Positions 1 through 64,000 of a stretch of DNA of 64,000 nt are shown here, one piece after another (within the stretch, counting starts at the first letter, position 1; every line of letters starts with the position of its first letter). Under the pieces are notes generated by a model. That model saw only the letters and a list, made by a program, of their open reading frames with translations. It was not told the DNA's origin and made no database searches. The DNA is from Anatilimnocola floriformis. Its GTDB lineage: Bacteria > Planctomycetota > Planctomycetia > Pirellulales > Pirellulaceae. The stretch is taken from contig NZ_JAMLFW010000001.1 of the NCBI RefSeq assembly GCF_024256385.1, positions 5,890,001 through 5,954,000 of the forward strand, given 5' to 3'. The translations under genes were made by a program, and so were the position numbers.

Positions 1-1324
1 TCAATGACCAGATCGCAGCGGGCATTCCCATCGGACTGGCGCAGGGAAACAGGGCAATCCACGCGCCGATTTGAGCCATTTGCAATCCCCGTCGCTGCAG
101 TTGCTGGATCGAACCAAAAATAATCGCACCCTGCATCGCCAGAAACAGCAGCGTGATGACGCCCCAAATTAAATTGTGCGTCAGCGCAGCCATCACGATG
201 TTGCGAAAGATTTGGGCCGTGGTGGCCAGCATCATCGCGGCCCGCAACCCGCTGTAAGCACACTGCAAAAAATAAAGCAAATAGAACAAGGCAAACGGGG
301 CCGTCACAACCAATTGAATGATCGCAGGAATGTGGATGGCCGTGGTGACGCTCGTCGCATTGGCGCCGGCACTCGTTGCATGGGCAGGCTGCGAGAAACC
401 TCCCTTCGATTCTCCGAACGGAGTTGGGCTGAAACCGCCGCCGCCAAACAAATCGCCACCACCAACGGCGCCGCCCAAGGGCGCCAAAGGTGCGAGCGGG
501 GTCAGCGGAGTAAGACCCGCTGGCGCTGCCGCAGCGCTGGCAGGCACTGGCGTGTCGCCGAATAAATTACCACCTCCGACTGGCGCAGCTCCGAGCGGAG
601 TGAGTGGCGTGAGCGGAGTAAGTGCTTGAATCGGCGCTAACTGCGCCAGTGGTGCGACTTCGTCGGGCATCACTTCACAAAGCACAGGCTCTTCGACCGC
701 GGGCTGTGGCGCAACTACCGGAGCCGGTATCGGCTTTGGCTTTGGAATCGATTGCGGCATTGCCGCTGGCTGAGGCACCGCGGTTGGTTGTGGAGTTGTC
801 GTTGGTTGTGGTGGCGCAGCCGGTTTCGGTTTCGGCTTCGGTGGCAGTAAATCGGCCGCCGTCGGCTTGGGCTTCTTAGGAGGAGTCGCGGTTGGCGCGA
901 CCGCCAACGATTCCATTCCCGGCGCTACACCTCGCTGCAAATCGCCGAACGGATCGCCACCGTCGCTGAAAAGCGCCGCCGCTGGTGCGACAGCCGGTTT
1001 CTCGGCAACCGACTTGAGCGGGTTTGCCAGCGGGATCAGCACGATCTCGGTGCAGTGCGGGCATCTCCCTTTCTTCCCTGCCGTCGCCCGGGGCGTGCGC
1101 ACCACTTGGCCGCAGAAGTTGCAAAAGAACTCAATCGGCCCGGCATCACCCTCAGCCGCAACGGGTTTGGGCGCAACTGCTTTCGCCGCTGCGGACGGAG
1201 CGGTGGGGGCGGCCGGAATCACCACCACAGCCTGGCAGCTGGGACATTTTCCCTTTTTGCCAGCCGCAGCATCGGGGGTGCGAACCACTTGGCTGCACTG
1301 CGGGCACGGAAATTCGATCGTCAT
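1..1324 (-). CDS. Zinc-ribbon, proline-rich multi-pass membrane protein (partial, runs off left edge)
   Basis: An open frame reads from the ATG at 1324 to the window edge without a stop (about 441 codons), so the C-terminus is missing. The N-terminus has two CxxC-CxxC zinc ribbons in near-repeat (CPQC/CPSC, then CNFC/CPHC, each followed by VVRTP and GKKG.CP elements). A long linker rich in Pro, Ala and Lys follows, with TPLTPL repeats and Gly-Gly stretches. The visible C-terminal part has at least two hydrophobic segments (around FALFYLLYFL and LIWGVITLLFLAM). Zinc ribbon plus low-complexity linker plus membrane domain is a common planctomycete layout. The role is unknown; I infer a membrane protein with a cytoplasmic zinc-binding head. 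No strong ribosome binding site is visible. Confidence 0.75.
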   Translation of the reverse strand, partial: MTIEFPCPQCSQVVRTPDAAAGKKGKCPSCQAVVVIPAAPTAPSAAAKAVAPKPVAAEGDAGPIEFFCNFCGQVVRTPRATAGKKGRCPHCTEIVLIPLANPLKSVAEKPAVAPAAALFSDGGDPFGDLQRGVAPGMESLAVAPTATPPKKPKPTAADLLPPKPKPKPAAPPQPTTTPQPTAVPQPAAMPQSIPKPKPIPAPVVAPQPAVEEPVLCEVMPDEVAPLAQLAPIQALTPLTPLTPLGAAPVGGGNLFGDTPVPASAAAAPAGLTPLTPLAPLAPLGGAVGGGDLFGGGGFSPTPFGESKGGFSQPAHATSAGANATSVTTAIHIPAIIQLVVTAPFALFYLLYFLQCAYSGLRAAMMLATTAQIFRNIVMAALTHNLIWGVITLLFLAMQGAIIFGSIQQLQRRGLQMAQIGAWIALFPCASPMGMPAAIWSL

Positions 1325-1537
1325 TTGCCGCCGCTACCGCCGTGATAATTCGTCAGGAAAAACGTACCACCATCCTAATTGCCAATCCCCCCGCCAGGTA
1401 GCGCTTTCAGAAGCCGGAGGACTGAATACCGATTCCTGACCGCGGCTCTTCCCGCTTCCTTCACTTCCCGCCGAACTACGCTAGAATGCAACCTGCGGAT
1501 CACTGGTCTAAGCGGCCGGAGTAACGTCCGCAGCTTC

Positions 1538-1895
1538 GGGGGCGAACTGGATTCGACCGGGTCGCTAGAAGCGTCAGTGGCGTGTCGTGGTTGATCTGTT
1601 GGCCACGTTAAAAGCAGATCACACTTTACTTGCCGAGAGCAATCTCAGCCTTGCAGCCTAGTTAAATAGTCTGCACGGATTGCGGGTCTTCGCCGGAGAG
1701 ACCCAAAAATCCGTTGCCAATTCCGGTTCGCCGCGGGTCATGCTCGAAACGCCCGCGGTTCAATAAGTCTCGAGCTGGTCAAACGGGTAGTGCGCAGTCA
1801 GACGCCCCGGGCGACGACAATTAAATTGATTGCTACACACGTAGAAGCTGCCGTGGAAAGATCGCGGGACGCGGGTTCAATTCCCGCCGCCTCCA
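1538..1895 (+). ncRNA. ssrA: Transfer-messenger RNA (tmRNA)
   Basis: The 5' end GGGGGCGAACTGGATTCGAC is the typical tmRNA start, and GGGGGCG can pair with CGCCTCC at the 3' end to form the tRNA-like acceptor stem. The 3' end carries a T-arm (GCGGGTTCAATTCCCGC) and discriminator A at 1895; CCA is not encoded. The tag reading frame starts at GCA 1614-1616 and encodes ADHTLLAESNLSLAA before TAG 1659-1661. The hydrophobic LAA end fits a protease-targeting tag. The RNA rescues stalled ribosomes with SmpB. Its 3' end is the integration site of island 1, and the integrated copy keeps the tmRNA sequence intact. Confidence 0.93.
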
Positions 1896-3182
1896 CTCAG
1901 GCACCTCTGTGACAGGGGGTGCCTTTTTTTGTTCCTGGGTGTCAGAAGGTGCAACGTGAGAAGGGTTTAGGTCCGGAGCATCATCAGCGTTTTTCGGTGT
2001 TTCCGTGACTGGCCCCGCCTCGGATTGACTCGACGGGACAACTGAACTGATGACTATTTGCTGACAGGGATTCGGCAGAACAGCTACCGCTCTCGCCTGA
2101 TCCTCGATTCCAATGTGGGTGTATTTCATCGTCATCCGAACATCTGAATGACGAGCCAACTCGCGAGCTTCCGGCAGCGACGCTCCGTTGCGGAGCAACT
2201 CGGTGATATAGGTGTGGCGTCCTGCGGCGTGAAAATCGGCAACGCCTTCCGCAGTACGATACTCTATGCCGACACGCTCTAGGTCCTTTTTGACCATCAA
2301 CCAGGTTTTTCGTCCTTTCAACTTTGGGAAAAGAGCGACACCCGGACCAAACTCCTTTAGCCAAATAATGAGCCGACTCACGAGAGCAGGATGTATCGGC
2401 AAGCGGTCGGTTTTGCGATGCTTCGAATCGGCGGCTTGGACCGTCACGAGCGGAGGGGAGGCCTCTAACTTGAAGCTCTCGGGCGTCAGGCTCGCGAGTT
2501 CGCCTCTCCGAAGACCGGTCATGTATGCGACCAGATAGAGACGGTAACGAGTCTCGCCATCGTAGCATTGGATGGTTTCTGAACTGGTCCTCGCTGATTC
2601 GAGCAATTTCACGATCTCCACCGAAGAAAGGGCTCGCCGTTTGTGCCGAACATCTACTTCGTTATTGAGTCGAGGGAGACGAATGACTGGATTCGAAGCG
2701 ACACGTCCATTCTCGTAGAGCCATCTGCAGAATTGCTGAAATGCTTGTGCATAGTGGTTCGAAGTTCGATGTCCACACTTCGTTTCGTCCCGGTGATCGG
2801 CAAGGAACCGTTCGACCGCAGTTCTCGTGATGCTGCCGATCTGTTGGAACTTACAGCCTTGCACGATGCACCGCACTCTGGACATGACCAGCTTTACGTG
2901 CTTCGCACTCTTTTTGCGGCGAGTGAGACTCTGCTCAAACTCCACGAGGTGCGGCTCGACTGCTGACTGCCTTAGTTTGGCTAGTTCCTCTTGGTGCGAA
3001 TCGATTTGGCCTGACCTCCGCAGACCCGCCTCTAGTTCCATCCTGTCCAAGAGTCGCTGGGTTTCGCCCTTGTCGGTGTAACCTTTCTTCATTCGACGCC
3101 TGCCCGTATGGTCTGTGTAGTTGAAGTAATACGGTGCGTGCTTATCGTTTTTGTTTTTCTTCCTCTTAAATGGCTTTGACAT
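1833..3182 (-). CDS. Tyrosine recombinase/integrase of island 1
   Basis: This 449-aa phage-type tyrosine recombinase probably integrates island 1 into ssrA. An N-terminal basic arm and SAM-like core-binding domain (about 1-175) precede the catalytic domain. Active-site elements are TGLRRGE (Arg about 225), the HAAGRHT box (about 318-324), ARHSD (His about 345) and MKYTH with the nucleophile Tyr about 354. The C-terminal tail is long, and its last codons read through the att core into the tmRNA 3' end on the opposite strand, so the tail is partly set by the target. The excisionase gene lies 3 bp upstream. It is a close paralogue of the second integrase at 33132-34397, and both share the HAAGRHT spacing. 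Confidence 0.92.
   Translation of the reverse strand: MSKPFKRKKNKNDKHAPYYFNYTDHTGRRRMKKGYTDKGETQRLLDRMELEAGLRRSGQIDSHQEELAKLRQSAVEPHLVEFEQSLTRRKKSAKHVKLVMSRVRCIVQGCKFQQIGSITRTAVERFLADHRDETKCGHRTSNHYAQAFQQFCRWLYENGRVASNPVIRLPRLNNEVDVRHKRRALSSVEIVKLLESARTSSETIQCYDGETRYRLYLVAYMTGLRRGELASLTPESFKLEASPPLVTVQAADSKHRKTDRLPIHPALVSRLIIWLKEFGPGVALFPKLKGRKTWLMVKKDLERVGIEYRTAEGVADFHAAGRHTYITELLRNGASLPEARELARHSDVRMTMKYTHIGIEDQARAVAVLPNPCQQIVISSVVPSSQSEAGPVTETPKNADDAPDLNPSHVAPSDTQEQKKAPPVTEVPEWRRRELNPRPAIFPRQLLRV
1876..1895 (+). repeat. attL core of island 1 (tmRNA 3' end)
   Basis: The 20-bp core TTCAATTCCCGCCGCCTCCA forms the T-loop/acceptor end of the tmRNA and recurs exactly at 33135-33154. An integrase gene lies directly beside each copy. 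Sequence on both sides of the two copies differs, as expected for attachment sites bounding an integrated element. Confidence 0.85.
1899..1930 (+). terminator. Rho-independent terminator after tmRNA
   Basis: AGGCACC (1899-1905) pairs with GGTGCCT (1918-1924) and is followed by a run of seven T. It lies just inside the island, so the element supplies a terminator to the tmRNA whose 3' flank it replaced. The DNA is also the 3' part of the convergent integrase frame. Confidence 0.75.
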
Positions 3183-3185
3183 GAC

Positions 3186-3419
3186 CTAGCTCCCTTCCTG
3201 CCCAAGAGTGCCAGGAAAACGACGCTTGACCCAAGCATTGACATCTGCTCGCAGCCACTTCGAACTCCTTCCTATATGTCCAGGCCCCGGAAACTCCCTT
3301 CTGCTTATGAGACGCCTGACCGTTCTACTAGAAATCCCGAGTATTAGAGCAACCTCCTGAATTGAAATCAGAAGTGATTCATCGCCATTGCGAGGCCCTT
3401 CGGCGGAAAAGTCAGTCAT
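3186..3419 (-). CDS. Excisionase-like MerR/HTH_17 protein
   Basis: A small helix-turn-helix protein of 77 aa, taken from the ATG at 3419 (MTDFSAEG); an upstream alternative start exists at 3476. The core LLISIQEVALILGISSRTV and the RLISRREFPGPG...WLRADVNAWV segment match the HTH_17/AlpA-Xis family, which binds att-site DNA and directs excision. It lies 3 bp upstream of the integrase in the same direction, as in island 2 (34432-34656). Function is assigned from family and position. Confidence 0.8.
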   Translation of the reverse strand: MTDFSAEGPRNGDESLLISIQEVALILGISSRTVRRLISRREFPGPGHIGRSSKWLRADVNAWVKRRFPGTLGQEGS

Positions 3420-3648
3420 GGTACTGTAGAATCTCCTGTGAGTGAGAATTTGTGACGGCGGCGGAGCCAGTAGCAAACCAACACACCAAGTGGCGGGCTA
3501 TCGCTACTGATCAGGATCGAGCATCCTGCATCGCTCAATGACAATTGAACGGCTCCAAACGTGACGTTGCCGCTGCTCACTCGAATTGATGCGACAATTC
3601 AAGGACTGCCTAGTGACAGCTTGTTGAACCGGTGTTGAACTCCCAGAA

Positions 3649-4332
3649 TTAGGCCACGCGAGCAGCCAGTGGGAGTGCATAGCCCTGTGGCCCTTTTTCC
3701 AACAAGCCCCTCGCGATGAGTTTCGGAAGATAAAGTCGGACGGTCTGGTCTGGGTACCCCGACCGCTTCGCGATGTTCTTAGCGGAAGTTGGAATCCTCG
3801 TTACCGCGTCGAGGATTTCTCGTTGGGCTGTCGTCAGGTTGCGAAGACTTGCTTCCAAGGCTAAATCCAAGTTCTCGCAACTAAGGCTCCACTTTTGTTC
3901 GTAGTCTAATTCCCATATCTTTGCTCCGACTTTTGGGTTTACCGGAACAGCAACGGGAATGCTTGGCATAGATTGCAACTGCTTCAATTCCCTCTCGGCC
4001 AAACTCCGGAGTTCTACATACCCTACTGAGTCGAGGATGCCTGGTAATCCACACATAGCCTCGGGTGGGTTGAGGCAGAACATCAGAGCCTGGTGGGCAT
4101 TAACTGCATGAAAAGGACCGCGACGTTCGGGCACTGCCGAGACAGCGTAGAACAAGCGTTCGTCGTAGACTGAGGCAAGAGAGGGGGCGATTGCATCGTA
4201 GGAATCCTCGAAGTCAAGGTCCCACAAATCTTCGTTCTGCAGAGAGAGATGGTATCTTTCGACAATGAATTTTTCAGTCCGTCGAACTTGGTCCCAATAA
4301 CACCCAAAGTACTTGGCTTGGCTCGGAGTCAT
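3649..4332 (-). CDS. Hypothetical protein with C-terminal winged helix
   Basis: A 227-aa protein from the ATG at 4332 that I do not recognise. The C-terminal 65 residues (LTTAQREILDAVTRIPTSAKNIA...SGYPDQTVRLYLPKLIARGLLEKG) read as a winged helix-turn-helix of MarR/IclR type. The N-terminal 150 residues are acidic and aromatic-rich with no clear motif. It lies between the integrase/excisionase pair and the first winged-helix regulator, so a regulatory role for the element is plausible but only inferred. Confidence 0.6.
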   Translation of the reverse strand: MTPSQAKYFGCYWDQVRRTEKFIVERYHLSLQNEDLWDLDFEDSYDAIAPSLASVYDERLFYAVSAVPERRGPFHAVNAHQALMFCLNPPEAMCGLPGILDSVGYVELRSLAERELKQLQSMPSIPVAVPVNPKVGAKIWELDYEQKWSLSCENLDLALEASLRNLTTAQREILDAVTRIPTSAKNIAKRSGYPDQTVRLYLPKLIARGLLEKGPQGYALPLAARVA

Positions 4333-4512
4333 GCTACAATCCTGTTAACTCATAGTAGTGGTCCCGCTACAAATGTAGTAGGAAGCGGCCGACTGAGGCA
4401 GCTCATGGTGATTGTAGTAGCACTTTTAGATTCGGAGCCTTTTGGACTTTGACGCCATCTTGCGGAACGGGATTTATACAGACAGCCTGTGGGAGTTTTA
4501 ATCCGAAATGGC

Positions 4513-4559
4513 CCCGAAAAACCTTCCTGCGGATGCCCGCTTGACAGGTTTTTTTCGGG
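4513..4559. terminator. Bidirectional hairpin terminator
   Basis: CCCGAAAAACCT (4513-4524) and AGGTTTTTTTCGGG (4546-4559) form an inverted repeat with a T/A-rich stem. Placed just after the stop of the minus-strand regulator ending at 4591, it probably ends that transcript. The rest of 4333-4590 shows no convincing gene. Confidence 0.55.
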
Positions 4560-4590
4560 CTGTTGTTTTTTCGGGATTTCAGGCATCCAC

Positions 4591-5001
4591 TCAATCTGGT
4601 TTGTCAGGAGCAAGTCTCTGCAAGCTCTTCAGGAACTGCTTGAGAGATACCATGAGGGTCTCGCCATCTTTTAGCACCTGCGTTATCGCGGGCTGAGGTT
4701 TCGGCTGTTGTTGAGGTTTGGGTGGGACTGCCACTTGCTTTGAGATCTCAAATCCCGGGAACTTGAAACCATGGCGAACGCGGTAGGCTTGGCGTGATTC
4801 GTCGTAGTACCACGGAACTCCCGCCATCGAGAGCGTCTGGAGTAGGCGATGGACTGTTCGTCGCGAGCATTCGAGTTCGCCCGCCAAGGACTCGGCATCC
4901 CAACGACCTGGCCCCATGATGAGGTGGAGAACTCGCAGGAGCCGGCTCAACCGCTCGCATTGGCGTGCTCTTCGTTCGGCATCGGTCCGACTCTTGGTCA
5001 T
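4591..5001 (-). CDS. Winged-helix regulator lacking a WYL domain
   Basis: This 136-aa protein has a DeoR-like helix-turn-helix (LLRVLHLIMGPGRWDAESLA, then CSRRTVHRLLQTLSMAGVPWYYDE and YRVRHGFKFPG). It matches, nearly position for position, the N-terminal part of the full WYL regulator at 8278-9324 (GRWNAKSIAEELNCSERTIY, GVPWYFDDEGQCYRV). The WYL ligand-binding and dimerisation regions are absent, and a short Pro/Gln linker ends the protein. It is divergent from the PD-(D/E)XK gene at 5178, and a CAACAGTGGGTCAT motif lies between them. I infer that it regulates the cassette, perhaps competing with the full-length paralogue for the same operator. Confidence 0.72.
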   Translation of the reverse strand: MTKSRTDAERRARQCERLSRLLRVLHLIMGPGRWDAESLAGELECSRRTVHRLLQTLSMAGVPWYYDESRQAYRVRHGFKFPGFEISKQVAVPPKPQQQPKPQPAITQVLKDGETLMVSLKQFLKSLQRLAPDKPD

Positions 5002-5074
5002 CGGCGGTTGTGGAAAATGAAGCGGTCAGGAGTGAAGGAATGTCTCTTCGTATGAAGGTTAAGAATTTGCCCGG

Positions 5075-5108
5075 CAACAGTGGGTCATCGCATTTTGAAA
5101 ATGACCCA
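5075..5108. promoter_or_regulatory. Candidate operator: CAACAGTGGGTCAT with inverted half site
   Basis: CAACAGTGGGTCAT occupies 5075-5088, and the inverted half ATGACCCA lies at 5101-5108, giving a perfect 8-bp inverted repeat with a 12-nt spacer. The same 14-mer occurs at 10411-10424, upstream of the WYL-regulator operon. It lies in the divergent region between a winged-helix regulator and the 5178 gene. Regulator binding is inferred. Confidence 0.6.
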
Positions 5109-5177
5109 CAGTTGGCATCGATAGCGGCGACGATTGGCAGCCATCTGAGGATTTGCCCGCTATTCGGTTGCTTTTCT

Positions 5178-5957
5178 ATGAATCCGATTGATCCGAACTT
5201 AGGCCTTCATCAGTTGTGCAAGGCGTTCCAGAAGACGTATCAGCAGGCCCAGGCCGATGCCGTGTGTCTCAACCTGGACCGACTGATTGAAAATACGATC
5301 CGGCTCGCTCCAGTTCGGCGAGAGCCGTATCCGTTGCGAAGATCTCTAGGCCGAATCGTCCAGGGGCCTGAGTCGCTGATTGAAGAAGCAATGTGGCGAC
5401 ACTGGCATCCACGCGAGGGCTGCCAGTCGGTTCCGGGAGCGTGGCATCGCATCGTTTCGTATCAGGTCATGTTGCGAGACACGAACCTCGATCAATCATG
5501 GGGTGAGATTGACCTGCTCGGCGTATCACCCCAGGCCATGCCCGTGGTCATTGAAATCAAGCAGGGCAAAAACCCCGAGACACCGCTCCGCATGGTGGTC
5601 GAAGCGGCTGCATACGGAGTTGCGATGATGAAAGCCTGGAGCGTCTTTGGGCCTCAATGGGCAAAGGTCGTGCATGAAAAGTACGGACTAGACTTGGAAC
5701 CATCGCCTCAACTTAAGTGCTGTCCGCTTGTTTGTGCCGCTCCCGAAACCTATTGGGCTGAATGGCTCGGAAATAATCCACGAGCGGCGACTGTCACACC
5801 TGGGGCCTGGGTCGCCGTCAGAAAACTAATCGCGGCCTTGGCAGAACGAGGGCTTCCGGCGACGTTCTGGGCACTGGAGTTGATTCCGTCAACTGACGAA
5901 GCGAGTAACCTGCCTCTGATCGGCCGCGTGCGAGGCCTTGATCCGCTCGGCCTGTGA
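5178..5957 (+). CDS. PD-(D/E)XK nuclease-like protein
   Basis: About 259 aa from the ATG at 5178 (MNPIDPNLG); the frame is open further upstream to 4965, but that would cross the operator-like inverted repeat. The segment WGEIDLLGVSPQAMPVVIEI followed by KQG matches the PD-(D/E)XK core: Asp in EIDLL and Glu-x-Lys in the EIKQG strand. Helical segments with MVVEAAAYGVAMMKAW follow. It is the only plus-strand gene of this cassette, divergent from the small regulator and converging on the RNase J-like gene with a 1-bp gap. A DNA-cutting role, perhaps in defence, is inferred from fold motifs. Confidence 0.6.
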   Translation: MNPIDPNLGLHQLCKAFQKTYQQAQADAVCLNLDRLIENTIRLAPVRREPYPLRRSLGRIVQGPESLIEEAMWRHWHPREGCQSVPGAWHRIVSYQVMLRDTNLDQSWGEIDLLGVSPQAMPVVIEIKQGKNPETPLRMVVEAAAYGVAMMKAWSVFGPQWAKVVHEKYGLDLEPSPQLKCCPLVCAAPETYWAEWLGNNPRAATVTPGAWVAVRKLIAALAERGLPATFWALELIPSTDEASNLPLIGRVRGLDPLGL

Positions 5958-5958
5958 T

Positions 5959-7278
5959 TCATCCCTTCGCATTTAGTTGATGCCTTTCACCGTCCCGGAG
6001 AAGGGTCAGAGGATGCCCCAGTCTCGCGAAGTCATGGCCGGCGAAAGTGTGGATTGGCACAACAGACCTTGGGCGGAGTTCGTCCAAGAACGTCTGGATA
6101 TCGTCGGCATAAATGTGCCCGCTGGTATGGGCCTGAACCAGTTCACCGCCTGACTTGTGCAGAACGTCTTGTACCAACTTCCACTCTTCCCTTTCCAAGT
6201 AGCCGTTCCAAGACGAGAAGATGCAACGCGTGCTCGGTGGCAAACTGCTGCTGAAGTCGCTCGCCAACATGCTGGGCCGGAAGAGCATGACATACTTCGC
6301 AGGGTTCGATCGGATTTCGTCCATCCTGATATTGGCCGGCGACAACAAAGTAAAAACAGTTTTCAGCCGTTTTCTCTCGTAGCTTTCCTCGAAATACTTC
6401 GGGAAGAAAACTTTGATCCACTCGGTTGATTCGGGGGCAGGGACAGGAATCTCGTTTCGCATTAAGTGCAAGATGTAGCCCGCATAGGCATCGACGACCA
6501 ATGTTCGTCCGGTCTTCCGTGTGGAACGCAAGAACGCCACGAAGCGATCGATGTGCTGTGGGGAAAAAGAGGCCAGCACCAATCCCGGATTCGATTCGAT
6601 GTGCCTGGTGATTTCAGCTTCGAGCTCGAATTCGTTTGGACCTCGATGTCCGGCGTGTTCGATGTGGGTTCCTTCCATGAGCAGGAGGTCGACTGGAACT
6701 CTTGCCACAGAATCGATCAATGCTCTCGCCATGCCTGGTTTTCGACCGTGCAATCGGAGATCCCCCGAGTAGAGAATTCGCGTCCCGTTCACCTCGATCA
6801 GGAACGCCAATGCCCCGTAGATGGAATGGTCCACGGAGAAACCTGTCACCGTGAACTCGCCGACTTCGAATGGAACCGTTGGCAGGACTTCATGAAATCG
6901 TTGTCGGGGTAGGTACGGCTGACCTGCAAACTTTGCTCCGGCAGCCATCATCTTGCTGGTGCCACGCGTCGTGTAAATCGGAATCTCGGGATGCGAATGA
7001 TGGAGCAGCCCGGTATGGTCCTGATGGGCATGGGACAGGAGGATTGCCGTAGGCCGACCCCCGTCGCCGAATAACCCTGGAACCGTGGGGAGAATTCCGG
7101 CGGCTTCCAGTTCATCCTTGGACTTTCGCTGAAGTGCTCGCGAATCGTGGGGCTCTCGATCTGCCCTGAACAACGGCATGCCTGCATCCAAGATCAACCG
7201 CGATCGCTCTCCCTCAATTTCAATGCAGTTTCCACCGATCTCGTGAGCCCCTCGATGCACCGTCAGGTAGATCGGCAT
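5959..7278 (-). CDS. RNase J-like metallo-beta-lactamase/beta-CASP hydrolase
   Basis: A 439-aa metallo-beta-lactamase-fold protein. Metal-binding motifs are HAHQDH (83-88), His 151 in SVDHS and Asp 173 in YSGDLRLHG, with a late His in VVPIHTF. The region after about 200 (LMEGTHIE, VLASFSPQHIDRFVAFL, TSGHIYADD) fits a beta-CASP domain as in RNase J or archaeal CPSF-like nucleases. At 439 aa it is shorter than canonical RNase J (about 550) and lacks its C-terminal domain. It is the last gene of the minus-strand run starting at 10352, 3 bp after the small membrane protein. An RNA or DNA processing role is likely; the substrate is unknown. Confidence 0.85.
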   Translation of the reverse strand: MPIYLTVHRGAHEIGGNCIEIEGERSRLILDAGMPLFRADREPHDSRALQRKSKDELEAAGILPTVPGLFGDGGRPTAILLSHAHQDHTGLLHHSHPEIPIYTTRGTSKMMAAGAKFAGQPYLPRQRFHEVLPTVPFEVGEFTVTGFSVDHSIYGALAFLIEVNGTRILYSGDLRLHGRKPGMARALIDSVARVPVDLLLMEGTHIEHAGHRGPNEFELEAEITRHIESNPGLVLASFSPQHIDRFVAFLRSTRKTGRTLVVDAYAGYILHLMRNEIPVPAPESTEWIKVFFPKYFEESYERKRLKTVFTLLSPANIRMDEIRSNPAKYVMLFRPSMLASDFSSSLPPSTRCIFSSWNGYLEREEWKLVQDVLHKSGGELVQAHTSGHIYADDIQTFLDELRPRSVVPIHTFAGHDFARLGHPLTLLRDGERHQLNAKG

Positions 7279-7281
7279 CCG

Positions 7282-7557
7282 CTAAAATCTCCAACCGCCG
7301 TATATCTTGCGGTTCCACAGGAAGGCCAGAAGGGCGAAGACGAAAATGCCGAAACTCCAGCCGATGTAAGCCGGATTCGTGGTTCCTCGTAGGAACCCGT
7401 CCCAAAGCTCGCCCAAACGGAAAGCCCAATACGCAGCAATGCTCCAGACGACATGGAACATCAGGTAGACGTAGAGCCTGACATCCTCTCGCAGTCCACT
7501 TTCAACCTGACGAACAAGCCGATCCGTCGGTCGCTCTTGGTCATCGTTCGATCTCAT
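7282..7557 (-). CDS. Small two-helix membrane protein
   Basis: A 91-aa protein with a charged N-terminus (MRSNDDQERPTDRLVRQVES) and two hydrophobic segments, about 30-48 (YLMFHVVWSIAAYWAF) and 64-82 (YIGWSFGIFVFALLAFLW). The layout resembles 2TM-domain proteins found beside kinases and defence genes. It sits 3 bp upstream of the RNase J-like gene, so the two are probably co-translated. The role is unknown. Confidence 0.65.
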   Translation of the reverse strand: MRSNDDQERPTDRLVRQVESGLREDVRLYVYLMFHVVWSIAAYWAFRLGELWDGFLRGTTNPAYIGWSFGIFVFALLAFLWNRKIYGGWRF

Positions 7558-7817
7558 GGTTGATGCAGTCCTAGTTCAAGTAAAAGCGGCTCCGGAGAGT
7601 CGTGGTTTTCAACAGCTTCACGTCGGCCGTTATCCTTGCGAGGTTGGTCCAGCCCTGCTTAGCGAGTTCAATTAGGAACTGCGGCAGGTGGCCAACGGGA
7701 TGGTACCGACTCGCCTCCCCTTCGCGGGGCCTGCGTCTCTCCGGAGACCGCGATCTCATGAGAACACGCGTCGCTGACAGGGGTGGGACAGCGATCGAGC
7801 CATTGCATTGGAATCGA
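7558..7817. other. Gap in the cassette operon without a confident gene
   Basis: About 260 bp between the lipoprotein and the membrane-protein gene. A minus-strand frame (to 7571) ends in LPQFLIELAKQGWTNLARIT, which looks protein-like, but it has no good start and overlaps the lipoprotein gene. It may be a decayed or very small gene. Confidence 0.3.
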
Positions 7818-8249
7818 TTACTCAAATCGTTCAGCGATGTACCATTTCGCTTCCGCCGCATTCCAGGTGACTCGATAGGTGGAGATTTTCTCGACCGGAG
7901 TTCCGGCTTTAGACTTGAATTCAACGCCCACGTTCACTCGGTAGGCAGGCCAGTCTTTCCAGTCCGGAGGAAGGTCTTTGGCACTGTCGAACGCCAGCGG
8001 GTCGGGGGAGTCTTTCACGATGCTGCGAATGTTGTAGCTGATCGGAGCAAGTGCATTCTTCAGCCTCGATTCCATCGTGGAGACTTGATTTTTCTCACCG
8101 GCCATCCATTTCTGAAACTCGTCTTGAAAGTGCTGTCTGGCAGCTGCTTCGCTGCCCGCCGTGGTGGGCGGGGCGACGTTCGCCTGGCAGCCAAGGCAGG
8201 TGAGGACAAGGATCAGTCCGACAAGGCAGTTCAGTCGTGGCAGGTTCAT
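7818..8249 (-). CDS. Small putative lipoprotein
   Basis: A 143-aa protein with a lipoprotein-type signal peptide (MNLPRLNCLVGLILVLTCLGC; cleavage before Cys 21 is likely). The mature part has a helical segment (AARQHFQDEFQKWMAGEKNQ) and then a beta-rich half (YRVNVGVEFKSKAG...YRVTWNAAEAKWYIAERFE), resembling small planctomycete NTF2/DUF-type lipoproteins. It lies between the WYL regulator and the membrane-protein gene on the same strand. Function unknown; the signal indicates envelope attachment. Confidence 0.7.
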   Translation of the reverse strand: MNLPRLNCLVGLILVLTCLGCQANVAPPTTAGSEAAARQHFQDEFQKWMAGEKNQVSTMESRLKNALAPISYNIRSIVKDSPDPLAFDSAKDLPPDWKDWPAYRVNVGVEFKSKAGTPVEKISTYRVTWNAAEAKWYIAERFE

Positions 8250-8277
8250 TCAGTTGCTCCAAAAAGTGTGTCAGTCA

Positions 8278-9324
8278 TCAAGTGTTCATTGCCAGCCCGG
8301 CTTGAAGCTGGGCGTTCACGCGATTACGAAGGTCCATTGGCTGCAGAATGCGGCAACGACCGGTCCAGGAGAGAACCCAGTTTGCAATCTCTTCCAGACC
8401 GTCCACCAGGAAAGAGAGAATCACGCTCCCGTCCCGCTGGAAATCTGCCTTCTGAGAGTGGTGCCACGTCGTCTCGGTGACAATTCGAGCGGTGGGATTG
8501 GGGAAGTGAAGTTTGACGTCGTATTTCACCTCGCCGCGATAAACTCCCCAGGCATTGCCCAGGTAGCTGCGAAGACTGAAGTCTTCAGGAACGACTGCAG
8601 CTTCACCGAGCGTTCGCAGGGTTTTGAAGCGGGCAACACGATAGGTCCGCGGACTGACTTCATCGTGCGGGCGGGCCACCAAATACCAGGCGTTTTTGAT
8701 CAGGGTCAGGCGAAAGGGATGGAGCTTGAGTTTGAGGGGACGCGGCTCATAGGGAGTGTCGTAGGTACCCGATAGTTGTCTTCGTTCCAAAAGTGAAATC
8801 TGAACGGTCTTGATTGCCTCGTGGTGACGACTGTGATCGACAAGCTTGAGATCCAGTACCGAAACCAGGGCCTCGGCATCCGCCAGGATTTGCTTGGCTT
8901 GTGTCGAAGAGGCTGCAGCGATCTTCCTGGTTGTTGGTGCAGCTCCGGCGTTCACATCCAGTCCCGGTGAATTCGTGGCGGCGGTTGCTAAGGCCTGGCC
9001 AAGTAGTTCATCGTCGGTAAGACCAAGCACGGGAAACTTGTAGTCGGGACGCACTCGGTAACATTGGCCTTCGTCATCGAAGTACCAAGGAACTCCCGAG
9101 AATTCCAGAACCTCTAGGTCCCTGTAGATGGTCCGTTCCGAGCAATTCAGTTCCTCGGCAATGCTTTTTGCATTCCACCTTCCTCGACTTTGAATGAGGT
9201 TCAAAACTCCCAGGACTCTAGCCATTCTCGCATTCTGTCGAACTCGTCGGTCACGATCTGGCCGCGGGACTTTGTTTGCAGAAGGACGGTTGCCGGTGTT
9301 CGCATTCGACTTTGATTTGCTCAT
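8278..9324 (-). CDS. WYL-domain transcriptional regulator
   Basis: A 348-aa regulator. Residues about 30-85 are a winged helix-turn-helix (LGVLNLIQSRGRWNAKSIAE, CSERTIYRDLEVLEFSGVPW). A WYL domain follows with the diagnostic AWYLVARPHDEVSPRTYRVARF stretch around 210-230. The C-terminal part (VKLHFPNPTARIV, GSVILSFLVDGLEEIANWVL) is the usual WCX extension. WYL regulators often control phage-defence operons by sensing nucleic acids or nucleotides. The start overlaps the stop of the DnaE-like gene by 4 bp, so they are translationally coupled. The motif at 10411 is its probable operator. It is related to the shorter regulator at 4591-5001. Confidence 0.88.
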   Translation of the reverse strand: MSKSKSNANTGNRPSANKVPRPDRDRRVRQNARMARVLGVLNLIQSRGRWNAKSIAEELNCSERTIYRDLEVLEFSGVPWYFDDEGQCYRVRPDYKFPVLGLTDDELLGQALATAATNSPGLDVNAGAAPTTRKIAAASSTQAKQILADAEALVSVLDLKLVDHSRHHEAIKTVQISLLERRQLSGTYDTPYEPRPLKLKLHPFRLTLIKNAWYLVARPHDEVSPRTYRVARFKTLRTLGEAAVVPEDFSLRSYLGNAWGVYRGEVKYDVKLHFPNPTARIVTETTWHHSQKADFQRDGSVILSFLVDGLEEIANWVLSWTGRCRILQPMDLRNRVNAQLQAGLAMNT

Positions 9325-10352
9325 GCCTTACCTGCCTCTGCCGACTGTAGAGGTAGTAAGTCGGCGTGCCGATCCGAACGATGTAGGTCGAGATACGCTG
9401 ATCGATAGGAGGTGATCGCGTTTGCCAAGTGATGAGCAAAGCACACTGAATAGCTGGAAGCTGCTTCTAGCTCCTCGGTGACTTCCAGGGCTTTGGTTTC
9501 GGAGAATCCCCGGACGCTCATTGCATTAATGGTCGCTTGGCGGATAACGGAATCGGTATTTCCTCGGGCTGCGGTTTGAACGAAGCGGTAAGTGTCCTCC
9601 CATAGGATTCCCGAATTTTTTCGCAATGCCGACATGACCTGCTCTTGAAACAGGATGGGACCGCGAGGGAGAAGGCGGCGTCGCGTTGATTCCACTTCCC
9701 GTCGCCTCGTCGAATTTTGCAGGTAGCCATCGACAATATCCTGGTGCGTGGTCGAAATCTCGGTCAGTGCGGTGATCGTGGCCAGGTCTCGCAGTCGTTG
9801 GGGCTGGATCTGGCGAGCAATTTCCCGTGAGTCTTCAGATTCAAAGCCAAAGATGGCATCCGTGGTCTTGCCGCAGAAGCTGCGATAGACGTCATGATCG
9901 CGGTAATGCGATGCCAGGAAGCGGGCATGATACTTCCACGCTGCAGCTTCAACCTGCGTCATAGTGTGAAGGTGTACGTGAACCGGCACGTCGGAGCCGG
10001 CATGTTCTGATCCAGCGGTCGAAAGCTGAAACGTCGGTACCTGCTGACTAGCAGTGACCCAAAATCGCTGCCAGTGAACGCGATACTTCACAGGATTAAC
10101 GTCGGAGAGGCTTAGAAGGTAGTTGATGACTGAGGAGCAGCCGCTTCCGATCAGGCGGGACGGATTCCCTCGACCGCGAAGGCTCTTGGTAAGCTCCTCG
10201 ACAGCAACGACCGCATGGTGCCATCCTCGCTGTGAGATGTAGGTCAACTCACTTTCGAGCAAGGGGCTCGCTTGATTCTTTTCACCGCCAGGATACTTAG
10301 CCGGGATCGCGTCTCGACAACGGTCAGCGAAGAGGTCGAATTCCGTTGTCAT
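9321..10352 (-). CDS. DnaE-like protein (C-family polymerase relic without catalytic residues)
   Basis: A 343-aa protein that I read as a cut-down relative of DNA polymerase III alpha. Segments align by eye with DnaE: RGRGNPSRLIGSGCSS and the DVNPVKYRVHWQRFW stretch (59-98) with the palm entry RGSAAGSLVAYLLGITDVDP...FERF; LRDLATITALTE (188-198) with the fingers; GPILFQEQVM (231-240) with IPIYQEQVM; CFAHHLANAITSYRSAYL (304-321) with the K.H..AYA.IAYQTAYLK region. The expected PDIDIDF metal-binding strand is replaced by VPTFQLS (105-111), and the PHP domain is absent. I infer a non-polymerising, perhaps DNA-binding, derivative. It is first in its operon and coupled to the WYL regulator. Confidence 0.6.
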   Translation of the reverse strand: MTTEFDLFADRCRDAIPAKYPGGEKNQASPLLESELTYISQRGWHHAVVAVEELTKSLRGRGNPSRLIGSGCSSVINYLLSLSDVNPVKYRVHWQRFWVTASQQVPTFQLSTAGSEHAGSDVPVHVHLHTMTQVEAAAWKYHARFLASHYRDHDVYRSFCGKTTDAIFGFESEDSREIARQIQPQRLRDLATITALTEISTTHQDIVDGYLQNSTRRREVESTRRRLLPRGPILFQEQVMSALRKNSGILWEDTYRFVQTAARGNTDSVIRQATINAMSVRGFSETKALEVTEELEAASSYSVCFAHHLANAITSYRSAYLDLHRSDRHADLLPLQSAEAGKA

Positions 10353-10410
10353 CGCGGGGCCTAGTTTGTGGAATGGTCAGAACACTTTGGCATTGTGCCG
10401 ACATGGCCGA

Positions 10411-10424
10411 CAACAGTGGGTCAT
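10411..10424. promoter_or_regulatory. Candidate operator CAACAGTGGGTCAT
   Basis: The 14-mer is identical to that at 5075-5088 and lies about 59 bp upstream of the operon starting at 10352 (minus strand). There is no inverted partner here, unlike the first copy. Two identical 14-mers beside two related regulators support a shared binding site. Confidence 0.5.
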
Positions 10425-10437
10425 AGTGGTAAAAAAA

Positions 10438-10668
10438 CTACCCTGCCTGCTGAAAGATCCAGGTGTGAGCCAGGTCAACGACCTTGGCAAGTAACGGCAG
10501 ATCGTCACGACCGAAGCTCTCCGTCTGCTTCCACTGCTCGCCGTCCTTATAGAGGCGGCAAACGGTTACGTTGTGCCGGGTGCCGACGTTCGTTTCGTTT
10601 TCCCAGATGGCTGCCTTGATCGCCCCGAGGCGAACTTCATGAACCGGTTGCTGCTTGGCCTTCGACAT
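10438..10668 (-). CDS. Small conserved-type hypothetical protein
   Basis: A 76-aa protein taken from the ATG at 10668 (MSKAKQQPVHEVRLGAIKAA), which has GGAG nine bases upstream; a longer frame to 10764 would overlap the next gene. The sequence (AIWENETNVGTRHNVTVCRL, then DGEQWKQTESFGRDDLPLLAKVVDLAHTWI) looks like a single-layer beta sheet with a C-terminal helix, a type common in planctomycete mobile elements near single-strand-binding genes. Function unknown. Confidence 0.65.
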   Translation of the reverse strand: MSKAKQQPVHEVRLGAIKAAIWENETNVGTRHNVTVCRLYKDGEQWKQTESFGRDDLPLLAKVVDLAHTWIFQQAG

Positions 10669-10723
10669 TGCATGTACTCCAGAAGAAAGAGGTGACATGC
10701 TCTCTACCCGAACAAGCACCGTT

Positions 10724-11500
10724 TCAAGAGTGACCGTGCCCGTTGGAGGCGGGAAGTTGTGCAAGCTTGAATTTCAGGTAATCGGTCAGTTGCTCCGCCA
10801 GTACCCGCTCCGCACGTTCCAGCCAACGACGGTTACTGGTCAGGATTGCGGTCAAGTCTCGATATCCGAGTTCGCCGATGAAAGGGAGACGAGGCAGGTC
10901 CCGAAGCTGGTCGCCTTGAGGAATCGATGCCCGCAGTTCATCGGAATCACGATACTTCGTGACGAGCGGATTACCGGTCGTTGGTGTGAAGAGAATCAAA
11001 ACGAAGTCACGCGTGATGGCGTCAAAGAGTAGGTCTTCCTTGAACCAGCCATTCTCTCTTAGGCCCACGCGAGCATTACGGATCAGTTGATCGGCAGGAT
11101 AACCTGCTGAGCCGTTGTTGTTGCTGGTTTTCGCAGAGAGAGGGGAGCCGTATTTCATTTCAATGAAGACAGTTGTTGACGGATTCTCCCAGGTGATCAC
11201 TACGTCCACTTCAGTCTTGCCTTCGTCCCAAGGGAGGTGCTGCCGGGGATAGGCTCGTTGCTTCTGCCACGTTCCGATTCGAAGCTTCCGATACACTTGG
11301 CGGCGAAACCGCTCTGCCCCAAGTGCCAGGTTGAGCAAATCCGGCAGCCACCATCGTGGATTGATCGCCTTAAGCGTTCCGAAGATATGGCCGGTGACGA
11401 CATCCTCACTTGTGGGTCGAACAATTAGCGGGCAACGGAGTTCTCCCTTTCGTGCCGGTTCGCAGAGACAGCCACCCTTCCCATTTAGTTCGGTGAGCAT
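10724..11500 (-). CDS. PD-(D/E)XK-like protein
   Basis: A 258-aa protein. The middle has a nuclease-like core: WDEGKTEVDVVITWENPSTT followed by VFIEMKYGSPLS, giving the Asp ... Glu-x-Lys arrangement of PD-(D/E)XK enzymes (about residues 103-126). The C-terminal 100 residues are helical (YRDLTAILTSNRRWLERAERV...) and end in a polar tail. Its start overlaps the end of the Cas4-like gene by 16 bp, so the two probably belong to one operon. The nuclease call rests on motif reading only. Confidence 0.5.
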   Translation of the reverse strand: MLTELNGKGGCLCEPARKGELRCPLIVRPTSEDVVTGHIFGTLKAINPRWWLPDLLNLALGAERFRRQVYRKLRIGTWQKQRAYPRQHLPWDEGKTEVDVVITWENPSTTVFIEMKYGSPLSAKTSNNNGSAGYPADQLIRNARVGLRENGWFKEDLLFDAITRDFVLILFTPTTGNPLVTKYRDSDELRASIPQGDQLRDLPRLPFIGELGYRDLTAILTSNRRWLERAERVLAEQLTDYLKFKLAQLPASNGHGHS

Positions 11501-12345
11501 GCGAGTTCCTCGATTGCTGCTACTTCCTGCCGGACAGCCTCGACCTGTTCGACCGGCTTACCCCAGCCACGGCAATGTTCACGAAAGGAACACGATGCAC
11601 AGTTCATGGGACTCTCAACCGGGTAGAAGATGCCAACGTCAATGGCCCGGTCGATGGCTTGAACAACGTCTCCCAGTCGGCCGAAGTCGCTGAGGTATCG
11701 AGTCGTCGTCAGCCGTTGGACCTTTGGCGTCTTTGTCTTAACAAGTATCACGTAGTCGACGATAGGTTCCTGGCCGAAGTGTTCATGCACCGCATGGGCA
11801 TAGCAGGTCGGCTGCAGCGACGTTGACACGTCTGATTCAGAATAGGCTCGCCCGCTGGTTTTGAACTCATTCACCTTCAGGATGTCGTTCTCATCCTTCG
11901 TGATCAGGTCAGTCACTGCGATGAGCGGAGTTTCCAGGTACTCGCCTCGGCTGTTATAAAGCGGTACCAAAAACTCTCGTTCGATTTCCACGATTCGTTC
12001 CGGCGGGGGCTCTCTGAGGTATGTCTCAAGTAGATGCACGCCTTTGTTCAGGCAGTCGTCACGCGTGTCACCTTCCCGATAAACGACCACTTCGGACGCC
12101 TCGCGTTCTTTCCAAGCAGAACAGAACCGGTCGGTAATCGAAGAAGGTGAGTCGAACTCACTCGTCTGCAACGCCAGGTGATAGCTGGCTAGTGCTTCGT
12201 GGACGGCGGAACCCAGGATCAAGTCGCTGCTGGCCGACTTTGTGGGCAGACCCAGCACTCGCTGAAAATAGTACTGAAGCGGACATCGAAGGTATTGGCT
12301 GATGGAGCTGTAACTCCAGTGCGGGCGACTCCGCATATTACTCAC
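11485..12345 (-). CDS. Cas4/RecB-like PD-(D/E)XK nuclease with Fe-S cysteines
   Basis: A 286-aa protein of the PDDEXK_1 group. The N-terminus WSYSSISQYLRCPLQYYFQR holds the first cluster Cys. The catalytic core is VTDLITKDE ... KVNEFKTSGR (Asp, Glu-x-Lys, about 146-164), followed by a QxxxY-like helix (LQPTCYAHAV). The end MNCASCSFREHC supplies three more Cys, the Cas4/AddB-type iron-sulfur cluster. Such enzymes process DNA ends during recombination or replication. Its paralogue in island 2 is at 40840-41688, with the same downstream partner type. It overlaps the genes on both sides slightly. Confidence 0.82.
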   Translation of the reverse strand: MSNMRSRPHWSYSSISQYLRCPLQYYFQRVLGLPTKSASSDLILGSAVHEALASYHLALQTSEFDSPSSITDRFCSAWKEREASEVVVYREGDTRDDCLNKGVHLLETYLREPPPERIVEIEREFLVPLYNSRGEYLETPLIAVTDLITKDENDILKVNEFKTSGRAYSESDVSTSLQPTCYAHAVHEHFGQEPIVDYVILVKTKTPKVQRLTTTRYLSDFGRLGDVVQAIDRAIDVGIFYPVESPMNCASCSFREHCRGWGKPVEQVEAVRQEVAAIEELACSPN

Positions 12346-12583
12346 CGTCTCTGTTGGAGGACGAATCGGACTTCGCAGTCTGTACCCGCTTCAGGCACAT
12401 CAGGCAGCCGAACGTAGCCATGGCTTGATTCCAAGCCGCGTCGGACGGTCGCCCTGTGACGACTGGGGGAAATCCACCTCGACGCAACCAGTCAGACAAG
12501 TTTCGTGCGGTGACTTCGGCTTGCCCCCAGTTTTTGCTGCTGAGAGCATCGATCATTTCGTCCCAAGTAGTTTGAGGGTCCAC
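12338..12583 (-). CDS. Small hypothetical protein
   Basis: An 81-aa protein (MDPQTTWDEMIDALSSKNWG, with LSDWLRRGGFPPVV in the middle) overlapping the Cas4-like gene by 8 bp and lying 9 bp after the gene at 12593. It is helical and soluble, with no known motif. Position suggests it belongs to the nuclease/single-strand-binding operon. Confidence 0.55.
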   Translation of the reverse strand: MDPQTTWDEMIDALSSKNWGQAEVTARNLSDWLRRGGFPPVVTGRPSDAAWNQAMATFGCLMCLKRVQTAKSDSSSNRDGE

Positions 12584-12592
12584 AGGATTCCC

Positions 12593-13129
12593 TCACCGTC
12601 CAACCCGACTGCGAGAGTGGCCAGCACCATTGCCGGTGGGAGCCGCTTGGCTCAAGGCGTCGATCACATCCCCAGCTTCCCGCTTACTGAGTTCGTAGAC
12701 GCCGACTTTCTTCCCGGTCAGTTGTTCGATTCGACTTTCCAGTTGCTTGGTCGTCAGGCCCTGACGCTTGCCGAGATTGAGCAGATACTGAACTTGCTTG
12801 TTCGTGGCGACCTCGCCGTTGTGACCGTTTGCTTGATGGCCGTTCGCCGCCGATCGCTCGGGTGGATGACCGTTGTCGTTCGTCTGCCGAGTAGTATTCG
12901 ATGGAGGAGTGCCCTCGTCCCGGCTGGCAATCGCGGAATCGCTCCGATGCCGTTCGATTTCGCGGTCCAGTGCCTCTTCGGCGAGATCGTAGAGTTGTTT
13001 GACCTCTTCAATCACGGCTTCCGGATCGGAAACCGTGGACGTGATTTCGCCATCGAGATTGATGGAAAATCCCGTCGAGTTATAGTCCTTCGAGACTTTG
13101 CGGCTGAGACCTACGTTGACGCGAAGCAT
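12593..13129 (-). CDS. Element-backbone protein paired with Cas4-like nuclease
   Basis: A 178-aa protein with a beta-rich N-terminus (LRVNVGLSRKVSKDYNSTGF, SINLDGEITSTV), an acidic helical middle, a polar disordered linker (DEGTPPSNTTRQTNDNGHPP) and a helical C-terminal module (NKQVQYLLNLGKRQGLTTKQ, then LSKREAGDVIDAL). The same three-part layout occurs at 41692-42243, also next to a Cas4-like gene. The layout recalls phage Rad52/single-strand-binding accessory proteins. A recombination role is inferred from architecture and neighbours. Confidence 0.6.
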   Translation of the reverse strand: MLRVNVGLSRKVSKDYNSTGFSINLDGEITSTVSDPEAVIEEVKQLYDLAEEALDREIERHRSDSAIASRDEGTPPSNTTRQTNDNGHPPERSAANGHQANGHNGEVATNKQVQYLLNLGKRQGLTTKQLESRIEQLTGKKVGVYELSKREAGDVIDALSQAAPTGNGAGHSRSRVGR

Positions 13130-13221
13130 GGCAACCTCCCAAGTGATTCCAGAAAAGCCTTCTGACGATCTATACTCCGCTAAGATTTCGTAGACGCAGC
13201 TTCGATTTACCTGGAGTCCCG

Positions 13222-13713
13222 ATGAGCGACATTCCCGAAGATGAAGAAGTGGCTAGACTCTTCGGCCGCGGCACTATTCATTCCGTGGTCGATCCATTTC
13301 TACGGCGTTATGGACGACGCTATCTGCCGCAGGATCTACCTACAAAGTACGCAGGCGGAAAATTTGGCGTGTGTTACGCGAATTCTTACCGACTGGCTTC
13401 CGAACATGCCGTTACTTATGTCGAGGGATATGCCATCAGCACTCGAACAGCGAGCCCTCATTTGCACGCTTGGTGCGTGGACGAGAAAGGACTTGTCCTC
13501 GATCCAACGTGGCGATCCGGTACCTTCTACTTTGGAATCCCGTTTCGGTTGGAGTTCCTAAAGAAGGCAATCGCCGAACGCACAGAACGCGGTGACTGCT
13601 ACTACGGGTGGCTCGATGACTGGCGACCAGGGTGGCCACTCATCAATGAACTTGGGGAGCAGCCCGAACTGTGGTTGGAACCGAGTTATTTCAGCCGGAA
13701 GTTCGAGACGTAA
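13222..13713 (+). CDS. Papain/transglutaminase-like fold protein
   Basis: A 163-aa protein on the plus strand, against the surrounding operon. The motifs FGVCYANSYRLA (Cys 51), PHLHAWCVD (His 82) and LVLDPTW (Asp 94) form a Cys-His-Asp triad in the order of papain-like/transglutaminase-like enzymes. At 163 aa it is a minimal version of that fold. It could be a peptidase, amidase or deamidase. Its orientation and isolation suggest a separate cargo gene. Confidence 0.6.
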   Translation: MSDIPEDEEVARLFGRGTIHSVVDPFLRRYGRRYLPQDLPTKYAGGKFGVCYANSYRLASEHAVTYVEGYAISTRTASPHLHAWCVDEKGLVLDPTWRSGTFYFGIPFRLEFLKKAIAERTERGDCYYGWLDDWRPGWPLINELGEQPELWLEPSYFSRKFET

Positions 13714-13742
13714 CGCTTTGCTGACAACGCCGCAGCTGCGTA

Positions 13743-14726
13743 CTATCCGGCCATCGCGAGTGTCAGAGCTTCGTTCCAAGCCTTGGCTTTCACCTTGGCC
13801 CCACTCCCGAACCAAGACGAATCAAGTCGCCGACTTGCCCGGTCAAGTGCGTTCTTCGAACGGGTGGGGCGGTGGTGGTCAACCCATTCAGTGACTGCGT
13901 TGTAGGCTGCCCAAGTCGTTCCCCTGATGTCGGGCATGTCGAGCCCAATGCCCGATTCGAAAAGCCGTGTCAGATTCTCTCGAACTTTTCGAGCCCGTGA
14001 ATTATCTGCATCAGCCGGGTCGGGATAGATGGATTCGAAGTAGGACTGCAATTGATCGGCCGTCGGACTATGTTCTGCGAGGATCTCGATTTTGGCCTGG
14101 GCGTCGTCGTAGAATCGTTCTGCCAGCCCCAGCACTCGTTGAGCTTCCTGAATCTTGGTGTGCAGGTCGCCCTTGTGCATGATCGCAATGCCTTGCCCAA
14201 TTCCCCGCCCTTCAGCCAGGTTCAAGGTGTTCTGGCAGACGACACGAATCGGGGTGAAGTAGACGCGAAGAGCGGTCGTACCGTCGTGCGTGTTGCTGAG
14301 CAACAGGAACTTGTCCACGACATCATCGCCACCCTTCACTCGGATCTGGCTCGGCAGCTTGGCTAGAAGCCAGATTCGCTCACCCTTCCCCAGGGCTCCC
14401 GCCGTGTGATACCGTAGGCCGCACTCGGCAACCACAGCGTCAAGAAATCCAAATGCCTGGTAGTTCTGCACCGGCACGTAGCTATTGCCCACGACGCCAA
14501 GAACGTCGCCGGTATCAGCCCGAACCACACCCTTCCGTTGTGGAACTGAAGTGCCTTCGGTTGTTGCCAGGGGCTTCAGGTCAACACGGTAATTCAGTCC
14601 TGCTGCTTCGATCGCTTCCCGAGCTGTTGCAGGCTGGTCGAGTTTCGTTCCCAAGCGATGCCAGGGCACCTCGCCCGTATACATCATTGCCGAATTGCCG
14701 TTCGTGGTAGCGAGATTGTGGGCCAT
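13743..14726 (-). CDS. DUF932 (phage/plasmid-type) protein
   Basis: A 327-aa protein with the DUF932 pattern: N-terminal MMYTGEVPWHRLGTKLDQPA, then GDVLGVVGNSYVPVQNYQAF, FLLLSNTHDGTTALRVYFTP and RVVCQNTLNLA. The family is common in phages, plasmids and integrative elements and its biochemical role is not established. A ribosome binding site (GGAGACCCGCG) precedes the ATG. It marks the element backbone between the nuclease module and the defence cargo. Confidence 0.85.
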   Translation of the reverse strand: MAHNLATTNGNSAMMYTGEVPWHRLGTKLDQPATAREAIEAAGLNYRVDLKPLATTEGTSVPQRKGVVRADTGDVLGVVGNSYVPVQNYQAFGFLDAVVAECGLRYHTAGALGKGERIWLLAKLPSQIRVKGGDDVVDKFLLLSNTHDGTTALRVYFTPIRVVCQNTLNLAEGRGIGQGIAIMHKGDLHTKIQEAQRVLGLAERFYDDAQAKIEILAEHSPTADQLQSYFESIYPDPADADNSRARKVRENLTRLFESGIGLDMPDIRGTTWAAYNAVTEWVDHHRPTRSKNALDRASRRLDSSWFGSGAKVKAKAWNEALTLAMAG

Positions 14727-14821
14727 CGCGGGTCTCCTTGGGTTGCTGTTTATGAACAGCCCAAGTACCCGAACGAAGGCACTGATTCCATACTGCTGCG
14801 TTTCTCCAGCAATGCTGCTAC

Positions 14822-15958
14822 TCAGTCTGCTAGGTCACCAAGGGCCGGATCCCCGCTTTCGTTCGTATACCTGATATCGCGGGCAAGTTTATTTAGCTTC
14901 GCCTGCACGCCGCCAAACTCAGTAGCGTGATAAGGCTCTTTACGACCGTCGACAAAAACGAAGTCAAAAATGGGAATCACACCGCCGGGCATACCTTCGC
15001 CCGCCTGAATCGCACTCAGTAGCTGCCAGCCATGGGGGGAAGTCATCTTAAATATACTGCGAAGATGGCCACACCTACCTTTAGCCTTGATCTGACGGGC
15101 CGGAAAGACAAAGTTACAAGGGGGAAGCGGAATACTGGTCACGGCGTCCACGTGGGTAGAAAAGTAACACACTCCATCAAACTCGTGTTCTTTGGTTATC
15201 CACTGCAGGATTGTCTGAGGAAAAATGTACTCTGGTTTGTAAGGGGAATCTCGATGCTTCACAACAAGAGAACACATTGCGAGCAATGGCCATAGAACTA
15301 CATGGTTGGCGACTAGCCTCCGAATGTGGGCGTCGAGTGGGGGATTTCCATCGGGATCAAGGTAGAGCAGCACTCGGGCCGGCCGATTGCTGAGATTAAG
15401 AATTTTGACTTTGGCAGATTTTTTGAGCCAGTATGCAGCCGCGTGCAGTTCATGGAATGGTGGTCTGCCCATTTCCGCCCAACAGGTGTAGAGCGAGCCT
15501 GCCAAGTAGAGACACGGAAGTCCTGGAATGCTGTAACGCTGGGTTGCTACCAAATGTCGCTTCTCAAAAGGTATATGGAACATCTCCTCTCTTGTTAGCG
15601 ATGGCGACGATTGCCTTCGCACGCGGTACAAGCAACCTAGATCCCCAGGAACCGCCGACAGAGTGTGTTCGTCAATGCAGTCCATAAGCGGTGTGACTGC
15701 TGTTATGAAATGGCTATAGGCATCATGGGGATGACCAGCAAGCGTGGCTTTAATCACTTCCTTCGCAGCGTTACAAAAGCCCTCAATATCCGTTAAACGG
15801 GCTTTGATCATCGCAGCAATATCGGCAGGATCACTCAGGCCCTTCACCAAAGCAAGGTATTGATCAAGCTTGGTCTCTACGAAAGCCTGAAAGTCATCCG
15901 AGTCTCGCGTGATCGGAAGCTTGATTTCGGCGTGAGAAAGAAAGTCCTTGAGTTTCAT
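14822..15958 (-). CDS. RES-domain-like protein
   Basis: A 378-aa protein. After a helical N-terminal 105 residues, the segment LYRVRRQSSPSLTREEMFHI, then ATQRYSIPGLPCLYLAGSLYTCWAEMG, resembles the RES fold: Arg near the start, R.s..G.p.LYla, and the late Glu. Known RES toxins (RES-Xre) degrade NAD+. Here there is no Xre antitoxin next to it and the protein is about twice the usual length (about 160 aa). It may be a stand-alone effector or an unrelated enzyme with a similar core. The call is from motif reading. Confidence 0.5.
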   Translation of the reverse strand: MKLKDFLSHAEIKLPITRDSDDFQAFVETKLDQYLALVKGLSDPADIAAMIKARLTDIEGFCNAAKEVIKATLAGHPHDAYSHFITAVTPLMDCIDEHTLSAVPGDLGCLYRVRRQSSPSLTREEMFHIPFEKRHLVATQRYSIPGLPCLYLAGSLYTCWAEMGRPPFHELHAAAYWLKKSAKVKILNLSNRPARVLLYLDPDGNPPLDAHIRRLVANHVVLWPLLAMCSLVVKHRDSPYKPEYIFPQTILQWITKEHEFDGVCYFSTHVDAVTSIPLPPCNFVFPARQIKAKGRCGHLRSIFKMTSPHGWQLLSAIQAGEGMPGGVIPIFDFVFVDGRKEPYHATEFGGVQAKLNKLARDIRYTNESGDPALGDLAD

Positions 15959-16040
15959 TGATGCGGTTCACTCGGTTATAGGCTTCGGGTGTAGTTTATG
16001 GAGAGTACTGGCGTCGTCGTGCAATACGCAACGTGAAAAC

Positions 16041-19000
16041 TTAAAGCAGTTCGCCGATAGAGAGCCTTAGAATGCCGTGTTGACGGAGCGTCTCGTCCGC
16101 ATTCGCATGCAGGTCTCCAGGTGGGAAACACGCATGCCGTTGTCCTTCCCTGGTTAGCCAGAATAGTGGCTGGGCAATTAACTTCCCCCGTTCATCAAAG
16201 ATCGGCTCCTGCGTGATGCCGAACTCGTTCCACAGCGATAGGAGCCATTTGCGGTGTTCCGAACCAATTCGCTCCAAAAGTTCCAAAAAGTCATCCTGCT
16301 TACTACTTGTTAGATCGACTGCAGCAGGAGTGCTCAACGTCTCGACGCACGACTCGATTGCGTCATTGAGACGCGAAACGGCTGAATCATTGCTGTTCAA
16401 TGAGTAGATCCCCAGCCAAGACCTCGCTCGGGTCATTGCGACATAGAGATTCGCGGCCAGGACTTGGCCATCTTGCGTCGTGTACTGGTCTGAACAGGGG
16501 ATCAAAACGACCTCCGCGTCATAGCCTTTGTACGAGTGAGAAGTCGTGACAAGCAAGGTGTTCGGTTGACGCTCAAAAGGCCGGTTGGTCTGGACGGATA
16601 GCTCGATACCGATTTTCGATAATCTTGGAGCGAGCTTTGTTTCAAGTAGCCGAATCACGGACTTCCCGTTATAGATCAGGCAAATGTCCGCAGCAGCAAC
16701 CCCTTCTTTGGTGACGAGGTGAGCAATGTGGTTCCCGAGTGCTGCCATTTCCAGGTCGCGGTTATCAAATCGTCTGAATATAGGCTTGGGACCGTGTACT
16801 TGGTTGAACCGAACTTGCAGCCATTCCTGACCGTTACGCTGTGTCCGTTCGATCAGACCAAGTGAGACAAGTTCGTTATGGTCGTGCAAATCAACGTCCG
16901 GAGTAAGTCGATGGAGGAGGTTTACTGCCAGTTCCGTAATCGGATTCGTTGAGCGGAAGCTCTCCTTCAGGATGGTCGAACGGCCACGCATGTCGAGCCC
17001 GAACTCGGACCATTTGGGTGTCTTCCTTCCATAGATATTCTGAGCATTGTCGAAAAAGATGTGAGCGGAGCGACTGTTCCTATCGTCTGCGTCCGTCTGC
17101 TCAACTAGCGACAACAAGAGGCGGAGTGTATTCGGCCCCATGTCTTGTGCTTCATCGATAAAGAGAGCTTGGCAACGGGGGAGCATCGTAGCCTCTTCCT
17201 GCCGGTTCAGGAATTCCTCGGCGGCTCGATCGTATTCAAACTCGAAGTTATCCATCGATAAGGAGACACTCGGAAGAATGCCGGCTAGTACGTCCTTCAC
17301 GTGTAGCAGCGACACTTTTTCCCAGGGAAACATGACGTTATTTCCACTGCCTTGCCATGCCGCCTCAATGGACTCACGCAGCAATTTGTGGAGGGAACGA
17401 TTGGCATAAACGGCCCAAATCCGAACATCCTGTTCCTTGGCCAGGCGTTTAGCCGTCTTCGCGAGCCAGTTCGAGAGGACCAGGGTTTTGCCGCTTCCGG
17501 CAACGCCTCTCACTAGTCGTGGCTTGCCATCAAGTTCGAGATTGCTGAGCCGCTGTTGTTCATGCGAAAGAACCGGCTGCATCGACTGGCGTTTGGCAAT
17601 CTGTCCGCCCAGGTTGTTGGGAGAGTCCGGCGATGTAGTCGCCTTCGCCTTCGGACGAGCAGTACTTACCGTTTCCCATTGGTCTTGGCCCCCTCGTCTG
17701 GAAAGTACTCTTGGCGACATTGAGGCTAGCAGTGGCCGCAAATGGGGCTCTTCCATTTCATTGCGACTAGCGAGAAGGATGACCGCCTCTTTCGCTCGGC
17801 TCAAGCCAACATTGATGAGCCGCTTCCATTCATCAGGTGGCCAATTACAGCTACCGGCATTCACCGTATCGAAGACGACTATGTCTGCTTCCGATCCTTG
17901 TTGACTATGTACCGTCGAAGCTTCCCAAGAACTGATTCCTTCGGCAGCCAGCCACTTCGAAACTGCATTGGCCTGTGCTTTGTAGGGCGAGATGAACAGA
18001 CCCTGCGACTGTCGCATCACCGGATCATGGAATAGCTTGGACAGGATGCCCAAGGTCACGCCGCGTACCCAGCTTCGATTTCCCGGCCCCCTCTCTGCAC
18101 GGATGGATGCCAGGTCCGTATCTTCTTCATCGAGCACATACCAGATTGCCCGTGAATCCTTGGCCAACAGCCGGGGAAGCTTCGATTCGCGACGACTCGT
18201 TTCCAGTGCCGTAGTCAGCACTCCACCGTATTGAAAATCGGAGACCACTTTGCAGACGTCGGGGTGCATCCGATGCTGTTCTGAAAGTACATGAACGGCA
18301 GTGGGCGTGGCCTCGATATTGTTGAGATGGCTGACGCCGCTATTCGCTAACCATGTCTCCTGGCGAGTAGGCAGAATTCGTGAGATGCGGCTGATTGGGG
18401 CAAGTTGCTTTGAGTCTCCAACAAGGACAATGCGGCGGCTGGCGAGCAACGAGAGAGCAGCAACTGCAGCACGTGAAATCAGACCAGCTTCATCGATGAA
18501 GATGGTCGTGAAGGGAGCTTCACCCTCTTCGATCATCTTGCGAATCAGATCATGATCCAGGTAGCTCGTGGCTTTGAATGCAGTAGCTACAACCACCCGC
18601 ACTGCTGGGTCAACGAAGATGCGTTTGCTTTGATCGTTACCGTTAGTTCTCAATTCTGTGATCTGTTTCCGCGTGAGAGCCTTGTCTTCCCAGGCATCGA
18701 AGAGAGGAAGTTGCTGGGCTAATCCGTCGATTTGCGAAAGGATTTCGGTTTCGGTGCCTCGTAGCATTGGCTCCAGCGAAGCATCGCGAAAGGCCTGGAA
18801 TGATGCTCCCTTCCCAATCCGAAGAAGTTCGCCTGCTTCCAGAGCGGCGTTGGACTCCACACGAGCGGCCCTTCCAATTGACAACGCAACAGCGTCGGTT
18901 GCCCTATTCGTGGTCGATACCACGAGCACCCTCTCGTGTTTGTCGAGCAAGACGCCAGCGATCTGCTGACCTGTCGTATACGTCTTGCCAGTTCCCGGTG

Positions 19001-19667
19001 GACCCCAAAGAACACTCCAAGAGTGCTGCCACCAGTCTCGAAGCTTCGGTAGGCCTACCATTTCAGCCTGTGCTACAGGTGGGTGAATGCCTCCTGCTGT
19101 AGCTGCCAGTCTGCGTCGAAGCTCCTCATGAATCAGTTCAAAGCGTGGCTCGTGATAGATCGCGTCTAGGACGCCCAGAAAATCAAACGGGCGGACAAAG
19201 AAGGAACCCACGGTAGGCGGGTTCTCAGGATTGGTGAGGCTGATAAATAGACAGCCGCTCCGTTCATCAACTTCCAGGACTTCGCCTGACCACAATGATG
19301 ATTCCTCTACCGGCGAATCCTCAAAGTCGGCCATGTCGACTCGACCATCGCCGTCATCGGGAACGGCTTGCGGCCGAAACGCCGTGGCTCCCTCCCAAGT
19401 CCAGTCGAACTCCACGGAACTGCCGACATGGAGGGCGTAGATGGTGCCTCGCCCCTTCTCGGCAATGATGCTTACCTTCCGGCACCGCAACCGCTTCCAT
19501 TTCGAGCAGTCACGGAACTCCTGTCGAACCGCTGATTTGGCGTCAGAGAGGAGAGATTCTTCAGCTGGTGGAAGGCCAAGCTCAACGACGAATCGGGCTG
19601 GTTTGAAACCGGCGTCGATCCCCGATGGCCCTGCCGCTTGAGCAATAGAGACTTGATCATCAACCAT
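16041..19667 (-). CDS. Double SF1 helicase (UPF1-like plus UvrD-like in one chain)
   Basis: A 1208-aa protein with two complete helicase engines. The first has Walker A GPPGTGKT (222-229), motif II IFIDEAGL (389-396), GDSKQLAP (417-424), SEQHRMHP (462-469), SPYKAQA (560-566), STVHSQQGSEADIVV (584-598) and NVGLSRAKEAV (619-629), an SF1B/UPF1-like set. The second has GVAGSGKT (721-728), ALFIDEAQDMGP, SFRSTNP, SHSYKGYDAEVVLI and YVAMTRARSWLGIY, an SF1A/UvrD-like set with an early YANRSLHKLL. The N-terminal 200 residues are beta-rich. Both Walker motifs look intact. Standing alone at the edge of the defence cluster, it could be a single-gene defence or DNA-processing helicase. Confidence 0.85.
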   Translation of the reverse strand: MVDDQVSIAQAAGPSGIDAGFKPARFVVELGLPPAEESLLSDAKSAVRQEFRDCSKWKRLRCRKVSIIAEKGRGTIYALHVGSSVEFDWTWEGATAFRPQAVPDDGDGRVDMADFEDSPVEESSLWSGEVLEVDERSGCLFISLTNPENPPTVGSFFVRPFDFLGVLDAIYHEPRFELIHEELRRRLAATAGGIHPPVAQAEMVGLPKLRDWWQHSWSVLWGPPGTGKTYTTGQQIAGVLLDKHERVLVVSTTNRATDAVALSIGRAARVESNAALEAGELLRIGKGASFQAFRDASLEPMLRGTETEILSQIDGLAQQLPLFDAWEDKALTRKQITELRTNGNDQSKRIFVDPAVRVVVATAFKATSYLDHDLIRKMIEEGEAPFTTIFIDEAGLISRAAVAALSLLASRRIVLVGDSKQLAPISRISRILPTRQETWLANSGVSHLNNIEATPTAVHVLSEQHRMHPDVCKVVSDFQYGGVLTTALETSRRESKLPRLLAKDSRAIWYVLDEEDTDLASIRAERGPGNRSWVRGVTLGILSKLFHDPVMRQSQGLFISPYKAQANAVSKWLAAEGISSWEASTVHSQQGSEADIVVFDTVNAGSCNWPPDEWKRLINVGLSRAKEAVILLASRNEMEEPHLRPLLASMSPRVLSRRGGQDQWETVSTARPKAKATTSPDSPNNLGGQIAKRQSMQPVLSHEQQRLSNLELDGKPRLVRGVAGSGKTLVLSNWLAKTAKRLAKEQDVRIWAVYANRSLHKLLRESIEAAWQGSGNNVMFPWEKVSLLHVKDVLAGILPSVSLSMDNFEFEYDRAAEEFLNRQEEATMLPRCQALFIDEAQDMGPNTLRLLLSLVEQTDADDRNSRSAHIFFDNAQNIYGRKTPKWSEFGLDMRGRSTILKESFRSTNPITELAVNLLHRLTPDVDLHDHNELVSLGLIERTQRNGQEWLQVRFNQVHGPKPIFRRFDNRDLEMAALGNHIAHLVTKEGVAAADICLIYNGKSVIRLLETKLAPRLSKIGIELSVQTNRPFERQPNTLLVTTSHSYKGYDAEVVLIPCSDQYTTQDGQVLAANLYVAMTRARSWLGIYSLNSNDSAVSRLNDAIESCVETLSTPAAVDLTSSKQDDFLELLERIGSEHRKWLLSLWNEFGITQEPIFDERGKLIAQPLFWLTREGQRHACFPPGDLHANADETLRQHGILRLSIGELL

Positions 19668-19839
19668 CGTATCTCGACCCAGTCAAACTTCCTCTACCCC
19701 TAGACCCTTGTAGGGATAGGCGGACAATCCAGCCATTATACGACTGTAACGCTCGCCTGGGCTCCGATGTGAGAATATTGCTGCCAGCGGGATTAGGCTA
19801 CCCCAGCAGATGCTGGTTACTGATTAGCACAATTGACCT

Positions 19840-21690
19840 TTAGCTGGGGAAGAAACCGGAGCGATGCTTGCCCGTCTTATCACCTGAAAAATGTGTGTAA
19901 GTAATCTTGGAGATCACGTCCTCCGGTGGATCTTCATTCTCAAAAATAATGACCTGCGTTTCTCGGACTGGCTTTGCTAACGACCGGTAGAAGTTCTCCT
20001 TGACATTCGCTGTCTTGACGGTTTTCTGCGAATCTGGCTCTCGGTAGGCCACAAGTGGTGAGTCCAGTACCACAATTCCCGAGTGACTACGTTTTTTCTT
20101 TCGACAGAATCGAAGTAGCCCAACCACAAATGCGGAATAGCTCAAGGCTCTGATCCCCTTGCCATGACTGGCTCGATCTTTGCCATTGATGACGATGTCC
20201 TGCTTTGTTTCGCTGAACGTAACTCGTCCGGTTTCGGGGAACTTCCACTCTCCGAGCAATTTCTCGACGACCTTGCAGAATTCATCTGTTTCGCTGGTAC
20301 TCGCGGCGGTTTGTGATCCTTCCGTTGTCTCTCGTTTTCGACTCGCAGGCGGAGCGGCACTTCTGATCTCTTCAAGTTGTGCTTTGAGTCGACTCACCTG
20401 CTCAGCCAGTGCAGTCGCTTGTTCAAGCCGAACTTGCTTCTCCAGAAGTTGAGATATTTCCTCTTTAGTAACTTCTTCAGCGGGAAGCAATGTCTTCTCA
20501 ATTTCTTGTGAAATTGTGTCATAGCTTCGCTTCGAGCGTACTATGCCTCGATTCAGAGTTTCGACCTGGCCCTCAATGTCAGATACAGTACTCTCTAGGT
20601 CACTCCGCAACATTTCGATCCGCTGGATTTCCGCGGCACATGCACGTTGCACTTGGCCAATATCTTCATTCTCGCCCCAAGCGTCCTCCGTGCCACATAC
20701 CGGGCACTCAACAAGTGGAAGCTGCGACAAGTATTCGCCAGCTTCGGCCATGGCTTTTAGCCGTCGTGAGTCACTTTTGTAATGTTCGTCGAGCAGGGCA
20801 AACCGATTGACTAACCTATTGAGTAATTCAGTGCGTGCAGTGGATGCTTCAATATCAGCCCACAGATCCCGCCTTCGCACCTGCTCTTGTCTGAGGCGAT
20901 CTCTGTCTACAGCGATCGACGTGGTTGTTTGATCGATAGTGACTCGAAGTTTTTCGAGTTGCGACGAGACTTCTGCTGGGGCGTCAACTAGCTCGTTAAG
21001 TGCATCTTCAGTGGACTCAATTATTTGCTGGATCGCTTCTGCTCGTGCCTGGCGATACGGTTCCGTCTCCTCCTCGTCCTTGCTGCTAATCACGCTGCTA
21101 TCGTCGATCCCTGTGAGCAGATATCGAAAGAAAGATTCCTCGCGAGTTTTAGAGACGAACTGTCCAGTAGCTCGTACCGGAGAGCCTTCAGTGTAGATCC
21201 GCTCTTCGTTGATGATCGAGAGATGGGCGAAGTCACGAAAACTGCCCGAATGTACTTCGCCTTTTGCATTGATCCTAAGCCGAAGACCTTCGGCACCAAT
21301 CAACTCCAGGAGAAATTGCGATATTGTTCGCTTCTTTCCAGTGGACCGAGACTCTTTGAGTTCCTCGACATCGGCCGCCGGATCGACCTCGTTGATTTTG
21401 CACTTGTGCAGTCGAAAGTCTTTGCCCCGAAGTGATCGCTCCAACGTAAAGGTCTCACCCGACCATGTTTCGATCTCAAGCCAAAGTGTCTCGTAACCAC
21501 TGCTCTCAGGAATCGCCTTTGGTGGCTCCTTCGCACCCGTCATGAAATTCAGGCAGTGCACCAGGTACGACTTTCCTGTGTCCGAGGCCCCACTGATTAC
21601 GTTGAGGCCTGTTCCGAAATCCAACGACGCCACCTTCACGTCACGGCCATGTGCCTCCAGCCGAACGAAGTGGAAACCTTTTGAAGGCAT
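19840..21690 (-). CDS. ABC-3C system SMC/Rad50-like ATPase
   Basis: A 616-aa SMC/RecF-type ATPase: Walker A GASDTGKS (34-41), a long coiled coil (about 215-450) with a Rad50-like zinc-hook motif CPVC (329-332), and Walker B IVVLDSP (539-545) near the C-terminus. It lacks an obvious LSGGQ signature; GIRALSYSAFVVGLL occupies that place. It is followed downstream of two coupled genes of middle-component and REase types, which together match the ABC-three-component conflict systems described by comparative genomics. It is the last gene of the operon, 3 bp after the middle component. A DNA-sensing, effector-gating role is inferred. Confidence 0.8.
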   Translation of the reverse strand: MPSKGFHFVRLEAHGRDVKVASLDFGTGLNVISGASDTGKSYLVHCLNFMTGAKEPPKAIPESSGYETLWLEIETWSGETFTLERSLRGKDFRLHKCKINEVDPAADVEELKESRSTGKKRTISQFLLELIGAEGLRLRINAKGEVHSGSFRDFAHLSIINEERIYTEGSPVRATGQFVSKTREESFFRYLLTGIDDSSVISSKDEEETEPYRQARAEAIQQIIESTEDALNELVDAPAEVSSQLEKLRVTIDQTTTSIAVDRDRLRQEQVRRRDLWADIEASTARTELLNRLVNRFALLDEHYKSDSRRLKAMAEAGEYLSQLPLVECPVCGTEDAWGENEDIGQVQRACAAEIQRIEMLRSDLESTVSDIEGQVETLNRGIVRSKRSYDTISQEIEKTLLPAEEVTKEEISQLLEKQVRLEQATALAEQVSRLKAQLEEIRSAAPPASRKRETTEGSQTAASTSETDEFCKVVEKLLGEWKFPETGRVTFSETKQDIVINGKDRASHGKGIRALSYSAFVVGLLRFCRKKKRSHSGIVVLDSPLVAYREPDSQKTVKTANVKENFYRSLAKPVRETQVIIFENEDPPEDVISKITYTHFSGDKTGKHRSGFFPS

Positions 21691-21692
21691 AG

Positions 21693-22220
21693 TTATTCCT
21701 CTCCACTCCAGTCGCCTAGAGACTCAAATTCAGCACCCCAGCGGTCCAGATGACGAGTAAAAAAGTCGTTCAGCTCGCCTTCTTCGGTGTCGCCGAAAGT
21801 CGCCACCACCCACTTTGCTCTCAGCTTCAACTGTTCGGTGTATTCTTCAGTTAGACATGCAACAAACGCCCCAGCAGACTCCGTAGCCAAAAAGCGAATT
21901 CCAGTGTCACTGAACTCTGGTGCGACGAGTCCTCGCTCCATTAGGAGGCGAAGCCCCTGATCAACAAGTCTCCTTCGCACAACCCACTCATTTGAACGGA
22001 ACGGCGTCGCCGGGTGCAGGCTCTGAGGTCCTTCCTCGATGTCGCCAGAATGGACTGTCAGATAATCAAAGAAAACCATCCGCTGAGTGTCGAAGCCTTC
22101 AGGAAATGCTTCGTAGAGCAGGCACAAGGCTCTCAGGCCGCTCTCTACTGGTGAGTTAAATGGCCCTCGAGAAGCCGTTAATTGCCCTGCAGTCGTAGAT
22201 GAACTGAAGTCGTTACTCAT
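21693..22220 (-). CDS. ABC-3C middle component
   Basis: A 175-aa helical protein (SPVESGLRALCLLYEAFPEG, TQRMVFFDYLTVHSGDIEEG, NEWVVRRRLVDQGLRLLMERGLV) resembling the middle component that links the ATPase and effector of ABC-3C systems. The winged-helix-like DYLTVHSGD region and short C-terminal domain fit the family. It overlaps the effector gene by 8 bp and is 3 bp from the ATPase gene, so all three are co-translated. Confidence 0.72.
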   Translation of the reverse strand: MSNDFSSSTTAGQLTASRGPFNSPVESGLRALCLLYEAFPEGFDTQRMVFFDYLTVHSGDIEEGPQSLHPATPFRSNEWVVRRRLVDQGLRLLMERGLVAPEFSDTGIRFLATESAGAFVACLTEEYTEQLKLRAKWVVATFGDTEEGELNDFFTRHLDRWGAEFESLGDWSGEE

Positions 22221-23352
22221 CTGAATTCACCCATTTCAGTTGCCCTGAATTAGCAAGTTGATGGCAGATGCCTCTGCGATCTGGCGGGGTTAGCACCGGA
22301 AGAAGGGCGTGGTCTGTGATCTGCATATCAATTGCCGCCTTCGTGACTGCTCGTACTTTCTGATATCCGTCGGCATGGCTGTCGAGGTAAGTCTCTTGAA
22401 CTCCATTATGGATCTCGCCTTGCAAACGCTCGAATTCCTTCTCAGGAAGGTGATCGCGGGAAAAGGCCCTGAGCGACTCCGCAGAATAGAACGAAGCACG
22501 GCTCAGTTTGAAATGTGTTTCTAAAGTCGGCCACTTTGCGATCAATGCGTGTTCTACGGTCTCGCCAAGATTTTCGGAATACGCCAGCAGCAGGGCCGCT
22601 ACGTATGGAATCTCCAGTGCGGTGCAGCTGTCAGGCGGCGTTTGTGGGGTGGGTCTCTGCGGAAGACCTCCTCCGAAGCGATAGACATACCAAGGCGTGG
22701 CACGGTGCTCTTCAATCAACTTCAACACTGGCACAAACGAGACTATTTCAAAGGGAAAGCGTTCAACGTATTGCTTCATTTTCCCAGTGAACTTTATTTC
22801 GGAGCCACAGATCCTAGTGCGGCAATGATTGTCCCAGTTCTCGATCACGCCTGCCTTTAGCTTGTCGGGGTTTTCTAGGAGTCGAGCCAGCGTGGTTCCG
22901 ACGTCGTAAGGACAGACAAAGGAGTATTGGCGGGGAATGGTGAACTCGCCAATGAAGGTGTAGTAGATCAGCTTTCCAAGCTCGACCCAGACATCTCCGG
23001 GCTGTAGAGCATGGTCGTAGTGCTTGCACTGATAATTGTCCCAGGGCTTTTTGCCTGAAAGTTTGCCTGTGTGCCCGACAACATCACGCCCCATGTCACC
23101 GGCTCCGCTACATCGCATGACCGTGTGATACTTGGACTTCAGGGAGTGTGCCCATTCTTGAATGAACTGCTCCCACTCGGCGGGCGAAAACAATTTCACA
23201 CGCTGTAAAGGCGGGATCGACAGCCCTGAAGACACCTGGTCAGCACGAACCGGGGTTGGCCGCGATGGTTCAAGCATTGGGACGAGCTTTGCCTTGCTCG
23301 ATTGCGGCTCTTGCGATTTGGGAGATGACTTCTTTGCGGATTTCTTCTTCAT
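22213..23352 (-). CDS. ABC-3C effector with N-terminal Mrr-like nuclease domain
   Basis: A 379-aa protein. After a basic, Ser-rich leader (1-40), the segment EWEQFIQEWAHSL, then RCSGAGDMGRDVV and WDNYQCKHYDHAL (about 58-115) matches a restriction-endonuclease-like core of Mrr type with Asp 90 and Gln-x-Lys (108-110). The C-terminal half (ALEIPYVAALLLAYSENLG...) matches the domain that couples to the ATPase in ABC-3C systems. The start shares ATGA with the hsdS stop. I infer a DNA-degrading effector; it is the strongest cleavage candidate of the trio. Confidence 0.75.
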   Translation of the reverse strand: MKKKSAKKSSPKSQEPQSSKAKLVPMLEPSRPTPVRADQVSSGLSIPPLQRVKLFSPAEWEQFIQEWAHSLKSKYHTVMRCSGAGDMGRDVVGHTGKLSGKKPWDNYQCKHYDHALQPGDVWVELGKLIYYTFIGEFTIPRQYSFVCPYDVGTTLARLLENPDKLKAGVIENWDNHCRTRICGSEIKFTGKMKQYVERFPFEIVSFVPVLKLIEEHRATPWYVYRFGGGLPQRPTPQTPPDSCTALEIPYVAALLLAYSENLGETVEHALIAKWPTLETHFKLSRASFYSAESLRAFSRDHLPEKEFERLQGEIHNGVQETYLDSHADGYQKVRAVTKAAIDMQITDHALLPVLTPPDRRGICHQLANSGQLKWVNSDE

Positions 23353-24503
23353 GCCGCATCTCCGGTGAAGACCTGAGCAATGATCGTGGGCAACAGTGAT
23401 TCACGTTCCTCGATCGCGTGAGTTTGAAGAGTCTTGACTTCCTGGACCTTGTCAAAAAGCTCTCCGAACCACACCTGTCTCGGGTACTTGGGTAACGGCA
23501 CTGGAATCTCCAATAACCCCTTAGCACTCGTGGTTCGATTTCGATCTGCACTGCCGGGAGACACTTCACTCACCTGTTGTAGGCCATCGGCCGTGAGTAG
23601 ATAAAAACACAGGAAGCGAGGCGTGACGATTCCGACCTGTGGAACATAGGTCAGGTATCGATGTGACCCAAAGCGACCGTCATCACCAGGTCCGGCAACG
23701 GCAATAGCCCCTTCCCATGCCTTGATATTGCTAATGAGCAAATCTCCCCGTCTCACAAGGTGCGGCTTCTCCCAGGTGATTTCGCTTCCTAGAACTGGTG
23801 CTGTGTGAAAGGTTCCCTTACCAAAAGAACGCACAGACACACCAGGATATTCTGCAAAAGGGTCAACGAGCATCGGTCTTCTGACGAGTGGAGCGATGTC
23901 CCCCAACCGGCTTCGCGGCATTCCTTCTGTAATCTGTAGGAATGCAGAAAGCAGTAGCTTGTTCGACTCATGCTGTACCACCGTCGTCTCGGCTTTCGCC
24001 TCCTCGCACTTGGCAGTCAGTGCGTCGAGATATTCAATCAGTCTTTGCTGCTCTTTCAGCGGCGGCAGCGGAATGGTCATCTTTAGTAGTTGTTCCGGCT
24101 GAATTCTTCGTCGGCGGTCTCCCATCCCAGTTGAAAGTTTCGCTGCCTGCTCCCAAGCCTTCTGCCATTTGAAGTAGGTAGCAAGGAATGCTGGAGTGAT
24201 GCGTTTCGGGTCACTGTCGAAGTGCGGATATTCGTTCGAGATGAAACATCCATCGAACTCTTCACCAACCAAGCCGTAGGCTCCTTCAAAAGCGAAAAGA
24301 CGGCTGTAAATGAACTGGCCTGCTCGAACTTGATACAGGTTGCTTGCACTCGTTGTCGTCCCGGAAATCGGCGACTTTGCAAACAGCCCTCGGCCGAAGG
24401 AGTAGATTCCAAAGTTGGCGTAATCTCTGTCTGCTTGGACCTTCGTCGCGGTCGTAACTTGCGTGAGGACTTCTCCCAGTGGGACCATTGGCCATTTCGT
24501 CAT
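23349..24503 (-). CDS. hsdS: Type I restriction-modification specificity subunit
   Basis: A 384-aa HsdS with two target recognition domains: WPMVPLGEVLTQVTTATKVQ through IPLPPLKEQQRLIEYLDALT (about 4-165), and RSRLGDIAPLVRRPMLVDPF through IPVPLPKYPRQVWFGELFDKV (about 200-360). Each ends in the conserved coiled helix that binds HsdM. It sets the DNA sequence recognised. ATGA overlaps join it to hsdM upstream and to the ABC-3C effector downstream, so it is translated within one operon with both systems. Confidence 0.92.
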   Translation of the reverse strand: MTKWPMVPLGEVLTQVTTATKVQADRDYANFGIYSFGRGLFAKSPISGTTTSASNLYQVRAGQFIYSRLFAFEGAYGLVGEEFDGCFISNEYPHFDSDPKRITPAFLATYFKWQKAWEQAAKLSTGMGDRRRRIQPEQLLKMTIPLPPLKEQQRLIEYLDALTAKCEEAKAETTVVQHESNKLLLSAFLQITEGMPRSRLGDIAPLVRRPMLVDPFAEYPGVSVRSFGKGTFHTAPVLGSEITWEKPHLVRRGDLLISNIKAWEGAIAVAGPGDDGRFGSHRYLTYVPQVGIVTPRFLCFYLLTADGLQQVSEVSPGSADRNRTTSAKGLLEIPVPLPKYPRQVWFGELFDKVQEVKTLQTHAIEERESLLPTIIAQVFTGDAA

Positions 24504-26041
24504 GGCTTCCTCCCCAAGAGTTCTTTGATTTCCCGCATGATGTCGGCGATCCGGAGTTCCTTCTTCAGGATGTCATCAGCCAATTGTTCCGGAGGCAGGT
24601 GTTCGAAGTCCGTCGTCGCAGTTGGGTTCTTAATGTCCAGGTTGCAGTTGTTTTCAAGTATGTCCTTCGCTGGGACTTTCCAAGCCCGCTCCGATTCCTT
24701 TCGTTTGCTCCACCACCTCAAACACTCGGTGAACTCTTCGTACTGGATGGGCAGCGTCTTCGTGTATTGGCGGCGTCCTTCCGGCAGGGGCTGTTCGTAG
24801 AACCAGACTTGCTTGGTGGGGCCAGTGCGATCAAAGAACAATAGGTTCGTCGGAATGTTGGTGTACGGTGCGAAGACGCCATTGGGCAAACGGATGATGG
24901 TGTGCAGGTTGAACTTCGTCAGTAGCTCCTGCTTGATCCGGCCACACACACCATCCCCAAAGAGAACTCCGTTCGGGACGACCACCGCAGCCCGACCTGG
25001 CTTCGGGGTGGCTCGCAGCTTCCGCATGATCAGCTGCATGAACAGCAGGGCGGTCTCAGCCGTCTGCTTATCCTCCGCGAAGTTCCCCTGAATGCCTCGT
25101 TCCTCCTCGCCGCCAAAGGGAGGATTGGTGAGGATCACATCCACGCGGTCGCGTTCAGTGATGTCCGTAAGTTTCTGCGAGAGGCTGTTTCCCTTGATAA
25201 TCTGTGGTGATTCCAATCCGTGCAGCAACAGATTCATCTGGCACAGCATATACGGAAGTGTCTTGGCCTCATTCCCGAAGATGCTTCGTTCCTGAAGCGT
25301 TCTTCGGTCTTCGACCGTCAGGCATTGCTGCTCCAAGTGTCGGAATGCTTCGACCAGAAAGCCACCAGTCCCGCAGGCGGGATCTAGGACTGCCTCGCCC
25401 AGCTTCGGATTCATGAGCTCGACCATCAATCGAACTACGGAACGGGGAGTGTAGAACTCTCCGGAGTCGCCGGCTGCATCCCGCATCTCTTTGAGCATGC
25501 TCTCGTAGAGATGCCCCAAGGTGTGAATTTCCTCAGTCGAGTCAAAATGGATGGCCCCAATCTTGTTTATCACGTCCCTCAACAGGTAGCCGCTATCCAT
25601 GCGGTTCGTGACCCCCGAGAAGACGGAAGCTACGACATCTCGACGGTCGTCACCTTTGCCCCCCTGCAGACCTCTGAGATATGCAATGAGCCCCGGTCCC
25701 TTGGTTCCATCAGGCCGCGTAGCTTCATCATTGTTGATGAACGATCGGAGAGCCTCACCACTGATGCCGTCTTCTTTTGCAGCCCAGTCTCGCCACCGAT
25801 ACGGTGATTCGATAACCGGCCGAAACTTCTGACGCTTCAGCTTGGCTCGTTCCTCCTCGATCTTCTCCTGGTCGTCGAGAAACTTGAGAAACATCACCCA
25901 CGTCAACATGGGCAGTCGGTCCAAGTCGCCGTTGAGTCCCTTGTCCTTCCGCATGATGTCGCGGGCAGATTTGACGAGGCTCCCGAGCCGCTGGGCGGTT
26001 GTCAGGGGTTGAGCGACCTTCTTTGCAGCCGTCTTGGCCAT
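24500..26041 (-). CDS. hsdM: Type I restriction-modification methyltransferase subunit
   Basis: About 513 aa from the ATG at 26041 (MAKTAAKKVAQPLT), one base after the stop of the upstream gene; a frame open to 26110 would overlap it. An N-terminal HsdM_N helical domain (LVKSARDIMRKDKGLNGDLD) leads to the N6-adenine methyltransferase fold with SAM-binding DPACGTGGFL (220-229) and catalytic NPPF (306-309). It methylates adenines in host sites with HsdS and joins HsdR for restriction. Confidence 0.95.
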   Translation of the reverse strand: MAKTAAKKVAQPLTTAQRLGSLVKSARDIMRKDKGLNGDLDRLPMLTWVMFLKFLDDQEKIEEERAKLKRQKFRPVIESPYRWRDWAAKEDGISGEALRSFINNDEATRPDGTKGPGLIAYLRGLQGGKGDDRRDVVASVFSGVTNRMDSGYLLRDVINKIGAIHFDSTEEIHTLGHLYESMLKEMRDAAGDSGEFYTPRSVVRLMVELMNPKLGEAVLDPACGTGGFLVEAFRHLEQQCLTVEDRRTLQERSIFGNEAKTLPYMLCQMNLLLHGLESPQIIKGNSLSQKLTDITERDRVDVILTNPPFGGEEERGIQGNFAEDKQTAETALLFMQLIMRKLRATPKPGRAAVVVPNGVLFGDGVCGRIKQELLTKFNLHTIIRLPNGVFAPYTNIPTNLLFFDRTGPTKQVWFYEQPLPEGRRQYTKTLPIQYEEFTECLRWWSKRKESERAWKVPAKDILENNCNLDIKNPTATTDFEHLPPEQLADDILKKELRIADIMREIKELLGRKP

Positions 26042-26042
26042 T

Positions 26043-26807
26043 TCAAACAATTCCCTTCGCGTACTCCACGATGATCTCTTTCGCAACGACCGCAGCGTCC
26101 TCAATGGCATTTGGAGGGAGTGCCGCCACTGCAGTGGGGTCTTTAGGTGGATGCCTAAGGTCTAACTGGCCGTCATTTGCGATTTTCGTGATTTTCTCCA
26201 ATTTTGAAGGCGTCATGTGTGCTTTCAGTGCTGCTTTGCCACCGGCCCATTGGTGTGCGATCGTTTCATAGACGGAATAGAACTCCGCCAATGCATACTG
26301 ACGATTAACCACACCCTTCACGAAGTGCTCCACCGCAAGCAAGATCGCTGCGTTTCCTTGAAGCTTGGTGGCTTGTAACGCGTTACCAGTCGCCAAATGA
26401 GACTTGATCACGTGGTCTCGGATCTGCTGCAAGAGGTCAAAATGAGTGTAGGGTTCCAGTCCAACTCGCGGATTCTCCGGGTTGAACTCAATTCGATCTT
26501 CCAGATGGATCTCGACTACTTGCTGCCCTTGTTCATTGACTAATGTTCTGTTGCCTCCCAAAGCTGGTTCAAATAGAACGGCGACCTGCTGTTCCCACAC
26601 TAGATCCCAGGCAAGCTGCTCAAGCTTTTCCATGAACACACTTGAACGGAACTCCTGCAATGCACTCGCTTCGCTAGAAGATGCTTCAACTGTCGCGTCA
26701 TCAATTGAGGTCAAACTAAATTGACCTACAGTTCTGGATACAAGGCCTAAGGCAGTGTGAGGCAAGACTTGAATTTGACTGACAAACTTACCAACCGCAT
26801 GAGTCAT
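26043..26807 (-). CDS. Hypothetical protein between hsdR and hsdM
   Basis: A 254-aa protein I do not recognise. The N-terminal half is beta-rich (VEIHLEDRIEFNPENPRVGL); the C-terminal half is helical (AILLAVEHFVKGVVNRQYAL, SKLEKITKIANDGQLDLRHP). It is coupled to hsdM, with its stop one base before the hsdM ATG. Accessory genes are common inside type I operons in this position (antitoxins, anti-restriction regulators or extra effectors), but nothing here shows which. Confidence 0.6.
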   Translation of the reverse strand: MTHAVGKFVSQIQVLPHTALGLVSRTVGQFSLTSIDDATVEASSSEASALQEFRSSVFMEKLEQLAWDLVWEQQVAVLFEPALGGNRTLVNEQGQQVVEIHLEDRIEFNPENPRVGLEPYTHFDLLQQIRDHVIKSHLATGNALQATKLQGNAAILLAVEHFVKGVVNRQYALAEFYSVYETIAHQWAGGKAALKAHMTPSKLEKITKIANDGQLDLRHPPKDPTAVAALPPNAIEDAAVVAKEIIVEYAKGIV

Positions 26808-26864
26808 ATATGGTCCGGAATCTTATATTAGCCAAGCTATGGACTTTCACTCCTGAAGCCGTCA

Positions 26865-27431
26865 TCAATCGGCCGGCCGTATCAAGCTCCATGACGCTGG
26901 CGTGTTTTTAAGAAGTGGCGGCGGTTTACCAAAGTCGAGCCAAGGGGGATTAGTTGGCATCTCGGGTATCTGGATCCTTCCGTCCCTTTCAGCGTCTGGG
27001 TCGGCCTTCAGCATCTGGGTATATCTCTCGCTCGCCGTGATGTAATTATCCATTTGCGACTGATATGCGGCAATGGTGTCGATGTAATCCTTTAAGTCGT
27101 CGAGGTACCAAAACCATTCCTTGTTTGCTTGATACCTATAATGCCGGAAGTAGCTGTGATGCTGTGACTCATTACCGAAGGCCACCCCAGTCAAAACAGT
27201 CGCAAGACGCAAGGGTACAGGGCACACTCGACAGACCTGGCTGATGCGTTTGTTTACATTTGCCCAGACCTTGTTGCCCTTGCGATACCACAGATTAGTA
27301 CCGCCAATCTTTACCAAGCAAAGTGCATCAGAAACAAGGAAGTACACGTAGCCACGACGCTTCCCGTTCATAAGTTGTGACATGTACTGGGGAAGCCCGG
27401 TTGTGTCATGCTTGTTTCTCATTCCTCTCAT
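26865..27431 (-). CDS. GIY-YIG/T5orf172-like nuclease-domain protein
   Basis: A 188-aa protein from the ATG at 27431 or 27422. RGYVYFLVSDALCLVKIGGT, a following CPVPLRLATVLTG, the Glu-His box NESQHHSYFRHYRYQANKEW and FWYLDDLKDYI follow the T5orf172/MUG113 version of the GIY-YIG fold (YV/Y..., KIGxT, R, E..H..F, EWF). The C-terminus is Pro-rich. In type I operons such proteins may act as extra nucleases. It lies 23 bp downstream of hsdR. Confidence 0.65.
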   Translation of the reverse strand: MRGMRNKHDTTGLPQYMSQLMNGKRRGYVYFLVSDALCLVKIGGTNLWYRKGNKVWANVNKRISQVCRVCPVPLRLATVLTGVAFGNESQHHSYFRHYRYQANKEWFWYLDDLKDYIDTIAAYQSQMDNYITASERYTQMLKADPDAERDGRIQIPEMPTNPPWLDFGKPPPLLKNTPASWSLIRPAD

Positions 27432-27454
27432 TACAATTCCGCCCCTTACTAGGT

Positions 27455-29821
27455 CTATGCTGCGTAAAGAAGTTGTTGTAGCAAATTGACTGCTTGAATC
27501 AGCCGGTCAGATCCACCGAACTTCCTCCCAATCTCGACTACGTTCCCGTGGGTGGAGATCGGGGGAACTTCCAGGACATCTGGAACTGAGAATTGGCTGG
27601 TTCCGTGTTCGGCGTACTTGTCCAGAAGTTCGTTCAGAATGGCCTTGGCTTCAGGTCCGAACTGATCGAAGAAATCGACCTTCTCCTTGCGGAGTTTCTC
27701 GGCCCTCTGTTTTCGGGTCAATAATGGGGCGTTGAAGGCCAGATGGCAGAGGAGGTCGAACGGGTCAGCGTCTGGGTGGCCAGTTTGGGCACAAAGTTCC
27801 CGGAAGTCGATCCCACGATCTTCCAGCTTCTCTACTGCAGCCGACCGTTGCTCGAAATCGGACCACTGTTTCCTCAGGTCTTCCGGGCTGGTGTAAAGCG
27901 TCTTAACCGTATCGGCGACGTACTGCGTGATCTGAACCGTCCGGAGTTTCGAACCATCAGCATCCAGGTCGAATGTTACTTCGGTGTCGATCCCTCCCGA
28001 GCCACCGTGAGCATAGTACTTTCGTGGTTCCGCGGTTTCATCGTCGAAGTTTGGTTTAGCTGGTCCTTCATCCTTGGGTGGTTTTTCTTCTTCCTCCACC
28101 ACTTCAGAACCTTCAATCGTTTCCCCTTCGTCGTCGATCTTCTCAGTTGTCGCGAGGGAGGGTTCCCCATCGAAGTCCGGATCTGCGAAAAGCCGGGTTG
28201 CTGATCCGGTGTAATCCAGGATGTTGAAAAACAGTTTGCCTTTTTCTTCGCGGACCCGAGTTCCCCGCCCTATGATCTGCTTGAACTCGGTCATCGCTCC
28301 GATGGTTCGTACTAGGACGACGTTCTGGCAGGTGGGAGCATCGACACCCGTCGTCAGCATTTGCGACGTGGTGAGGATGACGGGGTAAGGTTCTTCGGGG
28401 TCTTGGAACTTGCTGAGGAAACCCCTGCCAATCGACCCTTCGTCCGAAGTGACTCGGGCCACATACTCTTCACCCGGAGATAGGTTCTGGACGATGTCGG
28501 CATTCAGGTTGTTCAGGATCCTTCGCATCTGGTCGGCATGCTCTTGGTCCACACAGAAAACAATGGTCTTGGATTTCCGGTCTGTCTTTTTTAGGAATTC
28601 CGTCAGATGACGAGCAATGGCCTCCGTACGGGCCTGAAGGGAGACGACTCGCTCGAAGTCCTTGGTCTGGTACTCGCCGTCAGGGATTGTCCGACCGTAC
28701 TTGTCGAGTTGTCCTTTGTTGGGCCTCCAGCCGGTCGCATCGAACGTCGTCAGGACCCGATGAACTCGGTAGGGAGAGAGAAAGCCGTCTTCGATCCCTT
28801 GCTTCAAACTGTAGGTGTAGAGAGGATTGCCGAAGTAGTTGTAGGTATCACGGTTGTCTTCCCGAAGTGGAGTGGCAGTCATTCCGAGTTGATAGGCCGA
28901 CTCGAAGTATTCCAGAATCTCCCGCCAGTTGCTTTCGTCCTTGGCACTTCCCCGGTGGCATTCATCCACCACGATCAGGTCGAAGAAATCGGGAGCATAT
29001 TCTCGGTAGAGGCCTGGCCGTCGCTCATCCTTGGCAATGGCTTGGTAGATGGCGAAGTACATCTCCCGACTCTTAATCGCCTCCCCTTCGATCTTCATCC
29101 GGGCTTCCCCGAAGGGAGCGAAGTCCTTGTCTTTGGGGTCATCGACCAGAACATTCCGGTCAGCCAGAAATAGGATGCGGGGTTTCCTGGTGGTATCTTT
29201 TGAAGCGTTCCAGCCGGCCGACCATAGCTTCCAGCAGATTTGAAACGCGACCGTCGTTTTTCCGGTTCCGGTGGCCAGAGTCAGCAGGCACCGCTTTTGG
29301 CCTTTTAGGATGGCCTCGATGGATCGATCAATGGCAATTCGTTGGTAATACCGGGCGATCTTCTTTGGATTGTAGAAGTCCGGAACCAGCCGGGCGTTGG
29401 CGATTGCACCCGTAAGGCCCTGTCCCTGTTGGTAGCGAAACCAGAGTTCGTCAGGAGTGGGAAACCGTTCGACTTCTTTCTCCTCGGCAGTGAAGAAGTC
29501 GTATTCGAGGATGTCGATGCCATTCGTGGCATAGGCAAACTTCAGGCCCAGAATTGTGGCGTAGTCTTTTGCCTGCTGGAGACCGTCACCGGCGGGACGT
29601 TTGTCGGACTTGGCCTCCACCACTGCCAAAGTGATGTCGCGGGTATACCGGAGCAGGAAATCGGAGAACTTCTTCTTTAGCCTCCGTGGCTTTCCGCCAG
29701 GAACGACGATCCGACCATCTGTGAACGAAGTCTGTTCGTTGTAGAAATGCTTGTCGCCATCCCAACCAGAAGATTCCAGTTTGGGACGTACCAGCATTCG
29801 ACAGGTATCGGCTTCGTTCAT
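27455..29821 (-). CDS. hsdR: Type I restriction endonuclease subunit
   Basis: About 788 aa from the ATG at 29821 (MNEADTCRMLVRPKL); an upstream extension to 29950 looks spurious. The N-terminal nuclease region has FSDFLLRYTRDITLAVVEAK with PD-(D/E)XK residues. The SF2 motor follows: Walker A LATGTGKT, motif II VVDECHRGS, TATPLREDN, motif V/VI TTGVDAPTCQ and IGRGTRVREE. An acidic linker (VVEEEEKPPKDEG) precedes the C-terminal helical domain. This is the translocase/nuclease that cuts unmodified DNA. It opens the operon that continues through hsdM, hsdS and ABC-3C to 19840. Confidence 0.93.
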   Translation of the reverse strand: MNEADTCRMLVRPKLESSGWDGDKHFYNEQTSFTDGRIVVPGGKPRRLKKKFSDFLLRYTRDITLAVVEAKSDKRPAGDGLQQAKDYATILGLKFAYATNGIDILEYDFFTAEEKEVERFPTPDELWFRYQQGQGLTGAIANARLVPDFYNPKKIARYYQRIAIDRSIEAILKGQKRCLLTLATGTGKTTVAFQICWKLWSAGWNASKDTTRKPRILFLADRNVLVDDPKDKDFAPFGEARMKIEGEAIKSREMYFAIYQAIAKDERRPGLYREYAPDFFDLIVVDECHRGSAKDESNWREILEYFESAYQLGMTATPLREDNRDTYNYFGNPLYTYSLKQGIEDGFLSPYRVHRVLTTFDATGWRPNKGQLDKYGRTIPDGEYQTKDFERVVSLQARTEAIARHLTEFLKKTDRKSKTIVFCVDQEHADQMRRILNNLNADIVQNLSPGEEYVARVTSDEGSIGRGFLSKFQDPEEPYPVILTTSQMLTTGVDAPTCQNVVLVRTIGAMTEFKQIIGRGTRVREEKGKLFFNILDYTGSATRLFADPDFDGEPSLATTEKIDDEGETIEGSEVVEEEEKPPKDEGPAKPNFDDETAEPRKYYAHGGSGGIDTEVTFDLDADGSKLRTVQITQYVADTVKTLYTSPEDLRKQWSDFEQRSAAVEKLEDRGIDFRELCAQTGHPDADPFDLLCHLAFNAPLLTRKQRAEKLRKEKVDFFDQFGPEAKAILNELLDKYAEHGTSQFSVPDVLEVPPISTHGNVVEIGRKFGGSDRLIQAVNLLQQLLYAA

Positions 29822-30010
29822 CGCCCTCGTCCGCTTACTTCGACCGGGGCAAACCTTCCTCGCTTTCGCCCTCAGGTGGGCCGACAGAATCTCGGTGCTT
29901 TCACTCGGCAGAAGTCCCTTGGTTGTATTGCTTTCACCCGCCAGTAGCAAGGCTGACTGGGCTTCAAAAAATGCCGGACGTTTAACCTGGTTCGCTCTCG
30001 CAGATTTGCA

Positions 30011-30451
30011 TCACCGCCTTCCACTTGGCCTCGGCCATTTGTGAGGGGCCAGGTAGCGGCCATTGATGAAGAGCAGCCCAGTGAAGCAGGCTGCCCGATT
30101 GAAGAACCGGAATGTCTTGTTGCTGAATTCAGTTTCCGCTACCCAGTCACGAACATTACGAGTGGCACTTCGGCCGAAGGCGTATCGAGACTGATCGAAC
30201 CAAGACGATTGGCACCTTCGCACCATTCGAAAAAAGTTGCCATCGGGACGATCGGCGAAGATCGATGCCTGGGGATTAAGGTAAACGCAGCCAGGCCTGA
30301 AGGCGTATTCGACGAGCCGAGCCGCGACGTCCTCCGCAAGCAACTGGAAATCGGGAGTATGTCTCACGATCATTACTGTGGAATTCAGTTGGGCGTCGTC
30401 TAAAGTAGAGGAGCTTGTAATCATGACTGTTAGTAAAGTGCGTTGTGGCAC
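30011..30451 (-). CDS. Hypothetical protein
   Basis: Up to 146 aa; an internal start near 30373 (MIVRHTPDFQLLAEDVAARL) may be the true one. The sequence is aromatic- and Arg-rich (VEYAFRPGCVYLNPQASIFA, FFRMVRRCQSSWFDQSRYAF, FTGLLFINGRYLAPHKW), coding-like, and without a recognised motif. It lies upstream of hsdR on the same strand but may be separately expressed. Confidence 0.45.
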   Translation of the reverse strand: MPQRTLLTVMITSSSTLDDAQLNSTVMIVRHTPDFQLLAEDVAARLVEYAFRPGCVYLNPQASIFADRPDGNFFRMVRRCQSSWFDQSRYAFGRSATRNVRDWVAETEFSNKTFRFFNRAACFTGLLFINGRYLAPHKWPRPSGRR

Positions 30452-30489
30452 GGAGTTTTGCGGCGACGAAATGCCGGTTACGGCTGTTA

Positions 30490-30714
30490 TTATCGTGGAG
30501 TTGCGTCATCGTTCTTAAAAGCTTGCCCCTCCTTGAGGAGTCGCACGATGTAATCGCTAAAACGAAGTCCGGACAGATGGGCCTGTGCCTTCGCCCAATT
30601 GAATGTCTGTTCCGGTACGTACACGTACAGGGCACGACATCCTGGGGGCAATCGGCCACGGCCTTTGTTTGCCTCGGTCTGGTGCGGTAGCACCGATGTT
30701 GTTTGGATTGACAA
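30490..30714 (-). CDS. Ribbon-helix-helix-type small DNA-binding protein
   Basis: A 74-aa protein: CRALYVYVPEQTFNWAKAQA, then LSGLRFSDYIVRLLKEGQAF, which reads as one beta strand followed by two helices, the ribbon-helix-helix layout. Such proteins regulate their own promoters or partition functions. A perfect 10-bp inverted repeat lies 17-58 bp upstream and is a plausible operator. Confidence 0.55.
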   Translation of the reverse strand: MSIQTTSVLPHQTEANKGRGRLPPGCRALYVYVPEQTFNWAKAQAHLSGLRFSDYIVRLLKEGQAFKNDDATPR

Positions 30715-30730
30715 TTGATCGCTCCTTGGA

Positions 30731-30772
30731 CTGACTGTGGCCGGCTTCCATCGGAATACCGACCACAGTCAG
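30731..30772. promoter_or_regulatory. Perfect inverted repeat, candidate operator
   Basis: CTGACTGTGG (30731-30740) and CCACAGTCAG (30763-30772) are exact inverted copies separated by 22 bp, just upstream of the small DNA-binding protein gene that starts at 30714. Autoregulation is inferred. Confidence 0.5.
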
Positions 30773-30822
30773 AGCTTGCAAGTTCGTTGTGACTTCCACC
30801 TCGTTAATCAATAACTATTTAC

Positions 30823-31011
30823 CTAGTATTCCTGTCCTGTCCTTTGTTCCTGCTCCAGATTTGAATCTGTTTCAGTTGTTCGTTCTTTTTCTCGTCCTGT
30901 GTTTTGTTTTTTTGCTTTTTCTTTTGCTTCTACTTTTGCTTCAGCTTTTTTCTTTGGCTTCTGCTTTTTGAAGTTTGTGGTCAGCTTGGATGGCCTGTCC
31001 GAACCGAACAC
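30823..31011 (-). CDS. Possible lysine/glutamate-rich small protein in a purine tract
   Basis: A 62-aa frame rich in Lys, Glu and Gln (NFKKQKPKKKAEAKVEAKEK, NTGREKERTTETDSNLEQEQ). It coincides with a strand-biased tract (about 30830-30985) that is almost all pyrimidine plus G on the plus strand. The composition could be the reason the frame is open, so it may not be a gene. The rest of 30773-31183 shows nothing else convincing. Confidence 0.3.
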   Translation of the reverse strand: MFGSDRPSKLTTNFKKQKPKKKAEAKVEAKEKAKKQNTGREKERTTETDSNLEQEQRTGQEY

Positions 31012-31183
31012 GCACGGTATCTATTGATACCGGTACCCAGTTCATCGTGATGGGTTTCGCAATCCGTTGATGTCGTGATTACCGCGAAGTCACTTGATTC
31101 TCTGGTTCAGAACTCGGAAACTTCACTGCGGCAGGTGGCATGTCGTGAAGTTGGCGATCTTCGCCGGTGGCAAGCTCACAAAC

Positions 31184-32038
31184 TCAGTCGTCCAGGTCGA
31201 ATGTGTGTTCCTCGACCATTGCGAGCGTCAGCAGTTTGCTTCGCTTTTTGTGAGCCTTGTTAATAACTTGCAGGGCCATTCCCACTACTTGGTGAGATCG
31301 CTCGGCTAGGCGTTCAAGGGTCTTCTTTGGAGTTTCCACTTGAATCCCCCACTCATGGCATCGCTCGGCAAGCCAGACAATCAACTCTCCTAAGTCTGGC
31401 TTGGTGGTCGTGATCCGAAAACTGAAGCGGTTTTGAAACATCTTCTCTAATGACGCTGCCTCATGATTGTTCGATTCTCCGTCCCGGTCGTCCCGTTTGA
31501 CGTAGGCGGAAGAGGCAATCCAAATTGCTGGAAAGTCTTCCAGCGGCTTGAGTAGTTTGTCATCCATTGACCGCCTAGCCAGCCAGTGAACTTCGTCCAG
31601 GTAGACAACCCGTAGATTTTCGTCTTTGACTCTGAGCTTAAGCAGGATCTGCTCCAATTCAGATTCGGAGAACCGCGAGCAGTCAAGAGGCAGGTAGTGA
31701 TAGCGGACAGGAGTTGGAGCATCCCTCTCGTTTTCAAAATCAACGACATTCTCCCAACCCTCGTTACCGTAGAGATGATGGTTGAGCGTGCAGCACTTGC
31801 ACTTGCCGCATGGGTTCATCGTCTCAAAGTCGAAGTTCAGACAGCCGAGACATTTGATTCCGAATGTGATCATGGACGTTTTTCCCGTCCGGGACGGTCC
31901 AGTCGTAAGGAGATTAAAACCACTCCGGTGTCCCTCCTTTCGGACGCACCAGATCAAGTCGTAGAAGTACACTTTAAGCTCCTGGTTCCCAAGGAATTGA
32001 TCCCAGCGATCAGGAATCCAGCGTTCAATGTCTTTCAT
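31184..32038 (-). CDS. AAA+ ATPase, clamp-loader-like with zinc finger
   Basis: A 284-aa protein: RWDQFLGNQELKVYFYDLIW (motor entry as in DnaX/RFC), Walker A TTGPSRTGKTS, a Cys cluster CGKCKCC near 80-86 as in DnaX zinc modules, Walker B LRVVYLDEVHWL and a sensor-1-like ASSAYVKR. The C-terminal helical lid (LERLAERSHQVVGMALQVIN) completes the AAA+ unit. It overlaps the next gene by 4 bp. A role in element replication, possibly loading a clamp such as the 42311-43768 product, is inferred. Confidence 0.72.
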   Translation of the reverse strand: MKDIERWIPDRWDQFLGNQELKVYFYDLIWCVRKEGHRSGFNLLTTGPSRTGKTSMITFGIKCLGCLNFDFETMNPCGKCKCCTLNHHLYGNEGWENVVDFENERDAPTPVRYHYLPLDCSRFSESELEQILLKLRVKDENLRVVYLDEVHWLARRSMDDKLLKPLEDFPAIWIASSAYVKRDDRDGESNNHEAASLEKMFQNRFSFRITTTKPDLGELIVWLAERCHEWGIQVETPKKTLERLAERSHQVVGMALQVINKAHKKRSKLLTLAMVEEHTFDLDD

Positions 32039-32778
32039 GACTGACCTCCGTTTATTGATGTTGATTCGAGTCGAGAAAACAGTTCAGTTTCATCGTCGGC
32101 ATCGACGTGGTGACCTAATGGCTTGGGATGATGCGATTTGTCGACCGACGGTCCCTGTGGCGGTGTTTCGTGATCGTCGCCGTTGGCAGACGTCGTACGC
32201 GTGAGTTTCACAAACCGGACGCCGCTTCCGCGACGACCGATTTTGGTCGTGATGCCGGCGACCAAGAGCAGGTCCGCGAGATCGCTGATGCGGCGGCTAA
32301 GCTGAGGTACACCCTTCGGCCACAAGTGGTCTCGCATATCGAGGCCAATCGCCCTCGCCACTTTGTTCAGTGCGGCACGCAGTGCGGTGCATGACTTATC
32401 GAAAACTGCGTTCTGATGCATAAACACCAAGAGTGCATCAAGTAGCGGGTCCTGTTCTATCGCTTCTGCAAGTGCGATGTTTGTTCGCTGATCGCCGTAA
32501 GCTCGACCGATTAGCACCATGACGACCCGTTCAATTTCTCGCTCGGCGAGGACTACTTTTAGTCGGTCCCAAATGAACGCGGCAATCCATGAACTAACTC
32601 GCTCGGACCGAAGAGGCCACAGGCTTGTCTCCGAATTGCCCGAGGTCGGGAGGGCAATCATCGCCTGACCGGCCAGATTGACGAAAAGTTCCAGACGGCG
32701 GTCCAGAATCAACTGAAGAGCAGTCCCGACTCGGTCTGTCGCGATCGCGGAGTCTCCTCCAGTGCATTCATTGTTCAT
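32035..32778 (-). CDS. Hypothetical replication-module protein
   Basis: About 247 aa from the ATG at 32778 (MNNECTGGDSAIATDRV), which overlaps the stop of the previous gene. A helical body (LQLILDRRLELFVNLAGQAM, SWIAAFIWDRLKVVLAEREI) leads to a winged-helix-like end (VPQLSRRISDLADLLLVAGI, then IGRRGSGVRFVKL). The C-terminal 60 residues are polar and likely disordered. It is coupled to the AAA+ gene. The winged helix suggests DNA binding, perhaps of primase-associated type. Confidence 0.55.
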   Translation of the reverse strand: MNNECTGGDSAIATDRVGTALQLILDRRLELFVNLAGQAMIALPTSGNSETSLWPLRSERVSSWIAAFIWDRLKVVLAEREIERVVMVLIGRAYGDQRTNIALAEAIEQDPLLDALLVFMHQNAVFDKSCTALRAALNKVARAIGLDMRDHLWPKGVPQLSRRISDLADLLLVAGITTKIGRRGSGVRFVKLTRTTSANGDDHETPPQGPSVDKSHHPKPLGHHVDADDETELFSRLESTSINGGQS

Positions 32779-33139
32779 TGCCGAGCCCCTCGTCGGAGAC
32801 TGAAGGAGCACGAACACATGAAACCAGCACCGTTCGAACCGCAAGCGGTAGGTGCGGCCAAGCGGCGACTATTTCAACGAGTTCCGTACTTCCGAGTGAA
32901 GGTGTCTCGGCGTTGAAATGGCAGTACGAAGGTTGGAGGCACAATGCCTCCACTAGTTTTCGAACATAAGGCGGCAGTCGATCCCAGACCCGACTGACGC
33001 GTTCGAGAGAAGAGCCAGGAGTTGTCAGCAAGTGCCCGTCTGTGCTGCTGATCTGCTGACCATTTGCTGACAGCGGAGGAGCCGGAGTCGTAAGTGGTTG
33101 ATCCGACAACTCGTTACGAGAGGCGTCCCTCTCATTCAA
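32768..33139 (-). CDS. Hypothetical protein starting in the att core
   Basis: A 123-aa frame whose only obvious start is TTG at 33139, inside the 20-bp att core; the true start may be further in. The N-terminus is polar (QPLTTPAPPLSANGQQIS), followed by a helical part (RLPPYVRKLVEALCLQPSYC, LVEIVAAWPHLPLAVRTVLV). It overlaps the gene at 32778, forming a three-gene run with the AAA+ gene. Integration may have trimmed or re-made its 5' end. Confidence 0.5.
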   Translation of the reverse strand: MNERDASRNELSDQPLTTPAPPLSANGQQISSTDGHLLTTPGSSLERVSRVWDRLPPYVRKLVEALCLQPSYCHFNAETPSLGSTELVEIVAAWPHLPLAVRTVLVSCVRAPSVSDEGLGNEQ

Positions 33140-34397
33140 TTCCCGCCGCCTCCATCATGTCACCCTGTGCCACGGGGTGACTGGACACGACGCAACCCTC
33201 GTCTATGACGGGGGTTGTTTCGTTTTCAGATTGCGTCTTTGTGACAGGCGGTGACTCCGAAAGACTGCCAGGGACGGCTGAACTGCAGCGCATTTGCAGC
33301 GCGGGAAGATTGCCCACCGCCTTGGCTTGATCCTCCATCCCGATGTGCGTGTACTTCATCGTCATCTTGATGTCGGTGTGACGGGCGAGCTTCTGAGCCT
33401 CGGGAAGACTGGCACCAGAACGAACGAGCCCGGTGATATGTGAGTGACGGCCGGCAGCGTGGAAGTCAGCGATTCCGTCCTCGTTTTCGTACGGAATTCC
33501 CACCCGCTCCAGATCCTTCTTCACCATTAGCCAGGTCCGGCGTTTTGCCAGCTTAGGGAACAGTACGTCACTGGGTTTCAGTTCCGCAATCCAGCTGCGC
33601 ACCAAAGTGACTAGCTCGGGGTGCATCGGGAGCACGTCAAGCCGACGGTGCTTCGAGCATGCAGCCTCCACGGTGACCGTGGGCGGGTAGGCGTTCAGGT
33701 CGAAGCTGCGGGGCTTCAGGCTTGCGATTTCCTTGCGGCGAAGCCCGGTCATGTAACTGAGAATGTACAGTCGAGCTCGGTGTTCACCTGAGAAACATTG
33801 GATGTCTTCACCACTGTCGCGAGCTGATTGCACGAGCCTTTCTAGATCGCCGGCGTTCAATGCTCGACGCTTGTGGCGAACATCAACAGCTGTGTTAAGT
33901 CTCTCCAAGCCACGGAGTGGACTAGCCAGAAGCCGATCATTCTCGACACACCAGTAGCAGAATGACTCGATGGCCTGGGCATAGTGGTTGTAGGTCTTGT
34001 GACCAATTTCCTCATCGTCGAGCATTTCGGTGAGACTACATTCGACAGCCAGTTTCGAGATATCGAACAACGTCTCAAAATTGCAATCTTTGACGATCCG
34101 CCGGACGCGGCTCATTGTGAGCTTCCAGTGCTTCTCCGAGTTCTTCTTGAGGCTTTTCTCGAATGCTTCAAGATGCTCGGTGAGCGCCGTGCGCCGTTGC
34201 CCGGCGATTTTTTCCTGTTCCGGGTCGATTAGCCCCAGGCGGCGAAGCCTGGCCTCTTCCTCCTTCTTCGCCGCGGCCTGCTCGGTTAGTCCTCGATCCG
34301 TGAATCCTTTCGATGTCCGCCGCTTACCCAGATGGTCGTACCATTGGAACCAATATGGCGATCCTTTCTTCTTGCTCCGCTTGAAAATTGATGCCAT
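33132..34397 (-). CDS. Tyrosine recombinase/integrase of island 2
   Basis: A 421-aa tyrosine recombinase closely related to the island 1 enzyme. Shared elements are the basic N-terminus (KRSKKKGSPYWFQWYDHLGK), TGLRRKEIASL with the first catalytic Arg, DFHAAGRHSH, LARHTD and MKYTHIG with the Tyr nucleophile. The C-terminus ends within the att core (MMEAAGIE), so it is shorter than its paralogue, whose tail continues into tmRNA sequence. The gene reads toward its att site, with its excisionase 34 bp upstream. It indicates that a second, related element inserted at the same tmRNA site. Confidence 0.92.
   Translation of the reverse strand: MASIFKRSKKKGSPYWFQWYDHLGKRRTSKGFTDRGLTEQAAAKKEEEARLRRLGLIDPEQEKIAGQRRTALTEHLEAFEKSLKKNSEKHWKLTMSRVRRIVKDCNFETLFDISKLAVECSLTEMLDDEEIGHKTYNHYAQAIESFCYWCVENDRLLASPLRGLERLNTAVDVRHKRRALNAGDLERLVQSARDSGEDIQCFSGEHRARLYILSYMTGLRRKEIASLKPRSFDLNAYPPTVTVEAACSKHRRLDVLPMHPELVTLVRSWIAELKPSDVLFPKLAKRRTWLMVKKDLERVGIPYENEDGIADFHAAGRHSHITGLVRSGASLPEAQKLARHTDIKMTMKYTHIGMEDQAKAVGNLPALQMRCSSAVPGSLSESPPVTKTQSENETTPVIDEGCVVSSHPVAQGDMMEAAGIE
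33135..33154 (+). repeat. Second att core (junction of islands 1 and 2)
   Basis: TTCAATTCCCGCCGCCTCCA matches the tmRNA 3' end at 1876-1895 exactly over 20 bp. It is the right end of island 1 and the left end of island 2, whose integrase abuts it. The hairpin GTCACCC/GGGGTGAC follows just inside island 2, in the place of the terminator hairpin inside island 1. Confidence 0.85.
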
Positions 34398-34431
34398 CAG
34401 ATGTTCTCCGTGCTTAATAACTAAGTAAGCG

Positions 34432-34656
34432 TTACTCGCCTGACAGTGGAGGGCACCCCGCGGCCATCCAGCGAGTGATTTCCGCCTCGCGCCAACGTGT
34501 GGCCCCGCCCACTTTGATCGGCAACACGATCTTTCTTGCGCTCACTAGCCTCCAAACCGATCGTGTCGAGACGGCGAGTTTTCCGGCGACGTACTCGACT
34601 GTGACAAGCCGGTCGTTAGGGTGTGAATTATGCGACTCAAGTGCAACTGTCGACAT
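34432..34656 (-). CDS. Excisionase-like HTH_17 protein of island 2
   Basis: A 74-aa helix-turn-helix protein: LVTVEYVAGKLAVSTRSVWR, then KIVLPIKVGGATRWREAEIT and RWMAAG. It matches the AlpA/Xis-type excisionase family and pairs with the adjacent integrase as in island 1. Confidence 0.82.
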   Translation of the reverse strand: MSTVALESHNSHPNDRLVTVEYVAGKLAVSTRSVWRLVSARKIVLPIKVGGATRWREAEITRWMAAGCPPLSGE

Positions 34657-34985
34657 TGTTGCGATTCCTTAAACTCGGTTGCTTCCGAGTATCGCCACGA
34701 TGCAACGCGTACGGTCGCTCGGCGCCTCCGCTTGGATGCCTGCCTTGGTTTGCGACTCGCGTAGACTGAACTCGCGACGTAAGAAGTGAGGGAATGGCCT
34801 TGTAGCCGAGAAGATGTGGAACACACTACCTCCGCGGATTGGGAGCCTCATTCCGTCATGGACGAGGTCGATCCAGAAGTGCCGCCCGCCTCGTGGGACA
34901 GCGTGGACGCGATAGACAAGTGTAGTACACTCTTGTAGAATCGTATACGATTGAGATCTTACTTGCAAGCCAGGGAGGTGCGGGC
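34657..34985. other. Divergent control region of island 2
   Basis: About 330 bp between the excisionase and the plus-strand DNA-binding gene. A minus-strand frame at 34669-34968 (VPRGGRHFWIDLVHDGMRLP) is protein-like in part but has no clear family or ribosome binding site, so I do not call it. A 14-bp palindrome lies at its right end. Confidence 0.35.
34939..34952. promoter_or_regulatory. Perfect 14-bp palindrome, candidate operator
   Basis: AATCGTATACGATT is fully self-complementary and lies 33 bp upstream of the ATG at 34986, next to a strong ribosome binding site (GGGAGGTG, 34972-34979). A symmetric site so close to a DNA-binding protein gene suggests autoregulation. Confidence 0.55.
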
Positions 34986-35372
34986 ATGGCGAAAAAGCGG
35001 CCTAAAAAGGAACCGATCGAGGCCATTCAGTTTCGGCCGGGTGGAAAGCTTGGAGAATTGATTAACGAGTTTGCGGGGATTTGGAGAATATCTCGTGGGG
35101 AGGCAGCGAAACGCTTAACCGCATTGGCGGCGCATAAACTCGACCTGGAGTTTGCTGCCTCTGTCCAGGATCTGGCGGGATGCCTCTATGGAGCCGAGAA
35201 TTTTGTCGACGCTTGTCAAATGGTTTGCGTCATGTTGAACGAGGTTGAATCGACGCCTCAAAGTCAGCAGGTTCAAATCGTGCGTCGTAACGTCGATTTG
35301 TACAAGTCGCTAAAGGGCATCCAGAAAGAAGTCGCTGAGAACCGCGTTTCTGTGAAACTGTACCGCACTTGA
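34986..35372 (+). CDS. Ribbon-helix-helix-like DNA-binding protein
   Basis: A 128-aa protein with a basic start (MAKKRPKKEPIEAIQFRPGG), then LGELINEFAGIWRISRGEAA and KRLTALAAHKL, which fits a ribbon-helix-helix or Arc-like module. A helical C-terminal half contains VDACQMVCVMLNEVE and ends KLYRT. It has a strong GGGAGGTG ribosome binding site and a palindromic operator candidate. It lies just outside the left 17-bp direct repeat, so it belongs to the island 2 backbone rather than the RT module. A regulator of excision or of the neighbouring genes is likely. Confidence 0.6.
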   Translation: MAKKRPKKEPIEAIQFRPGGKLGELINEFAGIWRISRGEAAKRLTALAAHKLDLEFAASVQDLAGCLYGAENFVDACQMVCVMLNEVESTPQSQQVQIVRRNVDLYKSLKGIQKEVAENRVSVKLYRT

Positions 35373-35466
35373 TAGGTTGTCAGTGAACATCCCCACGGTC
35401 AGAGTCAGCTTTAAAGTATCCATTGAGCCATGCAAATCATTTGACGGTTGTTGGTAACGATCATAT

Positions 35467-35483
35467 CGGTAATTAAGAACCGA
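35467..35483. repeat. Left 17-bp direct repeat bounding the RT module
   Basis: CGGTAATTAAGAACCGA occurs here and again at 40823-40839, with unrelated flanks. The unit itself has inverted ends (CGGT...ACCG). The spacing of 5.36 kb brackets the helicase-like gene, the RT and the repeat array. It may be a target duplication, a recombination site or a shared regulatory site. Confidence 0.6.
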
Positions 35484-35508
35484 GTTGACTCGCAGCAAAG
35501 GTTAGAAC

Positions 35509-36996
35509 ATGTCTCGACGCGGTAGTCCTGCTGAACTTCGGCTCAATCGTAGCGGAAACACTTTGAGCGCTGACGCCGGAGTGCATCTATTCGCATCGCG
35601 CATGCAGACGGATCAGTTAGTTTTCAATCCTCGTTTGCAACAGGTCGTCTCGCAGACTGAGTCGTTGATTCCCGTTGACGGTCTCCAGAGAGCGAATGCG
35701 GGGCTTGAGATGGCGATTCGATTCATCGGGGTTCTGAGCGGCTTCGTGGTGAGCACGCAAGAATTCGGTGCTGGGCGTGCAACGCTTTCTGAACCGGCTT
35801 GTGAAATACGTCCCACCGTTCCTCCGATAGATCGTGCGCTAGTGGATTTCGTCTATCGAAATGAGCTCGGCCTCGTGAGGGTCGGAAATGGCGTGGATGC
35901 TGCATGCCTAGTCGCGCAGCTAGTTCGAGCAGTCAGCGAAGCGACGTTCGTGATCATAGTCGGGACTCACGCAGAGAAGCGAATGTGGAGAAGACGACTT
36001 CGTTCTCTCGAAATATCCTTCAAAGCTCAGGCAATCGACTGTTTGGGGCAATCCGTAAAGCAGGTCGTCGTGGCTACGCCGGCTGGTGCTGCGGAAGATG
36101 AAGTTAGTTTCCACTCTCGCCATATCGCGATCTTCCCGAATGCAATCGCTTCCGTTGGTGAACGATTTCAGGACATGCTTCTTTGTGCGGACGCAAGGGC
36201 CAGGCTTATCGGATTTGTACGCACCGATGTGAAAGAGTCGCCTCGCGAGGAAGACCTGCTCCGCGCGCAGTTTGGATTTGCCGAACTGACGATCCCAGCA
36301 CATGGTCGAGTTCTCACCGACATTCGAACAGTACGTGTGCTCTTTAGAACGAAGCCGCTGCCTCACAACTGGAATGGACGGCAACTTCGCCAAAAAGGCA
36401 TTTGGTGTCACCCCGTCCGCAATCGTTGGATTGCACGGCTTGCGAAGATCATCTGCCATCAAGACTGGTGCGCCTTCAGAGAATGGCAGCCGATCTTAGC
36501 CGAGCAACTGATTGACCAAATTTCACCAAATGTGATCGTCATGGCTGAATCGGTTCCACAGGCAATTGCGATCGCAAGGCGTATGGAGGAGGCACCTTTA
36601 GTTATTGACTCGCAGTTCAATCCCGATCTGCTCGAAGCATCGGATCGTGAGCTGATGCAGCGGCGTCCGATCGGTTGGAATATTGACGGACCGCTTATTG
36701 CTACGCCGGTCGGCCTAACGAGGATATCGCCGCGCCGAGCGCAGACCATCATCTGGGCAGGGTCGGGACCTTACGCACCTCCCCTCCCAGTTGAGTATCT
36801 GTCGGGACGAAACACTGATCAGCACCGAGTAACGCTAATTGACTTCGACGATCAACACCATGCCGTGCTGCGTAGACAAAGCCAACTGCGAGGAGCTGCG
36901 TATCGAAACGCTGGCTGGTGTGCGCCTGCAGCCGATCCTGAGGCTGCGAGAATTCGCCAGTTCTTAGCATCACGCCCAATGAGGAGCCGACGATGA
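35509..36996 (+). CDS. Degenerate SF2-helicase-like protein, partner of the RT
   Basis: A 495-aa protein from the ATG at 35509, sharing ATGA with the RT gene. I read a two-RecA-domain layout without catalytic residues. RVGNGVDAAC (124-133) sits where Walker A GxGKT should be, with no Lys. FVIIVGTHAEKRMWRRRL (147-164) resembles motif Ia. RHIAIFPN and RLIGFVRTD (204-240) resemble motif II/III strands without DExH. The second domain has NVIVMAESVPQAIAIARRM (341-359), LIATPVGLTRISPRRAQTII (396-415) and EYLSGRN (429-435), like motifs IV to VI. I infer a nucleic-acid-binding pseudo-helicase. Alternatively it is a novel fold; profile comparison would decide. Confidence 0.6.
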   Translation: MSRRGSPAELRLNRSGNTLSADAGVHLFASRMQTDQLVFNPRLQQVVSQTESLIPVDGLQRANAGLEMAIRFIGVLSGFVVSTQEFGAGRATLSEPACEIRPTVPPIDRALVDFVYRNELGLVRVGNGVDAACLVAQLVRAVSEATFVIIVGTHAEKRMWRRRLRSLEISFKAQAIDCLGQSVKQVVVATPAGAAEDEVSFHSRHIAIFPNAIASVGERFQDMLLCADARARLIGFVRTDVKESPREEDLLRAQFGFAELTIPAHGRVLTDIRTVRVLFRTKPLPHNWNGRQLRQKGIWCHPVRNRWIARLAKIICHQDWCAFREWQPILAEQLIDQISPNVIVMAESVPQAIAIARRMEEAPLVIDSQFNPDLLEASDRELMQRRPIGWNIDGPLIATPVGLTRISPRRAQTIIWAGSGPYAPPLPVEYLSGRNTDQHRVTLIDFDDQHHAVLRRQSQLRGAAYRNAGWCAPAADPEAARIRQFLASRPMRSRR

Positions 36997-38141
36997 GCGG
37001 GTACGGTAGGCGAAGTGCTCTTATTAATGCCAACGTACGTCGGGAGGAAGCGCGAATCAATTCGACTTCGTGTCCCCACGTTTTCGCATCGGGGCAAGAA
37101 CTGCGTGTCCGCGATGCGCTGCGTCTTACGTTTGAGCATGTGCTAGAGCCAGAATACCTGCTCGGACTATTTCAGGAACTGAAACAAAATTCGGGACCCG
37201 CTCCCGGCGTCGATGGCTTCAGCTACGCGGACTATTCGATCACCGAGATCGCAGCTGTGTTAAGGGAAGTTTGTTGGCTTGCTCACGCTGGTAGATACGT
37301 TCCTTCACCGAGCCTAGTTGTCCCAATCCCAAGGCCAGATAGAGCACTTCGTGAACTTCGGCTTCGGACGATCGTAGACCGAATCATCTCGACTGCTGTT
37401 AATCGGATCCTTTCGAAAGCAGCGGAGCGCATACTTCAGTCGTGTTGCCTCGCGTACCGGCCAGGCATCAGCACTTGGGATATGCTGGTAGCAATTGAGT
37501 TCGCCGTGTTGCACCGGGAAAGCTATTTCTTCCAGCAGGACGATATCCGCAGGGCATTCGACAACGTGCCACTCGCGCTGGCGATTGCTGCCTGTCAGTC
37601 ACTAATGTCTGATGTTCGGCTGCGTCAGTTGATCGAGGCGGTGCTGCGCGGTCACGACACTTGCCGAAATATCGGCATTGAGCAGGGCGATCCGTTGAGC
37701 CCACTCGCACTCAATCTTGTAATGCACTCTGTTCTGGACTTGCCGCTAACAGCGGCCGCCCAGAACGGTTTTCCACTGTACCTCAGATACGCCGACAACC
37801 TCGTCGTATTGGGGCGCAGTGCGCTCGACGTAGCCGAAAGCCTCGGCCTAGCCCGTCGAAGGTTGGCGGAGCACGGAATGACCTTGAAGGGAGAAGACGG
37901 GGGCCTAACGCATCTACGCAGACCAGGAGCGTCGGTAAAGGTCTTAGGTAGCAAAATCCACTACAGGCGGCGTTTTCAAGTAATTGCTCACTGGCAAATT
38001 TGCGATGAAAAGATCTTGGTTCAAGGTCGGAAACGCTTTGTACAGTTGCCTTTGCGATCCGACAGCAGTGGTGATGAGCACACTTTGAGTTGCTCACGCG
38101 TAAATAGACTGCGGCATAGAAATCCTCGGATGAGGGGGTGA
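36993..38141 (+). CDS. Reverse transcriptase with YADN active site
   Basis: A 382-aa retroelement-type RT. Palm and finger motifs are visible: SGPAPGVDGF (67-76, RT1-like), VVPIPRPDRALRELRLRTIV (109-128), SCCLAYRPGIST (150-161), motif A QQDDIRRAFDNV (181-192, catalytic Asp 184), motif B EQGDPLSPLALNLVMH (230-245), motif C RYADNLVVL (265-273) and motif D/E near HGMTLKGEDGGLTHL and VKVLGSKI. The second Asp of YxDD is Asn 269. There is no HNH, protease or large maturase domain, and the thumb is short. It overlaps the helicase-like gene by 4 bp. It is not clearly a retron, group II intron or DGR enzyme by context; an unknown-group/defence RT is my best guess. Confidence 0.88.
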   Translation: MSGYGRRSALINANVRREEARINSTSCPHVFASGQELRVRDALRLTFEHVLEPEYLLGLFQELKQNSGPAPGVDGFSYADYSITEIAAVLREVCWLAHAGRYVPSPSLVVPIPRPDRALRELRLRTIVDRIISTAVNRILSKAAERILQSCCLAYRPGISTWDMLVAIEFAVLHRESYFFQQDDIRRAFDNVPLALAIAACQSLMSDVRLRQLIEAVLRGHDTCRNIGIEQGDPLSPLALNLVMHSVLDLPLTAAAQNGFPLYLRYADNLVVLGRSALDVAESLGLARRRLAEHGMTLKGEDGGLTHLRRPGASVKVLGSKIHYRRRFQVIAHWQICDEKILVQGRKRFVQLPLRSDSSGDEHTLSCSRVNRLRHRNPRMRG

Positions 38142-38429
38142 GTACGGGCGGCGGCGTCGGCGCTGTCCGGTTGTTCCGTACGCGCGACGCTCGACCGTAT
38201 GTGGACCGTGCGCGTGTAACAATACCGGCCATTCGTTTTAAACCGTGGTCCGGGACACCCGCAACCGTGGCCCTTGGAACAAGTGCTTCACCACTATTTG
38301 ACTTCTCAGCTAGCGGAGGCGGATACTTAAAGAAAACACCCCGCCGCGCGCCCCATGGGAGCGGCGCGTAGAGGGTTTGATCCTGGGGGCGGTGGTCACT
38401 TGGAACTGCGGTGGGTCGGAGCGAAACTA
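38142..38429 (+). ncRNA. Candidate structured RNA downstream of the RT
   Basis: No gene is seen, but inverted repeats are dense directly after the RT stop. GTACGG (38142-38147) pairs with CCGTAC (38176-38181); ACGCGC (38180-38185) with GCGCGT (38210-38215); CGCGCC (38347-38352) with GGCGCG (38363-38368). AACCGTGG is directly repeated nearby. Other RT systems have their template RNA beside the RT gene, so an RNA here is plausible. The evidence is pairing potential only. Confidence 0.35.
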
Positions 38430-38515
38430 CCCCTCTCATTCAAATCGCGCTCCTCCGAACGGTTGAAAACACCAGCGTCAGATTCACAACAGCTGCCGCC
38501 TTTAAATAGGTGTGG
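38430..38515 (-). pseudogene. Frameshifted fragment of the small membrane protein family
   Basis: Read on the minus strand, KAAAVVNLTLVF continues after a one-base shift as FNRSEERDLNE. This matches PAAVVLYFSLVFFNRLEERDL in the frame at 40230-40484, and the DNA is also visibly similar (for example ATCGCGCTCCTCC in both). It is a decayed partial copy, so this region has been duplicated or invaded. Confidence 0.6.
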
Positions 38516-39213
38516 CTCCTGATTAGCAAAACAGAGTGAGTCTCAACACCGACATCTCGGCGACTTTAGACGACGGTTGAAGTGGCAAGTCAGTCGCCGC
38601 CCGTTTCCCCAAACTCACACGTTGGACAGCGGCAGCTTTGCCATCGCATGGCTCCATTGGAAGCCCGCTTTCGGTATCGCCGCAGTCCCATTGACCCCCA
38701 GAAATCTCTCGCCTCGTGTTCAGGGAGCCCTGGGAGCCTCGAAAAGGATCCAGAGACCTATGTCGCCTCGTCGAATGGGGCTAGCGCTCAATAGAACGCT
38801 TCCTAGGAGTTCCTTGCCCTCGTGCCTCGCGGTGCCGTGTCGTCTCGTGGTAGTGGGGCTGTGTTCTCCTTACACAGCCGTCCCCAAATGCTGGAGCGCG
38901 AGCAGGCCCCGCGTAAGCGGGCCTGCTCGCATAGCGACAGTATACGTATAGTACATACGATAATTTTATCCTATGTAAAAACACATGCTGCAATTCTTAT
39001 TCGTAGCGGTTAAGTCTTTTCTAGCACGCCACTTGCGACGCGACGCAAAACGCATCGCACTCTATTTATGCTTTCAGCAAATCCTTTGGCTGCAATAGCT
39101 TGCGGCAAAAGCCCCCCTTCTGTTTTTGAGGCTCATTTTTGGGGTAGGGGGGTGTATTTAGCCTATGTAACCAAATGCCAGTAGGAATGCGTCCCTAGAA
39201 AGAGTAGGTCTCC
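38516..39213. other. Gene-free stretch with two strong hairpins
   Basis: No convincing gene on either strand. The stretch holds the twin hairpins at 38855-38930, an A/T-rich segment with promoter-like composition at about 38938-38990, and a C-run/G-run inverted pair around 39112-39150. Apart from these I see nothing. Confidence 0.5.
38855..38930 (+). ncRNA. Two adjacent strong hairpins (candidate structured RNA)
   Basis: Hairpin 1: GGCTGTGT (38857-38864) pairs with ACACAGCC (38872-38879) and is extended by GGGG/CCCC after a 2-nt bulge. Hairpin 2: GCGAGCAGGCCC from 38898 pairs with GGGCCTGCTCGC ending at 38930, closed by a GTAA-containing loop, about 14 bp with one bulge. Two such stems 12 bp apart in gene-free DNA between an RT and a repeat array suggest an RNA element or recombination/terminator structure. 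No T-tract follows, which argues against a simple terminator. Confidence 0.4.
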
Positions 39214-39396
39214 ATGCAAGTCAGTTTGACGTTCGGTGCCCAGATGCGGGACGATAACGGCGAAGTCCGCACCCTTAGCGACAAAGAGCTGTACGGCGTC
39301 CTGATGCCGTTCTTCGCCCGCCTCGCCACGGTTTGTGCTCCAAGGGCAGAGCACAACAGGTCCAGCGGAAAATCTGGCTTAATCGACCCAAGGTAA
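39214..39396 (+). CDS. Small hypothetical protein, doubtful
   Basis: A 60-aa frame from an ATG preceded by AGTAGG. The first 45 residues (MQVSLTFGAQMRDDNGEVRT, LSDKELYGVLMPFFARLATV) look protein-like; the end does not. It may be a truncated gene. The stretch from here to 39617 holds nothing else I can support. Confidence 0.3.
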   Translation: MQVSLTFGAQMRDDNGEVRTLSDKELYGVLMPFFARLATVCAPRAEHNRSSGKSGLIDPR

Positions 39397-39617
39397 GAAC
39401 CATTTAGCACTTGCGTCCGGGTCTATGGTGACGCACTTGCCTGGGCTCCGTCGCAGAGGTGGGAGGGTTGCCAGGAAAGTGATAAACAGGGCAGCGGCAG
39501 AGAGAGAGAGGGATTGGGCGCCTCAGGCCTCCTAGCGCCACCCCTCTGCAAGTCCGCAATGGTGGCCGCCATCCGTCGGCCCGGCGGAAATCCGGCCTCT
39601 GCCGCGATACCGCCCGT

Positions 39618-40098
39618 GACCACCTGCGCCGACCACCTGCGCCGACCACCTGCGCCGACCACCTGCGCCGACCACCTGCGCTGACCACCTGCGCCGACCA
39701 CCTGCGCCGACCACCTGCGACCGCGCTGACCACCTGCGCCGACCACCTGCGCCGACCACCTGCGCTGACCACCTGCGCCGACCACCTGCGCCGACCACCT
39801 GCGCCGACCACCTGCGCCGACCACCTGCGCCGACCACCTGCGCCGACCACCTGCGCTGACCACCTGCGCCGACCACCTGCGCTGACCACCTGCGCCGACC
39901 ACCTGCGCCGACCACCTGCGCCGACCACCTGCGCCGACCACCTGCGCTGACCACCTGCGCCGACCACCTGCGCCGACCACCTGCGCCGACCACCTGCGCT
40001 GACCACCTGCGCCGACCACCTGCGCCGACCACCTGCGCCGACCACCTGCGCCGACCACCTGCGCCGACCACCTGCGCCGACCACCTGCGCCGACCACC
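39618..40098. repeat. 13-bp tandem repeat array, 36 full copies
   Basis: The unit is GACCACCTGCGCC. Seven perfect-length units run from 39618, then one 19-bp variant (39709-39727, with six extra bases ACCGCG-like), then 28 more 13-bp units to 40091 and a partial GACCACC. The only recurring substitution is C to T at position 13 (units starting 39670, 39754, 39845, 39871, 39936 and 39988, plus the 19-bp unit). There are no spacers, so it is not CRISPR. Because 13 is not a multiple of 3 and the unit has no minus-strand stop, all three minus frames are open, an artefact. The array lies 1.5 kb downstream of the RT inside the direct repeats. Confidence 0.97.
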
Positions 40099-40169
40099 CT
40101 TGCACGCAGGGTAGCGCCGCCCTGGTTCCTAAGCCGATTGGAGGGTCGGATAGCTAACAAAAATCACCC

Positions 40170-40200
40170 TGCCGCACCACTCCAACGGAGCAGTGCGGCA
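40170..40200. other. Strong hairpin after the repeat array
   Basis: TGCCGCAC (40170-40177) pairs with GTGCGGCA (40193-40200), with CTCC/GGAG pairing inside. It lies 72 bp after the array and 30 bp before the 3' end of the minus-strand membrane-protein frame, so it may terminate that gene or form part of a structured transcript. Confidence 0.5.
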
Positions 40201-40229
40201 AGGCGTTTGAACACTCGTGCGCGAGGCGG

Positions 40230-40484
40230 CTACCAGGGCCGGCTGCGGATCACACCTCGGAAATCCCTCAGATCGCGCTCCTCCAACCGGTTAAAAAACA
40301 CCAAGCTGAAGTACAGTACAACCGCCGCCGGCATCCACCCCGAGCACCCGAGGTACGGGGTGCAGATCAGGGCGGAACCAAGCACTACAAACGCGATGAA
40401 TCCAAAGTGCCGCGCGCCGTCAAACGGCACCATGCGAGCCTCGGCGGCGGCGGTGGCCGCGCGACTGGTCGCGGCGGCGCTCAC
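40230..40484 (-). CDS. Small membrane protein
   Basis: An 84-aa frame with a GTG-type start; an internal MVPFDGARHFG is an alternative. One or two hydrophobic segments (FGFIAFVVLGSALICTPYLG and MPAAVVLYFSLVFF) are followed by the charged tail FNRLEERDLRDF. A frameshifted relative lies at 38430-38515, which supports a real protein family. Upstream (40485-40822) another minus frame (to 40821) is open but shows no family, so that 338-bp stretch is left uncalled. Confidence 0.5.
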   Translation of the reverse strand: MSAAATSRAATAAAEARMVPFDGARHFGFIAFVVLGSALICTPYLGCSGWMPAAVVLYFSLVFFNRLEERDLRDFRGVIRSRPW

Positions 40485-40822
40485 GCCACGTCGTGATCAT
40501 GTGCCAGGCCTTGCGCATCAGCATGTGAAGGCCGTCTTCCAAAAATCTCAACTGCGCGCGGAATCTGTCTCGATTGCGATGAGAACAGTGCATTACAACT
40601 CCTTTCAGAAAGTGGATACGAGTCGACGACCGGACTACCCTCGCGACCAGCGAAACCACGTAGTCGACCAGTGTGTGGCCTCCAGCCCAAGCTGTTCCAC
40701 CACTGCCGCCGACACGATCAAGCTCCAGGTTACGACGATCGCCATGAAAGCACTTTGCCACACAAGCAGCGTCGTACCAGCACATGAAGTGGAGTGTCTC
40801 AAGCTCTTTGCTCCTTAACAAA

Positions 40823-40839
40823 CGGTAATTAAGAACCGA
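40823..40839. repeat. Right 17-bp direct repeat bounding the RT module
   Basis: CGGTAATTAAGAACCGA, identical to 35467-35483. It ends at the base just before the stop codon of the Cas4-like gene (40840), so insertion at this point would leave that gene intact. Confidence 0.6.
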
Positions 40840-41688
40840 TCACCCGGGCCATTTGCGGCACGGGTCACGATAGGGACATCCTGGGCAGTTCATTTGAGAG
40901 GGGGCAGGAAAGAAGTGTGCTGCCTTGATGGCTTGCCAGACGCGTTCTACAACTCGCTTAGTGCGGTCGAGTTGAGCTTGCTCAAACGTCACACGGTGGA
41001 CCTCAACGCTGACCTCCTTCGTTTTGGTGAGCACGCCGAACTGCAACCGCAGGCGTTTGCTCGGCGCGAAGTCCTTCGCGAGTTCTCCGTACAAAAGAAG
41101 CTGAGCGGCCGACTCTTCGACCTGATCCTGCGTGTACTTCGACCGCGATGTTTTCCAATCGCTGACCAGTAACTCGGTCGGCGTTTCGAGGATCAGATCG
41201 ACTTTGCCGAGCAGATCGGGAAGGCCCGGAACAAGCTGGCCTCGCAATGTCTCCTCGATCGCCAGAATCCGGCCGGCCGGCTTGGCTAGGTCGCTCTGTG
41301 CGAATGCGGTGATCATTCTTTTTGCAAGATCGTCGAACGAATCGGCTTGTTCATCCTTGCTAAACCGTATAGGCAACGACTGGGCCTGCCATTCCAGCTG
41401 GTATTCACGCTCCATTTCCTCCGGCGTCGCGGCCTTGCTGGATTCCAGCAATTTACGGAAGTGATGCTCGATTGCCCGATGGATGGCACTGCCGAAGACT
41501 AATGCCGCGGAGAGGGTTTCTTCGGGGATTCCAGCGATGTACCGGAAGAAGTAACGCAACGGGCACTGCTGATAGGTGCGGATTGCCGAGAAGGAGATGT
41601 AATCCCGCGGCGCCACCGGTGGGACAGGTTGCGGCGGGGCTCGTGCGCTGGGCGCTTCAACGCGGGCGTCAAAGAGTAAAGCAGTCAT
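40840..41688 (-). CDS. Cas4/RecB-like PD-(D/E)XK nuclease (island 2 copy)
   Basis: A 282-aa paralogue of the 11485-12345 protein. It has ISFSAIRTYQQCPLRYFFRY with the first Cys, the catalytic LGKVDLIL and LLVSDWKTSRS (Asp, Asp-x-Lys), a QLLLYGELA helix and the C-terminal cluster MNCPGCPYRDPCRKW. DNA-end processing is the likely role. The next gene upstream ends 3 bp away and has the same partner architecture as in island 1, which shows that the two islands share a backbone. Confidence 0.82.
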   Translation of the reverse strand: MTALLFDARVEAPSARAPPQPVPPVAPRDYISFSAIRTYQQCPLRYFFRYIAGIPEETLSAALVFGSAIHRAIEHHFRKLLESSKAATPEEMEREYQLEWQAQSLPIRFSKDEQADSFDDLAKRMITAFAQSDLAKPAGRILAIEETLRGQLVPGLPDLLGKVDLILETPTELLVSDWKTSRSKYTQDQVEESAAQLLLYGELAKDFAPSKRLRLQFGVLTKTKEVSVEVHRVTFEQAQLDRTKRVVERVWQAIKAAHFFPAPSQMNCPGCPYRDPCRKWPG

Positions 41689-41691
41689 GGG

Positions 41692-42243
41692 TTAGTGATT
41701 GGCTCCGTTGCCAGAGGTGGTGGAATTCAGCTCGTCGATTGCGGCGCTGGCATCGGCGATCGACAGTTCCGATGCCAAGCGGATGCCGTACTTCTCATGC
41801 AACCACTGGTCGATGTTGAGCTGCAGGCGATTGCCGATGGCTTCGAGAGCACGAACTTGGCTGGCAGTTGCCTTGCGGCCGCTCGTCCGCCGCTGGCCGC
41901 TGGCCGGTGGATTCGCAGCTTGGCTGGTTCGGGTGTGACCGTTGGCAGTTCCATTGCCCCGATAGTGGCCACTGCTGTTCTGGCCTTGCGGATGCACATT
42001 GCTATTGTGCTCGCCCGCGGCCACTTGCGGCGCCTGTTCTGCGGTCTGGTTGCGGTGCAACTCGTCCTGCACGGCCTGTTTGCAGGCGCTGAATGCGTTC
42101 TTGACTTGGCGGTGAAAGCCTTCGAGATCGGTGTTTAGCAGTGACGCATCCGCCTCATATTCGACATGGCATGAGGCACCGAGACTGCCGTAATCGCGCA
42201 GGCCGACTTTCTTACTAAGGCCGACATTTACTTTGAGCGGCAT
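41692..42243 (-). CDS. Element-backbone protein paired with Cas4-like nuclease (island 2 copy)
   Basis: A 183-aa protein: beta-rich N-terminus (PLKVNVGLSKKVGLRDYGSL), helical middle (FHRQVKNAFSACKQAVQDEL), a Gly/Asn-rich linker and a C-terminal module (TASQVRALEAIGNRLQLNID, LSIADASAAIDEL). It matches the layout of 12593-13129 and starts with the same KVNVGLS.KV pattern. Probably a single-strand-binding or recombination accessory; not proven. Confidence 0.6.
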   Translation of the reverse strand: MPLKVNVGLSKKVGLRDYGSLGASCHVEYEADASLLNTDLEGFHRQVKNAFSACKQAVQDELHRNQTAEQAPQVAAGEHNSNVHPQGQNSSGHYRGNGTANGHTRTSQAANPPASGQRRTSGRKATASQVRALEAIGNRLQLNIDQWLHEKYGIRLASELSIADASAAIDELNSTTSGNGANH

Positions 42244-42310
42244 GAAATGCTCCGTGGTTGTTTTGAGGATGAAGTGTCTGTGACCACGCAGACGACGAGC
42301 GATTTACAGG

Positions 42311-43768
42311 TTAGGCGACGGCCTGCAGCTGTTTGAGCGACGCCAAGGCCAGCTTTAACGACTTCTGGCCACGCTTCTCGGTCTTGATCGTTCTGATTAA
42401 TTCCTTGCTGCTGGCCAGTGCGGCACGCAGCTGATCGCGGAGCGAGATCGCCACCTCCAACGATGTGGTTGCTTTGCCGTTGTTGCTGGCCCGTTTGCGG
42501 CGGCGCACAGTTGGCTCGGAGGCAGGTTGGGGCGACATCACCGTTGTCGAGGACTGTGATGAGGCGACGGGTACAGGTTGATTCGCAATGCGATTCACGG
42601 GTGTTGTCCTTTGAGGAATAGTTGGCAAATTAGTACGGTGGCCGTAATCGAGTGGGGACTCGATGCGAACGCAATCGTCGGTGGGCTTGATCGCGTCCTT
42701 GGGCGAAAGCAACATCCAGAGATACGTCCGCGAGTTATCTCGGGCGACTGCGGGCGACGCTTTGTCGGGCAGATGGATTTCGCTATAGCCCATCGCGGCG
42801 GCCCGGGCCAGGAACTGGCGATCTGTGCAGATGCGGATGTCATCTCCTTGCTTGATCGAATTGCTGAGGATCATCTCGGCCGGGCGCGGTGTGCTGATCG
42901 ACGCGGCGCGCAACACGACGCTGCCGTTCAAATCCAGGGTCAATTCGCGGTGCGTGGCTCCGTTAGGGAGCCGATGCAAGTTCTCGGCCATGAACCGGGC
43001 ATCCGCCAGCGACAGCCGCAGGGTTGACTTGCAGTAGTCAGTGGACGGGATGATGCTGTCCACGTCGGGGAATCGGCCCTCGCGCTCAGTGCCGAGCCAG
43101 TAGGTCCAGGGCCCGATCTCAAACACCACCGTGGCGACGCCCTTGTCATCCGGCAGGTTACCGATGCGCACTGGCTCCGCCGGCAGCTCTTTGCAGGTGA
43201 AGAACCGGCTGGGCTGGATGAGCACGGCCTGGTCGCAACCGAACTGAAACCCAGTTTGCCTGAGCATCTGCCGGCCATCGGTCGCGGCGAGGGCGCCGTC
43301 CTGACGCAGTTGCACGCAGCCGAGCGCGTACCGTTTGCTCTCCACGTCGGTTGTTTCATAGGCATCCCGCAGGGCGGTCAGCAGTCCCGGCCCGTTCTGG
43401 ACGAACGTCGCCGGCAATGCCGGGAACGCAGGTGCAACGGGGAACGGCTCGGGAGCGTCGTATTCCAGGTCACGAAAGACGCCATTTTCCTGCCAGCTCG
43501 CACCCACAACACCGGTACGCCTGGTGTTGAGGAACACGGGCTCGGCTTTGGAACCCTGCACATCATCAAGCACCTGCAGCGGCAGTAGCAGGCTCTCGGC
43601 GTCCTGGGGATGCCGATCGTGATACCGGAGGGATTGGTTGGCACCTTGCACGTCGACAACCAAGCCGTTGTTGCCAGTGCGAACCGCGATCATGCCGATC
43701 TGGCGGCCGAAGGTACGCTTAATGACCAAACGCAGCAGCTTGGCAAGTTGACGAGTAATTTGGATCAA
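42311..43768 (-). CDS. Sliding-clamp-like (DnaN-related) protein
   Basis: About 485 aa if started at TTG 43768, which has GGAG nine bases upstream; an ATG-type start to 43831 is possible. The middle resembles a beta clamp: SKRYALGCVQLRQDGALAAT followed by DGRQML, later EGRFPDVDSIIP and LTLDLNGSVVLRA. Clamp domains are usually about 120 aa and tripled to 370; here about 300 residues fit, followed by a polar linker and a helical basic tail (SLEVAISLRDQLRAALASSK). An element-encoded clamp or clamp mimic for replication is inferred. A clamp-loader-like ATPase is in island 1 (31184-32038). Confidence 0.6.
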   Translation of the reverse strand: MIQITRQLAKLLRLVIKRTFGRQIGMIAVRTGNNGLVVDVQGANQSLRYHDRHPQDAESLLLPLQVLDDVQGSKAEPVFLNTRRTGVVGASWQENGVFRDLEYDAPEPFPVAPAFPALPATFVQNGPGLLTALRDAYETTDVESKRYALGCVQLRQDGALAATDGRQMLRQTGFQFGCDQAVLIQPSRFFTCKELPAEPVRIGNLPDDKGVATVVFEIGPWTYWLGTEREGRFPDVDSIIPSTDYCKSTLRLSLADARFMAENLHRLPNGATHRELTLDLNGSVVLRAASISTPRPAEMILSNSIKQGDDIRICTDRQFLARAAAMGYSEIHLPDKASPAVARDNSRTYLWMLLSPKDAIKPTDDCVRIESPLDYGHRTNLPTIPQRTTPVNRIANQPVPVASSQSSTTVMSPQPASEPTVRRRKRASNNGKATTSLEVAISLRDQLRAALASSKELIRTIKTEKRGQKSLKLALASLKQLQAVA

Positions 43769-43857
43769 GTGTGTGGCTCCGCAGAGATAAGGGGATTGGG
43801 AAAACAATCGGGGCGGCAGCACGATTGCCACCGCCCATGAGTAGCAGCACGCAACAG

Positions 43858-44049
43858 CTACGCCGCATTACGACGTTGCTGCCGTTCCAGAGCGTCCCAA
43901 TCGACGACGCTGGGCAGCGCATAGTCGTCGGCGTCATCCGGCTGAAACACGCTGAGCGGCGTGACCACGCTGAAGCCGCGGCGGCGGATGGTCTGGACAG
44001 ATTCGCCGGTCGCCTCAGCTACCGCATGATTCAATTCTGTTTGGGTCAT
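43858..44049 (-). CDS. Small DNA-binding-type hypothetical protein
   Basis: A 63-aa protein: MTQTELNHAVAEATGESVQT, then IRRRGFSVVTPL, with a short acidic tail. The start resembles the N-terminal helices of HU/IHF or a minimal helix-turn-helix often seen in planctomycete elements (..T.ES...I..RGF). Function unknown. Confidence 0.55.
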   Translation of the reverse strand: MTQTELNHAVAEATGESVQTIRRRGFSVVTPLSVFQPDDADDYALPSVVDWDALERQQRRNAA

Positions 44050-44311
44050 AGTGAAATACTCCTGGGATCAACCACGAAAAAAGGGCTCGCCCTGCGCCCA
44101 AGCGCATCGCGAGCCCCGACAAATTGACGAATAATTCGATTCGAGAGCCGCGGGATTACCCCGAGCGACTCAACCGGTCACAGAGAGCGTCGATTGCCGC
44201 ATTGGCCAGCGGTGCCAGCCGAGGCTCCAGATTTAGATCGTTGGCGTCCTCCAGCAGCAGCTGAGCGGACCATCGCCAGCTGCGGATCGCAGCCGTTGCA
44301 CCAGCTGCACT

Positions 44312-44623
44312 TTATTCCTCCTCGACGGGCTCCCACTCGATCGCGGCCCACGTCGAGGAGTGCACGCCGATCTCGATCGTATCGGTGGGAGTGGTGGATG
44401 CAGCAGTGGGCGTGCCATCTGGAGCAATCACAATGAATTGCATCGGCGTCTTGTCTCCTCGGTAAACCACCCAGGGTGTTTTCCAGCCGGCTGCGACGAC
44501 ACGCCCTGTGAGACGAACGCCGTGGAAATCGACGGTAAGCCGGCGATGAACGATTGCGTGTAAATCAATGGGTTTCTGGGATTTCACGCCGTGCACGACA
44601 CCCCTAGGCGCCTTCTTAGCCAT
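44312..44623 (-). CDS. Hypothetical protein
   Basis: A 103-aa protein from the ATG at 44623 (MAKKAPRGVVHGVKSQKPID), preceded by AGGAAGAGG. It is beta-rich (RRLTVDFHGVRLTGRVVAAG, MQFIVIAPDGTP). After its TAA the same frame stays open for about 51 more codons down to 44156 (SAQLLLEDANDLNLEPRLAP), which is coding-like but has no start, so a nonsense mutation may have shortened the gene. Nothing else is seen in 44050-44311. Confidence 0.55.
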   Translation of the reverse strand: MAKKAPRGVVHGVKSQKPIDLHAIVHRRLTVDFHGVRLTGRVVAAGWKTPWVVYRGDKTPMQFIVIAPDGTPTAASTTPTDTIEIGVHSSTWAAIEWEPVEEE

Positions 44624-44733
44624 AAGCCTCTTCCTTTTCTCTACAAACATTCCCACAGCTGGCACGAACCGCTCATTGCCCACAGATTGGGAACGGCCGC
44701 GTCGGTCCGAGGACGATTCTGAAACGCGAACAG

Positions 44734-44997
44734 CTAAAAATCCGTCGAGGTTCCGACGGTCGGCACCAGCCAGTGCTCTGACAACCAGGCAACCTCGGCG
44801 GCGAGTGCTGTGCCGCGAGACTCAAATGGGCCAAGCACGGGCCCAGATACAGGCGACAAGTCACAAAGCCAGCACCCGCGCTCATCCGGTTCGACGTGCG
44901 AGCCGCGGCGGATGGTCAGCGTGCCAAGTTGGGCCAGGTCGATCTCTTCGGTGTAGATGCAGCGAGCCAGGCCGTTGGGTTCGATGAGAAGCTCCAT
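44734..44997 (-). CDS. Small hypothetical protein
   Basis: An 87-aa protein (MELLIEPNGLARCIYTEEID, then LTIRRGSHVEPDERGCWLCD and TALAAEVAWLSEHWL). It resembles small planctomycete element proteins in which a beta-rich half with a GxWxxDL-like stretch is followed by a helix. It lies 15 bp downstream of the gene at 45013 on the same strand. Function unknown. Confidence 0.6.
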   Translation of the reverse strand: MELLIEPNGLARCIYTEEIDLAQLGTLTIRRGSHVEPDERGCWLCDLSPVSGPVLGPFESRGTALAAEVAWLSEHWLVPTVGTSTDF

Positions 44998-45012
44998 AGA
45001 AGTAGTCAGACC

Positions 45013-45957
45013 TCACTTTCCCCGGCGGAGTATGTTCCGGCGGGGACGATCGACGAGCAGGCCATCCAGCACCGACTGCACGCCTGATAGTTGAGACGCC
45101 ACTTGTTGCCGGAGTGCCTGGTTATCGCGGAGTTGCTGAGGCTCGACGCCGCGGACCACTCGCTGCGCTTGGACAACCAACTCATCGAGTTGCTGATCAG
45201 AGCGAATGTTGAGGTGACGGAACCGCTCGAAGAACTCGCGCAAGTTTTCAACGACAGAATCGCGAAACACCTTTGGCTTGCCATCTTCATTGCCGCTCAG
45301 CCGCTCCGTCAGATGCGAGACCAGCTTCGACAATTCCTCCGTGAATGCTTGCTCGGCGAGTTGCACCGCCTCGTCGAAGCGCGCGGCGATCCGCGACGCC
45401 TCCTGCTGGTAGAGTTGTGGACTGAGCTGCCGCAGGTATTCTGGCGGCTCCACGGACGGAAAGTCGTACGAAACATCGAACCAGCCACGGAGCGTCGCCG
45501 GATAGTCGCCACCGTTGTACAGCGATCCCAGCCGCCGCCTAGCCGCCGACTTGAGTTCGTCGTACCGTGCGTCGAGTTGAATCACCGCTTCGTCGAGTTC
45601 CGCTTTCAGCGACGTCATCTGTACCGTGAATGAACTGATGTCGTCCTGTCGGATCAGCCGAATGCCGCTCTCCGGATAGGGCAGCGAGATGCCTTTCCAG
45701 AAGGCAATCACGCGTGTGCGGACCGCGGTCACGGCCTTGAACGCCGGGTGCGACGTATCGAGCAGCTTCTTACCTGCTGAAAGGTATGCTCGCTCGGCAC
45801 CGAATGCGTCGGCAGCCTGCGATTTCTGTTCCTGGGTCAAAGTCTTACGTGAGCCGAGCCAGGTAAACATCACCCGGACAGCGGCCATCGTCATCCGCAT
45901 CCGTTGCGCTGGGGAGGCGGTGTTGCCCGTTCGCGGCTCGTCGAGAAGTGTTGCCAT
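45013..45957 (-). CDS. Hypothetical helical protein of the element backbone
   Basis: About 314 aa from the ATG at 45957 (MATLLDEPRTGNTASPAQRM), with GGAGAC upstream. It is mostly helical with coiled-coil-like stretches (MTSLKAELDEAVIQLDARYD, ASRIAARFDEAVQLAEQAFT, DELVVQAQRVVRGVEPQQLR). The FWKGISLPYPESGIRLI segment resembles DUF3150-type phage/plasmid proteins, but I am not sure. Between it and the AAA gene (46006-46200) I see no gene. Confidence 0.55.
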   Translation of the reverse strand: MATLLDEPRTGNTASPAQRMRMTMAAVRVMFTWLGSRKTLTQEQKSQAADAFGAERAYLSAGKKLLDTSHPAFKAVTAVRTRVIAFWKGISLPYPESGIRLIRQDDISSFTVQMTSLKAELDEAVIQLDARYDELKSAARRRLGSLYNGGDYPATLRGWFDVSYDFPSVEPPEYLRQLSPQLYQQEASRIAARFDEAVQLAEQAFTEELSKLVSHLTERLSGNEDGKPKVFRDSVVENLREFFERFRHLNIRSDQQLDELVVQAQRVVRGVEPQQLRDNQALRQQVASQLSGVQSVLDGLLVDRPRRNILRRGK

Positions 45958-46200
45958 AGTAATAATGTCTCCGTGAAGTTGGAAAATGAGAGTCAGCACG
46001 CACATTTACTTGCACGCTGTGAATTTCAATCGCTCGCAGAGGTCGTCCATTCCATCCGCTGTGAGCGGGTGGTGATCCGAGAAGTATTCGCCGCTGCCGA
46101 TCTCGTTCGTTAATTCGAGGCTTCGCTGCGAGTACCGCAGCGCCGCCAGCACGGTGGCCAGTTTCCGGCAGGTCAGAAGGTCAACTTAGTATGCTCGGAT

Positions 46201-47934
46201 TCAATTCTGTGACGGATCGCGAGTCACTTTGCGCCGGGTGCCAGTCGTCGCGACCGTTGCCCCTTGGTAGATCCCCGGTTTGTCAGCGCTCAGGCACCGC
46301 CCACAGGCCCAGCTTCGCAGTTTCTCGACCGATTCCGCGGAAGTCCGAGAGACTGGCACGATGTTCTGGGCGGCGGCGATGAGTGGAACGTCAAGCAGTG
46401 CAGCGAGACGGCAACAGGCTTTGACTTCAGCGCCAGTCCAGCCCTCGTCCCTGGGCAGTGATTGAGACTGATCGAGACCGTACTTCGCCACGTAGATCTG
46501 CCAGATTGACTGACGCTGCTGCGAGTCTGGCAGGTCCAGGAAAAACACGCCATCGAATCTTTCCGCGCGCGAGAACTCCGGCGGGAGCTTGGAAATGTCA
46601 TTCGCCGTCGCGACCACAAAGACGTCCGATTCGTGATCGTTGAGCCAAGACAGGAACGAACCGAAGAGCCGCGCCGATACACCGCTGTCGCCGCTGCCAG
46701 AGACGCCGCTGAACGCCTTTTCGCATTCGTCGAGAAACAGCACCGCCGGCGCCATCGCGTCGATGATCCGCAGCGCCTGGCGGATGTTGGCTTCCGACTG
46801 CCCGACAAGAGAACCGAGAAGGTTGCCGACGTCCAGCACGAGTGTCGGGCGGCCAGTTTCATTCCCGAGCGCTTTGCAAAACTGCGACTTTCCGCACCCT
46901 GGCGGAGACAAGAGCAAGATTCCGCGCGGCCGTACCGACGCCGTACGATTCGTCGGGCTCCGTAACGATCGCTTGCAGAATGCCTTCACCGCTTCCAAGC
47001 CGCCGAGATCGGCGAACGTCTCGCCGCCGCGATGGAGCGACAACAGGCCGCTTTTCTTGAGCATTTGAGTCTTCTGCTCCCACAACACATCCGAGCGCAG
47101 TTTGCTATGGCGGACGAGCGATAAGCTGAACGCCCCTTCGGCCTCGTATCGGGTCAGTCCGGCGGCCGCATCCAGGATTCGCTCAAACTCCACGCCGGCT
47201 TGCAGTTCCTCACCCTCCGTGGCGATTCCGCGGGCAATGTCAGCGAGCTGCTCGCGGCCGGGCAGATCATGCTCGATGACGACGAACTGCTTGTCGAGTT
47301 CCGTCGGCACCTGCACGATCGGCGACAGGATCACTACGAATGTGCGATTCTGCTTCCCGTTCGCAACTTGCTTCGCCAGTGCCTGCACAATCTCGGCACT
47401 TTGCAGGAACCGATGAAAGTTCGTGAGCACCAATACCACCTCGACCGTGCAATCGTTTTCTTCGCACCACTGCCGCAAGACAGCGACCGCGATAGCGTCA
47501 GGGAATTGTTCTTTCTTCCTCCCGGGGCCAAATGGCGCGACTGAATTGAAATAGGCGTTGACGAGCTTTGCCCCGTCAATCGAACCGGTGGGAATAACAG
47601 TCGTGTGAGTGGCGTGCAAGAAGTCGTTGAATTGCTTCTTCAGGATCGCGGCCTGGTCTTCGGCCTTCGCTTTGGAGAACAGGATCTCGTACCTGCCGCC
47701 AAGCTGGCGAAGGATTTTCGTGTCTCTTTCGTTGAGCCACTTCTTCAAGTTTTGCAGCGATTCCTGCACCTTTTCGGTGATTCGCGCTTCAATCTCGCCG
47801 CGGGTGACCTCGGTCGTGACGACGTTGATGCGTCCTGTGCTGGCAAACGATCGGAAATTCTCCAAAAGCGGAGAATCGAAGTCGTAGCAATTTGTGTCGA
47901 AAACGTGCGTATCGAGAAAGACGGTCTTTGGCAT
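46201..47934 (-). CDS. PIN-like domain fused to Ycf46-like AAA+ ATPase
   Basis: A 577-aa chimera. Residues 1-165 look like a DUF4935-type PIN nuclease domain: VFLDTHVF (Asp 8), TTEVTRGEIEARI (Glu 47) and KEQFPDAIAVAVL (Asp 146). From about 166 the sequence matches Ycf46-type AAA ATPases: LVLTNFHRFLQSAEIV, VILSPIVQVPTELDKQFVVI, LDAAAGLTRYEAEGAFSLSL, Walker A SPPGCGKS (343-350), Walker B LFLDECE (399-405), VVATANDISKLPPEF and a GVFFLDLP end. All core AAA residues are present. I infer RNA or tRNA cleavage gated by the ATPase. A fragment of a second copy is at 52488-52622. Confidence 0.75.
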   Translation of the reverse strand: MPKTVFLDTHVFDTNCYDFDSPLLENFRSFASTGRINVVTTEVTRGEIEARITEKVQESLQNLKKWLNERDTKILRQLGGRYEILFSKAKAEDQAAILKKQFNDFLHATHTTVIPTGSIDGAKLVNAYFNSVAPFGPGRKKEQFPDAIAVAVLRQWCEENDCTVEVVLVLTNFHRFLQSAEIVQALAKQVANGKQNRTFVVILSPIVQVPTELDKQFVVIEHDLPGREQLADIARGIATEGEELQAGVEFERILDAAAGLTRYEAEGAFSLSLVRHSKLRSDVLWEQKTQMLKKSGLLSLHRGGETFADLGGLEAVKAFCKRSLRSPTNRTASVRPRGILLLSPPGCGKSQFCKALGNETGRPTLVLDVGNLLGSLVGQSEANIRQALRIIDAMAPAVLFLDECEKAFSGVSGSGDSGVSARLFGSFLSWLNDHESDVFVVATANDISKLPPEFSRAERFDGVFFLDLPDSQQRQSIWQIYVAKYGLDQSQSLPRDEGWTGAEVKACCRLAALLDVPLIAAAQNIVPVSRTSAESVEKLRSWACGRCLSADKPGIYQGATVATTGTRRKVTRDPSQN

Positions 47935-47942
47935 GGCTCCTC

Positions 47943-48878
47943 CTACCGCTTTTCGCTGCTGTGCCGAAGAACAAGCCCGCCGTCTTCGCCGGGCACAATG
48001 GATACGTCCAGTTCGTAGGCTGACATCAGGTGCTTGGCCAAGTCCTCCATGAAGTTGGGCTCGGTGAACTCAGCCAGCACACCGAACCGGGACTGGCCAT
48101 TCGGACTGGTGCAATCGACGAGGACATCGGAGAGCATTGCGAGCGTCATCTGCTCGTTTCCGATGTTCTTGATCGTGCATCGGCCTTCGATGAAGTCCGA
48201 CATGATGGCAGTCAGCTTCTGCGAGAGAACGTGTTTGAGCTGGACAGTGGCAGCGGGCACCACTTCGACGATTGTCCCGAAGCCATCGACTCCGGTATCA
48301 GCTTCCGCGTTGGCAACCAGCAATTTCCGCGACGGACGTGAACGACGAGCGGCCAGGAACGCGACTCCGCCGATGCGTCCGCTCGCCTTGAGTTCCTCGA
48401 AGACGGCTTCGGAGGTTGTCCGTTGGATTCCCCCTTCCTCGTGCTCGTGCACAAGTTCCCCGAAGTCGAGGTCGTTGTATTCAACGTCGTCGTACACGTC
48501 CTTCGGCAGGAAAATGGGTGATGCGCCGTCGGGGAGCGGTTTGCCTTCCGCATCCGCGAATTCCCCACTCTTGGTTCTCGACGGGACCATCGCTTGCCAA
48601 CCGTCGTAGCGTGTCTTGCCAACGAAGTTGATCTCGCCCTTCGGACGGTAGGTGACTTCGATCTCGACGATCATCGGCTTCCCGTCGACGACCTGCTTGG
48701 ATTGGCTGCTCACGCGCGTGACTGCGCACGAGCGAGGTTCTTTGCCCTTCCACTCGGCTCGGTTGAGGACGTACCGCCCGTTCGGGAAAAATCGGGTCCA
48801 AATGTCCTTCACGAGCCCAACTTCCTGCGGTTGATCTTCGGTCGGGACCGCAAGGTTGAAGCGAAGTATTTTGCTCAT
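47943..48878 (-). CDS. Hypothetical protein paired with the PIN/AAA gene
   Basis: About 311 aa from the ATG at 48878 (MSKILRFNLAVPTEDQPQEV), with AAAGGA upstream. It is a beta-rich protein (VDGKPMIVEIEVTYRPKGEI, GFGTIVEVVPAATVQLKHVL) with a C-terminal helical part (NFMEDLAKHLMSAYELDVSI). It ends 8 bp before the PIN/AAA start, so the two are likely co-expressed. The pairing suggests a partner or substrate adaptor, but no family is recognised. Confidence 0.55.
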   Translation of the reverse strand: MSKILRFNLAVPTEDQPQEVGLVKDIWTRFFPNGRYVLNRAEWKGKEPRSCAVTRVSSQSKQVVDGKPMIVEIEVTYRPKGEINFVGKTRYDGWQAMVPSRTKSGEFADAEGKPLPDGASPIFLPKDVYDDVEYNDLDFGELVHEHEEGGIQRTTSEAVFEELKASGRIGGVAFLAARRSRPSRKLLVANAEADTGVDGFGTIVEVVPAATVQLKHVLSQKLTAIMSDFIEGRCTIKNIGNEQMTLAMLSDVLVDCTSPNGQSRFGVLAEFTEPNFMEDLAKHLMSAYELDVSIVPGEDGGLVLRHSSEKR

Positions 48879-48888
48879 CTGTGTCCTT

Positions 48889-49203
48889 TCACCCCCCCCG
48901 AATGAAATGTCCCCGAATGGCACCTTTCGCGGCGCCCATCAGACACAATGCCGTCGCGTCGTGAGCACCTTGAAGCCTGCCGGGCGTATCGGGGTGATGG
49001 ACCGAAAGGAACTTGCCGTTGCCCTTGTACTCGCGCACGAGCGCCGTCATTTGTTCCTCGAACTCTGTGGGCAAAGGATGGTCCGCGGGGTAGCTAAATC
49101 GCAGCGGGTCGTCCGGTTCACGGTAGAGCGCGGCTTGGAAGTTGAGGTACATCTTGTACTTCGATGGCAGCGTGTACTTGACGCGACTCGCCCGTTTCGT
49201 CAT
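48889..49203 (-). CDS. Possible truncated phage-type protein (terminase-like C-terminal end)
   Basis: A 104-aa protein. The ending LPTEFEEQMTALVREYKGNG, then HHPDTPGRLQGAHDATALCL and MGAAKGAI resembles the end of a terminase-like nuclease domain (HD.. D A..LA pattern). It would be only the last part of such a protein. It could equally be a complete small protein. It is the right-most minus gene of the island 2 backbone. Confidence 0.4.
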   Translation of the reverse strand: MTKRASRVKYTLPSKYKMYLNFQAALYREPDDPLRFSYPADHPLPTEFEEQMTALVREYKGNGKFLSVHHPDTPGRLQGAHDATALCLMGAAKGAIRGHFIRGG

Positions 49204-49907
49204 GCGCGATCAGTTTAGCACTAGGGCGATTTGTTCTCCCCGTCAGTCTCGGTGGCCGCAGGCTCGCGGCCAAGCTCCTCGTCGTTCGCTCCAAAACGGC
49301 CGAGAAGGAGCGGAGCCCCGACCGCGCGAACATGTGGGTTGCCGAGGCCTCCAATCGCAATTGGGAAGAGCGTGGCTCGCCTCTCTTCACTCAACATTCA
49401 GCAGTTCCTCGGTCTGTCCGCCGGCATCTTTGAAGAAGCCGCATCGGCTGAACTCCTTCGCAAGGCGACGGTACTTCGGATGGTGATTCTCTACGAAAAA
49501 CCGATGCACTGTTGTTGAAGCGATTGGGCTTTGCCATTCTGCTTAGAAACGCCGATGCCACCGCCGACGCCCTGCCAACGACAGAATGGAAAGTTGAACG
49601 CGAGGAGTTCTACGAGTTTGCCCTACGTCACGTTATCGCCCCTGGAAAACTATTCGAGTTAGCGGACTTTCTCCCTCGATTGATTTCAATTGCCGTGTAC
49701 TGCGGCGACCGGGATTACGCACATAGATTCGTAGCGACAGCGTTCACGCTACAATTCAGCGTCTTGTGAGCCGAGCTAAAGGTAGTCACTTGCTCGATAT
49801 ACTGGGCGTTGGATGCTCGTGTCGTGGCTCAACAGTTGCATGGAGGCCGGCAGCCCGGGCGGAGATGCTCCCTCTGGGCCGTGCAAAAACCGCGGAGGTA
49901 CGCTGCC
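49204..49907. other. Intergenic stretch with fragmentary frames
   Basis: About 700 bp. Two short plus-strand frames at 49231-49518 (SLNIQQFLGLSAGIFEEAAS) and 49512-49769 (EWKVEREEFYEFALRHVIAP, GKLFELADFLPRLISIAVYC) look coding-like but in different frames, as if one gene had suffered a frameshift. I do not call a gene. The island 2/host boundary may lie here or further right. Confidence 0.4.
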
Positions 49908-52415
49908 ATGTTTGTTTTTCTACGTTTCGTACGGCTGGAGTATTCAGCGATCACCGTATGGTTCCTCTTCGTTCTGGTCACCACGTTGACCGCTGCTGAA
50001 CCAGCTAAGCGGGAGCGGACATACGAATCTCCGGAGAAGGCATTCCTCGGTTACCAGCAGGCGGTGGAAGATAAGGCTGGGAAACTGGCCTATGAGGCTC
50101 TAACTACCGAGAGCCAGAGCGAACTCCTATTTAAGCAATGGTCTGATGAGCTGACCGGTGATGCGGCGCCGCTCGGTATTGGTGAACTCATTGATCCCGA
50201 TCTGCGGAAGAACTTGACACGCGAGCACCTCCCCACAACCCGTCGCGACCTTCCGCCGTTGCTCGTGAAGTCGATCGCTAATCGCGAGGCCGCGTTTCAG
50301 AAGATTGTCACCGGCCTGAACCGGTATCGATCTAACAACCTGCGGAACTTGCGTGCTAAAGATGTGCAGATCAAGGGGGACACGGCGACGGCGAAGGTTG
50401 CCTTTAAAGACGAGGACAGTGGTCCCGATTCGGATCCACTCCATTTCGTGAAGGATGAGCAAGGCTGGATGGTAGATTTACGATCTTCCAAAGCTAGGCA
50501 GGGCGAGCCGGAACTCACGACAGAGGAAGTGTCATGGGAACGTCCGGTCGAGACGGCACACCACGATTCGCCAGCAGCAGTCTTCGAGGCATGGGAGCGA
50601 GCCAAACGCAAATGCGACGCGAGCCTGGCGAGTAGCGCGGTAACTCCCGAGTATTACAACGATTTTCTGTTCAACGGCCGAAGTCAACTTTTGGGAGAAA
50701 ATGGCGAAACCCTAGTGCTGCATTGGTACGGCGATCAGCGCAAGTTCGTGACCGAAGACAACACCAATCCGCCACCGAGCGCTCAAGCCCAGAGAGCCCG
50801 CGCGTTTGTTGTCACGCGCTTTGACGAAGCCGCATATTTCAACGCGATCCTCAAGAAGCACAGAGAACTCGAAGAGTCCCGCGGCCGCCGCGTCCACGCC
50901 GAGCTGGGCGAAGTTAAGCAAGATGGCAGCCGAGCACGAGGCATCGTCAAGTATTTCTTCCAGCCGATCGCCAAAGGTGAAGCCAAGACTTCCGAGCCGG
51001 CGCGATCATTTGCTTATCAACTGCCGTGTTACTTCCAGCAAACGAAAGATCGAGGCTGGAGGTTCGATTTGCCAACGGGGGACGAGCGTCAGCGTGAGCA
51101 GCTTTTGCAACGGACCGCTCGCGAAGAACGAGCTGCAAGCGCCAGCCGGCGGGGACGGGCGTTCGCTTCGCCGGAGGAAGTGTATGCTTCGTTCGACAAA
51201 GCGCAGAAGGATTGGAATGCGGCAGCGGTCCGCGATTGCTTTCCAACCGACAACGTCGAGACCTTGATTTACATGGCGTGGGCGTATCAGTTTCATTTTC
51301 GGGACGACCCACCAACGCTTCAAGCGTTCATTGACGAAGACCGCCGCCGTCAGCTAACCCGCGAGCAGGTGCCAATCGAGGAATTCCGCCCACTGCTGAT
51401 CGATTCGCTGACCGACGTAGCTGGCGCGTTTGCGGCCTCCATGCACCGCCTTAAGTTGGCTGGCGAACTCGAGGATCTGCAGATCGAAGGTAACACGGCG
51501 ACTGGCAGGCTGCTTGACCGGGCCAAGCCGAAAAAGACGAAGGAAGATTATCGCGATCCGCAGGTCTCAGACATCGGCTTCAGTAAGGATAAGCAGGGTT
51601 GGGTCATCGATTTGAAGGTGCAACGCAAAGAGAAAGGCGAAGCGAAGATCGAGCGAGAGCCGCTGACCGCCGCGGAGAAGAAGGCAAATCAACTAGAAGC
51701 GGAACTTCCCAAACGCTGGACGCACAAAGCGCCGGTGAAATATGAACAACCGAAAGACGCATTGCTCGGCCGGCGCGAAGCATTCGCGGAAAATGACCCC
51801 GAAAAACTCTGGCACACATTCAGCCGACGGCAGCGGGACTGGTACATGCGAAACCAAATTCTGCAGATGGTCGAGAGCGGCGGCGGCGATCTGCTAATGG
51901 CCTGGTACCTCGACATGTCGAAGATGCCGGACAAGCAGGCCATGCACACGTCGTACAACCGCGGCGTGGCCGAGGGCTTTCCGCCACTGGTTGTGGATGA
52001 AAATAAACCCGAGACTTCACCTGGTTATGAGGCGCGCGAACGGCTGAGCCATGAACGCGAACGGCTCTGGGACAGCGTGGTGGTGTCGATGATCTACGAC
52101 CAGGAAGCATATTTTTCGGCGATTGTGAAGCGGCGGAATCTGATTCTCCGCCAGCAGCAGACCCGCGATCCGGACCTGGACTATGACAAGCTGACGGATG
52201 TCAAGATCGACGGCAATCGCGCTGTCGGGACGATGCAGTCGCAACACTTCAGCTACGACGCTCAGTTCGCCCGCGAAGACGGTTCGTGGAAGATAGATGT
52301 CGCGAACCTGGAAGAGCACATGGCCAAATGGCGCAAGGACGAGCAGAAGAACTTTGAAAGCCGGCAGAAATATGCTGCCGAGAGAAAGGTTCGAGAGAAG
52401 GAGAAAGAAGAGTAG
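49908..52415 (+). CDS. Exported protein with four repeated domains
   Basis: About 835 aa from the ATG at 49908 with a GGAGGT site nine bases upstream. A signal peptide (FVRLEYSAITVWFLFVLVTT, cleavage near LTAAEP) is followed by four related modules. Each begins with a pattern such as SPEKAFLGYQQAVEDK, SPAAVFEAWERAKRKC, SPEEVYASFDKAQKDW or QPKDALLGRREAFAEN and runs to a VDIGR/VIDLKV-type strand (GWMVDLRSS, GWVIDLKVQ, SWKIDVANL). The repeat looks like an NTF2/SnoaL-type fold by eye. The tail is a charged helix. A periplasmic or surface role in a planctomycete is likely; function unknown. Confidence 0.75.
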   Translation: MFVFLRFVRLEYSAITVWFLFVLVTTLTAAEPAKRERTYESPEKAFLGYQQAVEDKAGKLAYEALTTESQSELLFKQWSDELTGDAAPLGIGELIDPDLRKNLTREHLPTTRRDLPPLLVKSIANREAAFQKIVTGLNRYRSNNLRNLRAKDVQIKGDTATAKVAFKDEDSGPDSDPLHFVKDEQGWMVDLRSSKARQGEPELTTEEVSWERPVETAHHDSPAAVFEAWERAKRKCDASLASSAVTPEYYNDFLFNGRSQLLGENGETLVLHWYGDQRKFVTEDNTNPPPSAQAQRARAFVVTRFDEAAYFNAILKKHRELEESRGRRVHAELGEVKQDGSRARGIVKYFFQPIAKGEAKTSEPARSFAYQLPCYFQQTKDRGWRFDLPTGDERQREQLLQRTAREERAASASRRGRAFASPEEVYASFDKAQKDWNAAAVRDCFPTDNVETLIYMAWAYQFHFRDDPPTLQAFIDEDRRRQLTREQVPIEEFRPLLIDSLTDVAGAFAASMHRLKLAGELEDLQIEGNTATGRLLDRAKPKKTKEDYRDPQVSDIGFSKDKQGWVIDLKVQRKEKGEAKIEREPLTAAEKKANQLEAELPKRWTHKAPVKYEQPKDALLGRREAFAENDPEKLWHTFSRRQRDWYMRNQILQMVESGGGDLLMAWYLDMSKMPDKQAMHTSYNRGVAEGFPPLVVDENKPETSPGYEARERLSHERERLWDSVVVSMIYDQEAYFSAIVKRRNLILRQQQTRDPDLDYDKLTDVKIDGNRAVGTMQSQHFSYDAQFAREDGSWKIDVANLEEHMAKWRKDEQKNFESRQKYAAERKVREKEKEE

Positions 52416-52487
52416 TTCAACGTGCACGGGGCGGCTGGGCTGATTAATCGCGACAGCGCACTTCGGTTCGCGATACCTGCCGAAGAG

Positions 52488-52622
52488 CTAATTCTGCAGT
52501 GGATCTCGCGAAATCTTCCGACGGGCTGTCGTTGCAGTTGTCGCACCTTGGTAGATCCCAGGTTTGTCAGCACTTACACAGCGACCCCTGGCCCAAGAGC
52601 GGAGTTTGTCGACTAACTCGCT
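52488..52622 (-). pseudogene. C-terminal remnant of a second Ycf46-like AAA gene
   Basis: The minus strand reads SELVDKLRSWARGRC and VSADKPGIYQGATTATTARR, then KISRDPLQN and a stop. This matches the last 45 residues of the PIN/AAA protein at 46201-47934 (EKLRSWACGRCLSADKPGIY, QGATVATTGTRRKVTRDPSQ) with only a few changes. No upstream part remains; the plus-strand gene ends 70 bp to the left. It is a relic of a duplicated or replaced element end. Confidence 0.75.
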
Positions 52623-52721
52623 AACCAGCAAGCTGTCGCTTCATGCGAGCATGCAGTCGATTCAGAGTATCGCCAAAGGGCGTAAACCTCTGTGAAACTG
52701 CGCAGACGGACACATTTACTA

Positions 52722-55256
52722 ATGTCTTTACTAATGTCGCAAATACCATCAACCGGACTGGTTTGCGTTCGCGGCGCACGTGAGCACAATCTGAAGAACG
52801 TCGATGTCGACATTCCACGCCATCAGCTGGTTGTCTTCACGGGCATCTCAGGCTCGGGCAAGTCGTCGCTGGCATTCGGCACCCTCTACGCGGAGGCGCA
52901 GAGGCGGTACTTGGAATCCGTGGCACCCTACGCGCGGCGTTTGTTTCATCAGTTGGGTGTGCCGCAGTTTGATGAAATCGAGGGCATGCCGCCCGCCGTA
53001 GCGCTCCAGCAACAACGAGGGTCCCCGACGACGCGATCGTCCGTGGGCAGTATCACCACGTTGTCCAATCTGCTGCGAATGCTGTACTCGCGAGCTGGCG
53101 ACTACCCGCGCAATCATCCGCATCTAGAAGCCGAAGCATTCTCGGCCAACACCCCAGCCGGCGCCTGCAATGCTTGTCACGGCCTGGGACGCGTGTATGA
53201 CGCCACGGAAGCTTCGATGGTGCCGGACGACAGCTTGACGATACGTGAGCGCGCGATCGCTGCGTGGCCGCCGGCTTGGCATGGGCAGAATTTACGCGAC
53301 ATCGTCACCACGCTCGGCTTCGACATCGACCGGCCTTGGCGCGAGCTCTCGCGAAAGGATCGAAATTGGTTGCTGTTCACCGACGAACAGCCAACCGTGC
53401 CGGTGTATGCAGGCTTCGATTCGGACGAAGTTCGTCAGGCCATTAAGCGAAAGGAAGCGCCGAGCTACCAAGGGACATTCACGAGCGCGCGGAAATACGT
53501 GCTGCAAACTTTTGCCACCACCGAAAGCGCCGCCATGAAGAAGCGTGTGGCGCGCTATCTTTTGAGCAGCGAATGTCCGACCTGCCACGGGAAACGCCTA
53601 CAGCCAGCAGCGCTGGCTGTGAAGTTTGCAGGCTACGACATCGCTGCGCTGTCCGAGCTTCCGCTAAAGCGATTGGCGGAGCTGCTGAAACCGTATTGTG
53701 ATGGCGCTGTTTCCGGCTGGCGTAAATTCGCGGCCGAGCATCCGGAGAAAGCGGTGGTTGTCGAGCGTATCAACCGAGATTTGGAAGCCCGTTTGGCGGT
53801 GATGTTGGATTTAGGACTTGGCTACTTATCACTGGATCGCAGCACACCGACCCTATCGCCTGGTGAGTTGCAGCGGCTTCGCCTCGCAACGCAAGTTCGG
53901 TCCAATTTATTTGGCGTCGTCTACGTGCTGGACGAACCATCTGCGGGTCTGCACCCCGCGGATACCGAGGCTCTGCTGACCGCGCTCGATGGATTGAAAG
54001 CTGCTGGCAACTCCTTATTCGTTGTTGAACACGACCTTGACGTGATCAAGCGGGCCGACTGGATCGTCGACGTGGGGCCGGAAGCAGGAGAGCACGGCGG
54101 GCGCATTCTTTACAGCGGCCCGCCCGCTGGGTTAGCCACAGTGAAAGAGTCACACACGGCGAAGTATCTGTTTGACCGCTCACGAACTGCGACACGATTT
54201 GCCCGCACAGCACAGGGGCAACTGAGACTCGAAGGTATTCACCACAACAACGTCCATGGCCTTAATGTCGACGTTCCGCTGGGAGTGCTGACGTCAGTGA
54301 CAGGAATCTCCGGCTCGGGAAAGTCGAGCCTAGTGAGCCAGGTCCTTGTGGAACTTGTTGCGAGTCATCTCGGGCATCATGCTCCTGCCGCAGACGAATA
54401 CGATGAACTGGAAACAGCGAGCGAAGCGATCACTGGCCGGATCACGGCTGGATTGGATCACATCTCGCGACTCGTCACGGTTGATCAAAAGCCGATCGGC
54501 CGCACGCCGCGCTCGAACTTGGCGACGTACACCGGGCTGTTTGACGACGTCCGCAAACTCTTTGCTAACACGAAGGCCGCCCGCAGCCGGCACTACGACG
54601 CCGGCCGGTTTTCGTTCAATGTGGCGAAGGGCCGTTGTGAAACCTGCCAAGGCGAAGGGTTCGTGTTCGTCGAACTCCTATTCTTGCCGAGTGTTTACGC
54701 TCCTTGTCCCACTTGCCACGGTGCGCGGTACAACGCCAAGACGCTGGAGGTCAAACTCCGCGGGCAGTCGATTGCAGATGTTCTCGGAATGACGGTCGCC
54801 ACTGCAGCCGAGTTTTTCGCGGAAGATCCACCCCTGCTTCGCGCGCTCCAGACGCTTTTGCAAGTTGGGCTGGCCTATTTGCGGCTCGGGCAGCCAGCGA
54901 CCGAACTTTCCGGCGGGGAAGCTCAACGGATTAAGCTGGCGACAGAACTGCAGCGCGCTAGCAAAGGGAAGACGCTCTACGTGTTGGACGAACCTACGAC
55001 TGGATTACATCCGGCTGATGTTGAGAAGTTAGTTACACAACTCCAAGGATTGGTGGATGCGGGCAACACTGTGGTTGTGGTGGAGCATGAAATGCAACTT
55101 GTAGCCAGCAGCGATTGGGTCATCGATATGGGACCTGGCGCTGGCGACGAAGGCGGACAAGTGGTCGCTGCTGGCAAGCCCGCCGACATCGCGAATGTTA
55201 AAGCGAGCCGAACGGCAACCTACCTCGCCAGGTATCTCAAGCACGAGCGGCTCTAA
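52722..55256 (+). CDS. Class II UvrA-like excinuclease ATPase
   Basis: About 844 aa, starting at ATG 52722 or 52734. Two ABC modules: GISGSGKSSLAFGTLYAEAQ with LSPGELQRLRLATQ and VLDEPSAGLHPAD, then GISGSGKSSLVSQVL with LSGGEAQRIKLATELQ and VLDEPTTGLHPAD. Zinc-finger Cys pairs (CNACHGLG, CPTCHGK, CETCQGEG, CPTCHGA) are present. At about 844 aa it lacks the UvrB-binding insert of full UvrA (about 940), which marks the UvrA2/DrrC type linked to damage tolerance and drug resistance. It is followed by an unrelated exported enzyme. Confidence 0.9.
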   Translation: MSLLMSQIPSTGLVCVRGAREHNLKNVDVDIPRHQLVVFTGISGSGKSSLAFGTLYAEAQRRYLESVAPYARRLFHQLGVPQFDEIEGMPPAVALQQQRGSPTTRSSVGSITTLSNLLRMLYSRAGDYPRNHPHLEAEAFSANTPAGACNACHGLGRVYDATEASMVPDDSLTIRERAIAAWPPAWHGQNLRDIVTTLGFDIDRPWRELSRKDRNWLLFTDEQPTVPVYAGFDSDEVRQAIKRKEAPSYQGTFTSARKYVLQTFATTESAAMKKRVARYLLSSECPTCHGKRLQPAALAVKFAGYDIAALSELPLKRLAELLKPYCDGAVSGWRKFAAEHPEKAVVVERINRDLEARLAVMLDLGLGYLSLDRSTPTLSPGELQRLRLATQVRSNLFGVVYVLDEPSAGLHPADTEALLTALDGLKAAGNSLFVVEHDLDVIKRADWIVDVGPEAGEHGGRILYSGPPAGLATVKESHTAKYLFDRSRTATRFARTAQGQLRLEGIHHNNVHGLNVDVPLGVLTSVTGISGSGKSSLVSQVLVELVASHLGHHAPAADEYDELETASEAITGRITAGLDHISRLVTVDQKPIGRTPRSNLATYTGLFDDVRKLFANTKAARSRHYDAGRFSFNVAKGRCETCQGEGFVFVELLFLPSVYAPCPTCHGARYNAKTLEVKLRGQSIADVLGMTVATAAEFFAEDPPLLRALQTLLQVGLAYLRLGQPATELSGGEAQRIKLATELQRASKGKTLYVLDEPTTGLHPADVEKLVTQLQGLVDAGNTVVVVEHEMQLVASSDWVIDMGPGAGDEGGQVVAAGKPADIANVKASRTATYLARYLKHERL

Positions 55257-55366
55257 GGTGGAACAGGCGGAATGGCTGCCAAGTCCGCCGAGGCCACAGG
55301 CTGTTGCGGAAGGCACGACAATTGCTTTAGGCTGCCGTCGCTCGAAGGCACCTGGAGATTCCATCC

Positions 55367-57553
55367 ATGAACGGCAGGCTATGGCTCGTTATCCGGACTT
55401 TTGCACCAGCAGCAATCGTTTGCGGTCTTTGTTGTTCGGCGTTGGCACAGTCAGCGAACAACCAGCGCGATACCGATCGCGAATACGTCCAGTGGCTTGA
55501 AGAACGCTCCATGCTGTTTCAGGCCAAGGAGCAAGCAGAATTAATCTCGGGCCAGGGTGCGCAGTGGCGACAACCTTACGGCGAACCAAAGCCGCGAGAG
55601 GCGGTCCGCTTGGCCTCTGTGTGGCTGCTTGATTATCCGGGCTCCGTCATTCCTCGGCCCGGTAAATCCGTCATCGCCACTTGGGGCGATGCTGAGTTGT
55701 GGCAATCGCTGGAGCAAATCGGAATCGACTTGCTGCACACCGGACCCGTCAAACGAGCCGGAAGCGTTGAAGATCGCCGGTTCAATCCCACCAGCGACGG
55801 TTGGTTCGATCCTATTTCGCTCCAGCTTGATCCCGCGCTCGGCACGGACGAAGAATACCGAGCCATGGTCCACACTGCGAAGAAACACGGTGGTTCGATC
55901 GCTGGCGATCTCGTGCCACTGCACACGGGGATCGGTGCCGACTTTCGCTTGGCTGAACGGGCCTACAAAGATTACCCCGGACTTTACACGATGGTTGAAA
56001 TACGAAAGGAAGACTGGGAACTGCTGCCTGGCGTCGACAGTCCCTGGACGACTGAGCTTGTTTCCAAAGATGCCGCTAAAAAATTGCACGATAAAGGGTA
56101 CATTCCGGGCCTGATCAACTCGAACGACGCTGCTCCCCAGGCACGGGAGTGGAGTGGTTGGAGCGCGACCGCCAAAGTAACTGGCGTGGATGGCAAACAA
56201 CGGCGTTGGGTGTTTTTGCACTATTTTAAGAAGGAGCAACCGGCGCTGAACTGGCTTGATCCCTCGTTTGCTGCACAGCGAGCCGTATGTGGCGACCTTA
56301 CCAAGACGATACACTCGCTCGGGGCCCGGGTAATGCGGCTCGACGCGGTTCCATTTTTGGGAATTGAACCACAGCCAGGCGACCACCTAACATTGCACTT
56401 CAAGCATCCACTCTCGGTCCAAGGAACTAACTCGATTGCATTTATGGCTCGCAAGCTCGGCGGTTTTAGCTTTCACGAGCTTAATGTTCCGCTTCAAGAG
56501 TTGAAGACGTACACCGAACACGGCCCCGACCTTTCGTACGATTTCTTCACGCGAGCCCAATGCCTGCATGCCTTGCTGATGGAAGACGCGACACTGTTGC
56601 GGCAGGCTTTTCAATTTTTGCTTGATGCCGATGTGCAGCCGATCGGTCTAGTCCATGATCTGCAAAACCACGACGAGATCACGTACCAGCTTGTGGAGCT
56701 CGATGCACGTGGTGACGAGATGTTCAAGCTGAACGGCAAAGAGGTCTCCGGTCGGCAGCTGCGAGAACAGATGCTTCGCGAAATGCGGCAGAAGGCTGCT
56801 GGCGACCGAGCGCCACACAACAGACTCTATCGACCTGAAAAGGATGGGCTGGCTACCACTTTTGCAGGGTTCATCGCAGCTGCACTCGAAATACGTGATC
56901 CTTATCACGCCTCGCGAGAGGAGCGGCAGCAAATCCAGCAAGCACATCTGCTTCTCGCCGCCGCCAACGCAATGCAACCTGGCGTGTTCAGTCTTTCAAG
57001 TTGGGATCTCGTCGGCGCCTTGCCGATTCCAGAGAAGTCGGTTGCCGAACGGATGAAAGAAGGTGATTACCGCTGGATCAATCGTGGTGGCGTCGACTTG
57101 ATGGGCGCGAATCCCCGCCAAGAAACCTCGCATTTCGGCGTAGAACGCGCCATTTCAATCTACGGGGCACTTCCTGAACAGCTTGAAAATCCTGAATCGT
57201 TCGCGCGGCAGCTCGCTCGGATGCTCAAGGCTCGCAAAAAATACCGCCTCGCCGAAAGTGAACTCCTCGCTGTGCTTCAGGTTGCAAATCCGGCCGCCTG
57301 TGTCCTCGTGATGCGACCACCAGGAACTCCTGCACTGGTCGTCACGGCGCTGAACTTCTCCCAGCAGACGGTGAAGGAAGAAGTCGACCTCAGCGCTATC
57401 GAGGTGAAAGGTAAGATAAGAGTGAATGGGCAAATGCTAGAAATCATCGCCAACGAGCAGTTTGGCGAGTTCCCTGAAAATGGTCGTTTGAAGATCGAGC
57501 TGCCCCCGCTGACTTACAAGACGATTCGAATCGGGAACGCAAAGGAGCCATAG
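55367..57553 (+). CDS. Exported GH13 family (trehalose-synthase-like) protein
   Basis: A 728-aa protein with a signal peptide (LWLVIRTFAPAAIVCGLCCS, cleavage near ALAQS). The alpha-amylase-type barrel is seen in DEEYRAMVHTAKKHGGSIAGDL, VMRLDAVPFL (the RxDA nucleophile motif) and LVHDLQNHDEIT (the NHD motif). Late segments (PEQLENPESFARQLARMLKA, ACVLVMRPPGTPALVVTALN) match the TreS-like C-terminal beta domain. Cytoplasmic TreS enzymes interconvert maltose and trehalose; here the export signal is unusual. Conserved catalytic residues beyond these were not checked. Confidence 0.8.
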   Translation: MNGRLWLVIRTFAPAAIVCGLCCSALAQSANNQRDTDREYVQWLEERSMLFQAKEQAELISGQGAQWRQPYGEPKPREAVRLASVWLLDYPGSVIPRPGKSVIATWGDAELWQSLEQIGIDLLHTGPVKRAGSVEDRRFNPTSDGWFDPISLQLDPALGTDEEYRAMVHTAKKHGGSIAGDLVPLHTGIGADFRLAERAYKDYPGLYTMVEIRKEDWELLPGVDSPWTTELVSKDAAKKLHDKGYIPGLINSNDAAPQAREWSGWSATAKVTGVDGKQRRWVFLHYFKKEQPALNWLDPSFAAQRAVCGDLTKTIHSLGARVMRLDAVPFLGIEPQPGDHLTLHFKHPLSVQGTNSIAFMARKLGGFSFHELNVPLQELKTYTEHGPDLSYDFFTRAQCLHALLMEDATLLRQAFQFLLDADVQPIGLVHDLQNHDEITYQLVELDARGDEMFKLNGKEVSGRQLREQMLREMRQKAAGDRAPHNRLYRPEKDGLATTFAGFIAAALEIRDPYHASREERQQIQQAHLLLAAANAMQPGVFSLSSWDLVGALPIPEKSVAERMKEGDYRWINRGGVDLMGANPRQETSHFGVERAISIYGALPEQLENPESFARQLARMLKARKKYRLAESELLAVLQVANPAACVLVMRPPGTPALVVTALNFSQQTVKEEVDLSAIEVKGKIRVNGQMLEIIANEQFGEFPENGRLKIELPPLTYKTIRIGNAKEP

Positions 57554-57580
57554 AGTTCCCGGCTCGAAGCGGGGAAAGAA

Positions 57581-57694
57581 ATGCAGTCGACAAAGCGTTC
57601 ACCTCAAGTTTCGCTCACTGCCGCTTTGCAACCGTTAACCGTCTCGGCCGGTCAAGCCGTGACCGGCGTCCAGTTAGATTGCGTCGAGCCATGA
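57581..57694 (+). CDS. Possible 37-aa peptide or gene fragment
   Basis: An ATG at 57581 opens a short frame (MQSTKRSPQVSLTAALQPLT, then VSAGQAVTGVQLDCVEP) just after the GH13 gene. It looks like the end of a beta-sandwich domain, so a remnant is more likely than an active gene. There is a weak AAAG-type site upstream. Confidence 0.25.
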   Translation: MQSTKRSPQVSLTAALQPLTVSAGQAVTGVQLDCVEP

Positions 57695-57748
57695 GGTGAT
57701 GAAACAACGAATAACTGAGTGATCTTGAGGCCGACTAGTAAATAGAGA

Positions 57749-58315
57749 ATGATCGACGTGAGCGGTACAATCGACGATATTTTGGGGCGAACCCCGCCGG
57801 GCTCACTTTTGCTCGGCGTTCACCACACCAGGGACGAAGCGGGACGAGCGTTTGCCAGCCTGATGGCTGAGGGAACTCCCGCAGGATTCCGCATGCTGGC
57901 CGACATTCTCGTCGCCATGGCGGATCACGTGGAGGCTGAGGAGAGTGGTTGGCACCTTGCCTTGTCCCCCGAGGACCGCCCGCAACTCCGGACTCTCGGC
58001 ATTTCCGGTGTCTCACTCGGCTGCGCGGCCACCATAGTTCATCCGCCTGATGGAGAAGAAGCCCGGCAACAGGCGTTCGTGATCGGCGCTCGGGTTATGA
58101 AAAATGCCGCAGCCTGGCAGGTCAACGAGTTCGATGGCTGGGGCCGGGGAATCGGGGTCGGGGTGGTTGTCGCCCCACCGTTTGAACTTGACCCCGGGCA
58201 AGTCGACGTACGGTGGCCGTCGGGTCGCTGTTTTGAAGACACCAGCCAACTCCTCATCGCTCCCCGCACCGATTCTCCCGGTTCCGACGGACCACCCAAC
58301 CCGGTTCACGTCTAG
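57749..58315 (+). CDS. Hypothetical protein
   Basis: A 188-aa protein (MIDVSGTIDDILGRTPPGSL, then LGVHHTRDEAGRAFASLMAE and GFRMLADILVAMADHVEAEE). It has an even, coding-like composition and alternating helix/strand character, but no known motif and no clear ribosome binding site. A minus-strand frame overlaps in part; the plus frame is the better candidate. From 58316 to 58629 I see no gene. Confidence 0.45.
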   Translation: MIDVSGTIDDILGRTPPGSLLLGVHHTRDEAGRAFASLMAEGTPAGFRMLADILVAMADHVEAEESGWHLALSPEDRPQLRTLGISGVSLGCAATIVHPPDGEEARQQAFVIGARVMKNAAAWQVNEFDGWGRGIGVGVVVAPPFELDPGQVDVRWPSGRCFEDTSQLLIAPRTDSPGSDGPPNPVHV

Positions 58316-58629
58316 CTGTGCTGTGCTCCTGTCGTTCGCCGACGGCGGCGGCGCGCCGAATCAGCCGGTGCCCTGTCCGGGAAGCGCGACTTGAATCTGA
58401 GGCTCAGGAACCGCCTGCGGTGGCCCTAGCAGGTGAGCTGATCTGTTCGAAACACCACGTTTTTTTACTCAATGAAGGTTTCACCTATGGTTAGCCGCTT
58501 TCTCGCTTGGTAGTAGGCACCGGTTTCCGCCGAACACGGCCGCTCTCCTCGGCAAACGCGATGGGCAATCAAACGAGCTACCGCCGCTCGGCAGGAATGA
58601 TCAGCACTGAGCACTTGTGTCAGAAAGAC

Positions 58630-58938
58630 TCAGAGCGTTACCAACGGCGAATAGACGTCGTCGAGCAAGATCAGCACGACGTTCGGCGCGCCTTTGGGAG
58701 GCTGAACCGGTTTTGGGAACTGCGCTTTGTCGGAATCAAGGTACGTGCGACCGATTTCACCTGGAAAATGAAAATCAGGTCGGGGAAGGACGAGCGGAGT
58801 CGCGGGATTCTGAAGTGGCTTTCCGATCTCCGCATTCTTCCCTTGGGCGAATATCGCAGCCGGCTGAAGCGAATTAGTGAGTATCAATGAAGCGGCCGCT
58901 ACGGCAACAATGAAACCCAAATTACGTTGTGTCCGCAT
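58630..58938 (-). pseudogene. N-terminal fragment of an exported arylsulfatase
   Basis: The frame from ATG 58938 has a signal peptide (GFIVAVAAASLILTNSLQPA) and a Pro-rich spacer (GKPLQNPATPLVLPRPDFHF), then APNVVLILLDDV, the first metal-binding strand of sulfatases. It then diverges (YSPLVTL) and stops, about 100 aa instead of several hundred. No catalytic CxPSR follows. It is a truncated relic. Confidence 0.7.
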
Positions 58939-59099
58939 CGCGTCGCCTCCTGAGAGATTGATCGGGTTCACAATAATTTTACTAGTGGCGGGCGCGGTCG
59001 TCATCTTCCCCAGGTCAATAAGGTCCGCCGGAACTGTACGAGAATGATCCAAGCCCTTGGATTTCTTCGCACGCTCGGCAGCTCCTGACTTGCCTGTAT

Positions 59100-59650
59100 T
59101 AGGGGCACGCTAGAAGACACGGACTTGGCCCATAACGGAGTCAATGTTGCGGACGTCGCCGTGTCGAACACCGATAACGATGCGGCCGGAATCACCGTTA
59201 CTCCAACTTCAGGTTTGACGACACGCGAAGCCGGCGGCAAAGTGAGGATGTCATCGTGGGAAGTAGCGATGACGATGTGATTTGGGGCGGATCTAGCACC
59301 GATGTTCTGAACGAAGGTGCTGTCTTCGATCTCATCCTCGGCTTTGGCGGAGACGATCTGATCATCGGAGGCAATCTCAGCGAAGCGAATAGCCTGGACG
59401 GGCTGCGCTCGATTCAGTTGAAATGACAGCGAACCTATCGTTCGACGCTCGCAGCAGCAGTCTTCTGTCGAGATCAACCCCGCGACCATGACGTCAAGGC
59501 CGAATGGATCTTCGGTAACGACGACCGCGACGGGATTGTCCACTACGCTCTCCTCGAAATGATCTGGGATTTCAATGGTAATTCCGCTAGCGGTGACCGT
59601 CACAGCTACGACCTGCATGCCACGTCAACCGCTTACGACCGCGGATGAAT
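59100..59650 (+). pseudogene. Decayed Calx-beta/RTX-type surface protein fragment
   Basis: Plus-strand pieces in shifted frames: NGVNVADVAVSNTDNDAAGI then TVTPTSGLTTREAGG (Calx-beta-like, frame stops soon after), then DVIVGSSDDDVIWGG and LILGFGGDDLIIGGN (hemolysin-type calcium-binding repeats), then IVHYALLEMIWDFNGNSASG near the end. Such domains are common in giant planctomycete surface proteins. Stops and shifts between pieces mark a broken gene. The minus-strand frame across the same DNA is a shadow. Confidence 0.65.
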
Positions 59651-59821
59651 AATTTCGACTCCGGGGCATGTGGACCGGCCAAGTCCACTGTCAGGCGCGG
59701 CAAGCGACAACACTCGCAAACTAAAAGTGGCGTAGCCGGCTTACTTGCCAATTCGTGGGAGAATTATCGGCTCGGCTCAGTCGCCCGCCCCTAGAATGGA
59801 AGTATGGAAAGAGAGGTTACT

Positions 59822-60049
59822 ATGACCCCCAGTAAAGTCAGCGACCGAAAAGTGTGCTCTGCAGGACCTGCGAATCACAGCAATTGTGGACATGCAGACG
59901 CCGAATTGGCTCCAGGAGTTGATTCCGAGTTGGCGCAAGTCATCGCCAACTGCCACGAAACGCCGGCGAGTCTGAATGAAAAGATTCACGATAGTTTGGA
60001 AGCAGCCGAAGCATTGCTCCCTGTGTGTGCAGCGCCGGAAGACAAGTGA
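59822..60049 (+). CDS. Small Cys-containing hypothetical protein
   Basis: A 75-aa protein from the ATG at 59822 with AGAGAGG upstream (MTPSKVSDRKVCSAGPANHS, then LAQVIANCHETPASLNEKIH). Four Cys (KVC, SNC, ANC, PVC) might bind metal. It lies 37 bp upstream of the next gene on the same strand and may be in an operon with it. Function unknown. Confidence 0.5.
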   Translation: MTPSKVSDRKVCSAGPANHSNCGHADAELAPGVDSELAQVIANCHETPASLNEKIHDSLEAAEALLPVCAAPEDK

Positions 60050-60086
60050 GACGGCCGAACCGCTCTGGAACTACCGAGGAAACCAG

Positions 60087-60395
60087 ATGGATCGAACCCG
60101 GAAAGCCACTCGTGAAGGGAATGAAATCACCCTTCAATATCAAACGGCTGCCGATTCGCAGCTGATCGAGGAATTGGTTGAAGAACAACTGCGGAGTCTG
60201 CAATCGGCGTTGGCAGCGCTGCAGCTAACTCCCGAAGGTCAGGCCTTGTTGCAGCGGCGGACCAAAGCATTTGGCGACTGTGAGCGAGCTGCGGAAGAGT
60301 CCTCGCGCAGTTATTACCAAAAGCTCTCGCGTTGGCTCTTTCAAGAATTGCCGATCTCGAAAGCACCTCTCCATCCGCCCCGCCAGGTCACTTAA
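60087..60395 (+). CDS. Small helical hypothetical protein
   Basis: A 102-aa protein from the ATG at 60087 with GAGGAAA upstream (MDRTRKATREGNEITLQYQT, then SQLIEELVEEQLRSLQSALA and TKAFGDCERAAEESSRSYYQ). It is helical and coiled-coil-like. It converges on the histidine kinase gene ending at 60403. Function unknown. Confidence 0.5.
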   Translation: MDRTRKATREGNEITLQYQTAADSQLIEELVEEQLRSLQSALAALQLTPEGQALLQRRTKAFGDCERAAEESSRSYYQKLSRWLFQELPISKAPLHPPRQVT

Positions 60396-60402
60396 TCGAT
60401 CT

Positions 60403-61956
60403 TCAGTTCACTGGCCTCATGGTCGTAAACAGTTCGAGCAGGGTCTCGACGCTAAGGGGCTTGATGTAGTAGTGATTGAAGCCCGTCTCTTCCTGTCGCT
60501 GGCGATCGGCATCGCTCGGCGTGAATCCGGTCACTGCACAAATCACGACCTCCGCAAAGTTCGGCAACGCGCGGAGACGTTTCGCCACCTGGTAACCATC
60601 CATTTGCGGCAGGCCGATATCGAGCAACACCACATCGGGCCGCCATGTCGCGGCTATCTCTACGGCCGAGGGCCCCGTGCGCGCGACCTGCACTTCGTGA
60701 CCGTGCAGTCGCAACAACAGACTGAGACTATCCGCGGCATCGACGTTGTCTTCGACAACCAGCACGTGAAACGACTTTCCCATTTCATGCCCAGGCTTCA
60801 ATCCGGTTTTAGTCTCCGGCACTTTATGGTTCTGGAGCAGCGGCAGTTTGACCGTGAACTCGCAGCCGGCACCGAGCCCTGCGCTGTGCGCTTGCAGGCG
60901 GCCGTCGTGCATCTCGACGAGATTGCGAGCAAGGGCCAGCCCGATACCCAAACCGCCATACGACCGGCCGAGCGAGCCGTCGACTTGCGTGAACAATTCG
61001 AAAATGTGCGGCAGCATTTCCGGCGCAATCCCCACGCCGTTGTCACGGACGCGAACAACTGCCTCTCCACCTTCTTGCACGACCGACAACCGAATCAAGC
61101 CGCCGGTATTGGTGTATTTCGCGGCATTATTGAGCAGATTGACGATGACCTGCTCCATTCGCGCGGGATCGGCGTCGACCCAGATGGGTACCGTGGGGAG
61201 CGACACGGAGAATTCGTGTTTGCGCGCGTCGATGAAACTCCGCGTACTTTCCGCAGCATGATTGACAACAGCTCGCAGTTCGACCGGCTCTTTGGTTAGT
61301 CGTAGCTTGCCCTTGGTAATGCGGCTGATGTCGAGCAGGTCGTCAACCAGTTTGACCATCACGCCCACCTGGCGGTCGATGATGTTGCCTGCTTGTTCGA
61401 TCAGCGGATCGTTCGTCCGCATTTGCCGCAGAATGCTCAGCGCATTGCGAATTGGTGAGAGCGGGCTGCGCAGTTCGTGCGAGAGCAACGCCATGAACTC
61501 TTCTTTACTACGGTTAGCGGCCGCCAGGCCATCGGCCCGTTCGCGCTGCGACAGCGTGGCATCGCTTTCGGTCAAGTCGTGCATCACGCGAGCAAAAGAG
61601 CGCGTTTGCTTGTGTTCATCGAGCAGCGGTGTGACCGTCGAGTGACACCAGAACCTGGTTCCATCTTTCCGCAATTGCCAGCGATTGCTGACGGCGGTGC
61701 CGACCGACAACGCAGTCTGCAGTTCAAACTCGGGCTGACCCGTTAGCACGTCGTCGGGTGTGAAGAATCTCGAAAAGTGCTGGCCGATGATCTCCGGCGA
61801 TTGATAGCCGAAGAAGTGCTCCGCGCCGATGTTCCAGCAGAGGATGCGCCCATCCGGCCCTAGGAGAAACAACGCATATTCGCGGGCATCGGAAGCCAAC
61901 AGGTCGAAACGTTGACTGAGTTCTTGCGACGACAGTCGCTCATTGTCTGCATTCAT
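60403..61956 (-). CDS. Hybrid PAS histidine kinase with receiver domain
   Basis: About 517 aa from the ATG at 61956 (MNADNERLSSQELSQRFDLL). Order: PAS domain (YALFLLGPDGRILCWNIGAE through HSTVTPLLDEHKQTRSFARV), HisKA with FMALLSHELRSPLSPIRNAL (phospho-His in SHELR), HATPase with NLLNNAAKYT, VRDNGVGIAPEML and GGLGIGLALARNLV, and a C-terminal receiver with the Asp in DVVLLDIGLPQMDGYQ. There is no membrane segment, so it is cytoplasmic. The receiver suggests a phosphorelay. A related PAS domain opens the gene at 63588. Confidence 0.92.
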   Translation of the reverse strand: MNADNERLSSQELSQRFDLLASDAREYALFLLGPDGRILCWNIGAEHFFGYQSPEIIGQHFSRFFTPDDVLTGQPEFELQTALSVGTAVSNRWQLRKDGTRFWCHSTVTPLLDEHKQTRSFARVMHDLTESDATLSQRERADGLAAANRSKEEFMALLSHELRSPLSPIRNALSILRQMRTNDPLIEQAGNIIDRQVGVMVKLVDDLLDISRITKGKLRLTKEPVELRAVVNHAAESTRSFIDARKHEFSVSLPTVPIWVDADPARMEQVIVNLLNNAAKYTNTGGLIRLSVVQEGGEAVVRVRDNGVGIAPEMLPHIFELFTQVDGSLGRSYGGLGIGLALARNLVEMHDGRLQAHSAGLGAGCEFTVKLPLLQNHKVPETKTGLKPGHEMGKSFHVLVVEDNVDAADSLSLLLRLHGHEVQVARTGPSAVEIAATWRPDVVLLDIGLPQMDGYQVAKRLRALPNFAEVVICAVTGFTPSDADRQRQEETGFNHYYIKPLSVETLLELFTTMRPVN

Positions 61957-62290
61957 GGCGCTACCTTTACCATCCAGAAACGACCACAGACAAACGCGTC
62001 TGCGGTACGGATGGGGCAGATTGATTAGGTGGTTGTCGCCCACAGGTTGTGCCGACAATCAGATAAGAAAAGAGGGCCATCCGGCCGACTTGCGAACTGC
62101 GATTGTATCACACCAATGTGATTTATAAGCTTCACAGGTGTTGCGGCGACGTTAAAGTTCGGTAACCAATCGAAGCCCCTTGTGCTTTCGGGACGATAGG
62201 CGGACGATGTAACCAGATCTCTTTGGCCTTCTCGGCGCTCGCTTCTTTGAGCCTCGCCCCGAACTCCAAGTCTTTGGATGGGAGCGGAAT

Positions 62291-62563
62291 ATGACGCAAG
62301 CCTCGACAGGTATTCATGCGCACACAGGTATGGTTCGAATGGATGATTTCGCGGCGCCGGCGACTTGGGACGGTGGCGGCAGCGAATCGGTCGTCATCAA
62401 ATTCAATGCGGCAAAAATGTCGCCGGAGCAACTCGAGCAATTAGCCGGCTTTCAAGGGAGGAGCGAACCCGTGACGATGGAATTTCCCGGCTGCCACGCC
62501 AGACAGGCGATGATTGTAGGCTTTGGCAACAAAGACAACACCGTTTACATAACGTGGCTCTAA
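62291..62563 (+). CDS. Small hypothetical protein
   Basis: A 90-aa protein (MTQASTGIHAHTGMVRMDDF, then SESVVIKFNAAKMSPEQLEQ and MEFPGCHARQAMIVGFGNKD). The alternating hydrophobic strands at the end (VYITWL) suggest a small alpha-beta fold. There is no recognised family. It lies 60 bp upstream of the membrane protein gene. Confidence 0.5.
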   Translation: MTQASTGIHAHTGMVRMDDFAAPATWDGGGSESVVIKFNAAKMSPEQLEQLAGFQGRSEPVTMEFPGCHARQAMIVGFGNKDNTVYITWL

Positions 62564-62623
62564 GGCTGCTAACGGCCACTTTTGCACAAGCGGTCGATTG
62601 GTCTTTTATCTCACAGGTGAACA

Positions 62624-62968
62624 ATGAACATCGCAGCCATTTTCTTCGTCTTTGCCGCGTTGGGTGGAATCTTAATGCTGGTGATGCGACTACTCGGGCA
62701 TGGGCGTCCACCGACCTGGTTGGCAGTGGGGCATGGCGCCATTGCAGGCACTGGACTCGCCACCCTCGGGTTTGCCTGCTCGCAATCGATGTTGCCCGTT
62801 TCCGCCATCTGGTCGCTCGGGCTGCTTATCCTGGCAGCTCTTGGCGGTGCCACGTTGTTCATCGGATTTCATCTGCGCGGTCGCCCATTTCCGCTCCTAT
62901 TCGCGATTGGACATGGATTGACTGCTGTGGCCGGTCTCGGATTCCTTCTGAATGCCATCTTTGGATAA
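62624..62968 (+). CDS. Four-helix inner-membrane protein
   Basis: A 114-aa protein with four hydrophobic segments (IAAIFFVFAALGGILMLVMR, LAVGHGAIAGTGLATLGFAC, IWSLGLLILAALGGATLFIG, LLFAIGHGLTAVAGLGFLL). The pattern of two GHG repeats suggests an internal duplication. A ribosome binding site (AGGTGAAC) precedes the ATG. Function unknown. Confidence 0.65.
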   Translation: MNIAAIFFVFAALGGILMLVMRLLGHGRPPTWLAVGHGAIAGTGLATLGFACSQSMLPVSAIWSLGLLILAALGGATLFIGFHLRGRPFPLLFAIGHGLTAVAGLGFLLNAIFG

Positions 62969-63587
62969 AACAATTTAGTTCGTGTTCAGGTTCATAGCGA
63001 AGCGCCTGTCACTTGAAAATGCCTGGACGCGCACCAACCAGATTAGTTGAATTCCTCGATGCGCATCGCAGTCATTTCTCAATGGCCCGTGGCGCCGTAC
63101 TCGACTGCGCACCTGTCGATACGCCGGGAAAGGGCAGAGTGAGTTGGGTTTGCCGCGCCCAATGTGGTCGGTCATTCAGCCAGGAAGCGTCAAGCTGGCC
63201 GATCGCCTGATCCTGATTTAGCGTTTGGCAGAAAGACCTTGGCAATGGCGTTAATCGCCAGCCTCAATTGGCCTTCTCTGGCACTGAGGCCAACATGCGC
63301 TTACATGGGATTGGGAAAACGATCAAAAGCATTCTGCGGTATGGCTAGCTCAGTCGTGAACCGGATGCCCTCTATAAGGCCCTCTGCGGGGTCGTGACAA
63401 GCCCCAGGCACTGTCGAACTAAATGCAACTGGGGGTATGCGATTTGCTGATTTGCTTTGGTTTCGCAGCGTGGAATCGGCATCTGAAGGCGAATCTCGCA
63501 TGCGCCGTTCAGAGTCGGTTTAATTGTTGACTGCTCTTAGACCAAGTGGTCTCTCTGCGAGCATAAACTGCATCGGATTCTCGAAGC
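62969..63587. other. Intergenic stretch without a supported gene
   Basis: About 620 bp. Short frames on both strands lack family resemblance and ribosome binding sites. It presumably holds the promoter of the gene at 63588, but I cannot point to one. Confidence 0.5.
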
Positions 63588-64000
63588 ATGGTTGAGCCCC
63601 CAAAACGAGACCCCGGTAATTGGAGCTTTGAGGAACGCTGGCAGATCTTGATGGAGAACGTCAAAGACTTTGCCATTTTCATGCTTGATCCGCAGGGAAA
63701 AATTGCCACCTGGCATGACGGTGCGGAGCGCATTCTCGGTTACCGCGAGGATGAAATTCTCGGTCACGACTTCTGTGAGATTTTCACTCCAGAAGACATC
63801 GGTCGTAAGCAACCGGAAGCAGAGTTGGAGGGAGCACGCATCCGCGGCCGCGCCGAGGACGAGCGCTGGCATTTGAGAAAAGATGGTTCGCGTTTTTGGG
63901 CATCGGGAATCGTGACGTCGCTTTGGGATGATGCTGGGAACCTCCGCGGATTCGCAAAAATCTTACGCGATATCACCGAACGTAAAAAAGCCCAAGAGAA
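63588..64000 (+). CDS. PAS-domain signalling protein, probably a histidine kinase (partial, runs off right edge)
   Basis: An open frame from the ATG at 63588 to the window end (about 137 codons). It reads as a PAS domain: FAIFMLDPQGKIATWHDGAE, then ILGYREDEILGHDFCEIFTP, LRKDGSRFWASGIVTSLWDD and FAKILRDITERKKAQE, the usual PAS-PAC end. It resembles the PAS domain of the kinase at 60403-61956. The catalytic part lies beyond the window, so kinase activity is inferred. Confidence 0.75.
   Translation, partial: MVEPPKRDPGNWSFEERWQILMENVKDFAIFMLDPQGKIATWHDGAERILGYREDEILGHDFCEIFTPEDIGRKQPEAELEGARIRGRAEDERWHLRKDGSRFWASGIVTSLWDDAGNLRGFAKILRDITERKKAQE

What the first reader, a model, noticed from the sequence alone, without database searches (positions are those of the whole stretch)
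35467..40839. Reverse transcriptase module with helicase-like partner, structured non-coding DNA and a short-repeat array, bracketed by direct repeats
A two-gene operon (degenerate SF2-helicase-like protein plus RT, sharing ATGA) is followed by about 2.7 kb of almost gene-free DNA with strong hairpins and a 36-copy 13-bp array, all between identical 17-bp repeats inside an integrative element. I know of no described retron, DGR, group II intron or defence-RT system with this combination. Co-location is seen; a functional link (RNA template, repeat synthesis or phage defence) is inference.
Basis: partly seen in the sequence, partly recalled or inferred. Interest (0 to 1): 0.93.

Follow-up and report, generated by a model that had tools for sequence, protein, structure and literature searches.

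The report
Reverse transcriptase with helicase-like partner
The two neighbouring genes look like a damaged copy of a gene pair kept together in many planctomycete bacteria, a reverse transcriptase with an unusual active site and a partner resembling a helicase that has lost its motor, while the short-repeat array beside them does not appear to belong to it.

Summary
Observation confirmed: a 495-aa helicase-like gene (PA) and a reverse transcriptase (RT) overlapping by ATGA, 2.7 kb of low coding content, a 36.5-copy 13-bp array and two identical 17-mers. Homologues separate link from coincidence. PA and RT are a unit: of 56 loci, 45 have the RT downstream, 5 have both in one frame, 1 has it on the other strand, 5 show none; 53 of 57 strong RT hits have PA beside them. 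PA is predicted XPB-like, without Walker A at motif I and without DEAH. A monophyletic clade of 32 RTs (98/97), this one included, has motif C [YF]xDN. The array is not part of it: no comparable downstream array in 47 other loci with at least 2 kb of downstream DNA. The 17-mers are copies of a dyad standing upstream of PA in nine relatives, not element ends. The window RT has lost its thumb (homology stops near 37958). In one subclade a three-hairpin RNA candidate with compensatory changes lies just after the RT; the window shows none. Best reading: a domesticated group II-like RT system, perhaps defensive, possibly including the orphan G2L5 RTs, here as a truncated copy.

The parts
35509..36996 (+). 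PA: degenerate SF2 (XPB-type) helicase-like protein, 495 aa
   Evidence: ORF; no Pfam family above cut-off and no PADLOC/NCBIfam family; AF2 pLDDT 83, pTM 0.82; Foldseek best hits XPB, E 8e-13, whole-chain TM only about 0.3; motifs I and II degenerate
36993..38141 (+). RT: group II-like reverse transcriptase, motif C YADN, 382 aa; residues after about 322 are not homologous to relatives
   Evidence: Pfam RVT_1 2e-15; alignments; tree; breakpoint
37958..37958 (.). approximate point where homology to the paralogous RT ends
   Evidence: blastn/tblastn
35467..35483 (+). left copy of CGGTAATTAAGAACCGA: leader dyad CGGTAA-N6-ACC upstream of PA
40823..40839 (+). right copy of the dyad; perhaps a leftover leader of another or rearranged PA-RT copy (inference)
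38142..40822 (.). low-coding DNA downstream; outside the array no DNA match elsewhere in the genome apart from an internal repeat
38898..38930 (.). perfect hairpin; no significant match to the RNA model of relatives
39618..40098 (.). 13-bp tandem array, 36.5 copies; not part of the conserved system
33132..34397 (-). tyrosine recombinase of the integrative element that carries the module
   Evidence: Phage_integrase 1.3e-16
33135..33154 (+). att-like repeat at the left of the carrying element (copy of the tmRNA 3' end)

Best explanation
The window holds a 3'-truncated copy of a conserved planctomycete two-protein reverse-transcriptase system. SHOWN by sequence: a helicase-like protein (PA) is encoded directly before, often overlapping, and in at least two lineages fused with, a group II-like RT; both genes are under purifying selection in close pairs; a large clade of these RTs has [YF]xDN at motif C while keeping the motif A Asp, the first motif C Asp and motif B; in one subclade a structured RNA candidate follows the RT. 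INFERRED: PA no longer hydrolyses ATP and serves as a nucleic-acid-binding scaffold or sensor in a PA-RT complex (0.75); the RT makes a short cDNA, probably templated by an adjacent RNA such as the 3' hairpin element (0.5); the system protects its element or host against phages or rival elements, like other domesticated bacterial RTs (0.5). The 13-bp array and the paired 17-mers are not working parts of it. The window copy, without thumb and without a recognisable 3' RNA, is probably non-functional (0.7); a paralogue with a full-length RT is at G000:C1:3073125-3075922.
For: Pairing: of 56 PA loci 45 have the RT downstream on the same strand, 5 have both in one ORF (one of these, L053, is a broken copy), 1 on the opposite strand, 5 none found. 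From the RT side, of 57 hits at E<=1e-60 in 44 of 397 genomes, 49 have a PA row within 2.5 kb and 4 more have PA (one of them a fragment on the other strand), 53 of 57 in all; PA hits at 0 of 20 group II-type RT loci with flanks up to 1.5 kb. dN/dS 0.16-0.40 in ten unsaturated comparisons. Asn clade of 32 rows 98/97, 17 Asp rows, both cut off from 18 group II-type RTs by a branch of 1.01 at 100/100. PA fold XPB-like. RT fold nearest GsI-IIC RT, E 3.7e-21. 3' RNA: a model from 5 sequences finds L051 (E 0.0026) and L052 (E 0.17) as its best two untrained hits in 762,621 bases, both just after the RT; 98.4% of cells paired and 4 pairs with changes on both sides, slid controls 33-67% paired. Truncation. 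Array absent elsewhere.
Against: No experiment. Foldseek TM for PA is about 0.3 with rmsd about 15-22 A, so only the fold class is supported. The 3' RNA is shown in one subclade only (7 loci of 6 genomes); L004 and L056 have a similar first hairpin, but the second model finds nothing significant in 29 other sources, the further-pair-types measure is not above shuffles (131 of 500), and excess folding after the RT stop is modest (23 Asn-type loci: mean z -1.9, against -1.36, -0.58 and -0.8 further down, -1.43 inside the gene, -1.13 on the reverse strand; 11 Asp-type loci -0.63). Defence context is thin and without a control set. Asn at the second Asp of motif C inactivates some RTs (recalled), so the polymerase may be dead or altered. 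Three RT loci (L194, L196, L197) show no PA. One G2L5 report places two such RTs in transposons (PMC8934634, passages).
Confidence: 0.6

Rival explanations
1. The array is the product or template of the RT: a telomerase/DRT10-like enzyme that writes tandem repeats, here copied back into the chromosome.
For: Array starts 1.5 kb downstream of the RT; DRT10 RTs make 9-nt tandem-repeat cDNA from an ncRNA (PMC12632851, passages seen).
Against: No comparable array in 47 other loci with at least 2 kb downstream, nor around the paralogue in the same genome; the unit is found only inside this array; this RT lacks its thumb.
Confidence: 0.04
2. The pair is replication or mobility machinery of its carrier elements, or a retroelement of its own, not cargo for conflict.
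For: All three copies of the own genome have a tyrosine-recombinase-like gene within about 4 kb (window by Pfam; the other two by eye); 5 of 150 neighbours match Phage_integrase; several copies sit near genes of a shared element backbone (partly by eye); two G2L5 RTs were described as lying in transposons.
Against: Own-genome copies are only 57-63% identical, no sign of recent copying; no conserved termini seen; carriers differ between loci.
Confidence: 0.25
3. The RT is catalytically dead and PA-RT is a structural nucleic-acid-binding regulator.
For: Asn at motif C in 32 of 49 family RTs of the tree; PA motor motifs degenerate.
Against: Motif A Asp, first motif C Asp and motif B QG are invariant in 16 aligned RTs; GDN-type active sites work in some RNA polymerases (recalled).
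Confidence: 0.2
4. The 5.36 kb between the 17-mers is a cassette that excises at the dyad by a tyrosine recombinase.
For: Identical direct repeats flank it.
Against: Of 14 loci read for this no other has a CGGTAA-type copy downstream of the RT (L071 has only a looser match, CGGTATCG...ACCAC, 1.3 kb downstream); the paralogue has a single copy.
Confidence: 0.05

Closest known systems
G2L5 (group II-like 5) RTs of Planctomyces (Gimesia) maris and Blastopirellula marina
   Same: Planctomycete, group II-like, no intron, function unknown (PMC4244168, PMC8934634, PMC4424553: passages seen). This family has a member in a Gimesia MAG (L058).
   Different: The passages read mention no partner, no Asn at motif C and no RNA; G2L5 did not form a supported group there. 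The three G2L5 sequences are not held here, so identity is untested.
DRT10 / UG17 defence RT
   Same: RT plus partner protein plus ncRNA; tandem repeats come to mind. UG17 models are among the weaker hits of relatives L071, L076, L078.
   Different: Partner is a SLATT protein and the repeats are cDNA; UG17 is not among the best 25 models for the window RT.
DRT9 and other UG/Abi RTs
   Same: RT domain; Drt9 model E 2e-15.
   Different: Weaker than the generic RT model (1.3e-32); no XPB-like partner known to me (recalled).
XPB/Rad25 and RadD-type SF2 helicases
   Same: Predicted fold class.
   Different: No Walker A GK[ST] at motif I and no DE[AC]H in the PA rows (motif names recalled).
Group II intron RT/maturase (GsI-IIC)
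   Same: Closest solved RT by sequence profile (1.7e-32) and by fold.
   Different: No intron in the window by Rfam; TIGR04416 113 bits against a cut-off of 300; long branch between them.

Membership tests
Group II intron | RT/maturase equivalog score | tested here: not met
   TIGR04416 113 bits, cut-off 300
Group II intron | Intron ribozyme around the ORF | tested here: not met
   Rfam gathering scan of the window finds only tmRNA; relatives not scanned
Retron | Retron RT family model | tested here: not met
   NF038233 32 bits, cut-off 235
DGR | Template/variable repeat pair with A-specific changes | tested here: not met
   No such pair among the repeats listed for 35000-41500; relatives not searched
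CRISPR-associated RT | cas1/cas2 partner genes | tested here: not met
   Among 150 neighbour proteins of 44 loci one matches Cas1, the one at L051 (ORFs, array)
DRT/UG | Match to a specific UG model above the generic RT model | tested here: not met
   Generic PDLC01136 is best for the window RT and for 4 relatives
G2L5 | Clusters with the three reference sequences | not testable with these tools
   Sequences not held; the paper that defined it not held
SF2 helicase | XPB-like fold | tested here: met
   (fold class; TM low)
SF2 helicase | Walker A GK[ST] at motif I and DEAH at motif II | tested here: not met
   Motif table; regex over 63 PA rows, fragments included: no DE[AC]H, GK[ST] in 4 rows but outside motif I
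SF2 helicase | Motif VI arginine finger (QxxGRxxR) | tested here: inconclusive
   String absent from the window PA, present somewhere in 4 of 63 rows, position not checked
Defence system | Anti-phage activity | not testable with these tools
   -
Defence system | Enrichment next to known defence genes | tested here: inconclusive
   150 neighbours; first 25 of 159 matching models shown; no control set

The most novel reading that the evidence does not exclude
A previously unrecognised three-part retro-system of Planctomycetota: an ATPase-dead XPB-like pseudo-helicase, a reverse transcriptase with a YxDN active site, and a structured RNA encoded just after the RT that serves as its template, together making a cDNA that acts in phage or element conflict.
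Probability: 0.4. Interest if true: 0.87.

Novelty: new variant of a known kind. Interest (0 to 1): 0.7.

Why it matters
Bacterial RTs keep proving to be immune enzymes with unexpected chemistry. This family adds a nearly constant pseudo-helicase partner, a clade-wide change of an active-site residue and, in one subclade, a located RNA candidate, so that the function of a little-studied planctomycete RT group becomes directly testable with one intact locus. It also shows that the eye-catching array in this window is most likely a coincidence.

Tried and rejected
Array as RT product or template: rejected. 17-mers as transposon or cassette ends: thought unlikely. A 3'-RNA match in the window: a filters-off search gives at best 7.6 bits (E 0.077 for 5.6 kb) on the minus strand inside another gene, then 6.9 bits (E 0.13) over the 38898 hairpin; not significant. 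RT thumb in another frame downstream: no credible match. Relatives in viral contigs: none with the two alignments tried. One PA (that of L050) against plasmids and phages: no match; one RT (L004) against plasmids: the 15 records listed, of at least 5000, are mostly annotated group II introns. First genome-contig scan with the single RT found none; the alignment scan gave 5 loci, all titled planctomycete. PDB sequence search with PA: nothing credible. MAFFT alignments of the 3' RNA across the subclade misaligned the hairpins; replaced by a covariance model from five well-aligned rows. The SL1 motif count (7 of 27 Asn-type loci given, 0.25 expected; 0 of 12 Asp-type) and the dyad count (10 of 50, 1.5 expected) used patterns chosen after looking, so they are illustrative.

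Rows dropped or not read: L118 and L121 (same loci as L058, L056) left out of counts; L005 and L053 (broken) left out of the tree; L055, fetched as a weak RT hit, has no PA and was left out of the 56; of the 69 PA rows I did not fetch those at G556:C449, G562:C22, G562:C18:43482, G589:2517898, G595, G655, G310 and G658:C7. Loci L050-L054, L056 and L058 were first found through the RT, the rest of the 56 through PA or the own genome.

Papers: PMC12632851, PMC4244168, PMC8934634, PMC4424553 were seen as passages only; other papers only as search listings with abstract starts. That nothing on this pair is in print rests only on the searches in this library.
Full report
1. What is in the window. 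The ORFs, the ATGA overlap, the 36.5-copy 13-bp array and the identical 17-mers are as described. The RT matches RVT_1 at 2e-15 and generic RT models. PA has only a sub-threshold Pfam match (DUF4142, E 0.13) and none in PADLOC or NCBIfam. The module lies in a likely integrative element: a 20-bp repeat of the tmRNA 3' end occurs three times in the genome, at window 1876 (in the tmRNA found by Rfam), at 33135 (end of the integrase gene) and at G000:C1:6002144. This suggests two elements in tandem, the second about 79 kb long and carrying the module.

2. Relatives. The own genome has a second pair with a full-length RT (PA 57%, RT 63% identical) at G000:C1:3073125-3075922 and a third, cut-off pair. 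A PA profile (A2) hits 8 of 392 phylum genomes. A profile of 15 PAs (A3) hits 47 of 397 genomes of the class and 11 of 241 of the family at E<=1e-5. Of 56 loci read (duplicates left out), 45 have the RT downstream on the same strand (L005 with a cut-off RT among them), 5 have PA and RT in one ORF (L053 being a broken copy), 1 has the RT on the opposite strand (L148), and 5 show none (L125 at a contig end, L130 with broken PA, L131, L140, L147), though L140 carries an RT C-terminal piece. From the RT side, 57 places in 44 of 397 genomes reach E<=1e-60. 49 of them have a PA row within 2.5 kb; L053, L198 (fragment, opposite strand), L199 and L200 make 53. L195 ends at a contig edge; L194, L196, L197 show none. 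No PA hit appears at 20 group II-type RT loci. A further 1091-aa ORF carries both domains (L201). The fused ORFs L058/L075 and L132/L134 lie in separate clades, so fusion probably arose at least twice. At L004, L006, L050, L052, L071, L072, L073, L119 and L138 the RT start codon begins on the last base of PA's last sense codon, giving the same ATGA overlap.

3. PA. AlphaFold2 gives pLDDT 83, pTM 0.82; Foldseek's best matches are archaeal and eukaryotic XPB (E 8e-13; TM about 0.3, so fold class only). In the motif table no row has GK[ST] at motif I, and motif II is degenerate; over 63 PA rows, fragments included, no DE[AC]H occurs, and GK[ST] occurs in 4 rows but not at motif I. An RN pair and a D..D pattern with an Arg near the C-terminus are the conserved points. 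A QxxGRxxR string is absent from the window PA but present somewhere in 4 rows, so motif VI is left open. PA is thus predicted to be a pseudo-helicase.

4. RT. Best solved relatives are group II intron RTs. Motif A Asp, motif B QG and the first motif C Asp are invariant in 16 RTs. The second motif C residue is Asn in 32 and Asp in 17 of the 49 family rows of the tree (states; a few Asn rows have Phe for Tyr). The Asn rows form one side of a branch with support 98/97, and the family is separated from 18 group II-type RTs by a branch of 1.01 at 100/100; one RT taken as outgroup (L014, from the window's own genus) falls among the Asp rows, and a PA fragment was then found beside it (L198). Pairwise dN/dS is 0.16-0.40 in ten comparisons; PA of the two own-genome copies is saturated.

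5. The window copy is damaged. Homology to the paralogous RT stops sharply near 37958, and no credible match to the remaining 115 or so residues is found downstream. Outside the array the 2.7 kb that follow have no other match in the genome except a short internal repeat.

6. Array and repeats. TRF on 58 loci (two duplicates) finds no downstream short-unit array of more than four copies except in the window; L051 has a CRISPR array downstream, L123 a 3.5-copy 11-bp run, L134 a 24-bp array upstream, others small upstream arrays. 48 of the 56 loci, the window included, have at least 2 kb of sequence downstream. The 17-mers: CGGT-N8-ACC[GA] occurs within 350 nt upstream of PA in 10 of 50 loci against 1.5 expected (pattern chosen after looking; L141 is a poor case), and at about 415 nt in L052; the window plus nine relatives are clear. 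Of 14 loci read for it, none but the window has a CGGTAA-type copy downstream; L071 has a looser one. It is best read as a promoter or operator element of the operon; the right copy in the window may be a rearrangement remnant.

7. A candidate RNA. In most of seven close pairs the DNA just after the RT stop is about as conserved as, or more conserved than, the end of the gene; for L076/L122 and L126/L127 this stretch may hold other genes, and in L071/L072 conservation drops after about 150 nt. In one subclade it forms three consecutive hairpins. A covariance model from L071, L072, L119, L138, L074 ranks L051 (18.9 bits, E 0.0026) and L052 (13.2 bits, E 0.17) first among untrained matches in 762,621 bases from 53 sources, both at the expected place. 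On the 7-row alignment 98.4% of 123 cells pair, 4 pairs change on both sides, no shuffle of 500 reaches the paired percentage or covariation score, 131 of 500 reach the number of pair types, and slid structures pair 33-67% (the alignment is fitted to the model). L054 gives only 4 bits at the right place. A model with the two added finds nothing significant in 29 further sources. Similar first hairpins are seen in L004 and L056. Folding excess over 23 Asn-type loci is modest. So the RNA is well supported in one subclade and only suggested elsewhere. It is not found in the window.

8. Function. The anatomy (two coupled proteins, degenerate ATPase motifs, altered but retained polymerase site, a 3' RNA in one subclade, mobile surroundings of several copies, patchy presence) points to a domesticated RT complex making a small nucleic-acid product, most plausibly in element or phage conflict. 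Shown: pairing, selection, motif states, truncation, subclade RNA. Inferred: complex formation, templating, defence. Among 150 neighbours (9 large ones and some duplicates left out of 165), PADLOC shows six weak methyltransferase matches and single Cas1, Old and DrmD matches among the first 25 of 159 models listed, and Pfam five integrases among the first 25 of 64 families listed.

9. Known kinds. It does not meet the defining tests made here for group II introns, retrons, DGRs, CRISPR RTs or a specific UG group. The likeliest known name is G2L5, three planctomycete RTs called uncharacterised in the passages read; this could not be tested.

Noticed in passing
window 1876-1895, 33135-33154: Exact 20-bp repeats of the tmRNA 3' end, with a third copy about 79 kb to the right: two integrative elements seem to sit in tandem in tmRNA.
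   Followed up: partly
window 40840-43831: PDDEXK nuclease gene (Pfam) and two neighbours. The neighbours recur beside the third PA-RT copy (L005, DNA match); PDDEXK-like genes near L050 and L072 by eye. The 506-aa protein looks like a sliding clamp by eye, untested.
   Followed up: partly
L076:6495-8252: Asp-type family RT with a weak C-terminal RNase H match (E 8.6e-4, below cut-off).
   Followed up: no
L051:8368-16928: RT with a broken PA next to a CRISPR array and cas genes in Planctomycetales bacterium 10988.
   Followed up: partly
window 38440-38469 and 40268-40297: 30-nt repeats (87%) on either side of the array, reading much alike on the minus strand: perhaps remnants of one duplicated small gene.
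   Followed up: no
L140:7797-9158: PA joined in frame to the C-terminal end of an RT: an internal deletion of a PA-RT unit.
   Followed up: no
L134:9567-9930: 24-bp array of 15 copies upstream of a fused PA-RT gene.
   Followed up: no
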